Assembly: GCA_002257045.1 (NCBI GenBank)
Contig: NCHD01000015.1
Coordinates: 1-51,547, forward strand
Direction: 5' to 3'
Origin: Hydrogenophilales bacterium 16-61-112
GTDB taxonomy: Bacteria > Pseudomonadota > Gammaproteobacteria > Burkholderiales > Thiobacillaceae
DNA length: 51,547 nucleotides
A program made the translations under genes and the position numbers. The notes below the pieces were generated by a model. That model saw only the letters and a program-made list of their open reading frames with translations. It was not told where the DNA came from and made no database searches. The first letter of the stretch is position 1. Each line of letters begins with the position of its first letter. Positions 1-51,547 of this stretch are shown piece by piece.

Positions 1-1257
1 GAAGAAAAGCTCATGCACGAGCTTGAACGCGCCTTCGATATTTGCCATGGCTGTCGTCGTTGCGTGTCGCTGTGTACGGCTTTTCCGACGCTGTTCGACC
101 TGATCGACGAATCGTCGACGCTGGAAGTCGACGGCGTGGCCAAACCCGATTTCTGGAAAGTGGTCGACGAATGCTATTTGTGCGACCTCTGCTACATGAC
201 CAAGTGCCCCTACGTGCCGCCGCATCCGTGGAATCTCGATTTTCCGCACACCATGCTGCGCGCCAAGGCCGTCAAATTCCAGAAAGGCGGAACCAGCTTC
301 CGCGACAAATTGCTCTCATCGACCGATGCGATGGGCAAGCTCTCCTCGATTCCCGTGGTGGTGCAGGCCGTGAACGCCAGCCTGAAGAGCAAGCCGATCC
401 GCAAGTTGGTCGACAGCGTGCTGCATATCCACCCTGATCGCCAGTTGCCCGAATACGACAGCGCAAAATTCCGTTCGACGGCCAGGCCGCGCGGCGATTT
501 CGCGGTGAAAGCCGGCGTCAAAACACCCGGCAAGGTCGCGATCTATGCGACCTGTTATGTGAACTACAACGAGCCGGGTATCGGCCACGATCTGCTGAAG
601 CTGCTCGCGCACAACGAAATCCCCGCTGTGCTGGTCGAGAAAGAAGCTTGCTGCGGCATGCCAAAACTCGAGTTGGGCGATCTCGATGCGGTTCAGACGC
701 TGAAGGAAGTCAATATCCCGCATCTGGCCAAGCTCGCGCATGAAGGCTACGCGATCCTTACAGCGGTGCCTTCCTGCACGTTGATGTACAAGCAGGAACT
801 GCCGCTGATGTTCCCGGACGACGCCGATGTGCAGGCCGTCAAGGAGGCCATGTGGGATCCATTCGAATACCTGATGGCGCGCAATGTTGACGGCCTGTTG
901 AAAACCGATTTCAAGGCGCAGCTTGGCAAGGTCGCCTATCACGTACCGTGTCACCAGCGGGTGCAGAACATCGGCAACAAGACACGTGACGCCTTGCAGC
1001 TGGCCGGCGCCAAGGTGACGATGGTCGAGCGTTGTTCAGGTCACGACGGCACCTGGGGCGTGAAGAGCGAGTACTTCGACAAGTCGATGAAAATCGGCAA
1101 AGCGGTGTTTCGCCAGATGGCTGAGCCGCAACCTGACTATGTCAGTTCGGACTGCGCGATTGCCGCGCGTCACATCCTGCAGGGGATGGGAGAAGGCGCC
1201 ACCGCCCAGAAGCAGCACCCGATCACGCTGATGCGCATTGCGTACGGTCTTGAATAA
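1..1257 (+). CDS. (Fe-S)-binding heterodisulfide reductase/GlpC-like protein (5' partial)
   Basis: The frame is open to the first base of the window, so the true start lies upstream; the first ATG at 13 falls inside the usual family N-terminus. The N-terminal region has two ferredoxin-type cysteine clusters, CHGCRRCVSLC near residue 15 and CYLCDLCYMTKCP near residue 60, expected to bind [4Fe-4S] clusters. The C-terminal part has two CCG-type segments, around ATCYVN...EACCGMP and VPCHQR...RCSGHDG, as in GlpC and HdrB. The protein is therefore probably a cytoplasmic or membrane-associated electron-transfer subunit; its redox partner is not visible. A DUF3501 gene follows at once, and in related bacteria a rubrerythrin gene often precedes this pair (knowledge, not seen here), suggesting a role in peroxide or redox homeostasis. 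Family is confident, function is not. Confidence 0.85.
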   Translation, partial: EEKLMHELERAFDICHGCRRCVSLCTAFPTLFDLIDESSTLEVDGVAKPDFWKVVDECYLCDLCYMTKCPYVPPHPWNLDFPHTMLRAKAVKFQKGGTSFRDKLLSSTDAMGKLSSIPVVVQAVNASLKSKPIRKLVDSVLHIHPDRQLPEYDSAKFRSTARPRGDFAVKAGVKTPGKVAIYATCYVNYNEPGIGHDLLKLLAHNEIPAVLVEKEACCGMPKLELGDLDAVQTLKEVNIPHLAKLAHEGYAILTAVPSCTLMYKQELPLMFPDDADVQAVKEAMWDPFEYLMARNVDGLLKTDFKAQLGKVAYHVPCHQRVQNIGNKTRDALQLAGAKVTMVERCSGHDGTWGVKSEYFDKSMKIGKAVFRQMAEPQPDYVSSDCAIAARHILQGMGEGATAQKQHPITLMRIAYGLE

Positions 1258-1279
1258 CTTTTTGAGCAAGGAGAGCAAC

Positions 1280-1864
1280 ATGCCGCACATCACCCGTGAA
1301 AGCCTGATGAGCCTGGAAAGCTACGCCAAGGTTCGCCCGGCCTATCGCAGCGACATGATCGCGCACAAGAAAAATCGTTCCGTGATGCTGGGCGAGCACG
1401 TGACGCTGATTTTTGAAGATGAAAAAACCATGCGTTACCAGATACAGGAAATGCTGCGCGCCGAGCGTACTTTCGAGGATGCGGGCATCCAGGATGAACT
1501 CGATGCCTACAACCCGCTGATTCCGGATGGCAGCAACTGGAAAGCCACCATGATGATCGAGTATCCCGACCCTGACGAGCGCCAGGTCGCCTTGGCAAAG
1601 CTTAAGGGAATCGAGGAGCGTGTGTGGGTACGGGTGGGCGACCATGCCCGCAGCTATGCCATCGCGGATGAGGACATGGAACGCGAAAATGCGGAAAAAA
1701 CCTCGGCGGTGCATTTTCTGCGTTTTGAGCTCGAGACCTCCTCGATAGCTGCCGCCAAATCAGGTGCGGCCATCCAGATGGGGGTCGACCTGGCTGCTTA
1801 TCCAGTTGACGGAATCACGCTGACTGAAAACGTACGTGCCGCGTTGCTGGCTGATCTGGCGTGA
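1280..1864 (+). CDS. DUF3501 family protein
   Basis: A 194-residue soluble protein with no signal peptide or membrane segment. The ATG at 1280 was chosen because it follows a good ribosome binding site (AAGGAG, 1268-1273) and gives the N-terminus MPHITRESLMSLESYAK typical of this family; the reading frame also extends upstream into the preceding gene. The family is uncharacterised. It lies 22 bases downstream of the Fe-S oxidoreductase gene and is almost certainly cotranscribed with it. Its function is unknown; linkage to the Fe-S protein suggests an accessory role in the same redox system. Confidence 0.8.
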   Translation: MPHITRESLMSLESYAKVRPAYRSDMIAHKKNRSVMLGEHVTLIFEDEKTMRYQIQEMLRAERTFEDAGIQDELDAYNPLIPDGSNWKATMMIEYPDPDERQVALAKLKGIEERVWVRVGDHARSYAIADEDMERENAEKTSAVHFLRFELETSSIAAAKSGAAIQMGVDLAAYPVDGITLTENVRAALLADLA

Positions 1865-1957
1865 GTTAACGGGCGCTACGCACCAGGATTCGGGTGTGGT
1901 GATTGCTCCTTCGTCGGCAGACATTGTTGACGTGAAGCAGGACGGCTTGATGAAATA

Positions 1958-1988
1958 AAAAACGGCAACGCCAATGTGTTGCCGTTTT
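1958..1988 (+). terminator. Rho-independent terminator after the DUF3501 operon
   Basis: A perfect 11-bp stem (AAAACGGCAAC at 1959-1969, GTTGCCGTTTT at 1978-1988) with an 8-base loop ends in a T-run. It lies about 95 bases after the DUF3501 stop and should end that operon. It could work in both directions because the stem is flanked by A and T runs. The rest of the gap to the next gene (1989-2180) shows no convincing gene. Confidence 0.8.
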
Positions 1989-2180
1989 ACTGCACCCGGC
2001 CGCAATTCGGGTTTGATTCTATTCTGATAGTTGCCATTCACTCCAATGGCAGCATGCCATTCAAAAGCGTTATTTCATCCACGTGGCTCCCCATTTATAT
2101 AAATATCCGACATCCCCTGGATGGGGTTGATTACGTGCGCTTGCATATGGGCGAAGACATTTTTGGGCGGAGTCCATAAA

Positions 2181-2687
2181 ATGGCAGACATGAAAAAACT
2201 CCTGATGTTTGCAATGTGTTTTCCCCTGCTTGGCCATGCTGAATGGGGGGAAGTTGAGCGGGACTTTGAAGCAGACAAGCCGTGGCTGGAGACAGAGGCA
2301 CAACTCCCTGCATACCCCAAGGCAGAGAATCTGCTTCCTTTCAGGGTTTCTCCTGTGAGTCGTAACCGCTATTTCATCGATTCCACTTCGATTAGCGTTG
2401 GCGGGGACGGCGTGATTCGCTATACGCTCGTGATCGACGCGGCGGGTGGGGCAAAAAATGTCTCGTTCGAGGGGTTGCGCTGTGAATCTGGCGAATACCG
2501 CTTGTATGCCCACGGGCATCCTGACGGCACCTGGTCAAAAGCGCGCAGTGCTGGCTGGGCAGCGATTAAATTTCGTTCCCAGCTTTCTTATCAGAAAGCC
2601 TTGTTTGAAGAGCATTTCTGCCCTGATGGCTTGTCGGTCAGGAATAGCCAGGAAGCCATAGCCCGTTTGCGTCAGGCGGCACGATGA
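2181..2687 (+). CDS. CNP1-like family protein, secreted
   Basis: A protein of about 168 residues whose N-terminus ([20 protein letters not shown]) is a signal peptide, so it is probably periplasmic. The body carries the CNP1-like hallmarks: a W-x-E start of the mature part, the run of prolines around [13 protein letters not shown], a segment ending in [11 protein letters not shown], and a G-x-RCE-S-x-E-YR-x-YA block. The frame continues upstream to 2121, but ATG 2181 (or ATG 2190) gives the proper signal peptide. The stop overlaps the proB start (ATGA), so the two are translationally coupled. CNP1 genes commonly neighbour proB in Betaproteobacteria. The molecular function of the family is unknown. 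Confidence 0.8.
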
Positions 2688-3808
2688 ACGCTTCGATTGT
2701 CAAACAGGCCCGGCGCATTGTCGTCAAGGTAGGGTCCAGCCTGGTCACCGCCGACGGGCGCGGACTCGATCATGCTGCGCTGGCACGCTGGGCCGAGCAA
2801 ATTGCTGCGCTCGCGGCGCAAGGCAAGGAAGTCGTGCTGGTGTCTTCCGGAGCTATCGCGGAGGGCATTGCGCGCCTGGGGTGGAGCAAGCGACCCAAGG
2901 CCGTCAACGAATTGCAGGCCGCCGCTGCGGTGGGTCAGATGGGCCTGGTGCAGGCGTACGAGTCGATTTTTCGCACCCATGGACTGCACGCTGCGCAGGT
3001 GCTGCTTACCCACGAAGATCTGGCTGATCGCACGCGCTATCTGAATGCGCGTTCCACCCTGCGCACGCTGCTGGAATTGAAAGTGGTGCCGATCATCAAC
3101 GAAAACGACACCGTGGCCACCGATGAAATTCGACTGGGTGACAACGACACGCTGGGCGCATTGGTGACGAATCTGATCGAAGCAGATTGCCTGATTATTC
3201 TGACTGACCAGACCGGTTTGTATACCGCCGACCCGCGTCGCGATGTCACCGCGACGCTGATAAGCGATGCCCATGCAGGCGACCCTGAACTTGAACGCAT
3301 GGCGGGCGGAGCGGGCAGTAGCGTAGGCACGGGCGGCATGCTGACCAAGATTCTCGCTGCCAAGCGTGCGGCGCGCAGTGGCGCGCACACGGTCATTTGC
3401 AGCGGACGCGAGGACAGGGTGTTGTTGCGCCTCGCCGCAGGTGAGGCGATCGGCAGTCAGCTGGTGGCACGCCAAGCGCCGCTCGCCGCGCGGCGTCAGT
3501 GGCTGGCAGACCATCTGCAGTTGCATGGCGGCGTGGTGCTGGACGAGGGAGCGGTGCGCGCATTGCGCGATGAAGGCAAGAGCCTGTTGCCGGTCGGAGT
3601 GAAAAGCATAGTCGGAGAGTTTGAACGGGGTGAAGTGGTGGCTGTGATCGATATCAGTGGACGTGAAATCGCGCGCGGGCTGGCTAATTACAGTGCCAGC
3701 GAGGCCCGCCGGATTGCGGGCAAGCCGAGCAGTGCGATCGAGACCGAACTGGGTTATATCGATGAGCCCGAGCTGATCCATCGCGATAATCTGGTGCTGC
3801 TGGCATGA
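2684..3808 (+). CDS. proB: Glutamate 5-kinase
   Basis: Catalyses ATP-dependent phosphorylation of L-glutamate to glutamyl 5-phosphate, the first step of proline synthesis, in the cytoplasm. The 374-residue length matches the two-domain form. The amino acid kinase domain begins with [13 protein letters not shown], continues with [11 protein letters not shown] and the [18 protein letters not shown] substrate/metal region, and has the [15 protein letters not shown] loop near residue 215. A C-terminal PUA domain starts around residue 280. It overlaps the CNP1-like gene by 4 bases upstream and the next gene by 4 bases downstream. No proA is present in the window. Confidence 0.97.
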
Positions 3809-4401
3809 GCGTGACACTGGACCTGATGCGCCACGGCGAGCCGGTTGGCGGGCGTAAATATCGGGGGCAGATCGACGATCCCCTGTCAGAAAAAGGCTGG
3901 GCGCAGATGCGCGCGGCCGTAGGGAATCAGGCGCCTTGGACGCGAATTGTGTCTTCTCCTTTAATGCGCTGCCGCAGCTTTTCGGAGTCGATAGCCGGGC
4001 GTCACAATCTGCCGCTCGCTTTTGATTCCCGGTTGCAGGAAGTCGGATTTGGGGTGTGGGAAGGCAAGACAGCTGTCGAAATCGAAGAGGAGACCCCGGG
4101 TACGCTGGCACGATTCAAGGCCGATCCCGTTCATGCGCGCCCGGAAGGCGCTGAACCGCTGGCGGCATTTCAGGCACGGGTGGCTGCAGGACTGGAGACG
4201 GTTGTGGCCACCAGCCAGGATCAGCATGTGCTGGTGGTCGGGCATGCCGGCGTAGTGCGCATGGCGCTTGCCTGGGCTCTGCATATCCCTTTGCAATATG
4301 CCTATCGGATTGAGGTGGCGAGTGCCTCGTTAACCCGCCTGCGCTTCAGTAAAGGTCACGCGAGCCTGATCTTTCATGGCGGAAGTCTGCCAGGGCAGTG
4401 A
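3805..4401 (+). CDS. cobC: Histidine phosphatase family protein, probable alpha-ribazole phosphatase
   Basis: A 198-residue enzyme of the phosphoglycerate mutase-like superfamily. The phosphohistidine motif LMRHGEP is at residues 7-13, the acid residue lies in EVGFGVWEG, and the second catalytic histidine is in [11 protein letters not shown] near residue 150. In CobC, this fold removes phosphate from alpha-ribazole 5'-phosphate during cobalamin nucleotide loop assembly. The assignment to CobC rather than a generic phosphatase rests on family resemblance and on the next gene, a BtuF-like cobalamin-binding protein coupled by a 4-base GTGA overlap. It also overlaps proB by 4 bases. Confidence 0.75.
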
Positions 4402-5276
4402 CTCGTTCCCTTATAGCGTGGCTCTGTTTGCTGCTGGCGTTGCCTGCACAGGCAGCGATGATCCGGGTCATTGACGATGCAGGGCAGACTCTCGAGTTTT
4501 CCCATCCGCCGCAGCGCATTATTTCGCTTACACCACACCTCACTGAGCTCCTGTTTGCCGTTGGCGCGGGCTCGCAGGTGGTGGGGGTAGACAGCGCCAG
4601 CGACTATCCGCCAGCTGCATTGAAGCTGCCCCGTGTTGGTGATTACAGCCGGATTGGTTTCGAACGGATTCTGGCACTCAAGCCTGATTTGATAGTCGTT
4701 TGGATGGACGGCAACCGTGCGGCGGATATTCATGGCCTGAAAAAGATGGGCTTGCCGATATTGCAGACCCGTGCCACCCGGCTCAGCGACGTCGCACACC
4801 TGTTGCGTTTGTTGGGTCGCGCGACGGGACATGGTTTGACGGGAGAGTTGGCTGCACGGGATTTCATTTCGCGCCTGGCTGCATTGCAGGCGCCAAGCCT
4901 GGGGCGCCCTCCGCTTAGGGTGTTTTATCAGGTGTGGGATCGTCCGCTGATGACGGTGGGCGGTACCCACTGGATCAGCGATGTCTTGACGCTATGCGGC
5001 GCGCGCAATGTGTTTTCAGACTTGCACGGGCTGTCACCGGTTGTCTCGCGAGAAGCCGTGTTGCAGCGTGCGCCCGAGGTGATCTTGGGCGGTAGCGACA
5101 GCCCCGACATGCGCGCGCAATGGCAGCATTTTCCTGGGCTTCCCGCAGTCAAGAACGGAGCGTTTGTGCGTATCGACGCAGATCGGCTACACCGCCCAAC
5201 GCCACGTTTGGTAGAGGGCGTGGCAAGCCTGTGTCAAGCGCTCAAGCCTGTCCTGGATCAATCAAGTCAGCGTTGA
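4398..5276 (+). CDS. btuF: Periplasmic cobalamin-binding protein, BtuF-like
   Basis: A 292-residue substrate-binding protein of the BtuF/TroA type. The N-terminus has a signal peptide ([17 protein letters not shown]). The mature protein follows the class pattern [19 protein letters not shown], then [10 protein letters not shown], then [13 protein letters not shown], and a C-terminal lobe from about residue 160. It starts with GTG inside the end of the phosphatase gene, so it is the fourth gene of a tightly coupled run. It would deliver corrinoid to a BtuCD permease, which is not in the window; a ferric siderophore or other metal chelate is a less likely ligand. It converges on fur, with 10 bases of overlap. 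Confidence 0.8.
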
Positions 5277-5713
5277 CGCGAAGTCGCAGGCTTGCGGTTG
5301 GGACAGTTTTCCTTGATGCAGTCAGCGTAAATTTGCAGGGAGTGATCGTGGATGGCGAAGCCGCGTTCCTTGGCGATACGATGTTGCCGTTTCTCGATTT
5401 CGGCGTCGATAAATTCTTCAACTTTTCCGCATTGCAGGCAGACCAGATGATCATGGTGATCGCCATGGTTGAGTTCGAATACGGCCTTGTCGCTATCGAA
5501 ATGATGGCGCATTAACAGGCCCGCCTGCTCGAATTGCGTGAGCACGCGATACACCGTGGCCAACCCAATATCCTGGCCGTCGTCGGTAAGCAGGCGATAA
5601 ACCTCCTCGGCAGTCATATGCCTTTTGTTGCTTTGCTCGAATAAATCGAGGATTTTCAGGCGTGGCAGCGTGGCCTTAAGACCGATGTTTTTGAGGTCGG
5701 AAGGGTTGCTCAA
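5267..5713 (-). CDS. fur: Ferric uptake regulator Fur
   Basis: Cytoplasmic Fe(II)-dependent repressor of iron uptake genes. The N-terminal winged helix contains [14 protein letters not shown] and [33 protein letters not shown]. The metal-binding and dimerisation half contains [23 protein letters not shown] with [10 protein letters not shown] and a late cysteine in [10 protein letters not shown]. Start choice: an in-frame ATG exists at 5737, but TTG at 5713 gives the usual N-terminus ([17 protein letters not shown]) and has GGAG about 8 bases upstream, so TTG is preferred (148 residues instead of 156). It diverges from bamE, a conserved arrangement. No clear Fur box was seen in the short intergenic region. 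Confidence 0.93.
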
Positions 5714-5794
5714 AGGAGGCTCCAAGAACGGGAACATGAATACGTTATGATACGTCTTTTAACCCCCCGCCCTATCCCTTTCGGCTTCTTGGCT

Positions 5795-6373
5795 ATGCGT
5801 CGTTTTTTGTTTTCCATTTTGTTTTTCAGTCTGCTTGCCGGTTGTTCGGCCATCCAGAAAATTGGCCCTCACCGTATTGACGTGCAGCAGGGGAATGCGC
5901 TTGATCCAGAAAGTGTCTCTCGCCTGAAACCTGGTCTGAGCCGTTCGCAAGTCCGGTTTTTGTTGGGTACGCCATTGGTGGTCGATCCTTTCCACAATGA
6001 TCGCTGGGATTACGTATACGTGTTTTACGAAGCGGGAAAACTCGTCGAGCAAAAGCGCATCACTCTGTTTTTTGAAGGCGATACGCTTGCACGCATCGAA
6101 GGCGACGTGCCTGCCGCCGTGCCGGCGGCTCAAGCCTCCGACCCCCTTCCGTCGGTAGATGACAAGTCCATGCCGGTCGCGAAACCGGTTGTGACTGTCC
6201 CGGTTTCATCGCTGGCAGATCCGGCCTCGAAGTCATCCTCCACGCCGAGCAGTATCGTCCAACCGTTGCCCAGCCCGAAAAACGCGCCTGAATATGTCGA
6301 TCCGCGTCTGCCCGCCGAGCCAGGCCTGTCACCTGATAGCGGAACGGTGGTTTTGCCTGAAAGTCAGCCATGA
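5795..6373 (+). CDS. bamE: Outer membrane protein assembly factor BamE (SmpA/OmlA lipoprotein)
   Basis: A lipoprotein of the BAM complex that inserts beta-barrel proteins into the outer membrane. ATG 5795 gives the signal peptide [19 protein letters not shown] with lipobox LAGC; the frame extends upstream to 5747 but that would put extra residues before the signal. The BamE core follows: [20 protein letters not shown], then [23 protein letters not shown] and a short GKL...[17 protein letters not shown] strand. About 80 residues of Pro/Ser/Ala-rich, probably disordered tail follow, making the protein (192 aa) longer than the E. coli form. It diverges from fur and overlaps dapB by 4 bases. Confidence 0.92.
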
Positions 6374-7173
6374 CTGTGCGGATTGCGATTGCAGGGGTGT
6401 CTGGACGGATGGGGCGCGCGTTGATTGAGGCGGTCGCAGCGGATGCGAACTGCGCCCTGCACGCCGCGATAGACCGGCCGGCAAGCCCTTTACTGGGTGT
6501 TGACCCCGGCGCAGCCTGGGGTGTGGCCAGCAGCGTGCGGGTAACCGACTTGCCTGCCGATGCCCTGCAAGGCGCACAGGTGTTGATCGACTTCACCCGC
6601 CCGGAAGCAAGCCTGAATTACCTGGATGCGTGCGTGAATGCTGGCGTACCCCTTGTCATTGGCACGACGGGATTTGATGAACAGGGCAAAGCCAACATTG
6701 CGGCTGCAGCGCGTCACATCCCTGTTGTTTTTGCCCCGAATATGAGCGTCGGCGTCAATCTGCTGATGAAATTGGCAGAGATTGCGGCACAAGTGCTGGA
6801 GGACGGGTACGACATTGAAGTCATCGAAGCCCATCATCGGCACAAGGTAGACGCGCCTTCCGGAACGGCGCTGGGTCTGGGGCAGGCTGTTGCGGGAGCC
6901 CTTGGTCGTGATCTCGCACAGTGTGCTGTATATGGTCGCGAGGGAGTGACGGGTGAGCGTGACCCTCAAACCATTGGTTTTGCCACGGTGCGGGGCGGCG
7001 ATATCGTGGGAGATCATACGTTGCTTTTCGCGGGTGTCGGCGAGCGGGTCGAACTCACGCACAAGGCAAGCAGTCGCGCGACCTTTGCACAAGGTGCGCT
7101 GCGCGCAGCCAAATGGCTGCAAGGGCGGGCGCCTGGCCTGTATGACATGCGCGATGTGCTTAGTCTCAAGTAA
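6370..7173 (+). CDS. dapB: 4-hydroxy-tetrahydrodipicolinate reductase
   Basis: Reduces 4-hydroxy-tetrahydrodipicolinate with NAD(P)H in the diaminopimelate/lysine pathway. The 267-residue protein begins with the nucleotide-binding motif [27 protein letters not shown] and [11 protein letters not shown] follow. The signature [18 protein letters not shown], with the catalytic histidine and lysine, is near residue 155. [15 protein letters not shown] is in the C-terminal domain. Its ATG overlaps the bamE stop (ATGA). Confidence 0.97.
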
Positions 7174-7191
7174 GTAACCTCAGGAAACGCT

Positions 7192-7446
7192 ATGAACGTT
7201 GTCAAAGTATTCAGCACAGGAACATGTCCGATTTGCGTCAAGACCAAAGCTTTTTTGGATAAACGCGGAATCGGATACGATGAAGTTCGTATCGACCTCG
7301 ATCACGAAGCGATGAAAGAATTTTCCGTGGTCACGAATGGCGCACGCACGGTTCCGCAGATCGTGATCAAGGGGAAATGCATCGGTGGTTTTACTGAGTT
7401 GACCGAACTCGATATGGATGGTGAACTCGATCATCTCCAGCCTTGA
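7192..7446 (+). CDS. Glutaredoxin
   Basis: An 84-residue thioredoxin-fold protein. The dithiol active site is CPIC at residues 13-16. The cis-proline is in ARTVPQIVIKGK and the glutathione-binding GG is in CIGGFTELTEL. The family reduces protein disulfides and mixed disulfides with glutathione. A ribosome binding site (CAGGAAA) precedes the ATG, 18 bases after dapB, so it is probably the last gene of bamE-dapB-grx. The CPIC site differs from the more usual CPYC. A specific grx name is not assigned. Confidence 0.85.
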   Translation: MNVVKVFSTGTCPICVKTKAFLDKRGIGYDEVRIDLDHEAMKEFSVVTNGARTVPQIVIKGKCIGGFTELTELDMDGELDHLQP

Positions 7447-7483
7447 GTGACCGTTTGAGGACGCCTGAAGGCGTTGCTGGACG

Positions 7484-7512
7484 TTGAAGCAGGTGCTCAA
7501 TTCGGCTACAAT
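7484..7512 (+). promoter_or_regulatory. Predicted sigma-70 promoter of carAB
   Basis: TTGAAG (7484-7489) and TACAAT (7507-7512) are separated by exactly 17 bases, a strong match to the housekeeping consensus. Transcription would begin near 7519, directly before a long hairpin and about 65 bases before the carA start codon. Confidence 0.65.
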
Positions 7513-7521
7513 CCAGAAATT

Positions 7522-7561
7522 AAAATTCAGGCGGGTTGCGAAAGCGGCCCGCCTGAATTTT
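7522..7561 (+). promoter_or_regulatory. Leader hairpin with GAAA tetraloop upstream of carA
   Basis: A perfect 14-bp stem (7522-7535 with 7548-7561) is extended inward by two G-T wobbles and two GC pairs to a GAAA tetraloop (7540-7543), 18 pairs in all. It ends in TTTTG. It is either the terminator of the bamE-dapB-glutaredoxin operon placed after the carA promoter, or an attenuator at the 5' end of the carAB mRNA. The order promoter, hairpin, gene favours a role in the carAB leader. Confidence 0.7.
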
Positions 7562-7584
7562 GTCACCTGCTTCCGGAGTCTCAC

Positions 7585-8724
7585 TTGTCACGTAACCAGC
7601 CCGCCATCCTTGTTTTAGCTGACGGTTCGGTATTTCGCGGCCTCTCAGTTGGTGTCGATGGAATGGCAATCGGCGAAGTGGTGTTCAACACTGCAATGAC
7701 CGGTTATCAGGAAATTCTCACTGATCCCTCATATTCACGTCAGATCGTTACGTTGACCTATCCGCATATTGGCAATAGCGGCATCAATACCGAAGACGTC
7801 GAAGCGGACCGTATTCACGCAGCGGGTCTGGTCGTGCGCGATGTGCCGCGCCTGCATTCGAATTTTCGCGCAAGTCAGTCACTTCGGGATTACCTGAAAA
7901 ATCAGAATATCGTTGCGATTGCGGACATCGATACACGACGCCTGACCCGTGTGTTACGGGAAAAGGGCGCACAAAGCGGTTGCGTCATGGCGGGTAATGT
8001 GGATGAGGCGGCAGCGCTTGAAGTTGCACAGGGATTTCCAGGTTTGACCGGTATGGACCTGGCCAAGGTGGTCAGTGTGTCGGCCGCCTACGACTGGAGC
8101 GAAACCGAGTGGCGACTGGGGCGTGGCTACGGCAAACAGGACGCGCCGCGTTTTCATGTGGTCGCGTTCGACTATGGCGTCAAGCGCAACATCCTGCGCA
8201 TGCTGGCTGAACGCGGCTGCCGTCTGACCGTGCTGCCTGCAACCGCTTCTGCGACCGATGTGCTGGCGCTGAAGCCGGATGGCGTGTTCCTTTCCAATGG
8301 CCCCGGTGACCCCGAGCCCTGCGATTACGCGATCCGTGCAATTGCCGAACTGGTCGCGGCAAAAATCCCGGTATTCGGTATTTGTCTCGGTCACCAGTTG
8401 CTCGCGCTTGCTTCGGGCGCCAAGACCGCGAAAATGAAATTCGGCCACCATGGCGCGAATCACCCGGTCAAGGATCTCGATAGCGGACGGGTGGTGATCA
8501 CCAGCCAGAACCACGGCTTCGCGGTGGATGCTTCGACCCTGCCGGCCAATCTGCGCAGCACCCACGTTTCACTGTTCGATGGTTCGTTACAGGGCATTGC
8601 CCGCACCGATGCGCCGGCATTTAGCTTTCAGGGTCATCCCGAAGCCAGTCCCGGCCCGCACGACGTGAGTTATCTGTTCGACCGATTTATCCAATTGATG
8701 GCCGATCACGCCCCGGTATCCTGA
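7585..8724 (+). CDS. carA: Carbamoyl-phosphate synthase, small (glutaminase) subunit
   Basis: Hydrolyses glutamine and passes ammonia to CarB for carbamoyl phosphate synthesis, feeding arginine and pyrimidine pathways. The TTG at 7585 ([14 protein letters not shown]) is taken as start: it has GGAG 8 bases upstream and gives 379 residues, the normal size. An upstream ATG at 7474 would read through the promoter and leader hairpin and add unrelated residues. The N-terminal CPSase domain has [19 protein letters not shown]. The class I amidotransferase domain has [16 protein letters not shown] with the catalytic cysteine near residue 267, and [13 protein letters not shown] with His and Glu near 350. 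carB follows after 2 bases. Confidence 0.96.
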
Positions 8725-8726
8725 CC

Positions 8727-11933
<3,207 letters not shown>

Positions 11934-11967
11934 ATCAAATCAGCACTGAACTGAAAAAGGTAAGCTA

Positions 11968-12444
11968 GTGGCTAAAGTACCCCTCACCGTCGTAGGCGCG
12001 GAAAAACTTCGCGTTGAATTGCAGCATCTGAAAAGTGTTGAACGTCCTGCCGTGATCCAGGCGATTGCCGAGGCCCGCGCTCAGGGCGACCTGTCGGAAA
12101 ATGCTGAATACGATGCTGCCAAGGAAAAACAAGGTTTCATCGAAGGGCGCATCGCCGACTGTGAAGGCAAGCTGTCCAACGCACAAATCATTGATCCGAC
12201 ACAGCTTGATGCTGAAGGCCGCATCGTTTTCGGAGCGACGGTCGAGCTGGAAGAGCTAGGATCCGGAAATACTGTTACTTATCAAATTGTTGGCGAAGAC
12301 GAGGCAGATATCAAGCAGGGAAAAATTTCCGTTTCGTCGCCGATTGCCCGTGCCTTGATTGGCAAATATGCTGGTGACAGCGTGGATGTCCAGGCGCCCG
12401 GCGGTGTTCGGCAGTACGAAGTGCTTGACGTCATTTACAAATAA
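11968..12444 (+). CDS. greA: Transcription elongation factor GreA
   Basis: Binds the RNA polymerase secondary channel and stimulates cleavage of backtracked RNA. At 158 residues it is full length. The N-terminal coiled coil runs about residues 10-75 and carries the acidic tip motif [19 protein letters not shown]. The C-terminal FKBP-like domain contains [10 protein letters not shown] and [15 protein letters not shown]. The start is GTG, preceded by AAAAAGG; it lies 34 bases after carB and the two are often linked in Betaproteobacteria. Confidence 0.97.
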
Positions 12445-12447
12445 ACA

Positions 12448-12906
12448 ATGCGTCGATTCTGGGATGGTCTTGCAGGCGTGTCGCTGGTACTTTGGATCGG
12501 CGGCATGTGGGCAATAGGCTATGTTGCCGCACCGGTATTGTTTGCAAACCTGGCCGATAAGCAGTTAGCTGGCTTGTTGGCGGGAAAGCTATTTGAAGTG
12601 GTGGCGTGGATCGCAATAGCCGTGTCGGTATATTTGTTGATTTATCGCGTAGCCCGAGAAGGCGCCGCTGCGCTTAAAACGCTATTCTTTTGGGTCGTGC
12701 TGTTGATGCTGGGGTTAACCCTGGCTGCACATTTGGGCATCCAGCCCATTATGCAAAGTCTCAAAAACCAGGCGATGCCACATGCTGTCATGCAAAGTGT
12801 ATTTGCCGATCGCTTCGCCCGTTGGCACGGTGTTTCAAGCATTCTTTACCTGATTCAGAGCGCATTGGGCTTGCTGCTGGTCTGGCGCTCCGGAATCTCA
12901 CGATAG
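12448..12906 (+). CDS. DUF4149 domain membrane protein
   Basis: A 152-residue inner membrane protein with four predicted membrane segments. The first is VSLVLWIGGMWAIGYVAAPVLF, whose G-G-x-W pattern and following AAPVLF stretch are typical of DUF4149 (TMEM205-like). The others lie around residues 50-68, 75-92 and 130-147. It begins 3 bases after greA. No biochemical role is established for the family; its position between greA and yhbY is conserved in Betaproteobacteria. Confidence 0.8.
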   Translation: MRRFWDGLAGVSLVLWIGGMWAIGYVAAPVLFANLADKQLAGLLAGKLFEVVAWIAIAVSVYLLIYRVAREGAAALKTLFFWVVLLMLGLTLAAHLGIQPIMQSLKNQAMPHAVMQSVFADRFARWHGVSSILYLIQSALGLLLVWRSGISR

Positions 12907-12921
12907 TTTGTCCGCAAATCG

Positions 12922-13218
12922 TCACTGGGGCAGGGCGATAACAGGTTTGCTGCTTGGACGATAAATCACCAATACTTTTCCAATTTGTTGGACTGACGCT
13001 GCGCTGGTTGAGGTACAGATTTCAGCCATCCAAGTGCGACGTGTGTCCAAGTCATCGCTCGCTGCTTTGATTTTGACCAGTTCATGTGCATTCAGGGCTA
13101 ATTCAATTTCCTTCAAAACCGCTGGCGTCAAACCCTGATTTCCGATCATGACGACCGCTTGGCGGTTATGGGCCAGTCCCTTGAGATATTGTCGTTGTGT
13201 GGTGGTAAGTGTTTTCAT
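12922..13218 (-). CDS. yhbY: YhbY-type ribosome-associated RNA-binding protein
   Basis: A 98-residue CRS1/YhbY (CRM) domain protein. It has the characteristic LKGLAHNRQAVVMIGNQGLTPAVLKEIELALNAHELVKIK, including the GxxG-like loop (IGNQGLT), and ends with a KVLVIYRPS strand. E. coli YhbY associates with the pre-50S ribosomal subunit. It is encoded on the minus strand and diverges from rlmE, another 50S assembly gene, with 41 bases between their start codons, so their promoters must overlap. Confidence 0.93.
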   Translation of the reverse strand: MKTLTTTQRQYLKGLAHNRQAVVMIGNQGLTPAVLKEIELALNAHELVKIKAASDDLDTRRTWMAEICTSTSAASVQQIGKVLVIYRPSSKPVIALPQ

Positions 13219-13259
13219 GCGTATTCCCTAAAACTGAGCAAGGATTGTAGCTGATAGCG

Positions 13260-13937
13260 ATGGGCCAGAAACCGAAGCGAACCAAATCGGGCAGTGCCTG
13301 GATGCATGAGCATGTAACCGATCCTTACGTTAAAAAGGCACAGTTGGATGGCTACCGATCTCGGGCCGCCTATAAATTACTGGATATCGATAAACGGGAT
13401 CAGTTGTTACGCCCAGGAATGACCATCGTTGATTTGGGTGCGGCTCCCGGCAGTTGGTGCCAGGTAGCGGTTCAAAAACTTAAAAAGCAGGGCAGGGTGC
13501 TGGCGATCGATTTATTGCCCGTGGCCGCATTGCCCGGGGTCGACAGCTTTGAAGGTGACTTCACTGAACCGGAAGCCTTGCATTGGCTGGAAGAAAAGTT
13601 GAAATCCCGGCAAATCGACCTTGTGTTGAGCGATATGGCACCCAATATGAGTGGCGTGATGCTAAGCGACCAGGCACGGCATTACGAGTTGTGTGAGTTG
13701 GCATTGGAATTTGCAGTCGATTGGCTGAAACCAAATGGGGCATTTCTAGTCAAAGCTTTTCAAGGCGTTGGCTTTGAGGGCTTTCGTGGACAAATGCGCT
13801 TGGCCTTTGAGAAGGTTGATATCCGTAAACCAGACTCGTCGCGTGACCGGAGTAATGAGATTTATCTGTTAGGGCGCAACCCGCACAAGAGTCAGTCGGT
13901 AGCCGTTGACGCATCCGTGACAAGTTCGCAAGACTAG
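13260..13937 (+). CDS. rlmE: 23S rRNA (uridine-2552-2'-O)-methyltransferase
   Basis: RlmE/FtsJ methylates the 2'-OH of U2552 in the 50S A-loop using S-adenosylmethionine. The protein has 225 residues. The catalytic lysine is in QLDGYRSRAAYKLLDID near residue 38. The SAM motif is VDLGAAPGSWCQVAV. The catalytic Asp lies in DLVLSDMAPNMSG near 124, and the next Lys in GAFLVKAFQGVGFEGF near 164. A short C-terminal tail of low conservation follows. It sits directly upstream of ftsH, the same order as in E. coli. Confidence 0.96.
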   Translation: MGQKPKRTKSGSAWMHEHVTDPYVKKAQLDGYRSRAAYKLLDIDKRDQLLRPGMTIVDLGAAPGSWCQVAVQKLKKQGRVLAIDLLPVAALPGVDSFEGDFTEPEALHWLEEKLKSRQIDLVLSDMAPNMSGVMLSDQARHYELCELALEFAVDWLKPNGAFLVKAFQGVGFEGFRGQMRLAFEKVDIRKPDSSRDRSNEIYLLGRNPHKSQSVAVDASVTSSQD

Positions 13938-14002
13938 GCTTAGAATGAGTCTAAATGTTTGCCTCGATTAAATGTGCTGAACCAGGCACGAAGGAGTGAT
14001 TG

Positions 14003-15895
14003 TTGAACAACTTGCCTAAAAATATTGCTATCTGGCTGATTGTCGCCGTTGTCTTGATGACGGTGTTTAATCAGTTTGGCGCACAGCGCACGGCCCAGAC
14101 CCAGCTACCCTACTCGAAGTTCATTGAAGAGGTGCGCGCGCAGCAAATTACCAAGGTCGTAATCGAAGGCAATGTGCTTAAAGGCGAGCGCAGCGATGGC
14201 CAGCGCTTCACCAGCTATGCGCCGACCGATCCCTATATGGTGTCGGATCTACTCAAAAACGGCGTGTCGGTTGAAGCCAAACCCGAGGAGCAGCCATCTT
14301 TCCTGATGAGCCTGTTTATTTCCTGGTTCCCTATGCTGTTGCTGATCGGTGTGTGGATATTCTTCATGCGCCAGATGCAGGGTGGCGGCAAAGGCGGCGC
14401 TTTCTCGTTTGGAAAAAGCCGGGCTCGTTTGCTGGACGAAAATACCAATCCGGTAACGTTCGCAGATGTGGCTGGCTGCGACGAAGCCAAGGAAGATGTA
14501 TCCGAGCTGGTCGATTTCCTGAAAGACCCCACCAAATTCCAGAAACTGGGGGGAAGAATTCCGCGCGGCGTGCTTTTGGTTGGTTCGCCTGGTACGGGTA
14601 AAACCCTTCTGGCTCGTGCGATCGCCGGTGAGGCAAAGGTGCCGTTCTACAGTATTTCCGGATCTGATTTTGTCGAGATGTTCGTCGGTGTTGGCGCATC
14701 GCGCGTGCGTGACATGTTTGAGCAGGCCAAGAAAAGCGCTCCCTGCATTATTTTCATCGATGAGATTGATGCTGTGGGTCGCCAGCGTGGTGCGGGCTTG
14801 GGTGGCGGCAACGACGAGCGGGAGCAGACCCTGAATCAACTGTTGGTTGAAATGGATGGTTTTGAAGGGGTGAGTGGTGTCATTGTGATTGCCGCGACCA
14901 ATCGTCCTGATGTACTTGACCCTGCTTTACTGCGCCCTGGCCGTTTTGACCGTCAGGTAGTGGTCGGATTGCCCGACATCCGTGGCCGTGAGCAGATTTT
15001 GATGGTTCATATGCGCAAGGTACCTGTCGCACCTGATGTGCGCGCCGATATTCTTGCGCGGGGCACACCGGGCATGTCTGGGGCTGATCTCGCCAACCTG
15101 GTCAACGAGGCGGCATTGTTCGCCGCTCGAAGCAACAAACGTCTGGTTGATATGGATGATTTTGAGCGGGCCAAGGACAAGATATTCATGGGCGCTGAGC
15201 GTAAGTCCATGGTGATCACACTTGAAGACAAGAAAAAAACGGCCTATCACGAGTCGGGGCATGCGGTGATCGGGATGACCTTGCCGGGTTGCGACCCGGT
15301 GCATAAAGTGACGGTGATTCCGCGTGGTCGCGCGCTGGGTGTGACGATGTCGTTGCCCGAAACCGATCGGTTCAGTTTGTATCAGGATCAGATGCTGGCG
15401 CAGATTAGCATGCTGTTTGGAGGCAGGGTGGCGGAAGAAATTTTCGTCGGCAGTATTTCGACTGGTGCATCGAATGACTTTGAGCGTGCCACCAGCATTG
15501 CGCGAGACATGGTGACCCGTTACGGCATGTCGGCCGCATTGGGTCCAATGGTGTACGGTGAAAATGAAGGCGAAGTATTCCTTGGGCGTTCGGTGACGAC
15601 GCACAAGAACATGAGCGAAACCACCATGCAAAAGGTGGATGCTGAAATTCGCCGCATTCTTGACGAGCAGTACGCGTTGGCGACGAAAATCCTGACCGAG
15701 AGCCGTGACAAAGTCGAGGCAATGACCGCTGCGTTGCTGGAATATGAAACCATTGATGCGGACCAGATTGGCGACATCATGGCCGGCCGTCCTGTGCGTC
15801 CCCCCAAACCGTCAGCTACGCCTCAGCCACCGGTGAGCGGTGGCGATAAACCAAGTGCGCCAGCACCAACCGTTCAGCCCGCACAAGAGGCATAA
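14003..15895 (+). CDS. ftsH: ATP-dependent zinc metalloprotease FtsH
   Basis: Inner membrane AAA+ protease that degrades misfolded membrane proteins and regulators. There are two TTG codons in a row (14000 and 14003). The second is preferred because AAGGAG (13991-13996) is 6 bases before it and it gives the usual [11 protein letters not shown] start. Membrane segments are at about residues 7-22 and 100-121. The AAA module has Walker A GSPGTGKT near residue 193, Walker [10 protein letters not shown], and the arginine-finger region [19 protein letters not shown]. The zinc site is HESGH near 416. The tail is Pro/Ala-rich. A terminator-like hairpin follows. Confidence 0.97.
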
Positions 15896-15908
15896 GTATC
15901 GAGTCCAC

Positions 15909-15960
15909 CTGCTTGCCGAAGCAGGCACTACAATAGAGGAGCTTTGGCTCCTCTATTTTT
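15909..15960 (+). terminator. Tandem hairpins between ftsH and folP, the second terminator-like
   Basis: The first hairpin is CCTGCTT-GCCG-AAGCAGG (about 15908-15925). The second has an 11-bp perfect stem (15932-15942 with 15947-15957), loop TTTG, and runs into five T's ending at 15960, the base before the folP ATG. The second fits an intrinsic terminator for ftsH, but its 5' arm also contains the only plausible folP ribosome binding site (GAGGAG), so it may control folP instead. Confidence 0.75.
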
Positions 15961-16788
15961 ATGTCCGTACTTCACGCAGGGCCGCACCGTCTCTCGCTGC
16001 TCAAGCCGCTCATCATGGGTATTGTCAACACCACACCGGACTCATTTTCGGATGGCGGGCATTGTCTGGATGCTCAGTCGGCCATTCGACATGCGTTGCA
16101 ACTTCAGGAGGAAGGGGCTGACATTCTTGATGTTGGTGGAGAATCAACACGTCCGGGTGCGGCACTTGTGCCTGCAGATGAAGAGAGGCGGCGCGTGCTG
16201 CCTGTCATCAGCGAGTTGGTGCGCCAAGGGTGTGTGGTGTCTGTCGACACAAAAAAGCCGGAAGTGATGCGGGCGGCGCTGGATGTTGGCGCGGCCATGG
16301 TGAACGATGTGATGGCCCTGCAGGCGCAGGGCGCGCTGGAGACAGTGGCCGCATCCGGCGCGGCGGTGTGTTTGATGCATATGCAGGGCGACCCTCAAAC
16401 CATGCAGCGAGTGCCGTCTTACGTCAATGTGATAGAGGAAGTGCAGTTTTTTTTACAGGAAAGAGTGCGAATTTGTGAGGCGTCAGGCATCTTGCGTAAG
16501 CGGTTGTTGATTGATCCGGGGTTTGGTTTTGGTAAAACTCTGCAACACAATCTGCAGTTGCTTAAACATTTGGATCGCCTGCAGGTTTTAGGCATACCGG
16601 TACTGGCCGGGTTGTCACGCAAGTCGATTCTGGGCCAGTTGACTGGCCGTGAGTCGGGTCAACGGGAGTTTGCCGGTGTGGCAGCGCATTTGATCGCAGT
16701 TGCGCATGGTGCACGAGTGCTGCGTGTGCATCAGGTATCGGCCATGCGGGATGCGCTGGCTATTTGGAATGCAGTGGAGGAGACATAA
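15961..16788 (+). CDS. folP: Dihydropteroate synthase
   Basis: Condenses 4-aminobenzoate with 6-hydroxymethyl-dihydropterin diphosphate in folate synthesis; target of sulfonamides. The 275-residue TIM barrel shows all family signatures: [51 protein letters not shown] and [16 protein letters not shown], with LSRKS near residue 219. The ATG directly follows the T-run of a terminator-like hairpin and has no free ribosome binding site; no better in-frame start was found. It is followed after 2 bases by glmM, an order also found in E. coli (ftsH-folP-glmM). Confidence 0.96.
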
Positions 16789-16790
16789 AA

Positions 16791-18155
16791 ATGGGACGTA
16801 AATATTTTGGTACAGACGGTGTGCGGGGACGAGTGGGTGAATTGCCCATTACGCCTGAGTTCGTCATGCGTTTGGGCTACGCTGCCGGACAGGTTTTGGT
16901 GGCTGACCGTGGCAGCCTGCCTCCGAACCAGCATCCGACAGTGCTGATCGGCAAAGACACCCGAATTTCCGGCTACATGCTTGAAGCCGCGCTTGAGGCC
17001 GGCTTTACCGCCGCCGGAGTGAATGTGTTGATGACCGGGCCGATGCCTACGCCAGCGGTGGCCTATCTGACGCGCGCCTTGCGGCTTCAGGCTGGAGTGG
17101 TGATATCTGCTTCGCATAATCCTTTTGAAGATAATGGAATCAAGTTTTTTTCTGCCAACGGGCAAAAGCTGCCGGATAGCGTGGAAGAAGCGATCGAGGC
17201 AAGGCTAGACTACCCCATCGTTACCGTTGAGGCACGGCAACTGGGGCGCGCAAGACGCATGGAGGATGCCGCCGCGCGATATATCGAGTTCTGCAAAAGC
17301 ACTTATCCTAACCATCTCGACCTGCGCGGGATGAGAATCGTTGTCGACTGTGCGCATGGCGCCACTTATCACATTGCGCCGCACGTTTTACATGAGTTGG
17401 GTGCCGAGGTGATTGCCATCGGCAATGAGCCTAATGGCTTCAATATCAACGACAAGTGTGGTGCAACTTACACCAAGACCCTGTCGGAAGCGGTGCGCAC
17501 CCATCGCGCCGATCTGGGCATTGCGCTGGATGGCGATGGCGATCGTTTGATGATGGCCGACGCGCAAGGCAGGATTTACGATGGCGACCAGCTGGTTTAT
17601 GTCATCGCTCGTCATCGCATACAAAGCGGCTATATGAAAGGTGGCGTGGTCGGAACCTTGATGACCAATCTTGGAACTGAGCATGCACTTGGGCGCGCCC
17701 AGGTTCCGTTTGAGCGCGCCAAGGTGGGGGACCGCTATGTGATGGAACGCTTGCTTGCCAACGGCTGGACGCTGGGCGGTGAAACCTCGGGTCATATCCT
17801 GTGTCTGGACAAGCACACCACGGGCGATGGCATTGTGTCCGCCCTGCAGGTATTGCGCGCGCTGCGTGAAACAGGCGAGACGCTTGATGCCGTTACGGCC
17901 GATCTGGAAACCTATCCGCAGGTCATGATCAATGTGCCGATCGCCAAGAGCTTCAAGCTGGACAGCTCCGCTGCCGTGGGGGCCTCGGTTGCTCAAGCGG
18001 AACAGGTTTTGAACGGCACTGGCCGGATAGTTTTGCGTGCATCAGGGACCGAGCCGTTGATTCGGGTGATGGTGGAAGGACGTGATGCCGATCAGGTTCG
18101 TCAGACGGCTGAAACCATTGCAGAGGTGGTTAGACAGGCTGCAACGCTGGCCTGA
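16791..18155 (+). CDS. glmM: Phosphoglucosamine mutase
   Basis: Interconverts glucosamine 6-phosphate and glucosamine 1-phosphate on the way to UDP-GlcNAc for peptidoglycan and lipopolysaccharide. ATG 16791 gives the canonical N-terminus [13 protein letters not shown]; the frame extends upstream into folP. The 454-residue protein has the phosphoserine loop [18 protein letters not shown] near residue 104, the magnesium site [11 protein letters not shown] near 245, the sugar-binding GGETSGHI near 325, and the C-terminal phosphate-binding [12 protein letters not shown]. Confidence 0.97.
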
Positions 18156-18190
18156 TCCCCAGAAAGCCAGTTACCCATCCTGAAATATAA

Positions 18191-18218
18191 CTGTAATATT
18201 TCGTCGGTAATATGACAG
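18191..18218 (+). promoter_or_regulatory. Possible PhoB-type operator upstream of pstS
   Basis: An imperfect inverted repeat, CTGTAATATT (18191-18200) and AATATGACAG (18209-18218), differs at one base in 10. Both arms contain CTGT-A/C-AT, close to the Pho-box half site CTGTCAT, although the two halves face each other rather than forming the usual direct repeat. It lies 41 bases before the pstS start, where phosphate-starvation control would be expected. Confidence 0.35.
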
Positions 18219-18259
18219 CGTCGCCCATGCGGCAATGTCTATTACAACTGGAGAAAAAC

Positions 18260-19279
18260 ATGCAAACACTCAATAAAATGGCTCAGGGCGCGTTGGTCGC
18301 AGCAGTGGGTCTGGCCTTCTCGGTTAGTGCGATTGCCGCTGATATTACCGGCGCAGGCGCTACCTTCCCCTATGCTGTTTATACCAAGTGGGCAGAAGCC
18401 TACCAGGCTGCGGCCGGTCAAAAGGTCAACTATCAAGGCATTGGATCGTCTGGTGGTGTCAAGCAAATCAAGGCCAAGACGGTCGATTTCGCGGGTAGCG
18501 ATGCGCCTGTTCCCGAGGCGGATCTGGATGCGCTGCATTTGATCCAGGTGCCGACTGTAATGGGCGGCGTAACCATTGTCATGAACGTTCCCGGCGTTGC
18601 ATCCGGCAAGCTGAAGCTGGATGGCGCAACTGCTGCTGACATTTTCCGCGGTGCCATCACCAAATGGAATGCACCCGCTATTGCCAAATTGAATCCTGGT
18701 CTGGCATTGCCGGATATGGCCATTACCGTCGCGCACCGCTCGGATGGTTCCGGCACGACTTACGCCTTTACTAACTACCTGGCCAAGCAATCGACTGATT
18801 TCAAACGTGATGTTGGCGCCGGCAACACGGTGAACTGGCCTTCCAATGCGCTGGGCGGCAAGGGCAACCCGGGTGTTGCAGCAAACGTGCAGAAGATCAA
18901 GGGCACGATCGGTTATGTGGATATTGCCGATGCAATGAAAAACAACATGAGCTTCGTTGCGCTGAAAAACAAGGCTGGAAACTACATTGTGCCGAACCAG
19001 GATTCCGTAGCCGACGCTGCTGCGGGCGCAAACTTCAAGGTCAAGGGCATGGCGCCCGACCTGCTGGATCAAACGCATAAAAACGCTTGGCCCATCACCA
19101 GCGCCACCTACATGCTGGCATATGAAAAGGGCAGCGATGCTGCCAAGCAAAAAGGCGTCGTCGACTTCTTTACCTGGTCTTTGAACAACGGTCAAAAAAT
19201 GGCTGAGTCACTAGGCTTTGTGGCCCTGCCTCCCAGCGTTGTGAAGATGGTCGAAGCAGAGATGAAAAATATCAAGTAA
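18260..19279 (+). CDS. pstS: Phosphate ABC transporter, periplasmic phosphate-binding protein
   Basis: High-affinity periplasmic phosphate receptor. ATG 18260, after GGAGAAAAAC, begins a signal peptide (MQTLNKMAQGALVAAVGLAF, cleaved near SAIAA-DITGAG). The mature protein has the family pattern ITGAGATFPYAVYTKWAEAY, GIGSSGGVKQI, VDFAGSDAPV, then TVAHRSDGSGTTYAFTNYL with phosphate-binding Arg, Asp and Ser residues. At 339 residues it is full length. It is the first gene of pstSCAB and separated from pstC by tandem hairpins, which fits the need for more binding protein than permease. Confidence 0.97.
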   Translation: MQTLNKMAQGALVAAVGLAFSVSAIAADITGAGATFPYAVYTKWAEAYQAAAGQKVNYQGIGSSGGVKQIKAKTVDFAGSDAPVPEADLDALHLIQVPTVMGGVTIVMNVPGVASGKLKLDGATAADIFRGAITKWNAPAIAKLNPGLALPDMAITVAHRSDGSGTTYAFTNYLAKQSTDFKRDVGAGNTVNWPSNALGGKGNPGVAANVQKIKGTIGYVDIADAMKNNMSFVALKNKAGNYIVPNQDSVADAAAGANFKVKGMAPDLLDQTHKNAWPITSATYMLAYEKGSDAAKQKGVVDFFTWSLNNGQKMAESLGFVALPPSVVKMVEAEMKNIK

Positions 19280-19290
19280 TTAATAAGAAT

Positions 19291-19359
19291 TGCCGGAAGT
19301 GTTCTTGCTTCCGGCAGTCTACGAAAGCGGCTACCTGACAGGGTGGCCTTTTTCGTAGA
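19291..19359 (+). terminator. Tandem inverted repeats between pstS and pstC
   Basis: The first hairpin is a perfect 9-bp stem TGCCGGAAG (19291-19299) with CTTCCGGCA (19308-19316). The second has outer arms TCTACGAAA (19318-19326) and TTTCGTAGA (19351-19359), with an inner stem around GGCTACC/GGTGGCC. They probably act as a partial terminator or as 3'-end protection for pstS mRNA. Neither stem is followed by a long T-run, so complete termination is unlikely. Confidence 0.6.
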
Positions 19360-19387
19360 TAACAAACCGAATTGACAGGCGCCTACC

Positions 19388-20365
19388 GTGAGCGAACACA
19401 GTACATTACCCGGACTCGATTTGCAGGCCGTGCAAATACGAAAATTTCGGTTGCAGGACAGGCTCTTTCATCTCGTCACCCAGTTGTTTGCCTTTCTTCT
19501 GCTGGCCGCGTTGTTGGGGATTCTGGTTTCGCTCGCGCTTGAGGCATGGCCCAGCATCAAGGAGTTCGGTCTGCCATTTTTGTGGACCAACGTCTGGAGC
19601 GTGCCGGATGACAAATATGGGGCGCTGGCTGCTATTTACGGTACGGTGGTGACCTCTGTTCTGGCCTTGTTGTTTGCGGTCCCGGTCAGTTTTGGCATCG
19701 CCTTTTATCTGACTGAGTCTTGTCCGCCCTGGTTGCGCCGTCCGCTGGGCACTGCGATCGAGTTGTTGGCAGGCATCCCCTCCATCGTTTATGGCATTTG
19801 GGGTCTGTTCATTTTTGCACCGTTATTTGCTGATCATATTCAACCGCCATTGCAGGCGCTGTTGGGTGATGTTCCTGTTATTGGCGGTTGGTTCTCCGGC
19901 CCGCCTATCGGTGTCGGCATCCTGACTGCCAGCATTGTGCTGGCAATGATGGTGATACCGTTTATCGCTTCGGTCATGCGTGATGTGTTCGATACGGTTC
20001 CGCACGTATTAAAAGAGTCGGCGTACGGAATTGGCTGTACCAAATGGGAAGTGATGCGCAACATCGTGCTGCCCTACACCCGGGTCGGCGTCATTGGCGG
20101 CATCATGCTTGGATTGGGTCGCGCGCTGGGCGAAACCATGGCGGTGACTTTCGTGATCGGCAATGCCAACCGCATCAACGGCAGTTTGTTTGCGCCGGGC
20201 ACGTCGATTGCCTCCACGCTTGCGAACGAGTTTGGCGAAGCTGATCCCGGGCTTCACATCGCTTCGCTGTTCGAACTGGGGTTGGTGCTATTCATCATTA
20301 CTTTTGTCGTGCTGGCGATTTCGCGTTGGCTTATCAGCCGCAGCATGGGCTCCGAAGGGTTGTAA
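19388..20365 (+). CDS. pstC: Phosphate ABC transporter permease PstC
   Basis: A 325-residue inner membrane permease subunit. The first membrane segment is near residues 33-53 ([22 protein letters not shown]), followed by the MetI-type transmembrane domain with about five further helices. The ABC-contacting EAA loop lies around [27 protein letters not shown]. It starts with GTG at 19388. pstA starts 2 bases after its stop. Confidence 0.95.
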
Positions 20366-20367
20366 TT

Positions 20368-21213
20368 ATGTTGAGTCTGTATAGCCGCCGACTCTGGGTC
20401 AACCGCATCGGTATTGCCTTGTCCATGGTTGCCATGAGCCTTGGACTGATTGTGCTGATGTGGATTTTATGGATCCTGTTTTCCAAGGGATTTGCCGCGC
20501 TCAGCCTCGACTTGTTTAGCCAGGACACACCGGCGCCAGGCTCCGAGGGGGGGGGGCTGCGCAATGCCATCGTCGGTAGTGGCCTGATTTTGTTGTTTTC
20601 GATGTTGATCGCGACCCCTGTGGGGATTCTGGCAGGCATCTATCTGGCTGAGTACGGGCGCATATCCAAGTTTGCGTCATTCACCCGTTTCATGACTGAC
20701 ATTATGCTGTCAGCGCCGTCTATCGTCATTGGTCTGTTTGTCTATGCGTTATTCGTAGCGACCACGGGTGGTTTTTCTGGCTGGGCGGGCTCGCTCGCAC
20801 TGGCGTTGATTGCCATTCCGGTAGTCGTTCGCACGACTGAAAACATGCTTAAACTGGTGCCTACCAGTTTGCGCGAAGCGGCTTTCGCTGTAGGTGCGCC
20901 ACGCTGGCAGGTTTCGCTCAAGATCACATTGCGCGCGGTAAAATCCGGTGTGGTGACGGGCGTGCTGTTGGCGATGGCGCGCATTACCGGTGAAACCGCG
21001 CCCTTGCTGTTTACAGCGCTAAACAATCAGTTCTTCAGCACCGATATGGCAGAACCGATGGGCAACCTGCCGGTCGTCATTTATCAGTTTGCGCTCAGTC
21101 CCTACGACAACTGGGTCAATCTGGCTTGGGGAGGAGCGTTGTTGATTGCCCTGTTTGTTCTGGCAATTAATATTGGCGTACGCGTTGCTTTCCGCAACAA
21201 AGATAAAAAATAG
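20368..21213 (+). CDS. pstA: Phosphate ABC transporter permease PstA
   Basis: A 281-residue inner membrane permease partner of PstC. ATG 20368 (MLSLYSRRLWVNRIG) is chosen because it follows the pstC stop directly. Six membrane helices are visible, starting with IGIALSMVAMSLGLIVLMWILW. The EAA loop is LREAAFAVGAPRWQVSLKIT near residue 170. A run of ten G's (20547-20556) codes for part of SEGGGLRN near residue 60 and is a possible slippage site. The reading frame is intact as given. Confidence 0.95.
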   Translation: MLSLYSRRLWVNRIGIALSMVAMSLGLIVLMWILWILFSKGFAALSLDLFSQDTPAPGSEGGGLRNAIVGSGLILLFSMLIATPVGILAGIYLAEYGRISKFASFTRFMTDIMLSAPSIVIGLFVYALFVATTGGFSGWAGSLALALIAIPVVVRTTENMLKLVPTSLREAAFAVGAPRWQVSLKITLRAVKSGVVTGVLLAMARITGETAPLLFTALNNQFFSTDMAEPMGNLPVVIYQFALSPYDNWVNLAWGGALLIALFVLAINIGVRVAFRNKDKK

Positions 21214-21245
21214 TCCGTACTTAACGAATCCCTACTCAACAAGCC

Positions 21246-22037
21246 ATGCCCACCATGCCTAATCAAGCCGTTCCAACTGGCGAGAACGCTGCCCTGCAGA
21301 TCCGTAATCTGGACTTTTTCTATGGCGATTACAAAGGGCTCAAGAACGTCAATCTGGACATTGCCGACAACAAGGTAACTGCCTTTATCGGTCCGTCCGG
21401 ATGTGGTAAATCCACCTTGTTGCGAACTTTTAATCGGATGTATGACCTTTATCCGGGGCAGAGAGCCGAAGGTCAAATCATGTTTCACGGCAAAAACTTG
21501 CTGGACAAGGGGCAGGACGTGAACATGGTGCGAGCCAAAATTGGCATGGTGTTCCAGAAACCAACACCGTTTCCAATGACGATTTATGAAAACATTGCGT
21601 TTGGTGTGCGCTTGTACGAGCAACTGTCAAAAAGTGCGATGGACGATCGGGTCGAATGGGCGCTCAACAAGGCTGCTCTGTGGACCGAGGTAAAAGACAA
21701 GTTGCAGCAAAGTGGCTTGTCGCTCTCTGGCGGCCAGCAGCAGCGTTTATGCATCGCGCGCGCAGTGTCCGTCAAGCCTGAAATTGTGTTGTTGGACGAG
21801 CCGACTTCCGCGCTGGACCCGATATCAACCGCCAAAATTGAAGAACTCATCAACGAGCTTAAAAACGAATACACAATTGCCATCGTTACCCACAACATGC
21901 AGCAAGCTGCCCGGATATCTGATTTCACTGCCTTCATGTACTTGGGCGAATTGATTGAGTTCAATGAAACTGGAACGATTTTTATGCGGCCAGGTAAAAA
22001 ACAGACTGAAGATTACATTACTGGCCGTTTTGGGTGA
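21246..22037 (+). CDS. pstB: Phosphate ABC transporter ATP-binding protein PstB
   Basis: Cytoplasmic ATPase that drives PstCA. The 263-residue protein has Walker [13 protein letters not shown] near residue 50, a Q-loop in [12 protein letters not shown], signature [14 protein letters not shown] near 160, Walker [14 protein letters not shown] and switch histidine in VTHNMQQ. The start is ATG 21246 or ATG 21255; neither has a strong ribosome binding site. No phoU, phoB or phoR follows, so the phosphate regulatory genes must lie elsewhere. Confidence 0.96.
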
Positions 22038-22120
22038 TATTGCTGGTATTTTCCCCGTTACAGGTTGACCGTCCCGCACGATGCGCTTACCATCGCGGAC
22101 TTTTGTCTGGCGGATCCACA

Positions 22121-22873
22121 ATGCGAATGCGTAAGAAGCTCGTAGCCGGTAACTGGAAAATGCATGGCAGTCTGGCCGAAAATGCCGTCCTGCTGGCCGC
22201 ACTCAAACCGGCTTTGGTTGGAGTGAACGCGGTGGTTTGTGTCCCTTTTCCCTACTTGGCGCAAGCGCAGACGATATTGAATGGATCGTCCATTGCCTGG
22301 GGTGCGCAGAACCTATCCGAGCACAATAAAGGCGCTTTCACTGGAGAGGTATCAGCTTCCATGCTGCTGGATTTTGGTTGCAGTTATGTGATCGTTGGCC
22401 ACTCCGAACGTCGCAGCCTGTACGGTGAATCCGATGGGCTTGTTGCAGCTAAATATGTTGCTGCTCAGGCGGCTGGATTGACACCCATTTTGTGTGTGGG
22501 TGAATCCCTGGACGAGCGTGAATCGGGTGTAACCGAAGCGGTTGTTGCGCGCCAGCTGGATGCCGTGATCAAACTTGCCGGAGTGGATTCTTTTGCCGGC
22601 GCGATCGTGGCTTATGAGCCAGTGTGGGCCATTGGAACGGGCAAGACAGCTTCTCCTGAGCAGGCTCAAGCAGTACATGCGTTTATTCGTGGCAAGATTG
22701 CTGCCCTTGATCCGGATCTTGCGGGCCAGCTGATAATTCAATACGGGGGTAGCGTAAAGGCAGCGAATGCGGCAGAATTGATGGCTCAGCCCGATATTGA
22801 TGGCGGTTTGATTGGCGGGGCCTCATTGGTTGCAGATGAGTTTGTGGCGATTTGCCAGGCAGCGGCCAAGTAA
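22121..22873 (+). CDS. tpiA: Triosephosphate isomerase
   Basis: Interconverts dihydroxyacetone phosphate and glyceraldehyde 3-phosphate. The ATG at 22121 ([16 protein letters not shown]) is chosen; the frame extends upstream to overlap pstB, but that would add about 29 unrelated residues. The 250-residue TIM barrel has the catalytic lysine in GNWKMHG, histidine in VIVGHSERR near residue 95 and glutamate in [14 protein letters not shown] near 167, and the phosphate-binding GGSVKAAN and [10 protein letters not shown]. It precedes secG by 13 bases, an order conserved in many Proteobacteria. Confidence 0.97.
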
Positions 22874-22886
22874 GAGTCAAGACATT

Positions 22887-23231
22887 ATGGAAACACTGGT
22901 TTGGGTCGTACACATTATCGTTTCAATTGCTGTTATTGCGTTGGTGCTGCTTCAGCATGGCAAGGGAGCGGATATGGGGGCGGCATTTGGTAGTGGGTCG
23001 TCTGGTAGTCTGTTTGGGGCGACAGGTTCAGCAAACTTTCTGAGCCGCAGCACAGCGGTATTGGCAAGCCTGTTTTTCCTGACCAGCTTGGGGTTGGCGT
23101 ATTTCGGTTTGCAGCAGCACAAGTCCAGTAGCGTGCTGGATTTGACTGTAGCTCCAGCAAAACCGGGGTTGCCACCTGCACCTGCACCCTTGCAAGGCGG
23201 TGGTTCCAAAGCAGCGGATATCCCGCAGTAA
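22887..23231 (+). CDS. secG: Preprotein translocase subunit SecG
   Basis: A 114-residue inner membrane subunit that assists SecYE. Two membrane helices are clear: METLVWVVHIIVSIAVIALV at the start, and LASLFFLTSLGLAYFG near residues 55-72. Between them is the conserved LLQHGKGADMGAAFGSGSS loop. The tail is Pro/Gly-rich. ATG 22887 was chosen over an upstream ATG inside tpiA. Confidence 0.95.
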   Translation: METLVWVVHIIVSIAVIALVLLQHGKGADMGAAFGSGSSGSLFGATGSANFLSRSTAVLASLFFLTSLGLAYFGLQQHKSSSVLDLTVAPAKPGLPPAPAPLQGGGSKAADIPQ

Positions 23232-23287
23232 AATTTGTAAAGACCTCGTATTTATCTAGCAGTATTCAATCGGGCGCAAGCCCATTG

Positions 23288-23372
23288 GCCGTCGTGGTGG
23301 AATTGGTAGACACGCTATCTTGAGGGGGTAGTGACTTCGGTTGTGCGAGTTCGAGTCTCGCCGACGGCACCA
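23288..23372 (+). tRNA. tRNA-Leu (anticodon GAG)
   Basis: An 85-base cloverleaf. The acceptor stem GCCGTCG (23288-23294) pairs with CGACGGC (23362-23368), followed by discriminator A and an encoded CCA. The D-arm contains GGAATTGGTAGAC. The anticodon stem CTATC/GGTAG carries loop TTGAGGG, so the anticodon is GAG. There is a long variable arm and a TTCGAGT T-loop. It reads CUC/CUU leucine codons. The secG-tRNA-Leu-nuoA order is typical of Betaproteobacteria. Confidence 0.97.
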
Positions 23373-23437
23373 TCAAATTTCCTGATTTATTCATCAGTCA
23401 ACAATGACTTGCCCCGCAAAGGGGCGCCGGAGGATCA

Positions 23438-23794
23438 GTGCTGGAGAATTACCTCCCCATTCTGTTGTTCATACTGGTCGGACTGGCTTTTGGTATCGGC
23501 CCGATCGTTGCAGGATCATTGCTGGCACCGAATCGCCCGGACAGCGAAAAACTCTCTCCTTATGAATGCGGCTTCGAGGCGTTTGAGGATGCACGCATGA
23601 AATTTGACGTGCGGTATTACCTCGTTGCCATCCTGTTCATCCTGTTCGATCTGGAAATTGCCTTTCTCTTTCCATGGGCGATTGTGCTGGAAGAAATCGG
23701 TATGGCCGGCTTCGTTTCCATGATGGTATTTCTCGGTATTCTGGTGATTGGTTTTATCTACGAGTGGATGAAGGGCGCACTGGAATGGGAGTAG
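23438..23794 (+). CDS. nuoA: NADH-quinone oxidoreductase subunit A
   Basis: A 118-residue membrane subunit of respiratory complex I with three membrane helices. It has the family loop between helices 1 and 2 ([44 protein letters not shown], with the conserved YECG and the acidic FDLE). It starts with GTG at 23438, preceded by the strong site GGAGGATC. It is the first gene of nuoA-N. Confidence 0.97.
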
Positions 23795-23912
23795 GGCTGT
23801 TGAGTTCCTGGTCGATAGGGTCGCAACGCAGTATGCGGATCGACCCGACGAAAATGTGCGTCTGCAACGCACGGGCTGTGGGCCCCAGAGCAAAATTTTC
23901 GGCGGGGGCGGC

Positions 23913-24389
23913 ATGAGCATCGAAGGCGTCCTTGAACAAGGCTTTGTCACGACCAAGGCTGATCAACTCATTAATTACATGCGCACCGGCTCAATGTGGC
24001 CGATGACCTTTGGTCTGGCTTGTTGCGCGGTTGAAATGATGCAGGCCGGTGCGTCACGCTATGACCTCGATCGTTTCGGGATCGTGTTCCGTCCGAGTCC
24101 GCGTCAGTCTGATGTCATGATTGTTGCCGGCACCCTATGCAATAAAATGGCCCCTGCACTGCGCAAGGTTTATGACCAGATGGCCGAGCCGCGCTGGGTG
24201 ATTTCCATGGGTTCCTGTGCCAACGGCGGCGGGTATTACCATTACTCCTACTCGGTGGTGCGCGGCTGCGACCGCATCGTGCCGGTTGACATTTATGTCC
24301 CTGGATGTCCGCCTACTGCGGAAGCCTTGCTTTTCGGCATTATCCAGTTGCAGAACAAAATCAAGCGTACCAACACCATTGCCCGTTAA
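23913..24389 (+). CDS. nuoB: NADH-quinone oxidoreductase subunit B
   Basis: Peripheral-arm subunit carrying iron-sulfur cluster N2, which passes electrons to quinone. The 158 residues contain all four N2 ligands: the adjacent pair in [10 protein letters not shown] near residue 36, then [20 protein letters not shown] and [16 protein letters not shown] 23913 ([19 protein letters not shown]) is the family start; the frame extends upstream to 23856. The gap after nuoA is 118 bases. Confidence 0.97.
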
Positions 24390-24395
24390 GAATTG

Positions 24396-24998
24396 ATGAC
24401 ACAGACTGTGGAGGCCCTCTCTTTGTCGATTGAAACCGTGCTGGGCGATGCGTTGGCGCAGTCGTTTGTCCGTTTGGGAGAATTGACCCTGATTGTCAAA
24501 GCGCAGCATTACGCAGCAGCGATGCTTGCCTTGCGCGACCATCCCGAGTGCCGTTTTGAGCAACTGATTGATTTGTGTGGCATGGACTATTCCGGATTTG
24601 GCGGGGACGGTGAAAGGGAAGGTGCGCGTTTTGCGGTGGTGGTCCACCTGTTGTCAGTCTTGAACAATCAGCGCGTGCGCGTGCGCGTGTTCTGCCCAAA
24701 TGATGATTTGCCGGTGGTGGCTTCGATGGTTGATATCTGGCCCGCCGCCAACTGGTTCGAGCGCGAAGCGTTCGACTTGTTCGGCATTGTGTTCGAGGGA
24801 CATCCGGACTTGCGTCGCATATTGACCGACTATGGTTTTATCGGCCACCCGTTCCGCAAGGATTTCCCACTGACGGGCAATGTTGAAATGCGCTACGACC
24901 CAACCCAGCGGCGGGTGATTTACCAGCCGGTTTCGATTGAGCCGCGTGAGATCGTACCGCGCATCGTGCGTGACGAAAGCTATGGAGCGGGCCGCTGA
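24396..24998 (+). CDS. nuoC: NADH-quinone oxidoreductase subunit C
   Basis: A 200-residue 30-kDa-type subunit of the complex I connecting module. It ends with the signature [19 protein letters not shown], then [24 protein letters not shown]. It is separate from nuoD, unlike the nuoCD fusion of E. coli. ATG 24396 is taken as start; a TTG directly before it is in frame. nuoD starts 2 bases after its stop. Confidence 0.96.
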
Positions 24999-25000
24999 AC

Positions 25001-26254
25001 ATGGCTGAAATCCGCAATTACACGATGAATTTCGGCCCGCAGCATCCGGCCGCGCACGGCGTGCTGCGTCTGGTGCTTGAACTCGACGGCGAGGTGATCC
25101 AGCGCGCCGACCCGCATATCGGCCTGCTGCATCGGGCCACCGAGAAACTGGCCGAGCACAAGACCTTCATCCAGTCGGTTCCTTACATGGATCGTCTCGA
25201 CTATGTGTCGATGATGGTCAACGAACATGCCTATGTGATGGCAATCGAAAAGCTGCTCGGCATCCAGGTGCCCGAGCGTGCGCAGTACATCCGCGTGATG
25301 TTCGATGAAATCACCCGCGTGCTGAACCACCTGCTGTGGCTGGGTGCGCATGCGCTCGACGTCGGTGCGATGACAGTATTTCTGTATGCCTTCCGCGAAC
25401 GCGAAGACCTGATGGATTGCTACGAAGCAGTGTCGGGTGCGCGACTGCACGCGGCCTACTATCGCCCCGGTGGCGTGTATCGCGACTTGCCTGACACGAT
25501 GCCGCAATATCAGGCGCAACACACCCGCAATGCCGAAACCATGAAGTCGATGAATGCCAACCGCCAGGGTTCATTGCTCGACTTCATTGAGGATTTCACC
25601 CAGCGTTTCCCGACCTATGTTGATGAATACGAAACTCTGCTGACCGACAACCGTATCTGGAAACAGCGTACCGTCGGTATCGGGGTGGTGTCACCCGAAC
25701 GCGCGCTGGCTCTGGGCTTCACCGGTCCAATGTTGCGTGGTTCAGGCGTGGAATGGGACCTGCGCAAGAAGCAGCCTTACGAAGTGTATGACCGCATGGA
25801 TTTCGATATTCCGGTCGGTACCAACGGCGACTGCTACGACCGTTACCTGGTGCGCATCGAGGAGTTCCGGCAGTCCAACCGCATCATCAAGCAGTGCGTG
25901 GACTGGCTGCGCAAGAATCCTGGCCCGGTCATTGTCGATAATCACAAGGTTGCACCCCCTTCACGGATCGACATGAAGCAGAATATGGAAGAACTGATCC
26001 ATCATTTCAAACTCTTCACCGAAGGCATGCATGTTCCCGCAGGCGAGGCGTATGCCGCGGTTGAACATCCCAAGGGGGAGTTCGGTATTTACCTGGTATC
26101 GGATGGTGCAAACAAACCCTACCGCCTGAAAATCCGTGCGCCAGGGTATGCGCATCTGGCTGCGCTCGATGAAATGAGCCGGGGCCACATGATTGCCGAC
26201 GTCGTCGCCATCATCGGCACGCAGGATATTGTTTTTGGGGAGATCGACCGCTGA
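25001..26254 (+). CDS. nuoD: NADH-quinone oxidoreductase subunit D
   Basis: The 49-kDa-type subunit (417 aa) that forms the quinone site with NuoB. It begins with the conserved [26 protein letters not shown], containing the quinone-contacting His of the HPAAHG loop, then [13 protein letters not shown] and [12 protein letters not shown]. The C-terminus has the family-typical DIVFGEIDR. The stop overlaps the nuoE start by one base. Confidence 0.98.
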
Positions 26255-26757
26255 TGGCCAATCCCAATGTGAATGACAGCCTGCAGCTGAGTTCAGAATC
26301 CCTCGCGCTCATCGATCTGGAAATTGCCAAATATCCAGCTGAACACAAACAGTCAGCCGTGATGGGGGCGCTGCGTATTGTCCAGTCTGAAAAAGGTTGG
26401 CTCAGGCCCGAACTGATCGAGTACGTCGCGCAATATCTCGATATGCCGGCCATTGCGGCATACGAGGTTGCAACGTTCTACAACATGTACGACACCCGCT
26501 CGGTGGGGCGCAACAAAATCACGCTATGCACCAATCTACCGTGCGCCTTGATGGGTGCTAACGAGATCGCCGAGCATCTTAAAAACAAACTCGGCATCGG
26601 GTTTGGCGAAACCACTCAGGATGGTCGCTATACCCTGAAGGAAGGTGAGTGCATGGGCGCCTGCGGCGATGCGCCGATGTGCTTGCATAACAACCACACC
26701 ATGCACACGCACCTGACGGCTGAAAAAATAGACGAACTGCTGGAGCAACTGAAATGA
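26254..26757 (+). CDS. nuoE: NADH-quinone oxidoreductase subunit E
   Basis: A 167-residue 24-kDa-type subunit of the NADH dehydrogenase module, binding [2Fe-2S] cluster N1a. The four ligand cysteines are in [14 protein letters not shown] and [13 protein letters not shown]. The N-terminal helical part includes [19 protein letters not shown]. It overlaps nuoF by 4 bases. Confidence 0.97.
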
Positions 26758-28042
26758 GTCTGCTCACGCCAAGCGTGAAGGTCTGTTCCTGGACACGGGA
26801 GTTGACCGATCCTGCTTCGCTCGCGACCTATGTTGCACACGGGGGTTATCAGGCACTGCGCCGAGTTATTACCGAAAAGGTGTCAGGCGATGACATCATC
26901 GCCCAGCTCAAGCTTTCTGCCTTGCGCGGACGAGGTGGCGCGGGTTTCCCCACCGGGCTCAAGTGGAGCTTCATGCCGCGCGCCTTTCCTGGCGACAAAT
27001 ATATCGTTTGCAACAGTGACGAAGGCGAGCCGGGTACGTTCAAGGATCGCGACATCATGCGTTACAACCCCCATCAGCTGATCGAAGGTATGGCGATCGC
27101 GGGGTATGTGCTGGGTGCAAAAGTCGGCTACAACTACATCCACGGCGAAATCTTTGACGTGTACGAATCCTTTGAGCGTGCGTTGGCCGAAGCGCGTGCA
27201 GCGGGGTATCTGGGCGACAGACTGTTCGGCACTGATTTCAGCTTTCAATTGCATGCGCACCATGGTTATGGCGCCTACATCTGTGGCGAAGAAACAGCCT
27301 TACTCGAATCGCTCGAGGGCAAAAAGGGCCAACCGCGCTTCAAGCCACCATTTCCGGCCAGCTTTGGACTTTATGGCAAGCCCACGACGATCAACAATAC
27401 CGAGACCCTGGCGAGCGTGCCGTGGATCATGCAGCATGGTGGTCAGGCTGTCAGGCTTTTCTGGAACTGGGAAAGCCCAATAACGGCGGTTCCAAGCTGT
27501 TTTCGGTATCGGGACATGTCAACAAACCCGGCAATTACGAAGTGGCCCTGGGAACGCCGTTCAGTGAACTGCTGGCCATGGCGGGGGGCGTGCGAAACGG
27601 CCATAGATTGAAGGCGGTGATCCCTGGCGGGTCGTCTGCCCCCGTGTTGCCCGGCGCCATCATGATGGATTGCACGATGGACTTCGATTGCATCGCCAAG
27701 GCGGGTTCGATGTTGGGGTCTGGTGCGGTGATCGTGATGGACGAAACTGTCTGCATGGTGCGTGCGCTTGAGCGACTGTCCTATTTTTATCATGAAGAAT
27801 CGTGTGGTCAATGCACACCTTGCCGCGAGGGAACCGGCTGGATGTATCGCATGATTCACCGCATCGAGCATGGTCAGGGTCGCCCCGACGATCTGGAACT
27901 GCTTAATAGCGTCGCAGGCAAAATTGGTGGCTATACCATTTGCGCGCTGGGTGACGCGGCAGCCATGCCGGTACAAAGTTTTCTCAAACATTTTGGCGAT
28001 GAGTTCGCGTATCACGTCGAACACAAGCGCTGCATGGTCTGA
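26754..28042 (+). pseudogene. nuoF: NADH-quinone oxidoreductase subunit F, frameshifted
   Basis: NADH- and FMN-binding subunit of complex I, carrying cluster N3. The first 230 residues are in one frame: [17 protein letters not shown] (NADH/FMN site) near residue 62, [32 protein letters not shown], to [12 protein letters not shown]. The sequence TCAGGCTG (27443-27450) is then followed by TCAGGCTT (27451-27458). Removing 8 bases here restores the expected [15 protein letters not shown]; as it stands the first frame ends with unrelated residues at 27611. The rest ([26 protein letters not shown] with N3 ligands, and the last ligand in TICALGD) is intact in the other frame to 28042. Whether this is a real mutation or a sequencing/assembly error cannot be decided here. 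Confidence 0.9.
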
Positions 28043-28068
28043 ACGATACAGGCGGAACACACTAGACA

Positions 28069-30444
28069 ATGGCTACGCTCAATATCGAAATTGACGGACG
28101 TGCGCTTCAGGTCGAAAGCGGCGACACCATCATGGATGCAGCCAACCAGGCCGGCATCACGATTCCGCATTTCTGCTATCACAAGAAGCTTTCCATTGCC
28201 GCCAACTGCCGTATGTGTCTGGTGCAAGTGGAGAAGGCACCCAAGCCTCTGCCGGCTTGCGCCACGCCGGTGACGGATGGCATGAAAGTGCAAACCCGCT
28301 CGGATTACGCCATTAATGGCCAAAAGGCCGTGATGGAGTTCTTGTTGATCAACCACCCGCTCGACTGCCCGATTTGCGATCAGGGTGGCGAATGCACGCT
28401 GCAGGATCTGGCGGTGGGCTATGGCGCATCGTCATCCCGTTATCAGGAAGTCAAGCGTGTTGTGACCGAAAAAAACCTCGGCCCGCTGATTGCGACCGAC
28501 ATGACGCGCTGCATCCATTGCAGCCGCTGCGTGCGCTTTGGGCAGGAAATTGCCGGTGTCATGGAACTGGGCATGGCAGGGCGGGGCGAGCACACTGAGG
28601 TGATGCCTTTCCTGAAACATCAGGTGGCGTCCGAGTTGTCGGGCAACATCATCGATCTCTGCCCGGTTGGTGCACTCACGAGCAAACCCTTTCGGTACTC
28701 TGCCCGTGCCTGGGAACTGGGCCGGCGTTTATCGATCAGCCCGCACGACAGCCTGGGCTCGAACCTCACTGTGCACGTCAAGGACAACAAGGTAATGCGC
28801 GTCCTGCCGCACGAAAACGAAGACGTCAACGAATGCTGGTTGTCTGATCGCGACCGTTTCTCTTACGAAGGCCTGAATACGGCCGAGCGTCTGACCCAGC
28901 CGATGATCAAGCAGGGTGGGCAGTGGGTGGAGGCGACCTGGCAGGCCGCGCTCGAGTTTGTCGCGGACAAGCTGAAATCGATTCCCGCAGAGCAGGTCGG
29001 CGCCTTGTCGACCCCGTATCGCCCGGCAGAAGAGTTGTTTCTGTTGCAAAAACTGATGCGCGGCATGGGCAGCGGCAATGTCGATCATCGTCTTCGGCAG
29101 TCCGACTTTTCGCTGGATACCAAGGCGCACGGCGGCTTCTGGCTGGGCATGCCGGTGACCTACATGTCGCGCCTCAACCGCATGCTGGTCGTGGGCTCGA
29201 ACCTGCGCAAGGACCATCCGCTGATGGCGCACCGCATCCGCGAATCGGTGCGCTGGTACGGCCAGCTCAACCTGATCAATGCGCACGAGGACGAATTCCT
29301 TGGCAAGGTACATGCCAAGCGCATCGTCGCGCCGTCGCAACTTGCCACCGCGCTGGCGGGCGTGTGTGTCGCGCTGGCCGAACTGAAGAACCTGCCGGTG
29401 CCCGACATCGCCGCGCAGGGGGTGGCAGACGAAACGGCACGCACGATGGCTGAGAGCCTCGCTGGCGGAGGCCAGGGTGCTTCCGGCGGAGAAGCGCGCG
29501 CCGTCTTTTTGGGCAACATGGCGCAGCACCATCCTGGTTATTCGCAACTCCACGCGCTGGCGCAGGCGGTGGCGAAACTCGCAGGCGCCAGCTTCGGTGT
29601 GCTGGGCGAGGCCGCCAACAGCGTCGGTGCTGTGGCCGTTGGGGCAATCCCGGTTTGCGGTCCGTTGGGGCAGCCGGCCGTCAAAGGGCTGAACGCGCAG
29701 CAGATGCTGGCGCAGCCCTTGCGCGCCTACCTGATGCTGGGCGTCGAGGCCGAGCTCGATACGCATGACCCGGTGACTGCGATGCAGAGCATCAACGCGG
29801 CAGAATTTGTCGTGGTGATGTCGCCGTACAAGGGCAAGTCGCTCGACTACGCTGATGTGCTGCTGCCGATCGCACCCTGGACTGAAACCTCGGGCACCTT
29901 CGTCAATACCGAAGGCCGGGTGCAGAGCTTCAATGCCGTGGTGAAACCGCTCGGCGAGACCCGCCCCGCATGGAAAGTGCTGCGTGTGCTGGGCAATCTG
30001 CTGGGCCTGGCCGGATTCGATCACAACGATTCAAAAGATGTTCTGCGCGATGCCTTGGGCGACACACCGATCGGCAATGTGCAGGCCTATCTGAATAATG
30101 AAATCAGCGGCGTGATGGCAGCCCCGGTACAGGCCATCTCGGGCCTCGAACGGGTGGCCGAAGTGCCGATTTATCAAACCGATGCGGTGGTGCGCCGCTC
30201 GCCTTCGCTGCAGATGACGCACGATGCCGCCCTGCCGGTGGCGCGCATGCACAGCCGGCTGATTGCAAAGCTGGGCCTGCAGGAAAACGGCCGCGTCTCG
30301 GTGCGCCAGACGTCATCCGCGCTGACCCTCAAAGTGCAGCGCGACGACCTGCTTCCCGATAACTGCGTGCGCATCCCGAGCGGACATCCGCTGACCGCAG
30401 GCCTTGGCCCGATGTTCGGTCCGATCACGGCGGAGCCGGTCTGA
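28069..30444 (+). CDS. nuoG: NADH-quinone oxidoreductase subunit G
   Basis: The 791-residue 75-kDa-type subunit, carrying most iron-sulfur clusters of the peripheral arm. The N-terminal [2Fe-2S] domain has its ligands in [19 protein letters not shown] and KPLPAC. A second domain has [18 protein letters not shown], with the His/Cys cluster site downstream of it. The [4Fe-4S] part has [15 protein letters not shown] and [10 protein letters not shown]. From about residue 220 a molybdopterin-oxidoreductase-like domain follows, which does not bind molybdenum in complex I. It starts 26 bases after nuoF. Confidence 0.97.
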
Positions 30445-31460
30445 TGCTGGATATGAGCCTGGACTGGGCCGCCATTCAAACCCTCGCCTGGACATTGCTC
30501 AAGATCATGGCGCTGGTGGTGCCGTTGATGCTCGGCGTGGCCTACCTCACCTATGCCGAACGCAAGATCATCGGCTGGATGCAAGTACGTATTGGCCCCA
30601 ACCGCGTGGGATTCCAGGGGTTGCTGCAGCCGATTGCCGACGCGGTAAAACTGCTGATGAAGGAAATCATCATTCCTTCCGGCGCCAACAAGGGGCTGTT
30701 CATTCTCGGCCCCATCCTGGTGATTGCCCCGGCCCTCGCTGCATGGGCGGTGATTCCGTTTACCGACACGCTGGTGCTGGCTGATATCAACGCCGGCTTG
30801 CTGTACGTCATGGCGATTACCTCGATGGGTGTGTATGGCGTGATCGTCGCGGGCTGGGCATCCAACTCAAAATACGCCTTCCTTGGCGCGATGCGTTCTG
30901 CGGCGCAGATCGTGTCGTATGAAATCGCCATGGGCTTCGCTCTGGTGGGCGTGCTGATGGCGGCGCAGTCGCTCAACCTGACCGATATCGTGCAAGGGCA
31001 GACGGGCGGGTTGCACCAGTGGTATATCTGGCCGTTGTTTCCCTTGTTCATCGTTTATCTGATTGCCGGTGTGGCCGAGACCAACCGCGCGCCATTCGAC
31101 GTTGCTGAGGGTGAATCCGAGATCGTCGCTGGCTTCCATGTCGAGTATTCCGGCATGGCCTTCGCGGTGTTCTTCCTGGCCGAATACGCCAACATGATTC
31201 TGGTTGCTGCGCTAACCACGTTGTTGTTTCTTGGTGGCTGGCTGTCGCCGGTGACTTTCCTGCCAGACGGTTTCATCTGGTGGCTGCTGAAAACCGGCTT
31301 TGTGCTGTTCCTGTTCCTATGGTTTCGTGCCACTTTCCCGCGCTATCGTTATGACCAGATCATGCGCCTGGGCTGGAAGGTGTTCATCCCCATCACCATC
31401 GTCTGGATCGTCGTCGTCAGTGGCATGATGCAGACGCCATATGGTTATCTCTTCCACTGA
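30444..31460 (+). CDS. nuoH: NADH-quinone oxidoreductase subunit H
   Basis: A 338-residue membrane subunit at the junction of the peripheral and membrane arms, part of the quinone chamber. It has about eight membrane helices. Hallmarks are [38 protein letters not shown] near residue 35, [15 protein letters not shown], and the acidic [26 protein letters not shown] near residue 210. Its first base overlaps the nuoG stop. Confidence 0.98.
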
Positions 31461-31467
31461 GCGCGCC

Positions 31468-31956
31468 ATGAAACGCATTACGAATTTCCTGGGCAGTCTG
31501 CTTCTGATCGAATTGCTGCGTGGCATGATGCTCACCGGGCGTCACCTGTTCGCGCGCAAGATCACGGTGCAGTACCCGGAAGAGAAAACTCCGCAAAGCC
31601 CACGATTCCGCGGCCTGCATGCTTTGCGCCGCTACCCCAATGGTGAGGAGCGCTGCATCGCCTGCAAGCTGTGCGAGGCGGTCTGTCCCGCGCTCGCCAT
31701 CACCATAGAATCGGAAAAGCGCGAAGACGGCACCCGCCGCACCACGCGCTACGACATCGATCTCACCAAATGCATATTTTGCGGATTCTGCGAGGAATCC
31801 TGTCCGGTCGATTCCATTGTGGAAACCCGCATCCTCGAATACCACGGTGAAAAACGTGGCGATCTCTATTACACCAAGCCCATGCTGCTGGCGATTGGCG
31901 ATCAGCACGAAGCGCAAATAGCGAAAGACCGCGAATCCGACGCGAAATACCGTTGA
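31468..31956 (+). CDS. nuoI: NADH-quinone oxidoreductase subunit I
   Basis: A 162-residue ferredoxin-like subunit with two [4Fe-4S] clusters (N6a, N6b), ligated by [16 protein letters not shown] near residue 60 and [16 protein letters not shown] near 100. The N-terminal amphipathic helix ([18 protein letters not shown]) anchors it to the membrane arm. ATG 31468 lies 7 bases after nuoH. Confidence 0.97.
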
Positions 31957-31972
31957 GCCGACCACACCCATC

Positions 31973-32599
31973 ATGACCTATACGACCGCGATCTTTTATT
32001 TCTTCGCAGCCATCCTGGTGTTTGCCGGGCTGCGTGTCATCACCGCGCGCAATCCGGTGCATGCCGCGTTATTTCTGGTTCTGGCCTTTTTTACCGCAGC
32101 GGGTTTGTGGATGCTGCTTGAGGCTGAATTTCTCGCCATTACGCTGGTGCTGGTGTATGTCGGCGCGGTGATGGTGCTGTTCCTGTTCGTGGTGATGATG
32201 CTCGACATCAACCTCGACAAGTTGCGTGAAGGGTTTTGGGATTACCTGCCGCTGGCGGGCTTCGTTTCGGTGTTGCTGATGGTCGAAATGGCGTTGATCC
32301 TAGGCAGCCGTCACTTCGGTCTTGAGGTGATGGGAACGCCTGTGCCGCATCCTGCTGACTACAGCAACACCAAGGAGCTTGGCCGCCTGCTTTATACCGA
32401 TTACGTCTACGCGTTCGAGCTTGCTGCGGTGATCCTGCTGGTGGCGATCGTCGCAGCCATTGCCTTGACGCTGCGCCGCCGCAAGGACAGCAAATACATT
32501 GATCCGGCCGCGCAGGTGAGAGTGAAGCGCAACGACCGTTTGCGCATCATCAAGATGCAGGCTGTGAAGAAGCCGCAGGCCGGGGAGGGGGAGGCATGA
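31973..32599 (+). CDS. nuoJ: NADH-quinone oxidoreductase subunit J
   Basis: A 208-residue membrane subunit with five predicted helices. It has the family stretch [18 protein letters not shown] near residue 23 and the pi-bulge helix [20 protein letters not shown] near 60. The C-terminus is a basic cytoplasmic tail. It overlaps nuoK by 4 bases. Confidence 0.96.
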
Positions 32600-32901
32600 T
32601 TTCCCTGTCGCATTATCTGGTGCTGGGCGGCATCCTGTTCGCCATTGCCGTACTGGGCATTTTTCTTAACCGTAAGAACGTGATCATCCTGTTGATGGCG
32701 ATCGAGCTGATGCTGCTGGCTGTGAACATGAATTTCATCGCGTTTTCGCATTATCTCGGCGACATCCACGGCCAGATATTTGTCTTCTTCATCCTCACCG
32801 TCGCCGCCGCGGAATCTGCCATTGGCCTGGCGATTCTGGTGGTGCTGTTCCGCAACTTGCACACGATCAACGTCGATGACCTCGACCACCTGAAAGGCTG
32901 A
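32596..32901 (+). CDS. nuoK: NADH-quinone oxidoreductase subunit K
   Basis: A 101-residue membrane subunit with three helices and the conserved membrane glutamates, in [16 protein letters not shown] (helix 2) and [13 protein letters not shown] (helix 3), that take part in proton translocation. It starts with ATG inside the nuoJ end. Its stop shares a base with the nuoL start. Confidence 0.97.
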
Positions 32902-34904
32902 TGCGGATGGACATGCAGATGCTCTATCTTATCGTGCCGCTGGCGCCATTGCTGGGCGCGATCGTTGCGGGCTTTTTCGGCAAACTGATCGGCCGTACTC
33001 TGTCGCATGTCGTCGCCATCGCAGGGGTGGCTGTGTCGCTCGCCGCTTCGGTGCTGGTGTTTCAGGACGTGCTCGCCGGCCACACCTACAACGGTTCGGT
33101 CTACACCTGGATGGTGCTGGGCGATCTGCGCTTCGAGGTCGGTTTCTTGATCGATTCGCTGACCACCATGATGATGCTGGTGGTGACCTTCGTATCGCTG
33201 ATGGTACATATCTACACCATCGGCTACATGCACGACGACCCCGGCTACCAGCGTTTCTTCTCGTACATCTCGCTGTTCACCTTCTCGATGCTGATGCTGG
33301 TGATGAGCAACAACTTCCTTCAGCTGTTCTTTGGCTGGGAAGCGGTCGGTCTGGTGTCCTATCTGCTGATCGGCTTCTGGTACACCAAAGAGACAGCGAT
33401 CTACGCCAACCTCAAGGCCTTCCTGGTCAACCGCGTCGGCGATTTCGGCTTCATCCTTGGCATCGGTCTGGTGCTGGCGCATTTTGGTTCGCTCGATTAC
33501 GCGACGGTGTTTGCCAAAGCGCCTGAGTTGGCCAACGAAACAATTACGATCTGGTTCGATACGCCCTGGATGCTGATGAGCGTCATCGGCATCCTTCTAT
33601 TTATCGGCGCGATGGGCAAGTCGGCACAGTTTCCGCTGCACGTCTGGCTGCCCGATTCGATGGAGGGTCCGACGCCGATCTCGGCGCTGATCCACGCCGC
33701 GACGATGGTGACCGCAGGTATTTTCATGGTGGCCCGCATGTCGCCGCTGTTCGAACTGTCCGATACGGCACTCAGCTTCATCATGATCATCGGCGCGATC
33801 ACCGCGTTGTTCATGGGATTCCTTGGCATGGTGCAAAACGACATCAAGCGCGTGGTGGCCTATTCGACGCTGTCGCAGCTGGGCTACATGACGGTCGCGC
33901 TCGGCGCCTCCGCTTATTCTGTCGCAGTGTTCCATCTGATGACACACGCTTTCTTCAAGGCGCTGCTGTTCCTTGCCGCCGGTTCGGTCATCATCGCCAT
34001 GCACCACAATCAGGACATCCGCTACATGGGCGGCCTGAAGAAATACATGCCGATCACCTGGATTACTTCTCTGATCGGCTCGCTGGCCTTGATCGGCACG
34101 CCTTTCCTGTCGGGTTTTTATTCCAAGGAAAGCATCATCGAGGCGGTCAAGCTGTCGACCCTGCCGGGTGCCGACATTGCCTACTGGGCGGTGCTGATTG
34201 GCGTATTCGTCACCGCCTTTTATTCCTTCCGCATGTACTTCCTGGTGTTCCACGGCAAGGAGCGTTTTCACAACGCGCATCATCATGATGCTGACAGTCA
34301 CGGGCAGGATGATCATGGCCATCATGGTGGAACGCCGCACGAAACGCCGTGGGTGGTGACCGGCCCGCTGCTCGCACTGGCGTTGCCGTCACTGGCGATC
34401 GGCTACATGACCATCGAGCCGATGCTGTTTGGCGACTTCTTCGGCAACGCAATTTATGTCGCCGATCGCCATCCGGTGATGGTCGAGCTCAATCAGCATT
34501 TCCATGGCGCGATGGCGATGGGATTGCACGCGGTTACCACGCTGCCGTTCTGGCTGGCAGCCGCCGGCGTGGGGCTGTCGGCGTTCTTCTACCTCAAACG
34601 CCCGGATATTCCGGCGGCGATCCAGCAGCGTTTCAGCTTCATCCACAGCATGCTCGTCAACAAATACTGGTTCGATGAACTTTATAGCAAGCTGTTTGCC
34701 GGCGGCGCGCGTCTGCTGGGCGCTGGTCTGTGGCGTGGCGGCGACCAGGCCATCATCGACGGCGCGGTCAACGGCACTGCACGATTGGTCGAGCGCGCAG
34801 CCCGACTGCTGCGCGCCTTCCAGTCCGGCTATATCTACCATTACGCTTTCGCCATGCTGATCGGGGTGTTTGCCCTGGTGACCTGGTTTGCCCGGCTGAA
34901 CTGA
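32901..34904 (+). CDS. nuoL: NADH-quinone oxidoreductase subunit L
   Basis: The distal antiporter-like subunit (667 aa) with about 16 helices and a long lateral C-terminal helix. Signatures are LFFGWEAVGLVSYLLIGFWY near residue 145, the proton-channel lysine in MGKSAQFPLHVWLPDSMEGPTPISALIHAATMV near 240, and YSTLSQLGYM. A His-rich segment (HHHDADSHGQDDHGHHGG, near residue 460) lies in a loop before a late helix. Start is ATG 32901; a second ATG at 32907 is possible. Confidence 0.97.
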   Translation: MRMDMQMLYLIVPLAPLLGAIVAGFFGKLIGRTLSHVVAIAGVAVSLAASVLVFQDVLAGHTYNGSVYTWMVLGDLRFEVGFLIDSLTTMMMLVVTFVSLMVHIYTIGYMHDDPGYQRFFSYISLFTFSMLMLVMSNNFLQLFFGWEAVGLVSYLLIGFWYTKETAIYANLKAFLVNRVGDFGFILGIGLVLAHFGSLDYATVFAKAPELANETITIWFDTPWMLMSVIGILLFIGAMGKSAQFPLHVWLPDSMEGPTPISALIHAATMVTAGIFMVARMSPLFELSDTALSFIMIIGAITALFMGFLGMVQNDIKRVVAYSTLSQLGYMTVALGASAYSVAVFHLMTHAFFKALLFLAAGSVIIAMHHNQDIRYMGGLKKYMPITWITSLIGSLALIGTPFLSGFYSKESIIEAVKLSTLPGADIAYWAVLIGVFVTAFYSFRMYFLVFHGKERFHNAHHHDADSHGQDDHGHHGGTPHETPWVVTGPLLALALPSLAIGYMTIEPMLFGDFFGNAIYVADRHPVMVELNQHFHGAMAMGLHAVTTLPFWLAAAGVGLSAFFYLKRPDIPAAIQQRFSFIHSMLVNKYWFDELYSKLFAGGARLLGAGLWRGGDQAIIDGAVNGTARLVERAARLLRAFQSGYIYHYAFAMLIGVFALVTWFARLN

Positions 34905-34907
34905 CCC

Positions 34908-36386
34908 ATGGATTCCATACTTTCCCTCGTCATCTGGGTGCCCATCCTTGCCGGCGTAGTCGTGCTTGCTACCGGCTCTGACAAAAACGCAGTGCTGGCG
35001 CGCTGGCTTGCGCTGGCGGGTTCGCTCACCGGGCTGCTCGTTGCCATCCCGCTGTTGACAGGTTTCGATACCACGACTTCGGCGATGCAGTTTGTCGAAA
35101 AGTCCGCCTGGATTCCCGCGCTCAACATTCATTACCACCTGGGGGTCGACGGCATATCGATGCCGCTGATCCTGCTCAACAGCTTCATCACCGTACTGGT
35201 GGTCATCGCCGGCTGGCAGGTGATCCAGGACAAGGTCGCACAGTACATGGCGGCCTTTCTTATCATGTCCGGCCTCATCAACGGCGTGTTCGCCGCGCTT
35301 GACGGCATCCTGTTCTATGTCTTCTTTGAAGGTATGCTGATCCCGCTGTACCTGATTGTCGGCGTATGGGGAGGCCCCAACCGTGTGTACGCCGCCTTCA
35401 AGTTCTTTCTTTACACGCTCGCCGGCTCCCTGCTGATGCTGGTGTCGATGATTTATCTCTATTTCCAGTCCGGCGGCAGTTTCGATATCCAGACCTGGCA
35501 TGCCACCACGCTGGGCATGACGGCGCAGACGTTGATGTTCTTCGCCTTCCTGCTGGCCTTCGGCGTCAAGGTGCCGATGTGGCCGGTGCACACCTGGCTG
35601 CCCGACGCCCACGTCGAGGCGCCCACTGGTGGTTCGGTGGTGCTGGCAGCGATCACGCTCAAAGTCGGCGCCTACGGTTTCCTGCGTTTCATCCTGCCCA
35701 TCCTGCCGGATGCCAGTCATGAACTCGCCTGGTTCGTCATCGCGCTGTCGCTGATCGCCGTCGCCTACATCGGGCTGGTTGCGCTGGCGCAGTCCGACAT
35801 GAAAAAGCTCATCGCCTATTCATCGATTGCGCACATGGGCTTTGTCACCCTCGGCTTCTTCATGTTCAGCCCGCTCGGCCTCGAAGGCGGGCTGGTGCAG
35901 ATGATCTCGCACGGCTTTGTTTCGGCGGCGCTGTTCCTCTGCATTGGCGTCATGTACGACCGCCTGCATTCGCGCCAGATCAAAGACTACGGCGGACTGG
36001 TCAACAGGATGCCGGTGTTCGCCGCGCTGTTCATGCTGTTTGCCATGGCCAATGCCGGCTTGCCTGCCACCAGCGGCTTTGTCGGTGAGTTCATGGTCAT
36101 CATGGCTGCGACCCAGGTCAATTTCTGGTTCGCCTTCGTTGCCGCCTCCACCCTGATTCTCGGCGCGGCCTATACGCTGTGGATGTACAAGCGGGTGGTA
36201 TTCGGCCAGATCACCAACCCGCACGCCGAAGAACTCACGGATATCAACGCGCGTGAAACTCTGCTGCTCGGTGTACTTGCCGTTTGCGTCCTCGGCATGG
36301 GCCTGTATCCCAAACCCTTTACCGACGTGATGCACGTCTCCGTCGTCGATCTCCTGGCGCATGTCGCCCAGAGCAAACTGCCATGA
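34908..36386 (+). CDS. nuoM: NADH-quinone oxidoreductase subunit M
   Basis: The second antiporter-like subunit (492 aa, about 14 helices). It contains [21 protein letters not shown] with the conserved glutamate near residue 145, [20 protein letters not shown] near 225, and [18 protein letters not shown]. It starts 3 bases after nuoL and overlaps nuoN by 4 bases. Confidence 0.97.
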
Positions 36387-37822
36387 GTCTGAGTGCCTTC
36401 CTCCCCGCGCTACCGGAAATCTTCGTATTGGTGATGGTGTCGCTGATCCTCGTGATCGATGCCGCTGTCGACGACAGCAAGCGTTATCTCGCCTATGTGC
36501 TGTCGCTGGCCACCTTGGCGGGCGCAGCGTTTCTAACTGTGCGCGATCTGTCCACCATGCCGGTTCTGGCATTGAACGGTCTGTTCATCGACGATCCGCT
36601 GTCGGATGTGCTGAAACTGTTTCTTTATCTGACGGTTGCCGTCGTGCTGGTCTATTCGCGCGATTATTTACGTGCGCGCGGACTTTATAAGGGTGAATTT
36701 TTCGTGCTGGCGCTGTTCGCGCTGCTGGGCATGATGGTGATGGTGTCCGCCAGCCATTTTCTGACGCTGTATCTCGGCCTCGAGTTGCTGTCGCTGTCGC
36801 TCTACGCGATGGTCGCGCTGCAGCGCGATTCGAGCATCGCCACCGAGGCGGCGATGAAGTATTTCGTGCTGGGCGCGCTGGCATCCGGCATGTTGCTGTA
36901 CGGCATGTCGATGGTCTATGGCGTCACCGGATCGCTGGCACTGGGCGACATCGCCATCGCGTTGCAGGACGGCACCGACCTGCGCATCCCGCTGGTGTTC
37001 GGCATCGTTTTCATCGTCGCCGGACTCGCCTTCAAGCTCGGGGCCGTGCCGTTCCACATGTGGGTGCCCGACGTCTATCACGGTGCGCCCACCGCGATGA
37101 CGCTGTTCATCGGCAGCGCGCCCAAGATCGCCGCCTTCGCCTTCGTGATCCGCATCCTCGGCCAGGGGCTGGAATCGCAGGTGACCGAATGGCGCGACAT
37201 GCTGATTATTCTTGCCGTGCTGTCGATGGTGCTCGGCAACTTCGCGGCCATCGCGCAGAGCAACCTCAAACGCATGTTCGCCTATTCGACCATTTCGCAC
37301 ATGGGCTTCATGCTGCTCGGCATCCTGGCGGGCACGCAGAACGGCTACGGCAGTGCGATGTTCTACGTGCTGGTCTACGCGCTGATGAGCCTGGGTGGCT
37401 TCGGCATGATTCTCCTGCTGTCGCGCGCCGGTTTCGAGGCCGACCAGCTCGATGACTTCAAGGGCCTCAACCGCCGCAGCCCGTGGCTCGCTTTTCTGAT
37501 GCTGCTCTTGATGTTCTCCATGGCCGGCGTACCGCCGACCGTCGGCTTCTACGCCAAGCTGTCGGTGCTGCAGGCGGTGGTTGAACTCGGCTATGTCTGG
37601 CTGGCGGTGGCAGCGGTGCTGTTCTCGCTGGTAGGCGCGTTCTACTACCTGCGCATCGTCAAGCTGATGTATTTCGATGCGCCGCACGACACTACACCGA
37701 TCGCTCCCAGTGCTGATGCGCGACTTATCATGTCGGCCAATGGTCTGGCTGTGCTGGCACTCGGCATTCTGCCGCAGCCTTTGATGGCGATCTGCGTGCA
37801 CGCCATCGGCGCATCATTTTGA
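36383..37822 (+). CDS. nuoN: NADH-quinone oxidoreductase subunit N
   Basis: The third antiporter-like subunit (479 aa). It contains [20 protein letters not shown] near residue 130, [21 protein letters not shown] near 215 with the channel lysine, and [19 protein letters not shown] near 290. ATG 36383 overlaps the nuoM stop; the frame runs further upstream inside nuoM. It is the last nuo gene, followed by a hairpin and DUF2818. Confidence 0.97.
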
Positions 37823-37847
37823 TTCAAGTACGGCTGAACTAACCCTT

Positions 37848-37869
37848 GCCGGAGCAGGTCTGCTCCGGC
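37848..37869 (+). other. Hairpin between nuoN and the DUF2818 gene
   Basis: A perfect 10-bp inverted repeat (GCCGGAGCAG, 37848-37857, and CTGCTCCGGC, 37860-37869) has only a 2-base loop, so the last pairs probably open. No T-run follows, so it is not a standard intrinsic terminator. It may protect the 3' end of the nuo message. Confidence 0.6.
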
Positions 37870-37893
37870 GTCAACTGGCATTTCGGATTTAAC

Positions 37894-38196
37894 GTGAACT
37901 TCTCGACCACCCTGCTGCTTATCCTGGCATTCATCGCCGCCAACCTGCCGTTCCTCGCCGAGCGTATTTTCTTTGTCGTCCAGCCCAAGGTCGGCAGCAA
38001 GAATGTCGCCTGGCGTTTGCTGGAGCTGGTGGTGATGTTTTTCGTGATAGGGGGCATCGCGCTGCTGCTGGAAGGCAAAATCGGCGATATCCATAAGCAG
38101 AACTGGGAGTTTTACGCGATCAATTCCGCGCTGTTCGTGGTGTTTGCCTATCCTGGATTTGTTTACCGCTATTTGTGGCGGCGGCGCGGCGGATAA
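37894..38196 (+). CDS. DUF2818 family membrane protein
   Basis: A protein of about 100 residues with three predicted membrane helices. The first contains LLLILAFIAANLPFLAERIFF, the typical DUF2818 motif (AANLPF-x-ER). The GTG at 37894 gives the normal family length. An upstream TTG (37846) is in frame, but it would translate through a perfect hairpin and add 16 unrelated residues. The gene regularly follows nuoN in Betaproteobacteria; its role is not known, though an association with complex I is a fair guess. Confidence 0.75.
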   Translation: MNFSTTLLLILAFIAANLPFLAERIFFVVQPKVGSKNVAWRLLELVVMFFVIGGIALLLEGKIGDIHKQNWEFYAINSALFVVFAYPGFVYRYLWRRRGG

Positions 38197-38230
38197 AGAC
38201 AGGGTTCACGAAACCTGCCGGGCCTGCACG

Positions 38231-38518
38231 CTACAAAAAGCAGAAAAAGAAACGACCTGCATCAAATTCCACCGCCAGCCGCGCGCTGCGATTCAATGCG
38301 TAATCCCATGACCCTTTTGTGGCACACCCTTCATGGCACTCGCTGACGCCCGCCGGGGATTCTAGATCGCGTTCGCGGTCATACCAGCTCAACAACATCG
38401 TTTCATCCCCCAGTTGCTGCTGCGCGATGGCCGTCGCCAGTTTCAATGCGGCGTTGAAATCGAGGCCGAGTTCGGCGGAGTCAAGTCGCAGAGTCTTCAT
38501 GCCCTTCAGGGTATTCAT
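38231..38518 (-). CDS. Small DUF5619-like (AF1514-type) protein coupled to mutS
   Basis: A 95-residue soluble protein. The ATG overlaps the mutS stop (ATGA on the minus strand), so it is translated from the mutS message. The recognisable core is [20 protein letters not shown] followed by [15 protein letters not shown], then VSECHEGC. This resembles the small AF1514-like domain as I remember it; the match has not been searched. No catalytic motif is identified and the function is unknown. A second ATG six codons in (MKTLRLDS) is an alternative start. Confidence 0.65.
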
Positions 38519-41073
38519 GGCGAGGTGTCCGTCAGCGCTTTGAGCGAATACAGCATGTCCAGCGCCGCCTTCGGCGTAAGCGCATCGGGATCGATCTCGC
38601 GTAGCTGGTCGAGTGCGGGGTGCGGCGGCGGTTCGTCGTTTGGCAGGTGGGCGGCGAACAGGTCGCCTTGCGGGCCGGGTTGCAGTTGGGCGTCTTCGAG
38701 TTCGCGCAGGTGGCGGCGCGCGGCAGCAATGATGGGGCTCGGCACGCCGGCCAGGCGAGCGACCTGGATGCCGTAGCTTTGCGAGGCCGGGCCGTCTTCG
38801 ACCGCATGCAGGAATACCAGGTTGGCGCCGTGCTCCTTGGCGTCGAGGTGGACGTTGACGAGTTGTTTGTACTCGTTGGCAAGTTGGGTCAGTTCAAAAT
38901 AATGGGTGGCGAACAGGGTGAAGGCGCGCGTCGCACTGACCAGATGGCGCGCCACCGCCCACGCCAGCGCAAGGCCATCGAAGGTCGAGGTGCCGCGGCC
39001 GATTTCATCGAGTAGCACTAGGCTGATGGCGCTGGCGTTGTGCAGGATGTGCGCGGTTTCGGTCATCTCGACCATGAAGGTGGAACGCCCGCCGGCCAGG
39101 TCGTCTGAGGCGCCGATGCGGGTGAAAATCTGGTCGATGTCGCCGATTTTTGCCACGCTGGCGGGCACCCACAGGCCGCAGCAGGCCAGCAGCGTGATCA
39201 GCGCCACCTGCCGCATGTAGGTCGATTTGCCGCCCATGTTGGGGCCGGTGATCAGCAGCATCTGCCGCGCGCGCGTGAGCTGGACGTCGTTTTGAATGAA
39301 GTGCGCCACCTGTGCTTCGACCACTGGATGACGGCCGCCGCGGATGACAATGCCGGGCTCATCGCTGTAGTCGGGCGCACACAGCTTGAGCGTGTTGGTG
39401 CGTTCGGCCTGGCTTGCCAGCACGTCGATCTCGGCCAGTGCGGCGGCAATCGCCAGCAAATCCGGCACATGCGGCGTCAGCATCTCCAGCAAGGCTTCGA
39501 ACAACGCTTTCTCGCGTGCCAGCGCGCGATCCTGTGCCGACAGCGCCTTGTCTTCGAAGGCTTTGAGTTCCGGCGTGATGTAGCGCTCGGCGTACTTCAG
39601 GGTCTGGCGGCGGCGGTAATCGTCGGGGACGTTGTCCGACTGCGCGCGGCTGACTTCGATATAAAAGCCATGCACCCGGTTGTATTCGACTTTGAGGGTG
39701 CCGATGCCTGAGCGCGCGCGTTCGCGGGTTTCCAGTTCGAGCAAAAACGCGCCGGCGTCGCGCGTCAGTGCTCGCAGTTCGTCAAGGTTGGCATCGTAGC
39801 CGTCGGCGATGACGCCGCCTTCGCGCAGCACGCTGGCGGGCTCGGGCAGAACGGCGCGGGCGAGTAGTTCATGCAAATCGGGGCGCGCGGCGAGCGCAGC
39901 TTGTAGCGCCGTCAGGTGGGCACGGTCGTCCGGCAGCGTGGCGGCAAGATCGGGCAGTAGCGCGAGGGTGTCGCGCAGGCCGGACAAGTCGCGCGGCCGC
40001 GCGTTTTTCAGCGCGATGCGGCCGCTGATGCGTTCGACATCGGCGCAGCTTCTCAGCAGGCGGGTGAGGGTGGTGGCGGTGTCGGGCTGCTCCGCCAGTA
40101 CGCCGATGGCATCGCGCCGTCGGATCAGAACAGCGCGGTCGCGCAGGGGATGGTGCAGCCAGTGGCGCAGCAGGCGCGTGCCCATGCCGGTGGCAGTGGT
40201 ATCGAGCACCGACAGTAGCGTCGGCGACGCTTCGCCGCGCAGGGTTTCGGTGAGCTCCAGATTGCGTCGGGTGGCGGCGTCGAGTTGCACGAAGTCGCTG
40301 TCGCGCTCGGCGTGGATGCTCTGGATATGGGGCAGCGTGGTGCGTTGCGTGGTCTGGATGTAATCGAGCAGCGCGCCCGCCGCCGCCAGCGCGAGCGGCA
40401 GGTCGGCCACGCCGAATCCGCTGAGGTCGCGGCTGCCGAATTGCTGCGCCAGCCGGGTGTGTGCGCGGTCGGCGTCGAACTGCCACGGTGCGAGGCGGCG
40501 CACCGCGCAGGATGCGCCGCTTAGGGTGAAGTCGTCGGGCGCCAGGATTTCCGCCGGTCGCACGCGCGCCAGCAAAGCGGGCAGCGCGTTGGGGTGGATT
40601 TCGCTGACCTGAAACCGCCCGGCGGCCAGATTCAGCCAGGCGACGCCGACGCTTTCCGCGCGTGGGGCGATTGCAAGAATTAGGGTATCGCAGGTTTCGT
40701 CCAGCAGGCCCGAATCGGTCAGCGTGCCCGGGGTGACGATGCGCGCCACCTGGCGCTCGACCGGACCCTTGCTGGTAGCCGGGTCGCCAATCTGCTCGGC
40801 GATCACCACCGATTCGCCCAGTTTCAGCAGTCGCGCCAGATACTGCTCGGCGCTGTGATACGGCACGCCGGCCATCTTGATCGGGGTGCCTGCCGACGCA
40901 CCGCGCGTGGTGAGCGTGATGTTGAGCAGCCGCGACGCTTTTTCGGCGTCGTCGAAAAACAGCTCGTAAAAATCGCCCATGCGGTAAAACAGCAGCATGT
41001 CCGGGTTTTGCGCCTTGATGCCGAGGTACTGCTGCATCATCGGCGTATGAGTGAAGATTTCTTTATTACTCAT
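38515..41073 (-). CDS. mutS: DNA mismatch repair protein MutS
   Basis: Recognises base mismatches and small loops and recruits MutL. The 852-residue protein is full length: mismatch-binding domain with the Phe-x-Glu motif in [15 protein letters not shown] near residue 35, connector and lever domains, clamp, and a C-terminal ATPase with Walker [15 protein letters not shown] near residue 610, Walker [18 protein letters not shown], and [12 protein letters not shown]-terminal helix-turn-helix/dimerisation tail is present. ATG 41073 is preferred over an upstream in-frame TTG. It marks the right edge of the conserved core region. Confidence 0.97.
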
Positions 41074-41155
41074 TAAAATCAATTAGTTAATTTGTTTTAT
41101 GGTTCTTGATTGGGGCAAATTATGGGCAATTTGCACGGGTTTTTTCATGCCCTGC

Positions 41156-41242
41156 CAGAATCACCCTGAGCCTGACCAGCAGCGCGTTATCCAAGAACTG
41201 GGCCAATCCGACAATCAGGCTAATGTTGCTGTCGCACGCTGA
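41156..41242 (+). pseudogene. PaiB-type C-terminal fragment 1
   Basis: About 28 residues (QNHPEPDQQRVIQELGQSD then NQANVAVAR and a stop) match the C-terminal end of FMN-binding PaiB-type regulators. They closely resemble the end of the larger fragment at 41456-41836 (SQNRSPEDQWSVVEKLSQSS). No start or upstream domain is present. It is a gene remnant. Confidence 0.5.
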
Positions 41243-41245
41243 TGA

Positions 41246-41360
41246 TAAACCTTCGCCGTGGTTGGTCGATGAAAGCCGAGATTCGGCGCAACTGGTTGCT
41301 GATGCACTCATGATGGCGGTGTGGCAACGCGGCAAAAACCGGAAGCGGTCATGCATATCG
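41246..41360 (+). pseudogene. IS3-family transposase fragment
   Basis: Three short pieces in different frames spell the core of an IS3-type OrfB integrase: RRGWSMKAE (from 41254), AQLVADALMMAVWQRGK (about 41290-41339), and KPEAVMH (about 41337-41357). In intact elements these join as a continuous GWSMKAE...LVADAL...W-RGKP--V-H block in the rve domain. At least two frameshifts and loss of both ends show it is dead. It is not part of the element at the right edge of the window. Confidence 0.55.
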
Positions 41361-41457
41361 AGGCAGTCAGCGCCCCCAGCTTGACTCGCAGGAAGTCGCG
41401 CACCACCTGCGGCGAGGTCGGCGCTTCGCAGCCGCGCATCTGTCCTGCGAGCACAGG
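41353..41457 (-). pseudogene. RadC/JAB-domain fragment
   Basis: Read on the minus strand, about 35 codons include EAPTSPQVVRDFLRVKLGAL, which resembles the beginning of the RadC JAB domain (SPQAVRDYLRLKL-type). The expected continuation with the HxHPS metal site is missing. It abuts the PaiB fragment at 41456, so the join looks like a recombination scar. Confidence 0.4.
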
Positions 41458-41836
41458 ACCACATGCTTACGTTTCACCTTCGTGGTATTCATCGGCTGGT
41501 GTCCCACCGTGGAATTACGCGGTGGTTCAGCTACGCGGGATACCCCGGCTCATTGAAGGTGAGTCCGAGCTTGAGGCCTTGGTTGAGCAACTAACCCATG
41601 TTCATGAATCTCACTTGCCAAATCCATGGAAACCCAACCTTACGGGTGAACGCCGTTCAAAACTTCTCAACATGATTGAGGGCTTTGAAATCGAACTCAC
41701 GGATATTCAAGGCAAGTTCAAACTCAGCCAAAACCGTTCACCTGAAGACCAGTGGAGTGTTGTTGAAAAGCTGAGTCAGTCAAGCAACCAAACTGAGGTC
41801 GCAGTTGCAAAGCTCATGTCGGGCGCGACAAGTTAA
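41456..41836 (+). pseudogene. FMN-binding negative transcriptional regulator (PaiB-like), 5'-truncated
   Basis: About 126 residues of the C-terminal two thirds of a PaiB-family protein. GPHAYVSPSWY (FMN-binding region), then VPPWNYAVVQLRGIPRLIEG, followed by a segment with NPWKPNL, then GFEIELTDIQGKFKLSQNRS and a normal stop. The N-terminal part normally present (about 70-80 residues) is replaced by the RadC-like and IS-like remnants, although the frame stays open upstream to an ATG at 41321. Intact PaiB proteins have about 200-210 residues. Probably not functional. Confidence 0.7.
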
Positions 41837-41849
41837 ATCACCCATCCCC

Positions 41850-42329
41850 TTATAGCCCCAGTTCGCTAAGTCCAGGATGATCGTCAGGGCGCCGCCCCTG
41901 CGGCCAATGGAATTTCCGTTCCGCCTCCTTGATCGGTAGGTCATTGATGCTGGCAAAGCGACGTTGCATCAGCCCATTGTCATTGAACTCCCAATTTTCG
42001 TTGCCGTAGGAACGAAACCAATTGTCTGCGTGGTCACGCCATTCATAGGCGAAGCGGACGGCGATGCGCTTGTCTTCAAAAGACCATAGTTCTTTGATCA
42101 AACGGTACTCGATTTCCTTTTCCCATTTGCGGGTAAGGAACTGGACGATTTCTGCCCGGCCACGTGGAAACTCCGCGCGGTTGCGCCACTGGCTGTCGGG
42201 CGTATAGGCCATTGATACGCGTGTGGGATCGCGGCTGTTCCATCCGTCTTCGGCCATGCGCACTTTCTGGATTGCCGTCTCACGTGTGAACGGCGGAATG
42301 GGAGGGCGGACTTCCTGTTGGGTGTTCAT
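41850..42329 (-). CDS. DUF1348 (NTF2-like) family protein
   Basis: A 159-residue protein of the nuclear transport factor 2/SnoaL-like fold. Typical DUF1348 features are [22 protein letters not shown] near residue 15, then [40 protein letters not shown] and [21 protein letters not shown] near 110. AAGGAG precedes the ATG. No catalytic role is established. It is the last gene of the minus-strand GST-PNPOx-DUF1348 run. Confidence 0.85.
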
Positions 42330-42358
42330 GCTTTACTCCTTGTGGTGGGTCGGGGTGA

Positions 42359-43339
42359 TCAGGTTGTCGTCCAACTGCCTGTGTTTGCCAGATAAGGCGA
42401 CAGCTGGGGTTCGCCCTTCCAGCGCAGGGGCAGTGAGGCAACAACATGCGTGACGTGCCGTATCGTTAATCGCAGCAGGCGTTCCGCACCGGCAAACGCA
42501 TTCAGTTCGGGGCCGTCGAAAATGATTTCGGCATCGGCTGCGATGTAGAGCACGTCGCCGCTTTCAATGTCGATGAAGAGCAGGCCCGCGCGCGGATTCA
42601 GCACGATGTTGCCTAGGGTGTTGAAGAAGCGGTTGCCGGAAAAGTCGGGGAGGGTCAGGGTGCGGTCGTTGTCTATGTGCACAAAACCGGGCTTGCCGCC
42701 GCGGTGCGATACGTCCACGCCGTGTGCAACCAAGGCATGAGACTGTGTGGTTGCATGATTGGCGCCGGGGTGGGCGGTGCCGATAAATAGCGTGTCTGCG
42801 CACGCGATGATTGGCCGGGATCGTTCATTCAGAGCGGTGGCGGTATGAACGGCCCCGGAACCTACGCGCTTCGCATATTCGGCTTGGCGCGCCTGGATAT
42901 ATTTGGGGCAGTTTCCAAAGCTTTGCTGGACGCCGACCAGCAGGCCGTCGTCGTCGATGTGCTTGACGATGCCGTTCATGCGATTGCGGCGGCGCGTATG
43001 CGGCTCGATCCCCAGCAGGGCGATGCTGGCGCCGACAATCAGGGTCGGGTGCAGTGGATCGTCGGCCGTGGGGCGGGCACGAATCAGCAGATGGTGAGCA
43101 TCGGGGCTGCCGATAAACCCAGGGGAGCCGACCAGGATGGAGGCCCAGGCTTGTCCCTCGGCATCCACGCTGCCCACGATGACAAACGGCAGTTGGGCAA
43201 AAAATGCCTGGTGCTGTTCGGTCATGAAGGGCCGGATCACGTGAGTTCCGAGTGCAGCCATGCGTTCACGCATACCCACTCGCACCTGCATCAGCCGTTC
43301 GCCTTCGTGAAACACCTCCAGACCATCCGGCGCGTTCAT
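42359..43339 (-). CDS. Pyridoxamine 5'-phosphate oxidase-like FMN-binding family protein
   Basis: A protein of about 326 residues with PNPOx-like split-barrel segments: QLPFVIVGSVDAEGQAWASILVG near residue 55 and GFVHIDNDRTLTLPDFSGNRFFNTLGNI near residue 220. Between them is a region with CPKYIQARQAEY. The ATG at 43339 follows the GST stop by one base, indicating translational coupling; an in-frame codon at 43357 is inside the GST gene. Members of this group are often annotated as flavin-binding oxidoreductases; the substrate is unknown. Confidence 0.8.
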   Translation of the reverse strand: MNAPDGLEVFHEGERLMQVRVGMRERMAALGTHVIRPFMTEQHQAFFAQLPFVIVGSVDAEGQAWASILVGSPGFIGSPDAHHLLIRARPTADDPLHPTLIVGASIALLGIEPHTRRRNRMNGIVKHIDDDGLLVGVQQSFGNCPKYIQARQAEYAKRVGSGAVHTATALNERSRPIIACADTLFIGTAHPGANHATTQSHALVAHGVDVSHRGGKPGFVHIDNDRTLTLPDFSGNRFFNTLGNIVLNPRAGLLFIDIESGDVLYIAADAEIIFDGPELNAFAGAERLLRLTIRHVTHVVASLPLRWKGEPQLSPYLANTGSWTTT

Positions 43340-43340
43340 G

Positions 43341-43985
43341 TCAGGCAGCCAACCCAACCGCGGATTTCACCATGGGCACAAAGCCCGGCAATGCCTCGAT
43401 GCGTTGCAACCAGTTGCGCAGGTGCGGATACAGATCGAGCGCGACATTGCCTTCGGGCGCGTGGGCAATGTAGGTGTAGTTGGCGAGGTCCGCAATGGTC
43501 GGGTTGTTGCCTGTCAGGAAGGATTTGTTTGTCAATTCGGTTTCCATCACGGCAAACAGCTCATGGGCTTGCGCAATGGCTGTTTTCGTATCGATGGGCG
43601 CCTTGAACAGGACTGCCAGTCGGGCCTTCGCTGGGCCAAACGCGACCGGCCCGGTCGCGACCGACAGCCAGCGCTGCACGTTAGCGGCAGCGACCGGGTC
43701 ACGCGGGAGCCATTGGCCGGCGTCATACTTGCTCGCCAGATACACCAGGATCGCATTTGAATCGGCCAGCGTAATGTCGTCATCCTGAATCACTGGCACC
43801 TGGCCAAACGAATTCATCGCCAGAAACGCGGGCTGCTTGTGTGCGCCGGCGGCAAGATCGACATCCACTGGCTCATAAGGCAGCCCGAGCAGGGACAGAA
43901 ACAACTCGACCCGATGGCTGTGGCCAGAGAGGAAGAAGCGGTGAAGCTTGATGGGTTGAGCGGGCAAGGCGGCAGCGGTATTCAC
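43341..43985 (-). CDS. Glutathione S-transferase family protein
   Basis: A 214-residue cytoplasmic protein with the two GST domains. The N-terminal thioredoxin-like part has KLHRFFLSGHSHRVELFLSL, then NSFGQVPVIQDDDITLADSNAILVYLA, with the cis-Pro and the glutathione-binding DSNAI. The C-terminal helical part has NPTIADLANYTYIAHAPEG. The start is GTG, with AAGGAG 7 bases upstream. It diverges from a LysR regulator, which probably controls it. Confidence 0.93.
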   Translation of the reverse strand: MNTAAALPAQPIKLHRFFLSGHSHRVELFLSLLGLPYEPVDVDLAAGAHKQPAFLAMNSFGQVPVIQDDDITLADSNAILVYLASKYDAGQWLPRDPVAAANVQRWLSVATGPVAFGPAKARLAVLFKAPIDTKTAIAQAHELFAVMETELTNKSFLTGNNPTIADLANYTYIAHAPEGNVALDLYPHLRNWLQRIEALPGFVPMVKSAVGLAA

Positions 43986-44075
43986 AATGAACTCCTTATT
44001 GACAGGGGGAAGTGACTGTGCGCAGTGTGATCACCATTGCTTGATGGATAAATGGCGCGTTCTACACAAGACTGA

Positions 44076-44088
44076 TCCATTAAATGGA
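44076..44088. promoter_or_regulatory. Probable LysR operator (T-N11-A palindrome)
   Basis: TCCATTAAATGGA is a perfect palindrome around one central base and matches the T-N11-A rule for LysR-type sites. It lies 12 bases before the lysR-type start codon and 91 bases from the GST start, in the shared intergenic region. A related half (GGATAAATGG) lies about 30 bases further up. Confidence 0.5.
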
Positions 44089-44100
44089 ATAATCTGGCGC

Positions 44101-45021
44101 ATGGACAAACTCAAAGCCATGCAAACCGTTGTCAGTATTGCCGATGAAGGCAGCCTGACGGCTGCCGCTGCAGCGCTGGACTCTTCGCCCCCCGCCGTCG
44201 TGCGCACGTTGGCGACATTGGAAGCTTATTTGGGCATCCGCCTGTTCAATCGCACCACGCGACGCATTTCGCTGACCGAAGAAGGCCGCCATTACATCGA
44301 GAACTGCCGTCAGTTGCTGACAGCCATCAAGGATGCTGAATCTGCCTTGACCACAGACGCGGTCGAGCCTAGCGGCCAACTAACCATCACTGCGCCGGTG
44401 CTGTTTGGCCAGATGTATGTCGCGCCGGCCGTGACGCGCTTTGTGCAGAAACATGACAAGGTGCGCGTCAATCTCTTGCTGCTGGATCGCGTGGCCAACC
44501 TGCTGGAGGAACATATCGACGTCGGCATACGCATCGGCCCGCTGGAGGACTCGACTCTGGTTGCGCAGCCGCTGGGCAGCGTTCGCCGCATGGTCGTCGC
44601 CAGCCCGGACTATATGAGTCGCCATGCCGTGCCCCAACACCCGAGAGACCTGCTCAAAGCCAACTGCGTGCGTTTCTCCGGTGGCGCGGGACCGTGGTGG
44701 ACGTTTCACGAAAGCGGCAAGCCGTTCACGGTGCCGGTAACCGGCAATCTGGAATTCAACCATGTCGCCCCGGCGGCCGAAGCCTGCCTGGCCGGGCTGG
44801 GTTTCGGCATGTTCATCTCGTATCAGGTGGCGCATCACATTGCGCAAAACCATCTGCAAGTCGTGCTGGAATCGTTCGAGCCCCCGCCGCGACCGATCCA
44901 TGTCGTCTACCCGCATGCGCGACTCCTGCCGGCCAGAACCAAAGTCTTTATAGAGTGGATCAAGCAGGAGCTAAAAGACTTGCACTCTCAACCTTCTCTA
45001 CAGACGTCCCATCCCCGTTAA
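44101..45021 (+). CDS. LysR family transcriptional regulator
   Basis: A 306-residue regulator. The N-terminal winged helix-turn-helix is clear: MDKLKAMQTVVSIADEGSLT, then AAAAALDSSPPAVVRTLATLEAYLGIRLFNRTTRRISLTEEG. From about residue 90 a substrate-binding effector domain follows, with ITAPVLFGQMYVAPAVTRFV. ATG 44101 is chosen for the standard MDKL start; the frame extends upstream to 43987. It diverges from the GST gene and probably controls GST-PNPOx-DUF1348. Effector not predictable. Confidence 0.93.
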   Translation: MDKLKAMQTVVSIADEGSLTAAAAALDSSPPAVVRTLATLEAYLGIRLFNRTTRRISLTEEGRHYIENCRQLLTAIKDAESALTTDAVEPSGQLTITAPVLFGQMYVAPAVTRFVQKHDKVRVNLLLLDRVANLLEEHIDVGIRIGPLEDSTLVAQPLGSVRRMVVASPDYMSRHAVPQHPRDLLKANCVRFSGGAGPWWTFHESGKPFTVPVTGNLEFNHVAPAAEACLAGLGFGMFISYQVAHHIAQNHLQVVLESFEPPPRPIHVVYPHARLLPARTKVFIEWIKQELKDLHSQPSLQTSHPR

Positions 45022-45341
45022 CCAAATGAATTGCTCTGAATTCGATAGACACTCTTGAGTGTCCGAAATGGTCAGGAAGTGACAGTGGGCTGCTGAATTC
45101 CGACCCAACGAGGACTCAGAGAAGACGACGTGAACGTCGGGTGCTCGCTCAATGGTTGCTTTAGCAGGAAACCGCGGTCTGCCTCCTGTTATTCAATAGT
45201 CGAGCCTTCGCATTTGAGGTTGGGTATCTTTAGGGTGCGCCCGTCATGCAGCGACACGATTCATTTTTCGTTGTGGTATGCGGGGTGTATTGGTTCTGCA
45301 TCAGGCACTCCGAGGATTTCGGTATTGCAGTCAGCCTGCGC
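45022..45341. other. Intergenic region with no recognised gene
   Basis: About 320 bases between the 3' ends of the LysR and GNAT genes. An open frame from 45130 crosses into the GNAT gene on the opposite strand and encodes nothing recognisable. No convincing RNA gene, repeat or terminator was seen apart from a short ACTCTTGAGTGT palindrome near 45051. Confidence 0.6.
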
Positions 45342-45884
45342 TCAAGCGCAATGCGTAAAGACTGGACGCGTTGTCTGCTTGGTAAGAAACTCAATTTTGA
45401 GCCCTTCGACTAGAGGTCGTCCTATCCCCGCTGCAACCGGGTAATCCTCGATCTGCCCTGTTCTTGCATAGCCTCGTCGTTCGTAGAAGGTGATCAATTC
45501 CGGGCGTGCGGCCAGCACGGCCACTTGAACAACGATGGCCTTGAAGTGTTCAGCCGCGAATGTTTCGGCGTACTGGAGCGTGCTTTTGCCCAACCCCTGC
45601 GCTTGTAAGGCGGGTTCGGTCGCCAGCATGCCGATCCAGGCGCCAGATGCATCGCCTTGCACATGGACGCACGCGACTATGGCGCCGTCCCGGCACATCA
45701 CCAGGACGGTTTGGCCTGATCGAAGCAGCACCCGTACCTGTGCGGACGATATCCTGTCGCCAGCCAACAGATGGGATTCATGCGTCCAGCCACGCATTGA
45801 CGTACCCGGTCGGTAAGCCCGATTGACCAGATTGGCTATGTCGTTAGCGTCGGTTTTGGCGGCGATTCGGCAGTCGATTTGCAT
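45342..45884 (-). CDS. GNAT family N-acetyltransferase
   Basis: A 180-residue acetyltransferase. The acetyl-CoA site is visible as WIGMLATEPALQAQGLGKST near residue 95 (Q-x-x-G-x-G/A pattern), followed by LITFYERRGYARTGQIEDYP, the usual GNAT C-terminal motif. The start lies inside the end of the preceding gene (49-base overlap). It is the last gene of the minus-strand operon. Substrate unknown. Confidence 0.9.
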   Translation of the reverse strand: MQIDCRIAAKTDANDIANLVNRAYRPGTSMRGWTHESHLLAGDRISSAQVRVLLRSGQTVLVMCRDGAIVACVHVQGDASGAWIGMLATEPALQAQGLGKSTLQYAETFAAEHFKAIVVQVAVLAARPELITFYERRGYARTGQIEDYPVAAGIGRPLVEGLKIEFLTKQTTRPVFTHCA

Positions 45885-46345
45885 GCGAGTCCATTCGCTT
45901 TGGAGGTGGTTTCGAATTCCGGCTCGCGGCGGAATCCGCTAGCCATCCGGTTCCAGAAATTCGCCAAGGAAATCGCGAGACTCAGCTCGACGATCTCAAG
46001 ATCGGAAAAATGAAACTTCAGGGCTGCGAACACGGATTCTTCAGCCCGAGTGTCAGGTAGCAGGGTCAAAGCTTCGGCCCAGGCCAGCGCTGCTTTTTCA
46101 CGTGCGTCGAAAAACGGCGATTCATGCCAGACCGTCAGGCTGTCCAGTCTGCATTGCGATTCACCCTGACGCAGGGCTTCCCTGAAATGCAGATGTAGAC
46201 AGTAGACGCAAGCATTCAACTGCGACACACGCGCCTCGATCAACACGCGAAGTGCCGGATTGAGCCCGAACTGCTTCTGCTCGCGGGTAATGTGCCGCAG
46301 CCGGGTAATGAGGTCCGGCATGTGGGAAAAATAGTCGATGCGCAT
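45836..46345 (-). CDS. Carboxymuconolactone decarboxylase (AhpD-like) family protein
   Basis: A 169-residue protein with the CMD/AhpD alkylhydroperoxidase core. The redox-active pair is in VSQLNACVYCLHLHFREALRQG near residue 45 (CxxC followed by H), with EKAALAWAEALTLLP downstream. Such proteins often act as peroxide or disulfide reductants. It starts 3 bases after the ABM-like gene and overlaps the GNAT gene. Confidence 0.9.
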   Translation of the reverse strand: MRIDYFSHMPDLITRLRHITREQKQFGLNPALRVLIEARVSQLNACVYCLHLHFREALRQGESQCRLDSLTVWHESPFFDAREKAALAWAEALTLLPDTRAEESVFAALKFHFSDLEIVELSLAISLANFWNRMASGFRREPEFETTSKANGLACKSTAESPPKPTLTT

Positions 46346-46348
46346 GCT

Positions 46349-46633
46349 TCAAAGCGAACTTTGCTCAATCTCGTCCAGATAGAGGAATGTGGGCGTCCTG
46401 ACGCCAGCCTGATGCCGGATCTCAACGAGTTCTGGCGATTCGAAAAATACACGTGCACGATCTAGGGAAACCCACACCGAGAAATGCACGATATGGTTGG
46501 CCGCACCATCGCGGCGCAGCAATCGATAGCGTATTTCTCCCGCCTGTTTTCTGATGCCGGCAGCCTGATCAAACACGGCTTTCCAGGTTTCGTAGTCTTC
46601 GACTTCGTGAATGATGAGTACGTGATGCGTCAT
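46349..46633 (-). CDS. ABM-like (dimeric alpha-beta barrel) small protein
   Basis: A 94-residue protein whose sequence MTHHVLIIHEVEDYETWKAV, then IVHFSVWVSLDRARVFFESPEL, fits the dimeric alpha-beta barrel fold of antibiotic-biosynthesis-monooxygenase-like proteins. ATG 46633 is chosen; the frame extends into the cupin gene. Function unknown. It is in the middle of the operon. Confidence 0.65.
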   Translation of the reverse strand: MTHHVLIIHEVEDYETWKAVFDQAAGIRKQAGEIRYRLLRRDGAANHIVHFSVWVSLDRARVFFESPELVEIRHQAGVRTPTFLYLDEIEQSSL

Positions 46634-46650
46634 GGGCTCTTCACCTGTAA

Positions 46651-47142
46651 TCAGTAGGGTGTTCCATCTTTGTGGCTGAACGTCCACTGGCCGTCGTTGA
46701 ACTGCGCGTGCAGATCGTCGTCCGGGTACGTGACTTCATCTCCCGACGTGCGGTCGCCGATTTCGAGATAGACCACGTCTTCTCCGGTCTCGTTTATCAG
46801 CGTGTGCGCGTTGCCAGTCCCTGCGCGGAAACCGGCGCACATGCCTGGCGATAATCGGGTTTTTCCCTCGTTGGTCAGCAAGCTTGGGCAACCTTGCAGG
46901 ACAAACACAAACTCGTCCTGTCTCTCGTGCGCGTGTCGCAGCGAGGACACGGCATTGGGTTCCAGACGGGTGAGGTTCACACCGAAGTTCTTCAAGCCGA
47001 ACAGGTCGCCGAGTGGTCGTTTGTGTCTGCCTGACAGGCGCGAGGCCAGCATGGCGGCGACAGGCTCGGGGTAAAGGGTGGGACGCGTCCGCAGCGGGGC
47101 ATCCGCGGCCATGATTGCCACAGGAATGGATTTGTCTGACAT
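46651..47142 (-). CDS. Cupin domain protein
   Basis: A 163-residue single-cupin protein. Metal ligands are likely in HAHERQDEFVFVLQGCPSLL near residue 70 (motif 1) and in the second motif around GMCAGFRAGTGNAHTLIN near 105. The C-terminus DDLHAQFNDGQWTFSHKDGTPY is typical of a group often annotated as transcriptional-regulator-like cupins. AAGGAA precedes the ATG. Substrate unknown. Confidence 0.88.
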   Translation of the reverse strand: MSDKSIPVAIMAADAPLRTRPTLYPEPVAAMLASRLSGRHKRPLGDLFGLKNFGVNLTRLEPNAVSSLRHAHERQDEFVFVLQGCPSLLTNEGKTRLSPGMCAGFRAGTGNAHTLINETGEDVVYLEIGDRTSGDEVTYPDDDLHAQFNDGQWTFSHKDGTPY

Positions 47143-47198
47143 GAGGGTTCCTTTACGATTGATATGAGATTGAGGCTACGCGAATGGCAATGACGTAT

Positions 47199-47624
47199 TC
47201 ACGCTCGATGCGTTACCAGCTCAAAAACGAAACTCCCCCACATTGCGAACAGCCATGCCGCGCCAAGCATCCAGGCGACGAAGCGGTGGAACACGCGGTT
47301 GTAGGTGACGTGGATCAGGCTATGCGCAGCGCGCAGTGCGACAAATACCCACGCCGCAGTGACATATCCTGCCGTGCCCATGCCGGTTGCCACCATTGCA
47401 AGGCACAGCACATAGAACAACACAGGCAACTCAAACAGATTGGAGAAATTATCGAGTGACTGTGTGTTCTTCAGAATCCGCGAGGTCTCGCGGGAGGATG
47501 CCAATGATTGTGGCGTGATTCCACGTGAGCGCATTTCAACAATGCGCTCGTATAAGGCGCGCATCCAGACAAATGCGGTCAATGCAACCATGGCAGCGCA
47601 GGGCAGCAAAATATCGTGTGGCAT
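47199..47624 (-). CDS. MAPEG family membrane protein
   Basis: A 141-residue inner membrane protein with four predicted helices, including the MAPEG signature region TQSLDNFSNLFELPVLFYVL near residue 58 and VALRAAHSLIHVTYNRVFHRFVAW near 100. MAPEG members are glutathione-linked or of unknown activity in bacteria. ATG 47624 follows GGGGAG; the frame extends slightly upstream. Confidence 0.9.
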   Translation of the reverse strand: MPHDILLPCAAMVALTAFVWMRALYERIVEMRSRGITPQSLASSRETSRILKNTQSLDNFSNLFELPVLFYVLCLAMVATGMGTAGYVTAAWVFVALRAAHSLIHVTYNRVFHRFVAWMLGAAWLFAMWGSFVFELVTHRA

Positions 47625-47628
47625 GTGT

Positions 47629-48113
47629 CTATCTCCCCGCCGCTTTTTCGCCACGCAGCGTCATTACCGAACTTATCGCCATTGCAACTAGCTTACCGTC
47701 GTCACGGAAGATTTCGCACGTGTAATGGCTGACGGTATTCCCGCTCTGCAGGGGTTTGGCTACGGCGCGCAATTCGGACTTCCACACCGGCCGGATGAAG
47801 TTGACTTTGAGATCGATGCTGGCGAAGGATTCGCCCTCGGCTATCTGCGTGGAATGCGCGGTTCCGATCGCGGCGTCGGCCAGCTCGCAGATCAGGCCGG
47901 CATGCACCGTGCCCTGCTGATTGCCATAATCCCGGCGTCGGCGTCGATCTCCACCGTGGCCCGGCCCGCGTCTATTTCAACGATACGCATTGCCAGGGTG
48001 CGTGAAATTGCGGTGGGATAACGCATATGGGTTGTTTCACCCGGCGACAGCTTGCCGGCGATAAATCGCTGCAGCCAAGCCAGAACCGGGAGCTCTCGCG
48101 AATGATCACTCAT
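47629..48113 (-). pseudogene. PaaI-type hotdog thioesterase, frameshifted
   Basis: Two adjacent frames make up one hotdog-fold acyl-CoA thioesterase of about 160 residues. The first frame runs from 48113 to about 47924 (MSDHSRELPVLAWLQRFIAG through GRATVEIDADAGIM). The second continues with HAGLICELADAAIG, the hotdog active-site helix, and SFASIDLKVNFIRPV to 47629. Adding one G at about 47924 (ATTATGGC to ATTATGGGC on the minus strand) restores GNQQGTVHAGL. The change is in a short G-run, so a sequencing error is possible. It overlaps the NTF2-like gene by 8 bases. Confidence 0.8.
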
Positions 48114-48501
48114 GGTGTTCCCTGCTTATTCCAATGGGCGAAACGCTATAGCAGGCGACGGCCTTGAACGCCTTTCCGTTACCGTCAAGGTGAAACGTCT
48201 CGGCTACCATGCCCCGGTGCCCCGCGTAATAAATCGTCAGGCTGCCCACACCGGCGAGCACGTCGATCAGCTTGAAATGCAGGTTCGGTATTCTGGTAAG
48301 TCCTGTTTCCCAATAGAGTCGGACGGCCTCATGACCACGCAGGCAGCCGTTGGCCTCGCCGGCCAGCTCGATGATGTAGGGGGAACAGAATTCGAAGTCC
48401 CGGGTGAAATGATCGAGCACCGCGTTCAGATCGTGACGATTCCAGGCGTCGTTCCAGTCTTGCGCAAAAGCCAAAGCGGCATCCTGTGTAACAAGCGGCA
48501 T
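48106..48501 (-). CDS. NTF2/SnoaL-like family protein
   Basis: A 131-residue protein of the NTF2-like fold. It has ALAFAQDWNDAWNRHDLNAV at the start, FTRDFEFCSPYIIE, then LRGHEAVRLYWETGLTRIP and LHFKLIDVLAGVGSLTIYYAGHRGM. GAGGAA precedes the ATG. Activity unknown; the fold occurs in both enzymes and binding proteins. Confidence 0.85.
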   Translation of the reverse strand: MPLVTQDAALAFAQDWNDAWNRHDLNAVLDHFTRDFEFCSPYIIELAGEANGCLRGHEAVRLYWETGLTRIPNLHFKLIDVLAGVGSLTIYYAGHRGMVAETFHLDGNGKAFKAVACYSVSPIGISREHHE

Positions 48502-48516
48502 ACGTATTTCCTCAGA

Positions 48517-48771
48517 TCAGCGGTACAAACCACGCGCGGCAGCATCGATGTTGCTGTGAGATAGGCCCAAATCGTGCAAGGCGCGATCGTCGAGCGCACG
48601 CAACTGTGCAGCCCCCCTGCGTTGCCGTAGGGTACGCATCAGCCAGCGCCACCAGACAACGAGTTGCCGCCTGCGATACCGATTCCGCAAACATTCCGCG
48701 TATGCAATGCGGGTACGGATATCGACCGCAGTGCGCTTGCTGTCCGGTGCGGCCATGGCTGTCACCTGCAT
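48517..48771 (-). CDS. DUF1127 small protein
   Basis: An 84-residue basic protein. The DUF1127 motif is in the C-terminal half: RRRGAAQLRALDDRALHDLG in context (L-x-x-LDDRAL-x-DLGLS). The N-terminal half is rich in Arg and Lys. DUF1127 proteins in other bacteria are linked to phosphate and RNA-related regulation (general knowledge), but no role is claimed here. It is the first gene of the eight-gene operon and diverges from the MocR regulator. Confidence 0.85.
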   Translation of the reverse strand: MQVTAMAAPDSKRTAVDIRTRIAYAECLRNRYRRRQLVVWWRWLMRTLRQRRGAAQLRALDDRALHDLGLSHSNIDAAARGLYR

Positions 48772-48836
48772 GTTGCAATGCGTTCATGCTAGGTGTGGAT
48801 GCCGCCGGGTACACGATCAGCTATGCTGGTATTTGT

Positions 48837-48871
48837 GCAGTACAGACCCGACATCTGTACATCTGTACTGC
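48837..48871. promoter_or_regulatory. Probable MocR operator: three GTACAGA motifs
   Basis: GCAGTACAGA (48837-48846) and TCTGTACTGC (48862-48871) form a perfect 10-bp inverted repeat. The right arm is preceded by a further copy of TCTGTAC (48854-48860), giving an 8-bp direct repeat ATCTGTAC. The cluster lies in the divergent region between DUF1127 and the MocR gene, where MocR proteins usually bind. Confidence 0.55.
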
Positions 48872-48941
48872 TTGAATTTCAGCTCGACTGTATCGTTCGG
48901 CCTTGGCCGAGGCGTTTAGCCTGCAGGCTTACGGGGGACTC

Positions 48942-50357
48942 ATGAATTTCTACGAAGAGCTTGCCGAGCGTTTGAAAACAGGCATCCGGCAGGGTTTGTA
49001 CGCGCCCGGACAGAAAGTGCCGTCGGTGCGCCGTTACTCAGCCCATCAGCAAGCCAGCGCCTCCACCGTGGTGGCGGCGTATCGCTTGCTGGAGGCGCAG
49101 GGCTGGCTGGAGGCCAAGCCCCAGTCCGGTTATTTCGTCTGTCTTCCCGACACGCTGCCGCCTAGAGCCACCCAAACCTGCGAGGACGCCGCGCCATGCC
49201 AGGTCAGCGTATCCGGCCTGGCTGTTCGGCTTTATCAGGCTACCCAGCGCGAAGGGCTGATTTCACTCGGCGCCGCGGTACCGCATCCTGATCTACTGCC
49301 CACGCGCGATCTGCGCGAGGCGACCAGCCGGGCCATGCGCCGGTCACCCGAGGCAAGCTGCCGGTATAGCTTCCCGCCGGGAGAGAAATCCTTGCGCTTG
49401 CAGATTGCCCGGCGCGGTGCGGAAGCCGGTTGCGCTTTCGATCCGGAAGAAATCCAGGTCACTTGCGGCACCCAGGAGTCGATCCATCTCGCGTTGCGTG
49501 CGATTACCCGCCCCGGGGATGTGGTGGCCATCGAATCGCCGGCATTTTTCGGTACGCTGCAGGCGATCGAATCCATGGGATTGCAGGCGCTGGAAGTGCC
49601 GTGCGACGGCGATGGCATCAGCCTGGAAGCGCTGGCCATGGCGCTGGAGCGCTGGCCCGTCAAGGCCGTACTGGTGGTGGCCAATTTCAGCAACCCGAGC
49701 GGCTCGCTGATGCCCGACGCGCGCAAACGCCAGTTGGTGAAGATGCTGGCGGAGCGGGATATTCCGCTGATCGAGGACGACATCTATGGGGATCTGGCAC
49801 ACGATCGCATCCGTCCTCACGCGGTCAAGGCCTACGACACAACTGGCAATGTGCTGTATTGCGGCTCCTTCTCCAAAACGCTTGCCCCTGGTTGCCGAGT
49901 GGGTTGGCTGGTGCCCGGGCGCTGGGGGCAGGAAGTGTCGCAACTCAAGTACGTCAGTTCGATGGCCACCGCAACCTTGCCCCAGCTTGCCCTTTCCGAG
50001 TACCTTGCCAGCGGCCGCTATGAACGTCACCTGGTGCGATTGCGCCGCACGGTCGAATCAAATCTTTTGCGCGCGCAAACCCTCATCGCCCGGCATTTTC
50101 CGCATGACACCCGGGTGAGCCGGCCGCAGGGCGGGTTCCTGCTGTGGGTGCAGATGCCGCCCGACTGCGACGCCATGGGTCTGTATCAGGCCGCCATCAA
50201 CGAAGGTATCAGCATTTCGCCCGGCCCCTTGTTTTCGCCACAGGAAAAATTCCGGAATTGCTTCCGGCTTTCCGTGGCGCTGCCCTGGGATAGTCGCGTC
50301 GAGAATGCGCTGATCAGGCTTGGGGAGCTTGTGGGGCGTACCAAAGTCCAATCCTAG
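48942..50357 (+). CDS. MocR-family GntR/aminotransferase transcriptional regulator
   Basis: A 471-residue PLP-dependent regulator. The N-terminal GntR winged helix has LAERLKTGIRQGLYAPGQKV, then PSVRRYSAHQQASASTVVAAYRLLEAQGWLEAKPQSGYFV. After a linker (about residues 80-110) comes a type I aminotransferase fold with SFSKTLAPG, whose lysine near residue 311 should bind PLP, and ANFSNPSGSLMP. ATG 48942 follows GGGGGA; the frame extends to 48903. Binding of PLP and a GABA-like or other ligand is typical of the family but not deducible here. It diverges from the DUF1127 operon. Confidence 0.93.
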   Translation: MNFYEELAERLKTGIRQGLYAPGQKVPSVRRYSAHQQASASTVVAAYRLLEAQGWLEAKPQSGYFVCLPDTLPPRATQTCEDAAPCQVSVSGLAVRLYQATQREGLISLGAAVPHPDLLPTRDLREATSRAMRRSPEASCRYSFPPGEKSLRLQIARRGAEAGCAFDPEEIQVTCGTQESIHLALRAITRPGDVVAIESPAFFGTLQAIESMGLQALEVPCDGDGISLEALAMALERWPVKAVLVVANFSNPSGSLMPDARKRQLVKMLAERDIPLIEDDIYGDLAHDRIRPHAVKAYDTTGNVLYCGSFSKTLAPGCRVGWLVPGRWGQEVSQLKYVSSMATATLPQLALSEYLASGRYERHLVRLRRTVESNLLRAQTLIARHFPHDTRVSRPQGGFLLWVQMPPDCDAMGLYQAAINEGISISPGPLFSPQEKFRNCFRLSVALPWDSRVENALIRLGELVGRTKVQS

Positions 50358-50440
50358 GGTGAATCGTCTGGCGTTTGTCGCTCGCTGGAAAGCGGGAAAA
50401 TATGCGTCACCTTCCATGGTGAATCTGGGGGCTGCATGTC

Positions 50441-50869
50441 GGCCTTATGTAAAGCTTTGCATAAGGCCGATTATGCAAAGTCTTCGATTATGTGAAGTGG
50501 CGAGGGAAGTATTCTCGGAACGCTTGCTGGGCGCGGCCTAGCGCTAACTGACGGCGAAGAATGCTTTGCATAATTTCGCCTGTGATCTGTACTGCGGCGT
50601 CACGCACAGCGATCGGTTATGAGCCGCATCACTCTGCAGCAGATCATGGTGTATCCCCGGCCTACCGGCCTGCCGGTGAAGTCCTGTCTTTTTGCTTTGA
50701 GAACACCAGCCAAGATCCATCGTTGATCGTCCACCTTGCTCGCAGGCATCCAACCTAATAGCGCGGTGATTATGCAAAGCTCACAATGGAATCCATCCTC
50801 TGCTCATCGACATTTCCCGTCCGTTGACACATCTCACTTTTCATAATTGAGGACTTTGCATAATCGGCC
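50441..50869. repeat. TTATGCAAAG repeat block with 18-bp inverted repeat, possible mobile element
   Basis: Five exact copies of the 10-mer TTATGCAAAG/CTTTGCATAA (50455, 50471, 50564, 50770, 50854) and three close variants (50445, 50488, 50837) lie in 429 bases. A perfect 18-bp inverted repeat, GGCCGATTATGCAAAGTC (50465-50482) and its complement (50852-50869), brackets about 370 bases. At the left edge two copies form a 28-bp near-perfect palindrome (50441-50468). The short open frames inside (50544-50777 minus, 50561-50758 plus) show no recognisable protein. It could be a non-autonomous element, a solo element end pair, or an iteron-like array. Confidence 0.6.
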
Positions 50870-51015
50870 TAAGCGGTCTTTTGCCTGGCACAGCAAATAC
50901 GTCCGCTATGAACTTCTGACCGGTCGACTGCGGATCAGACCTTCAACGTACAAGCTCCGGGGCGCGAAAACAGGCGTCGAAGCCGGCTGTTGAAGCGTCC
51001 CACTGGAGAGGAATG

Positions 51016-51501
51016 TTAGGGATGGGAAACATGATTGGATTTAGAAGATGGAGCCAAGCGCAACGCGCTCGCCCACATATTGCCAAGATGCCCTTGCCGA
51101 AGCTCTATCTCTAAGGTGGTTCCAATTTCTGATTGTCGGTAAACGGACTCAGGTACTTCTATTTCAAATCTACTGGTTTGGTTGGATCGTCGTATTGTCA
51201 GGAAGTAGTGGTTTCTGCCTCGGCCCTCGAACTTTCTTGAGTCTTCAACACTTACAAACTCACGGACTTGGGGGGATGCATCTAGATGTACGTTAATGAT
51301 TTTGGGGCCTTGAAACCAAATAGCAACTAGCAATCCAAACAACGGGATGGCGGCGATAATGGTTTTTGGGTTGGCATAGTGCATTGCCACGGGTAAGCCG
51401 ACAAGAACAAATGGGAGGGATATAAAAACAACTGTTGTTATATCAAGTTTGAACCGCCCCGGATTTTGTGGAGGCTCCACCTCTTGAGAAAATGGAGCCA
51501 T
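51016..51501 (-). CDS. Hypothetical membrane protein, N-terminus replaced by IS sequence
   Basis: A 161-residue protein with two predicted membrane helices, about residues 22-42 (TTVVFISLPFVLVGLPVAMH) and 47-65 (TIIAAIPLFGLLVAIW), and a soluble C-terminal part ending in SKSNHVSHP. The first 17 or so codons (51450-51501) lie inside the left end of an IS3-family element, so the present start is probably not native and the original N-terminus is lost or altered. No family recognised. Confidence 0.55.
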   Translation of the reverse strand: MAPFSQEVEPPQNPGRFKLDITTVVFISLPFVLVGLPVAMHYANPKTIIAAIPLFGLLVAIWFQGPKIINVHLDASPQVREFVSVEDSRKFEGRGRNHYFLTIRRSNQTSRFEIEVPESVYRQSEIGTTLEIELRQGHLGNMWASALRLAPSSKSNHVSHP

Positions 51502-51547
51502 GAAAAAATCAGTGAAGTTCTCCCCCGAAGTCCGCGAGCGCGCAGTG
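51450..51547 (+). mobile_element. Left end of an IS3-family insertion sequence (3' partial)
   Basis: The sequence starting TGAACCGCCCCGGATTTTG at 51450 has the form of an IS3-group terminal repeat, with TGGAGGCTCCA just inside. It is followed by the OrfA start at 51500. The other end lies beyond the window, so the boundary and the target duplication cannot be confirmed. Confidence 0.6.
51500..51547 (+). CDS. IS3-family transposase OrfA (3' partial)
   Basis: Sixteen codons, MKKSVKFSPEVRERAV, run off the window. This is the standard N-terminus of one group of IS3-family OrfA proteins, which carry a helix-turn-helix and are fused to the OrfB integrase by -1 frameshifting. GGAG occurs 4 bases before the ATG. 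The start codon overlaps that of the minus-strand hypothetical gene (CATG). Confidence 0.75.
   Translation, partial: MKKSVKFSPEVRERAV

Follow-up and report, generated by a model that had tools for sequence, protein, structure and literature searches.

What is the compact block of 10-bp repeats that lies close to the right end of a contig of Hydrogenophilales bacterium 16-61-112? It spans positions 50439-50869, about 430 bp, of the window, i.e. the whole stretch of DNA analysed (51,547 nucleotides, contig NCHD01000015.1), and an initial annotation made from the letters alone hesitated between a miniature mobile element and a protein-binding control region. We propose, with a probability of roughly 85%, that this block is a RIT (recombinase in trio) element reduced to a non-autonomous, MITE-like form, which would have lost the three-recombinase interior and kept both recombinase-binding ends, and on which recombinases of a complete RIT would act in trans.

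The repeats themselves are real and not a chance accumulation. The 10-mer TTATGCAAAG is present in five exact copies, at 50455-50464 (-), 50471-50480 (+), 50564-50573 (-), 50770-50779 (+) and 50854-50863 (-), together with two copies carrying one mismatch, at 50445-50454 (+) and 50837-50846 (-), and one carrying two, TTATGTGAAG, at 50488-50497 (+), which locates all five exact and three near copies counted in the initial annotation. Allowing at most one mismatch, TTATGCAAAG matches the window 11 times against 2.7 expected, with at least 11 matches in 0/100 shuffles, and seven of the 11 matches fall within the block. That annotation had also considered an equal density of the 10-mer genome-wide; the repeat is not dispersed over the genome, and all three occurrences of the 12-mer GATTATGCAAAG in the 2.9-Mb assembly fall within the block.

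From left to right, the block consists of an outer hexamer, TCGGCC (50439-50444, +), a palindrome unit of 20 bp made of two recombinase-type arms head to head, TTATGTAAAGCTTTGCATAA (50445-50464, no strand), a GGCCGA hexamer between palindrome and body (50465-50470, +), a gene-less body of 393 bp (50471-50863, +) and a second outer TCGGCC (50864-50869, +). One end of the element thus abuts a separate palindrome whose two arms are of the same type as its own. The left palindrome, described earlier as 28 bp long, is present and measures 32 bp (50439-50470) with one mismatched pair; likewise, the perfect 18-bp inverted repeat exists, its extent having been set too short, as the terminal inverted repeats are 36-nt arms, 89% complementary, at 50464-50499 (+, repeats at 50471 and 50488) and 50835-50870 (-, repeats at 50854 and 50837). 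Each arm therefore carries two 10-mer repeats with a spacing of 17 bp, and two further copies are internal: the one at 50564 has a similar site in the related copies of the genomes G066 and G058/G063 described below, and the one at 50770 is also found there. No ORF of at least 80 aa lies inside the block, which bears out the absence of a gene, and Rfam matched nothing in the window except a tRNA at 23288. No second copy of the block was found in the organism's own assembly, which contains one more palindrome, solo, on contig 133.

The same ends bound recombinase genes elsewhere. Complete trios of adjacent, overlapping tyrosine-recombinase genes lie between them at six loci (L008, L013, L073, L081, L089 and L093), L073, in genome G061, belonging to the same genus as the window. 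The terminal motif is common to the window and the six trios, with up to 3 mismatches in L073, and the palindrome stands at one end in L008, L073 and L089 and at both ends in L013, L081 and L093. Among plasmid records, four match the block, all at its left end only; at L008, from Paraburkholderia sprentiae, the matched end bounds three tandem tyrosine recombinases, i.e. a RIT. Membership of the RIT elements was judged on three adjacent overlapping genes, terminal inverted repeats of ~28-34 bp, an overlapping palindrome and homology beyond the repeats. The window block displays the terminal inverted repeats, the overlapping palindrome and homology beyond the terminal repeats; the three recombinase genes are absent from it. 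A search of its own genome (94% complete) with two of the three RIT proteins returned only distant recombinases, of 31-37% identity, at three loci, one of them an integron integrase on contig 24 (490 bits). As the block has no recombinase genes and none of the RIT type was found in its genome with these two proteins, we file it as a RIT derivative and not as a RIT, and the window copy may be stranded.

Homology to RIT ends was assessed outside the terminal 36 bp. The right interior of the window block aligns to the ritX1-side RIT end better than any of 200 shuffles (0/200 as good), and the left interior gives a weak alignment to the ritX3-side end (4/200 as good). The G066 copy matches RIT ends on both sides with the same polarity (0/60 shuffles each), and a two-sided pattern is displayed by L047, L050 and L080 (0/60 shuffles on each matching side) and by L046 (1/60 and 0/60 as good). 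At L009 the pattern is restricted to the 5' end (0/60), the 3' end giving 12/60 and 35/60.

Gene-less copies occur in other betaproteobacteria, and gene-less bodies of 339-440 bp were identified at L009 (Azoarcus pAZKH), L046, L047, L050, L052, L053, L080 and L102. Matches to the block are present in 23 of the 117 genomes of the GTDB family, own genome counted; apart from the latter, three matches reach at least 300 bp, in G066 (80%, nearly the whole block, with 79-80% identity over the body) and in G058 and G063 (87% identity, left end missing). The left-truncated miniature lies in identical surroundings (500 bp compared) in these last two species genomes (L044 6902-7243, and L045). As to a phage origin, a phage collection gave no match, and two IMG/VR contigs match the end pattern. 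One Gallionellales genome carries two miniatures at different loci, L080 (1702-2108) and L102 (5102-5508), which are 99.2% identical over 370 bp and in which the palindrome adjoins opposite ends of the body, as if the body or the palindrome were able to switch sides. That two such similar copies lie at separate loci and differ in the side that bears the palindrome argues that miniature copies spread and that the palindrome is a separate unit. The block is thus MITE-like in the sense of being gene-less with repeated copies at different loci, its own assembly holding one copy only.

A different history could leave a similar trace, namely a complete RIT that inserted here and decayed in place without ever having been mobile as a miniature. 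Such a dead relic would fit both the absence of RIT recombinases from the own genome, as searched with two of the trio's proteins, and the left-truncated copy in G058/G063, but the same miniature interior is present at other loci (G066, G058/G063) and twice, nearly unchanged, in the Gallionellales genome, so that we regard decay in place as improbable. The idea already put forward in the initial annotation, a MITE-like element that relies on a tyrosine recombinase gene elsewhere for its movement, is supported by the six complete trios that share its ends, by the gene-less copies at different loci, two of them in one genome, and by a close relative without the element. A single copy conserved at one locus, the observation that would have refuted this idea, is not what the relatives present, as the block is not fixed at one locus among them.

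Elsewhere, the palindrome unit occurs solo or on either side of a body. Its pattern is present in 24 of 117 family genomes, own genome counted, and 68 distinct sites divide into 24 that are solo and 44 with a body on one side. Because it forms a near-perfect hairpin and is so often solo, the block could be taken for a hairpin terminator or a REP-like palindrome array that does not move. This is very unlikely, since the same arms bound recombinase trios, presence varies between near-identical relatives, and the palindrome arms track the repeats of the adjoining body (23 distinct combinations, 0/2,000 shuffles as close, kinship ignored).

Comparison with relatives places the boundary of the proposed RIT derivative at the hexamer. 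Over the left flank, genome G059 differs from the window by 8 mismatches in 2,000 bp and by none in the last 74 bp; it is without the element and departs from the window directly after TCGGCC (50439-50444), the last bases common to both. The empty site sought in a relative is therefore found in part: the element is missing and the divergence falls at TCGGCC, but the right side has been exchanged as well, since the G059 sequence past the hexamer equals the window right flank at 26/60 bases, so that this is not a clean empty site and both sides of the hexamer have changed. An iteron or DnaA-type protein-binding control region, brought to mind by clustered 10-mers one base off the DnaA-box core, gained no support and was dropped as scarcely credible, given that this close relative has the same adjoining gene without the block and that elsewhere the copies have unrelated surroundings or enclose recombinase genes.

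Divergence exactly at the 6-bp hexamer was observed at a second locus, L046, where a left flank common to relatives is followed by other DNA after TCGGCC in six of them (G084, G052, G061, G064, G055 and G060, the last seen in L208 at 642). The orientation of the outer hexamers differs with and without the palindrome: they are direct (TCGGCC twice) where a palindrome stands at one end, as in the window, L009 and L046, and inverted, GGCCGA and TCGGCC, in the palindrome-less body L052 (6394-6744). Because of this inversion in palindrome-less bodies, TCGGCC is not simply readable as a target duplication. Clean empty sites for L009 and L008 were sought in plasmids; queries aside, the matches listed (15 of 56 and 25 of 137, respectively) are flank or recombinase regions, and the L139 target module gave no match in plasmids.

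To the right of the body, the right target arm, TAAGCGGTCTTTTG, and a dispersed module extend over 50864-50938 (+), the module also being present in element-less genus genomes. It has 15 matches in genus genomes, 11/15 starting at TCGGCC and 14/15 within 3 bases of it. Further right, at 50955-51025, lies what we take to be attC-like sequence (GTTAGG, CCTAAC), with presumably similar sequences at 2170-2190 and 3010-3040 of L136, the G059 version of the locus. The contig end (51500-51547) presumably corresponds to the start of an IS3-family orfA. Several genus genomes also contain the last 30 bp of the window, in many cases close to where a contig stops.

Outside the hexamer, the flanks share the common preference nnASCnGMCrTT. 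A target model trained on 48 solo-palindrome flanks and tested on palindrome-plus-body and body-end flanks gave means of 5.3 (44 flanks) and 6.4 (17 flanks), against a mean of -8.4 for 1,944 other TCGGCC/GGCCGA contexts (95th percentile 2.4, 99th 7.9). As just 10/44 palindrome-plus-body flanks and 5/17 body-end flanks lie above the 99th percentile of the background, nnASCnGMCrTT is to be read as a preference. In the window, the left target arm, CATGCAGCCCCCAG read outward (50425-50438, -), fits it in part and scores 3.4, and the right arm scores 6.9. Taken alone, the strict two-armed pattern hardly exceeds chance in the family (12 sites in 10/117 genomes versus 9 in 8 for the reversed control), and TCGGCCNNAGCGGNC has 3 sites in the own genome versus 3 in the control. 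A scored scan of the fetched loci yielded 66/1,245 two-sided contexts versus 12.6 expected, in a sample that is biased because many of the scanned loci were chosen for having such sites.

From these comparisons of sequences, we infer how the element might move. The recombinases would come, in trans, from complete RITs at other places; on the element they would recognise arms of the TTATGCAAAG type, on the target the nnASCnGMCrTT arms, and the three of them would exchange strands across the 6-bp TCGGCC core. Under a mechanism of the SE/Tn554 type, a circular intermediate with 6 bp of the left flank, and no empty donor site, would be expected.

TCGGCC-type hexamers also bound slots with unrelated inserts. 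In G067 (L154 2612-2643, G067:C64:227611-227642) and G098 (L197), a solo palindrome sits between two genus-conserved stretches, whose best match is below 1e-100 in 52/56 genus genomes. The same slot holds inserts between TCGGCC and GGCCGA of about 2.1 kb in G094 and about 4.6 kb in G102. Both borders are present in G105, on two contigs, the right border in G066, and the right border with an altered left one in G078; 34-54 bp occupy the place in G070, G079 and G104, and the G103 insert has a left side without the TCGGCC bound. The G059 version of the window locus is itself slot-like, with two-sided sites at 2097 and 3771 of L136. Depending on the relative, this place (L154 and L179-L186) is thus occupied by the palindrome alone, is without an occupant, or contains 2-5 kb of inserted DNA in which defence-like genes lie between TCGGCC and GGCCGA.

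With PADLOC (E <=1e-30), 9/20 slot proteins match, a raw share without genome-wide baseline. The first set, of 10 selected proteins, gave 6/10 matches; it includes L180, whose left side is not TCGGCC-bounded, and leaves out an ORF of L183 that resembles a helicase and is cut by the contig end. The second set, 10 of 23 slot ORFs, gave 3/10, the other 7/10 having no match at 1e-10. One slot border each is visible at L212, L215 and L219. At the G067/G098-type slot the matches are PD-T7-4, CapP, NsnB, NsnC, QatA and a cytosine methylase, the CapP match adjoining an E1-like protein in the insert; other slots gave an RT-Toprim protein (L217, both borders seen), a GajB-like helicase and an LmuB-like protein. 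Slots further contain sulfate permeases, a stress protein and an ISL3 transposase, and the RIT proteins had no match in 56 slot and comparison loci. It is conceivable, though we hold it doubtful, that TCGGCC sites with inverted nnASCnGMCrTT arms represent a natural betaproteobacterial cassette exchange by RIT recombinases in trans, in which the slots would hold interchangeable small operons, for defence and other functions; the lone 20-bp palindrome would mark a slot that is empty or minimally filled, and the slot borders would be where miniature RITs lodge.

Integron gene cassettes are small gene units that can be swapped at a fixed position, attC, with the motif GTTRRRY. The slots resemble them in this respect and differ in their junction, which is TCGGCC with inverted arms. 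MITEs of insertion sequences, likewise, are short, lack genes and carry the terminal repeats of their autonomous relative; here, in contrast, the autonomous partner encodes tyrosine recombinases and not a DDE transposase, and an ordinary target duplication could not be demonstrated. Several tyrosine recombinases are also a feature of SEs (strand-biased circularizing elements), GInts and Tn554, which PMC10214605 describes as target-specific, with imperfect inverted repeats at their ends and a spacer or footprint of 6 bp. The putative 6-bp joint of RITs, deduced here from comparisons and not from recombination products, is reminiscent of the SE and Tn554 spacer, whereas the gene sets given there, intA, CDS2, intB and CDS4 for SEs and ginA-D for GInts, are different (PMC10214605).

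The closest likeness is to RITs, for which terminal inverted repeats overlapped by a palindrome have already been published (PMC3414803, PMC2864759) and whose ends bound, in our set, three overlapping tyrosine-recombinase genes. The window copy differs by being gene-less and about 430 bp long, versus about 3.2-3.5 kb for a RIT, and by a palindrome that is a separate unit with a hexamer core and target arms, features that do not appear in the RIT descriptions compared. In the literature searched, no description was found of miniature RITs, a separable palindrome, a hexamer core with target arms, or slots; priority is uncertain because the 2013 RIT survey (Ricker et al.) lies outside that search. 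According to PMC3414803, RIT mobility is still to be demonstrated and the joint action of three recombinases is hard to picture.

To the initial annotation, the present analysis adds the connection with RITs, the TCGGCC core and the target arms. RIT elements are widespread, and a gene-less element of 430 bp that has the sites, with a target preference and a 6-bp core, would offer a minimal substrate for RIT mobility and for the three-recombinase question. Should the slots of exchangeable, partly defence-like operons depend on this machinery too, bacteria would have a new route for swapping small gene sets.
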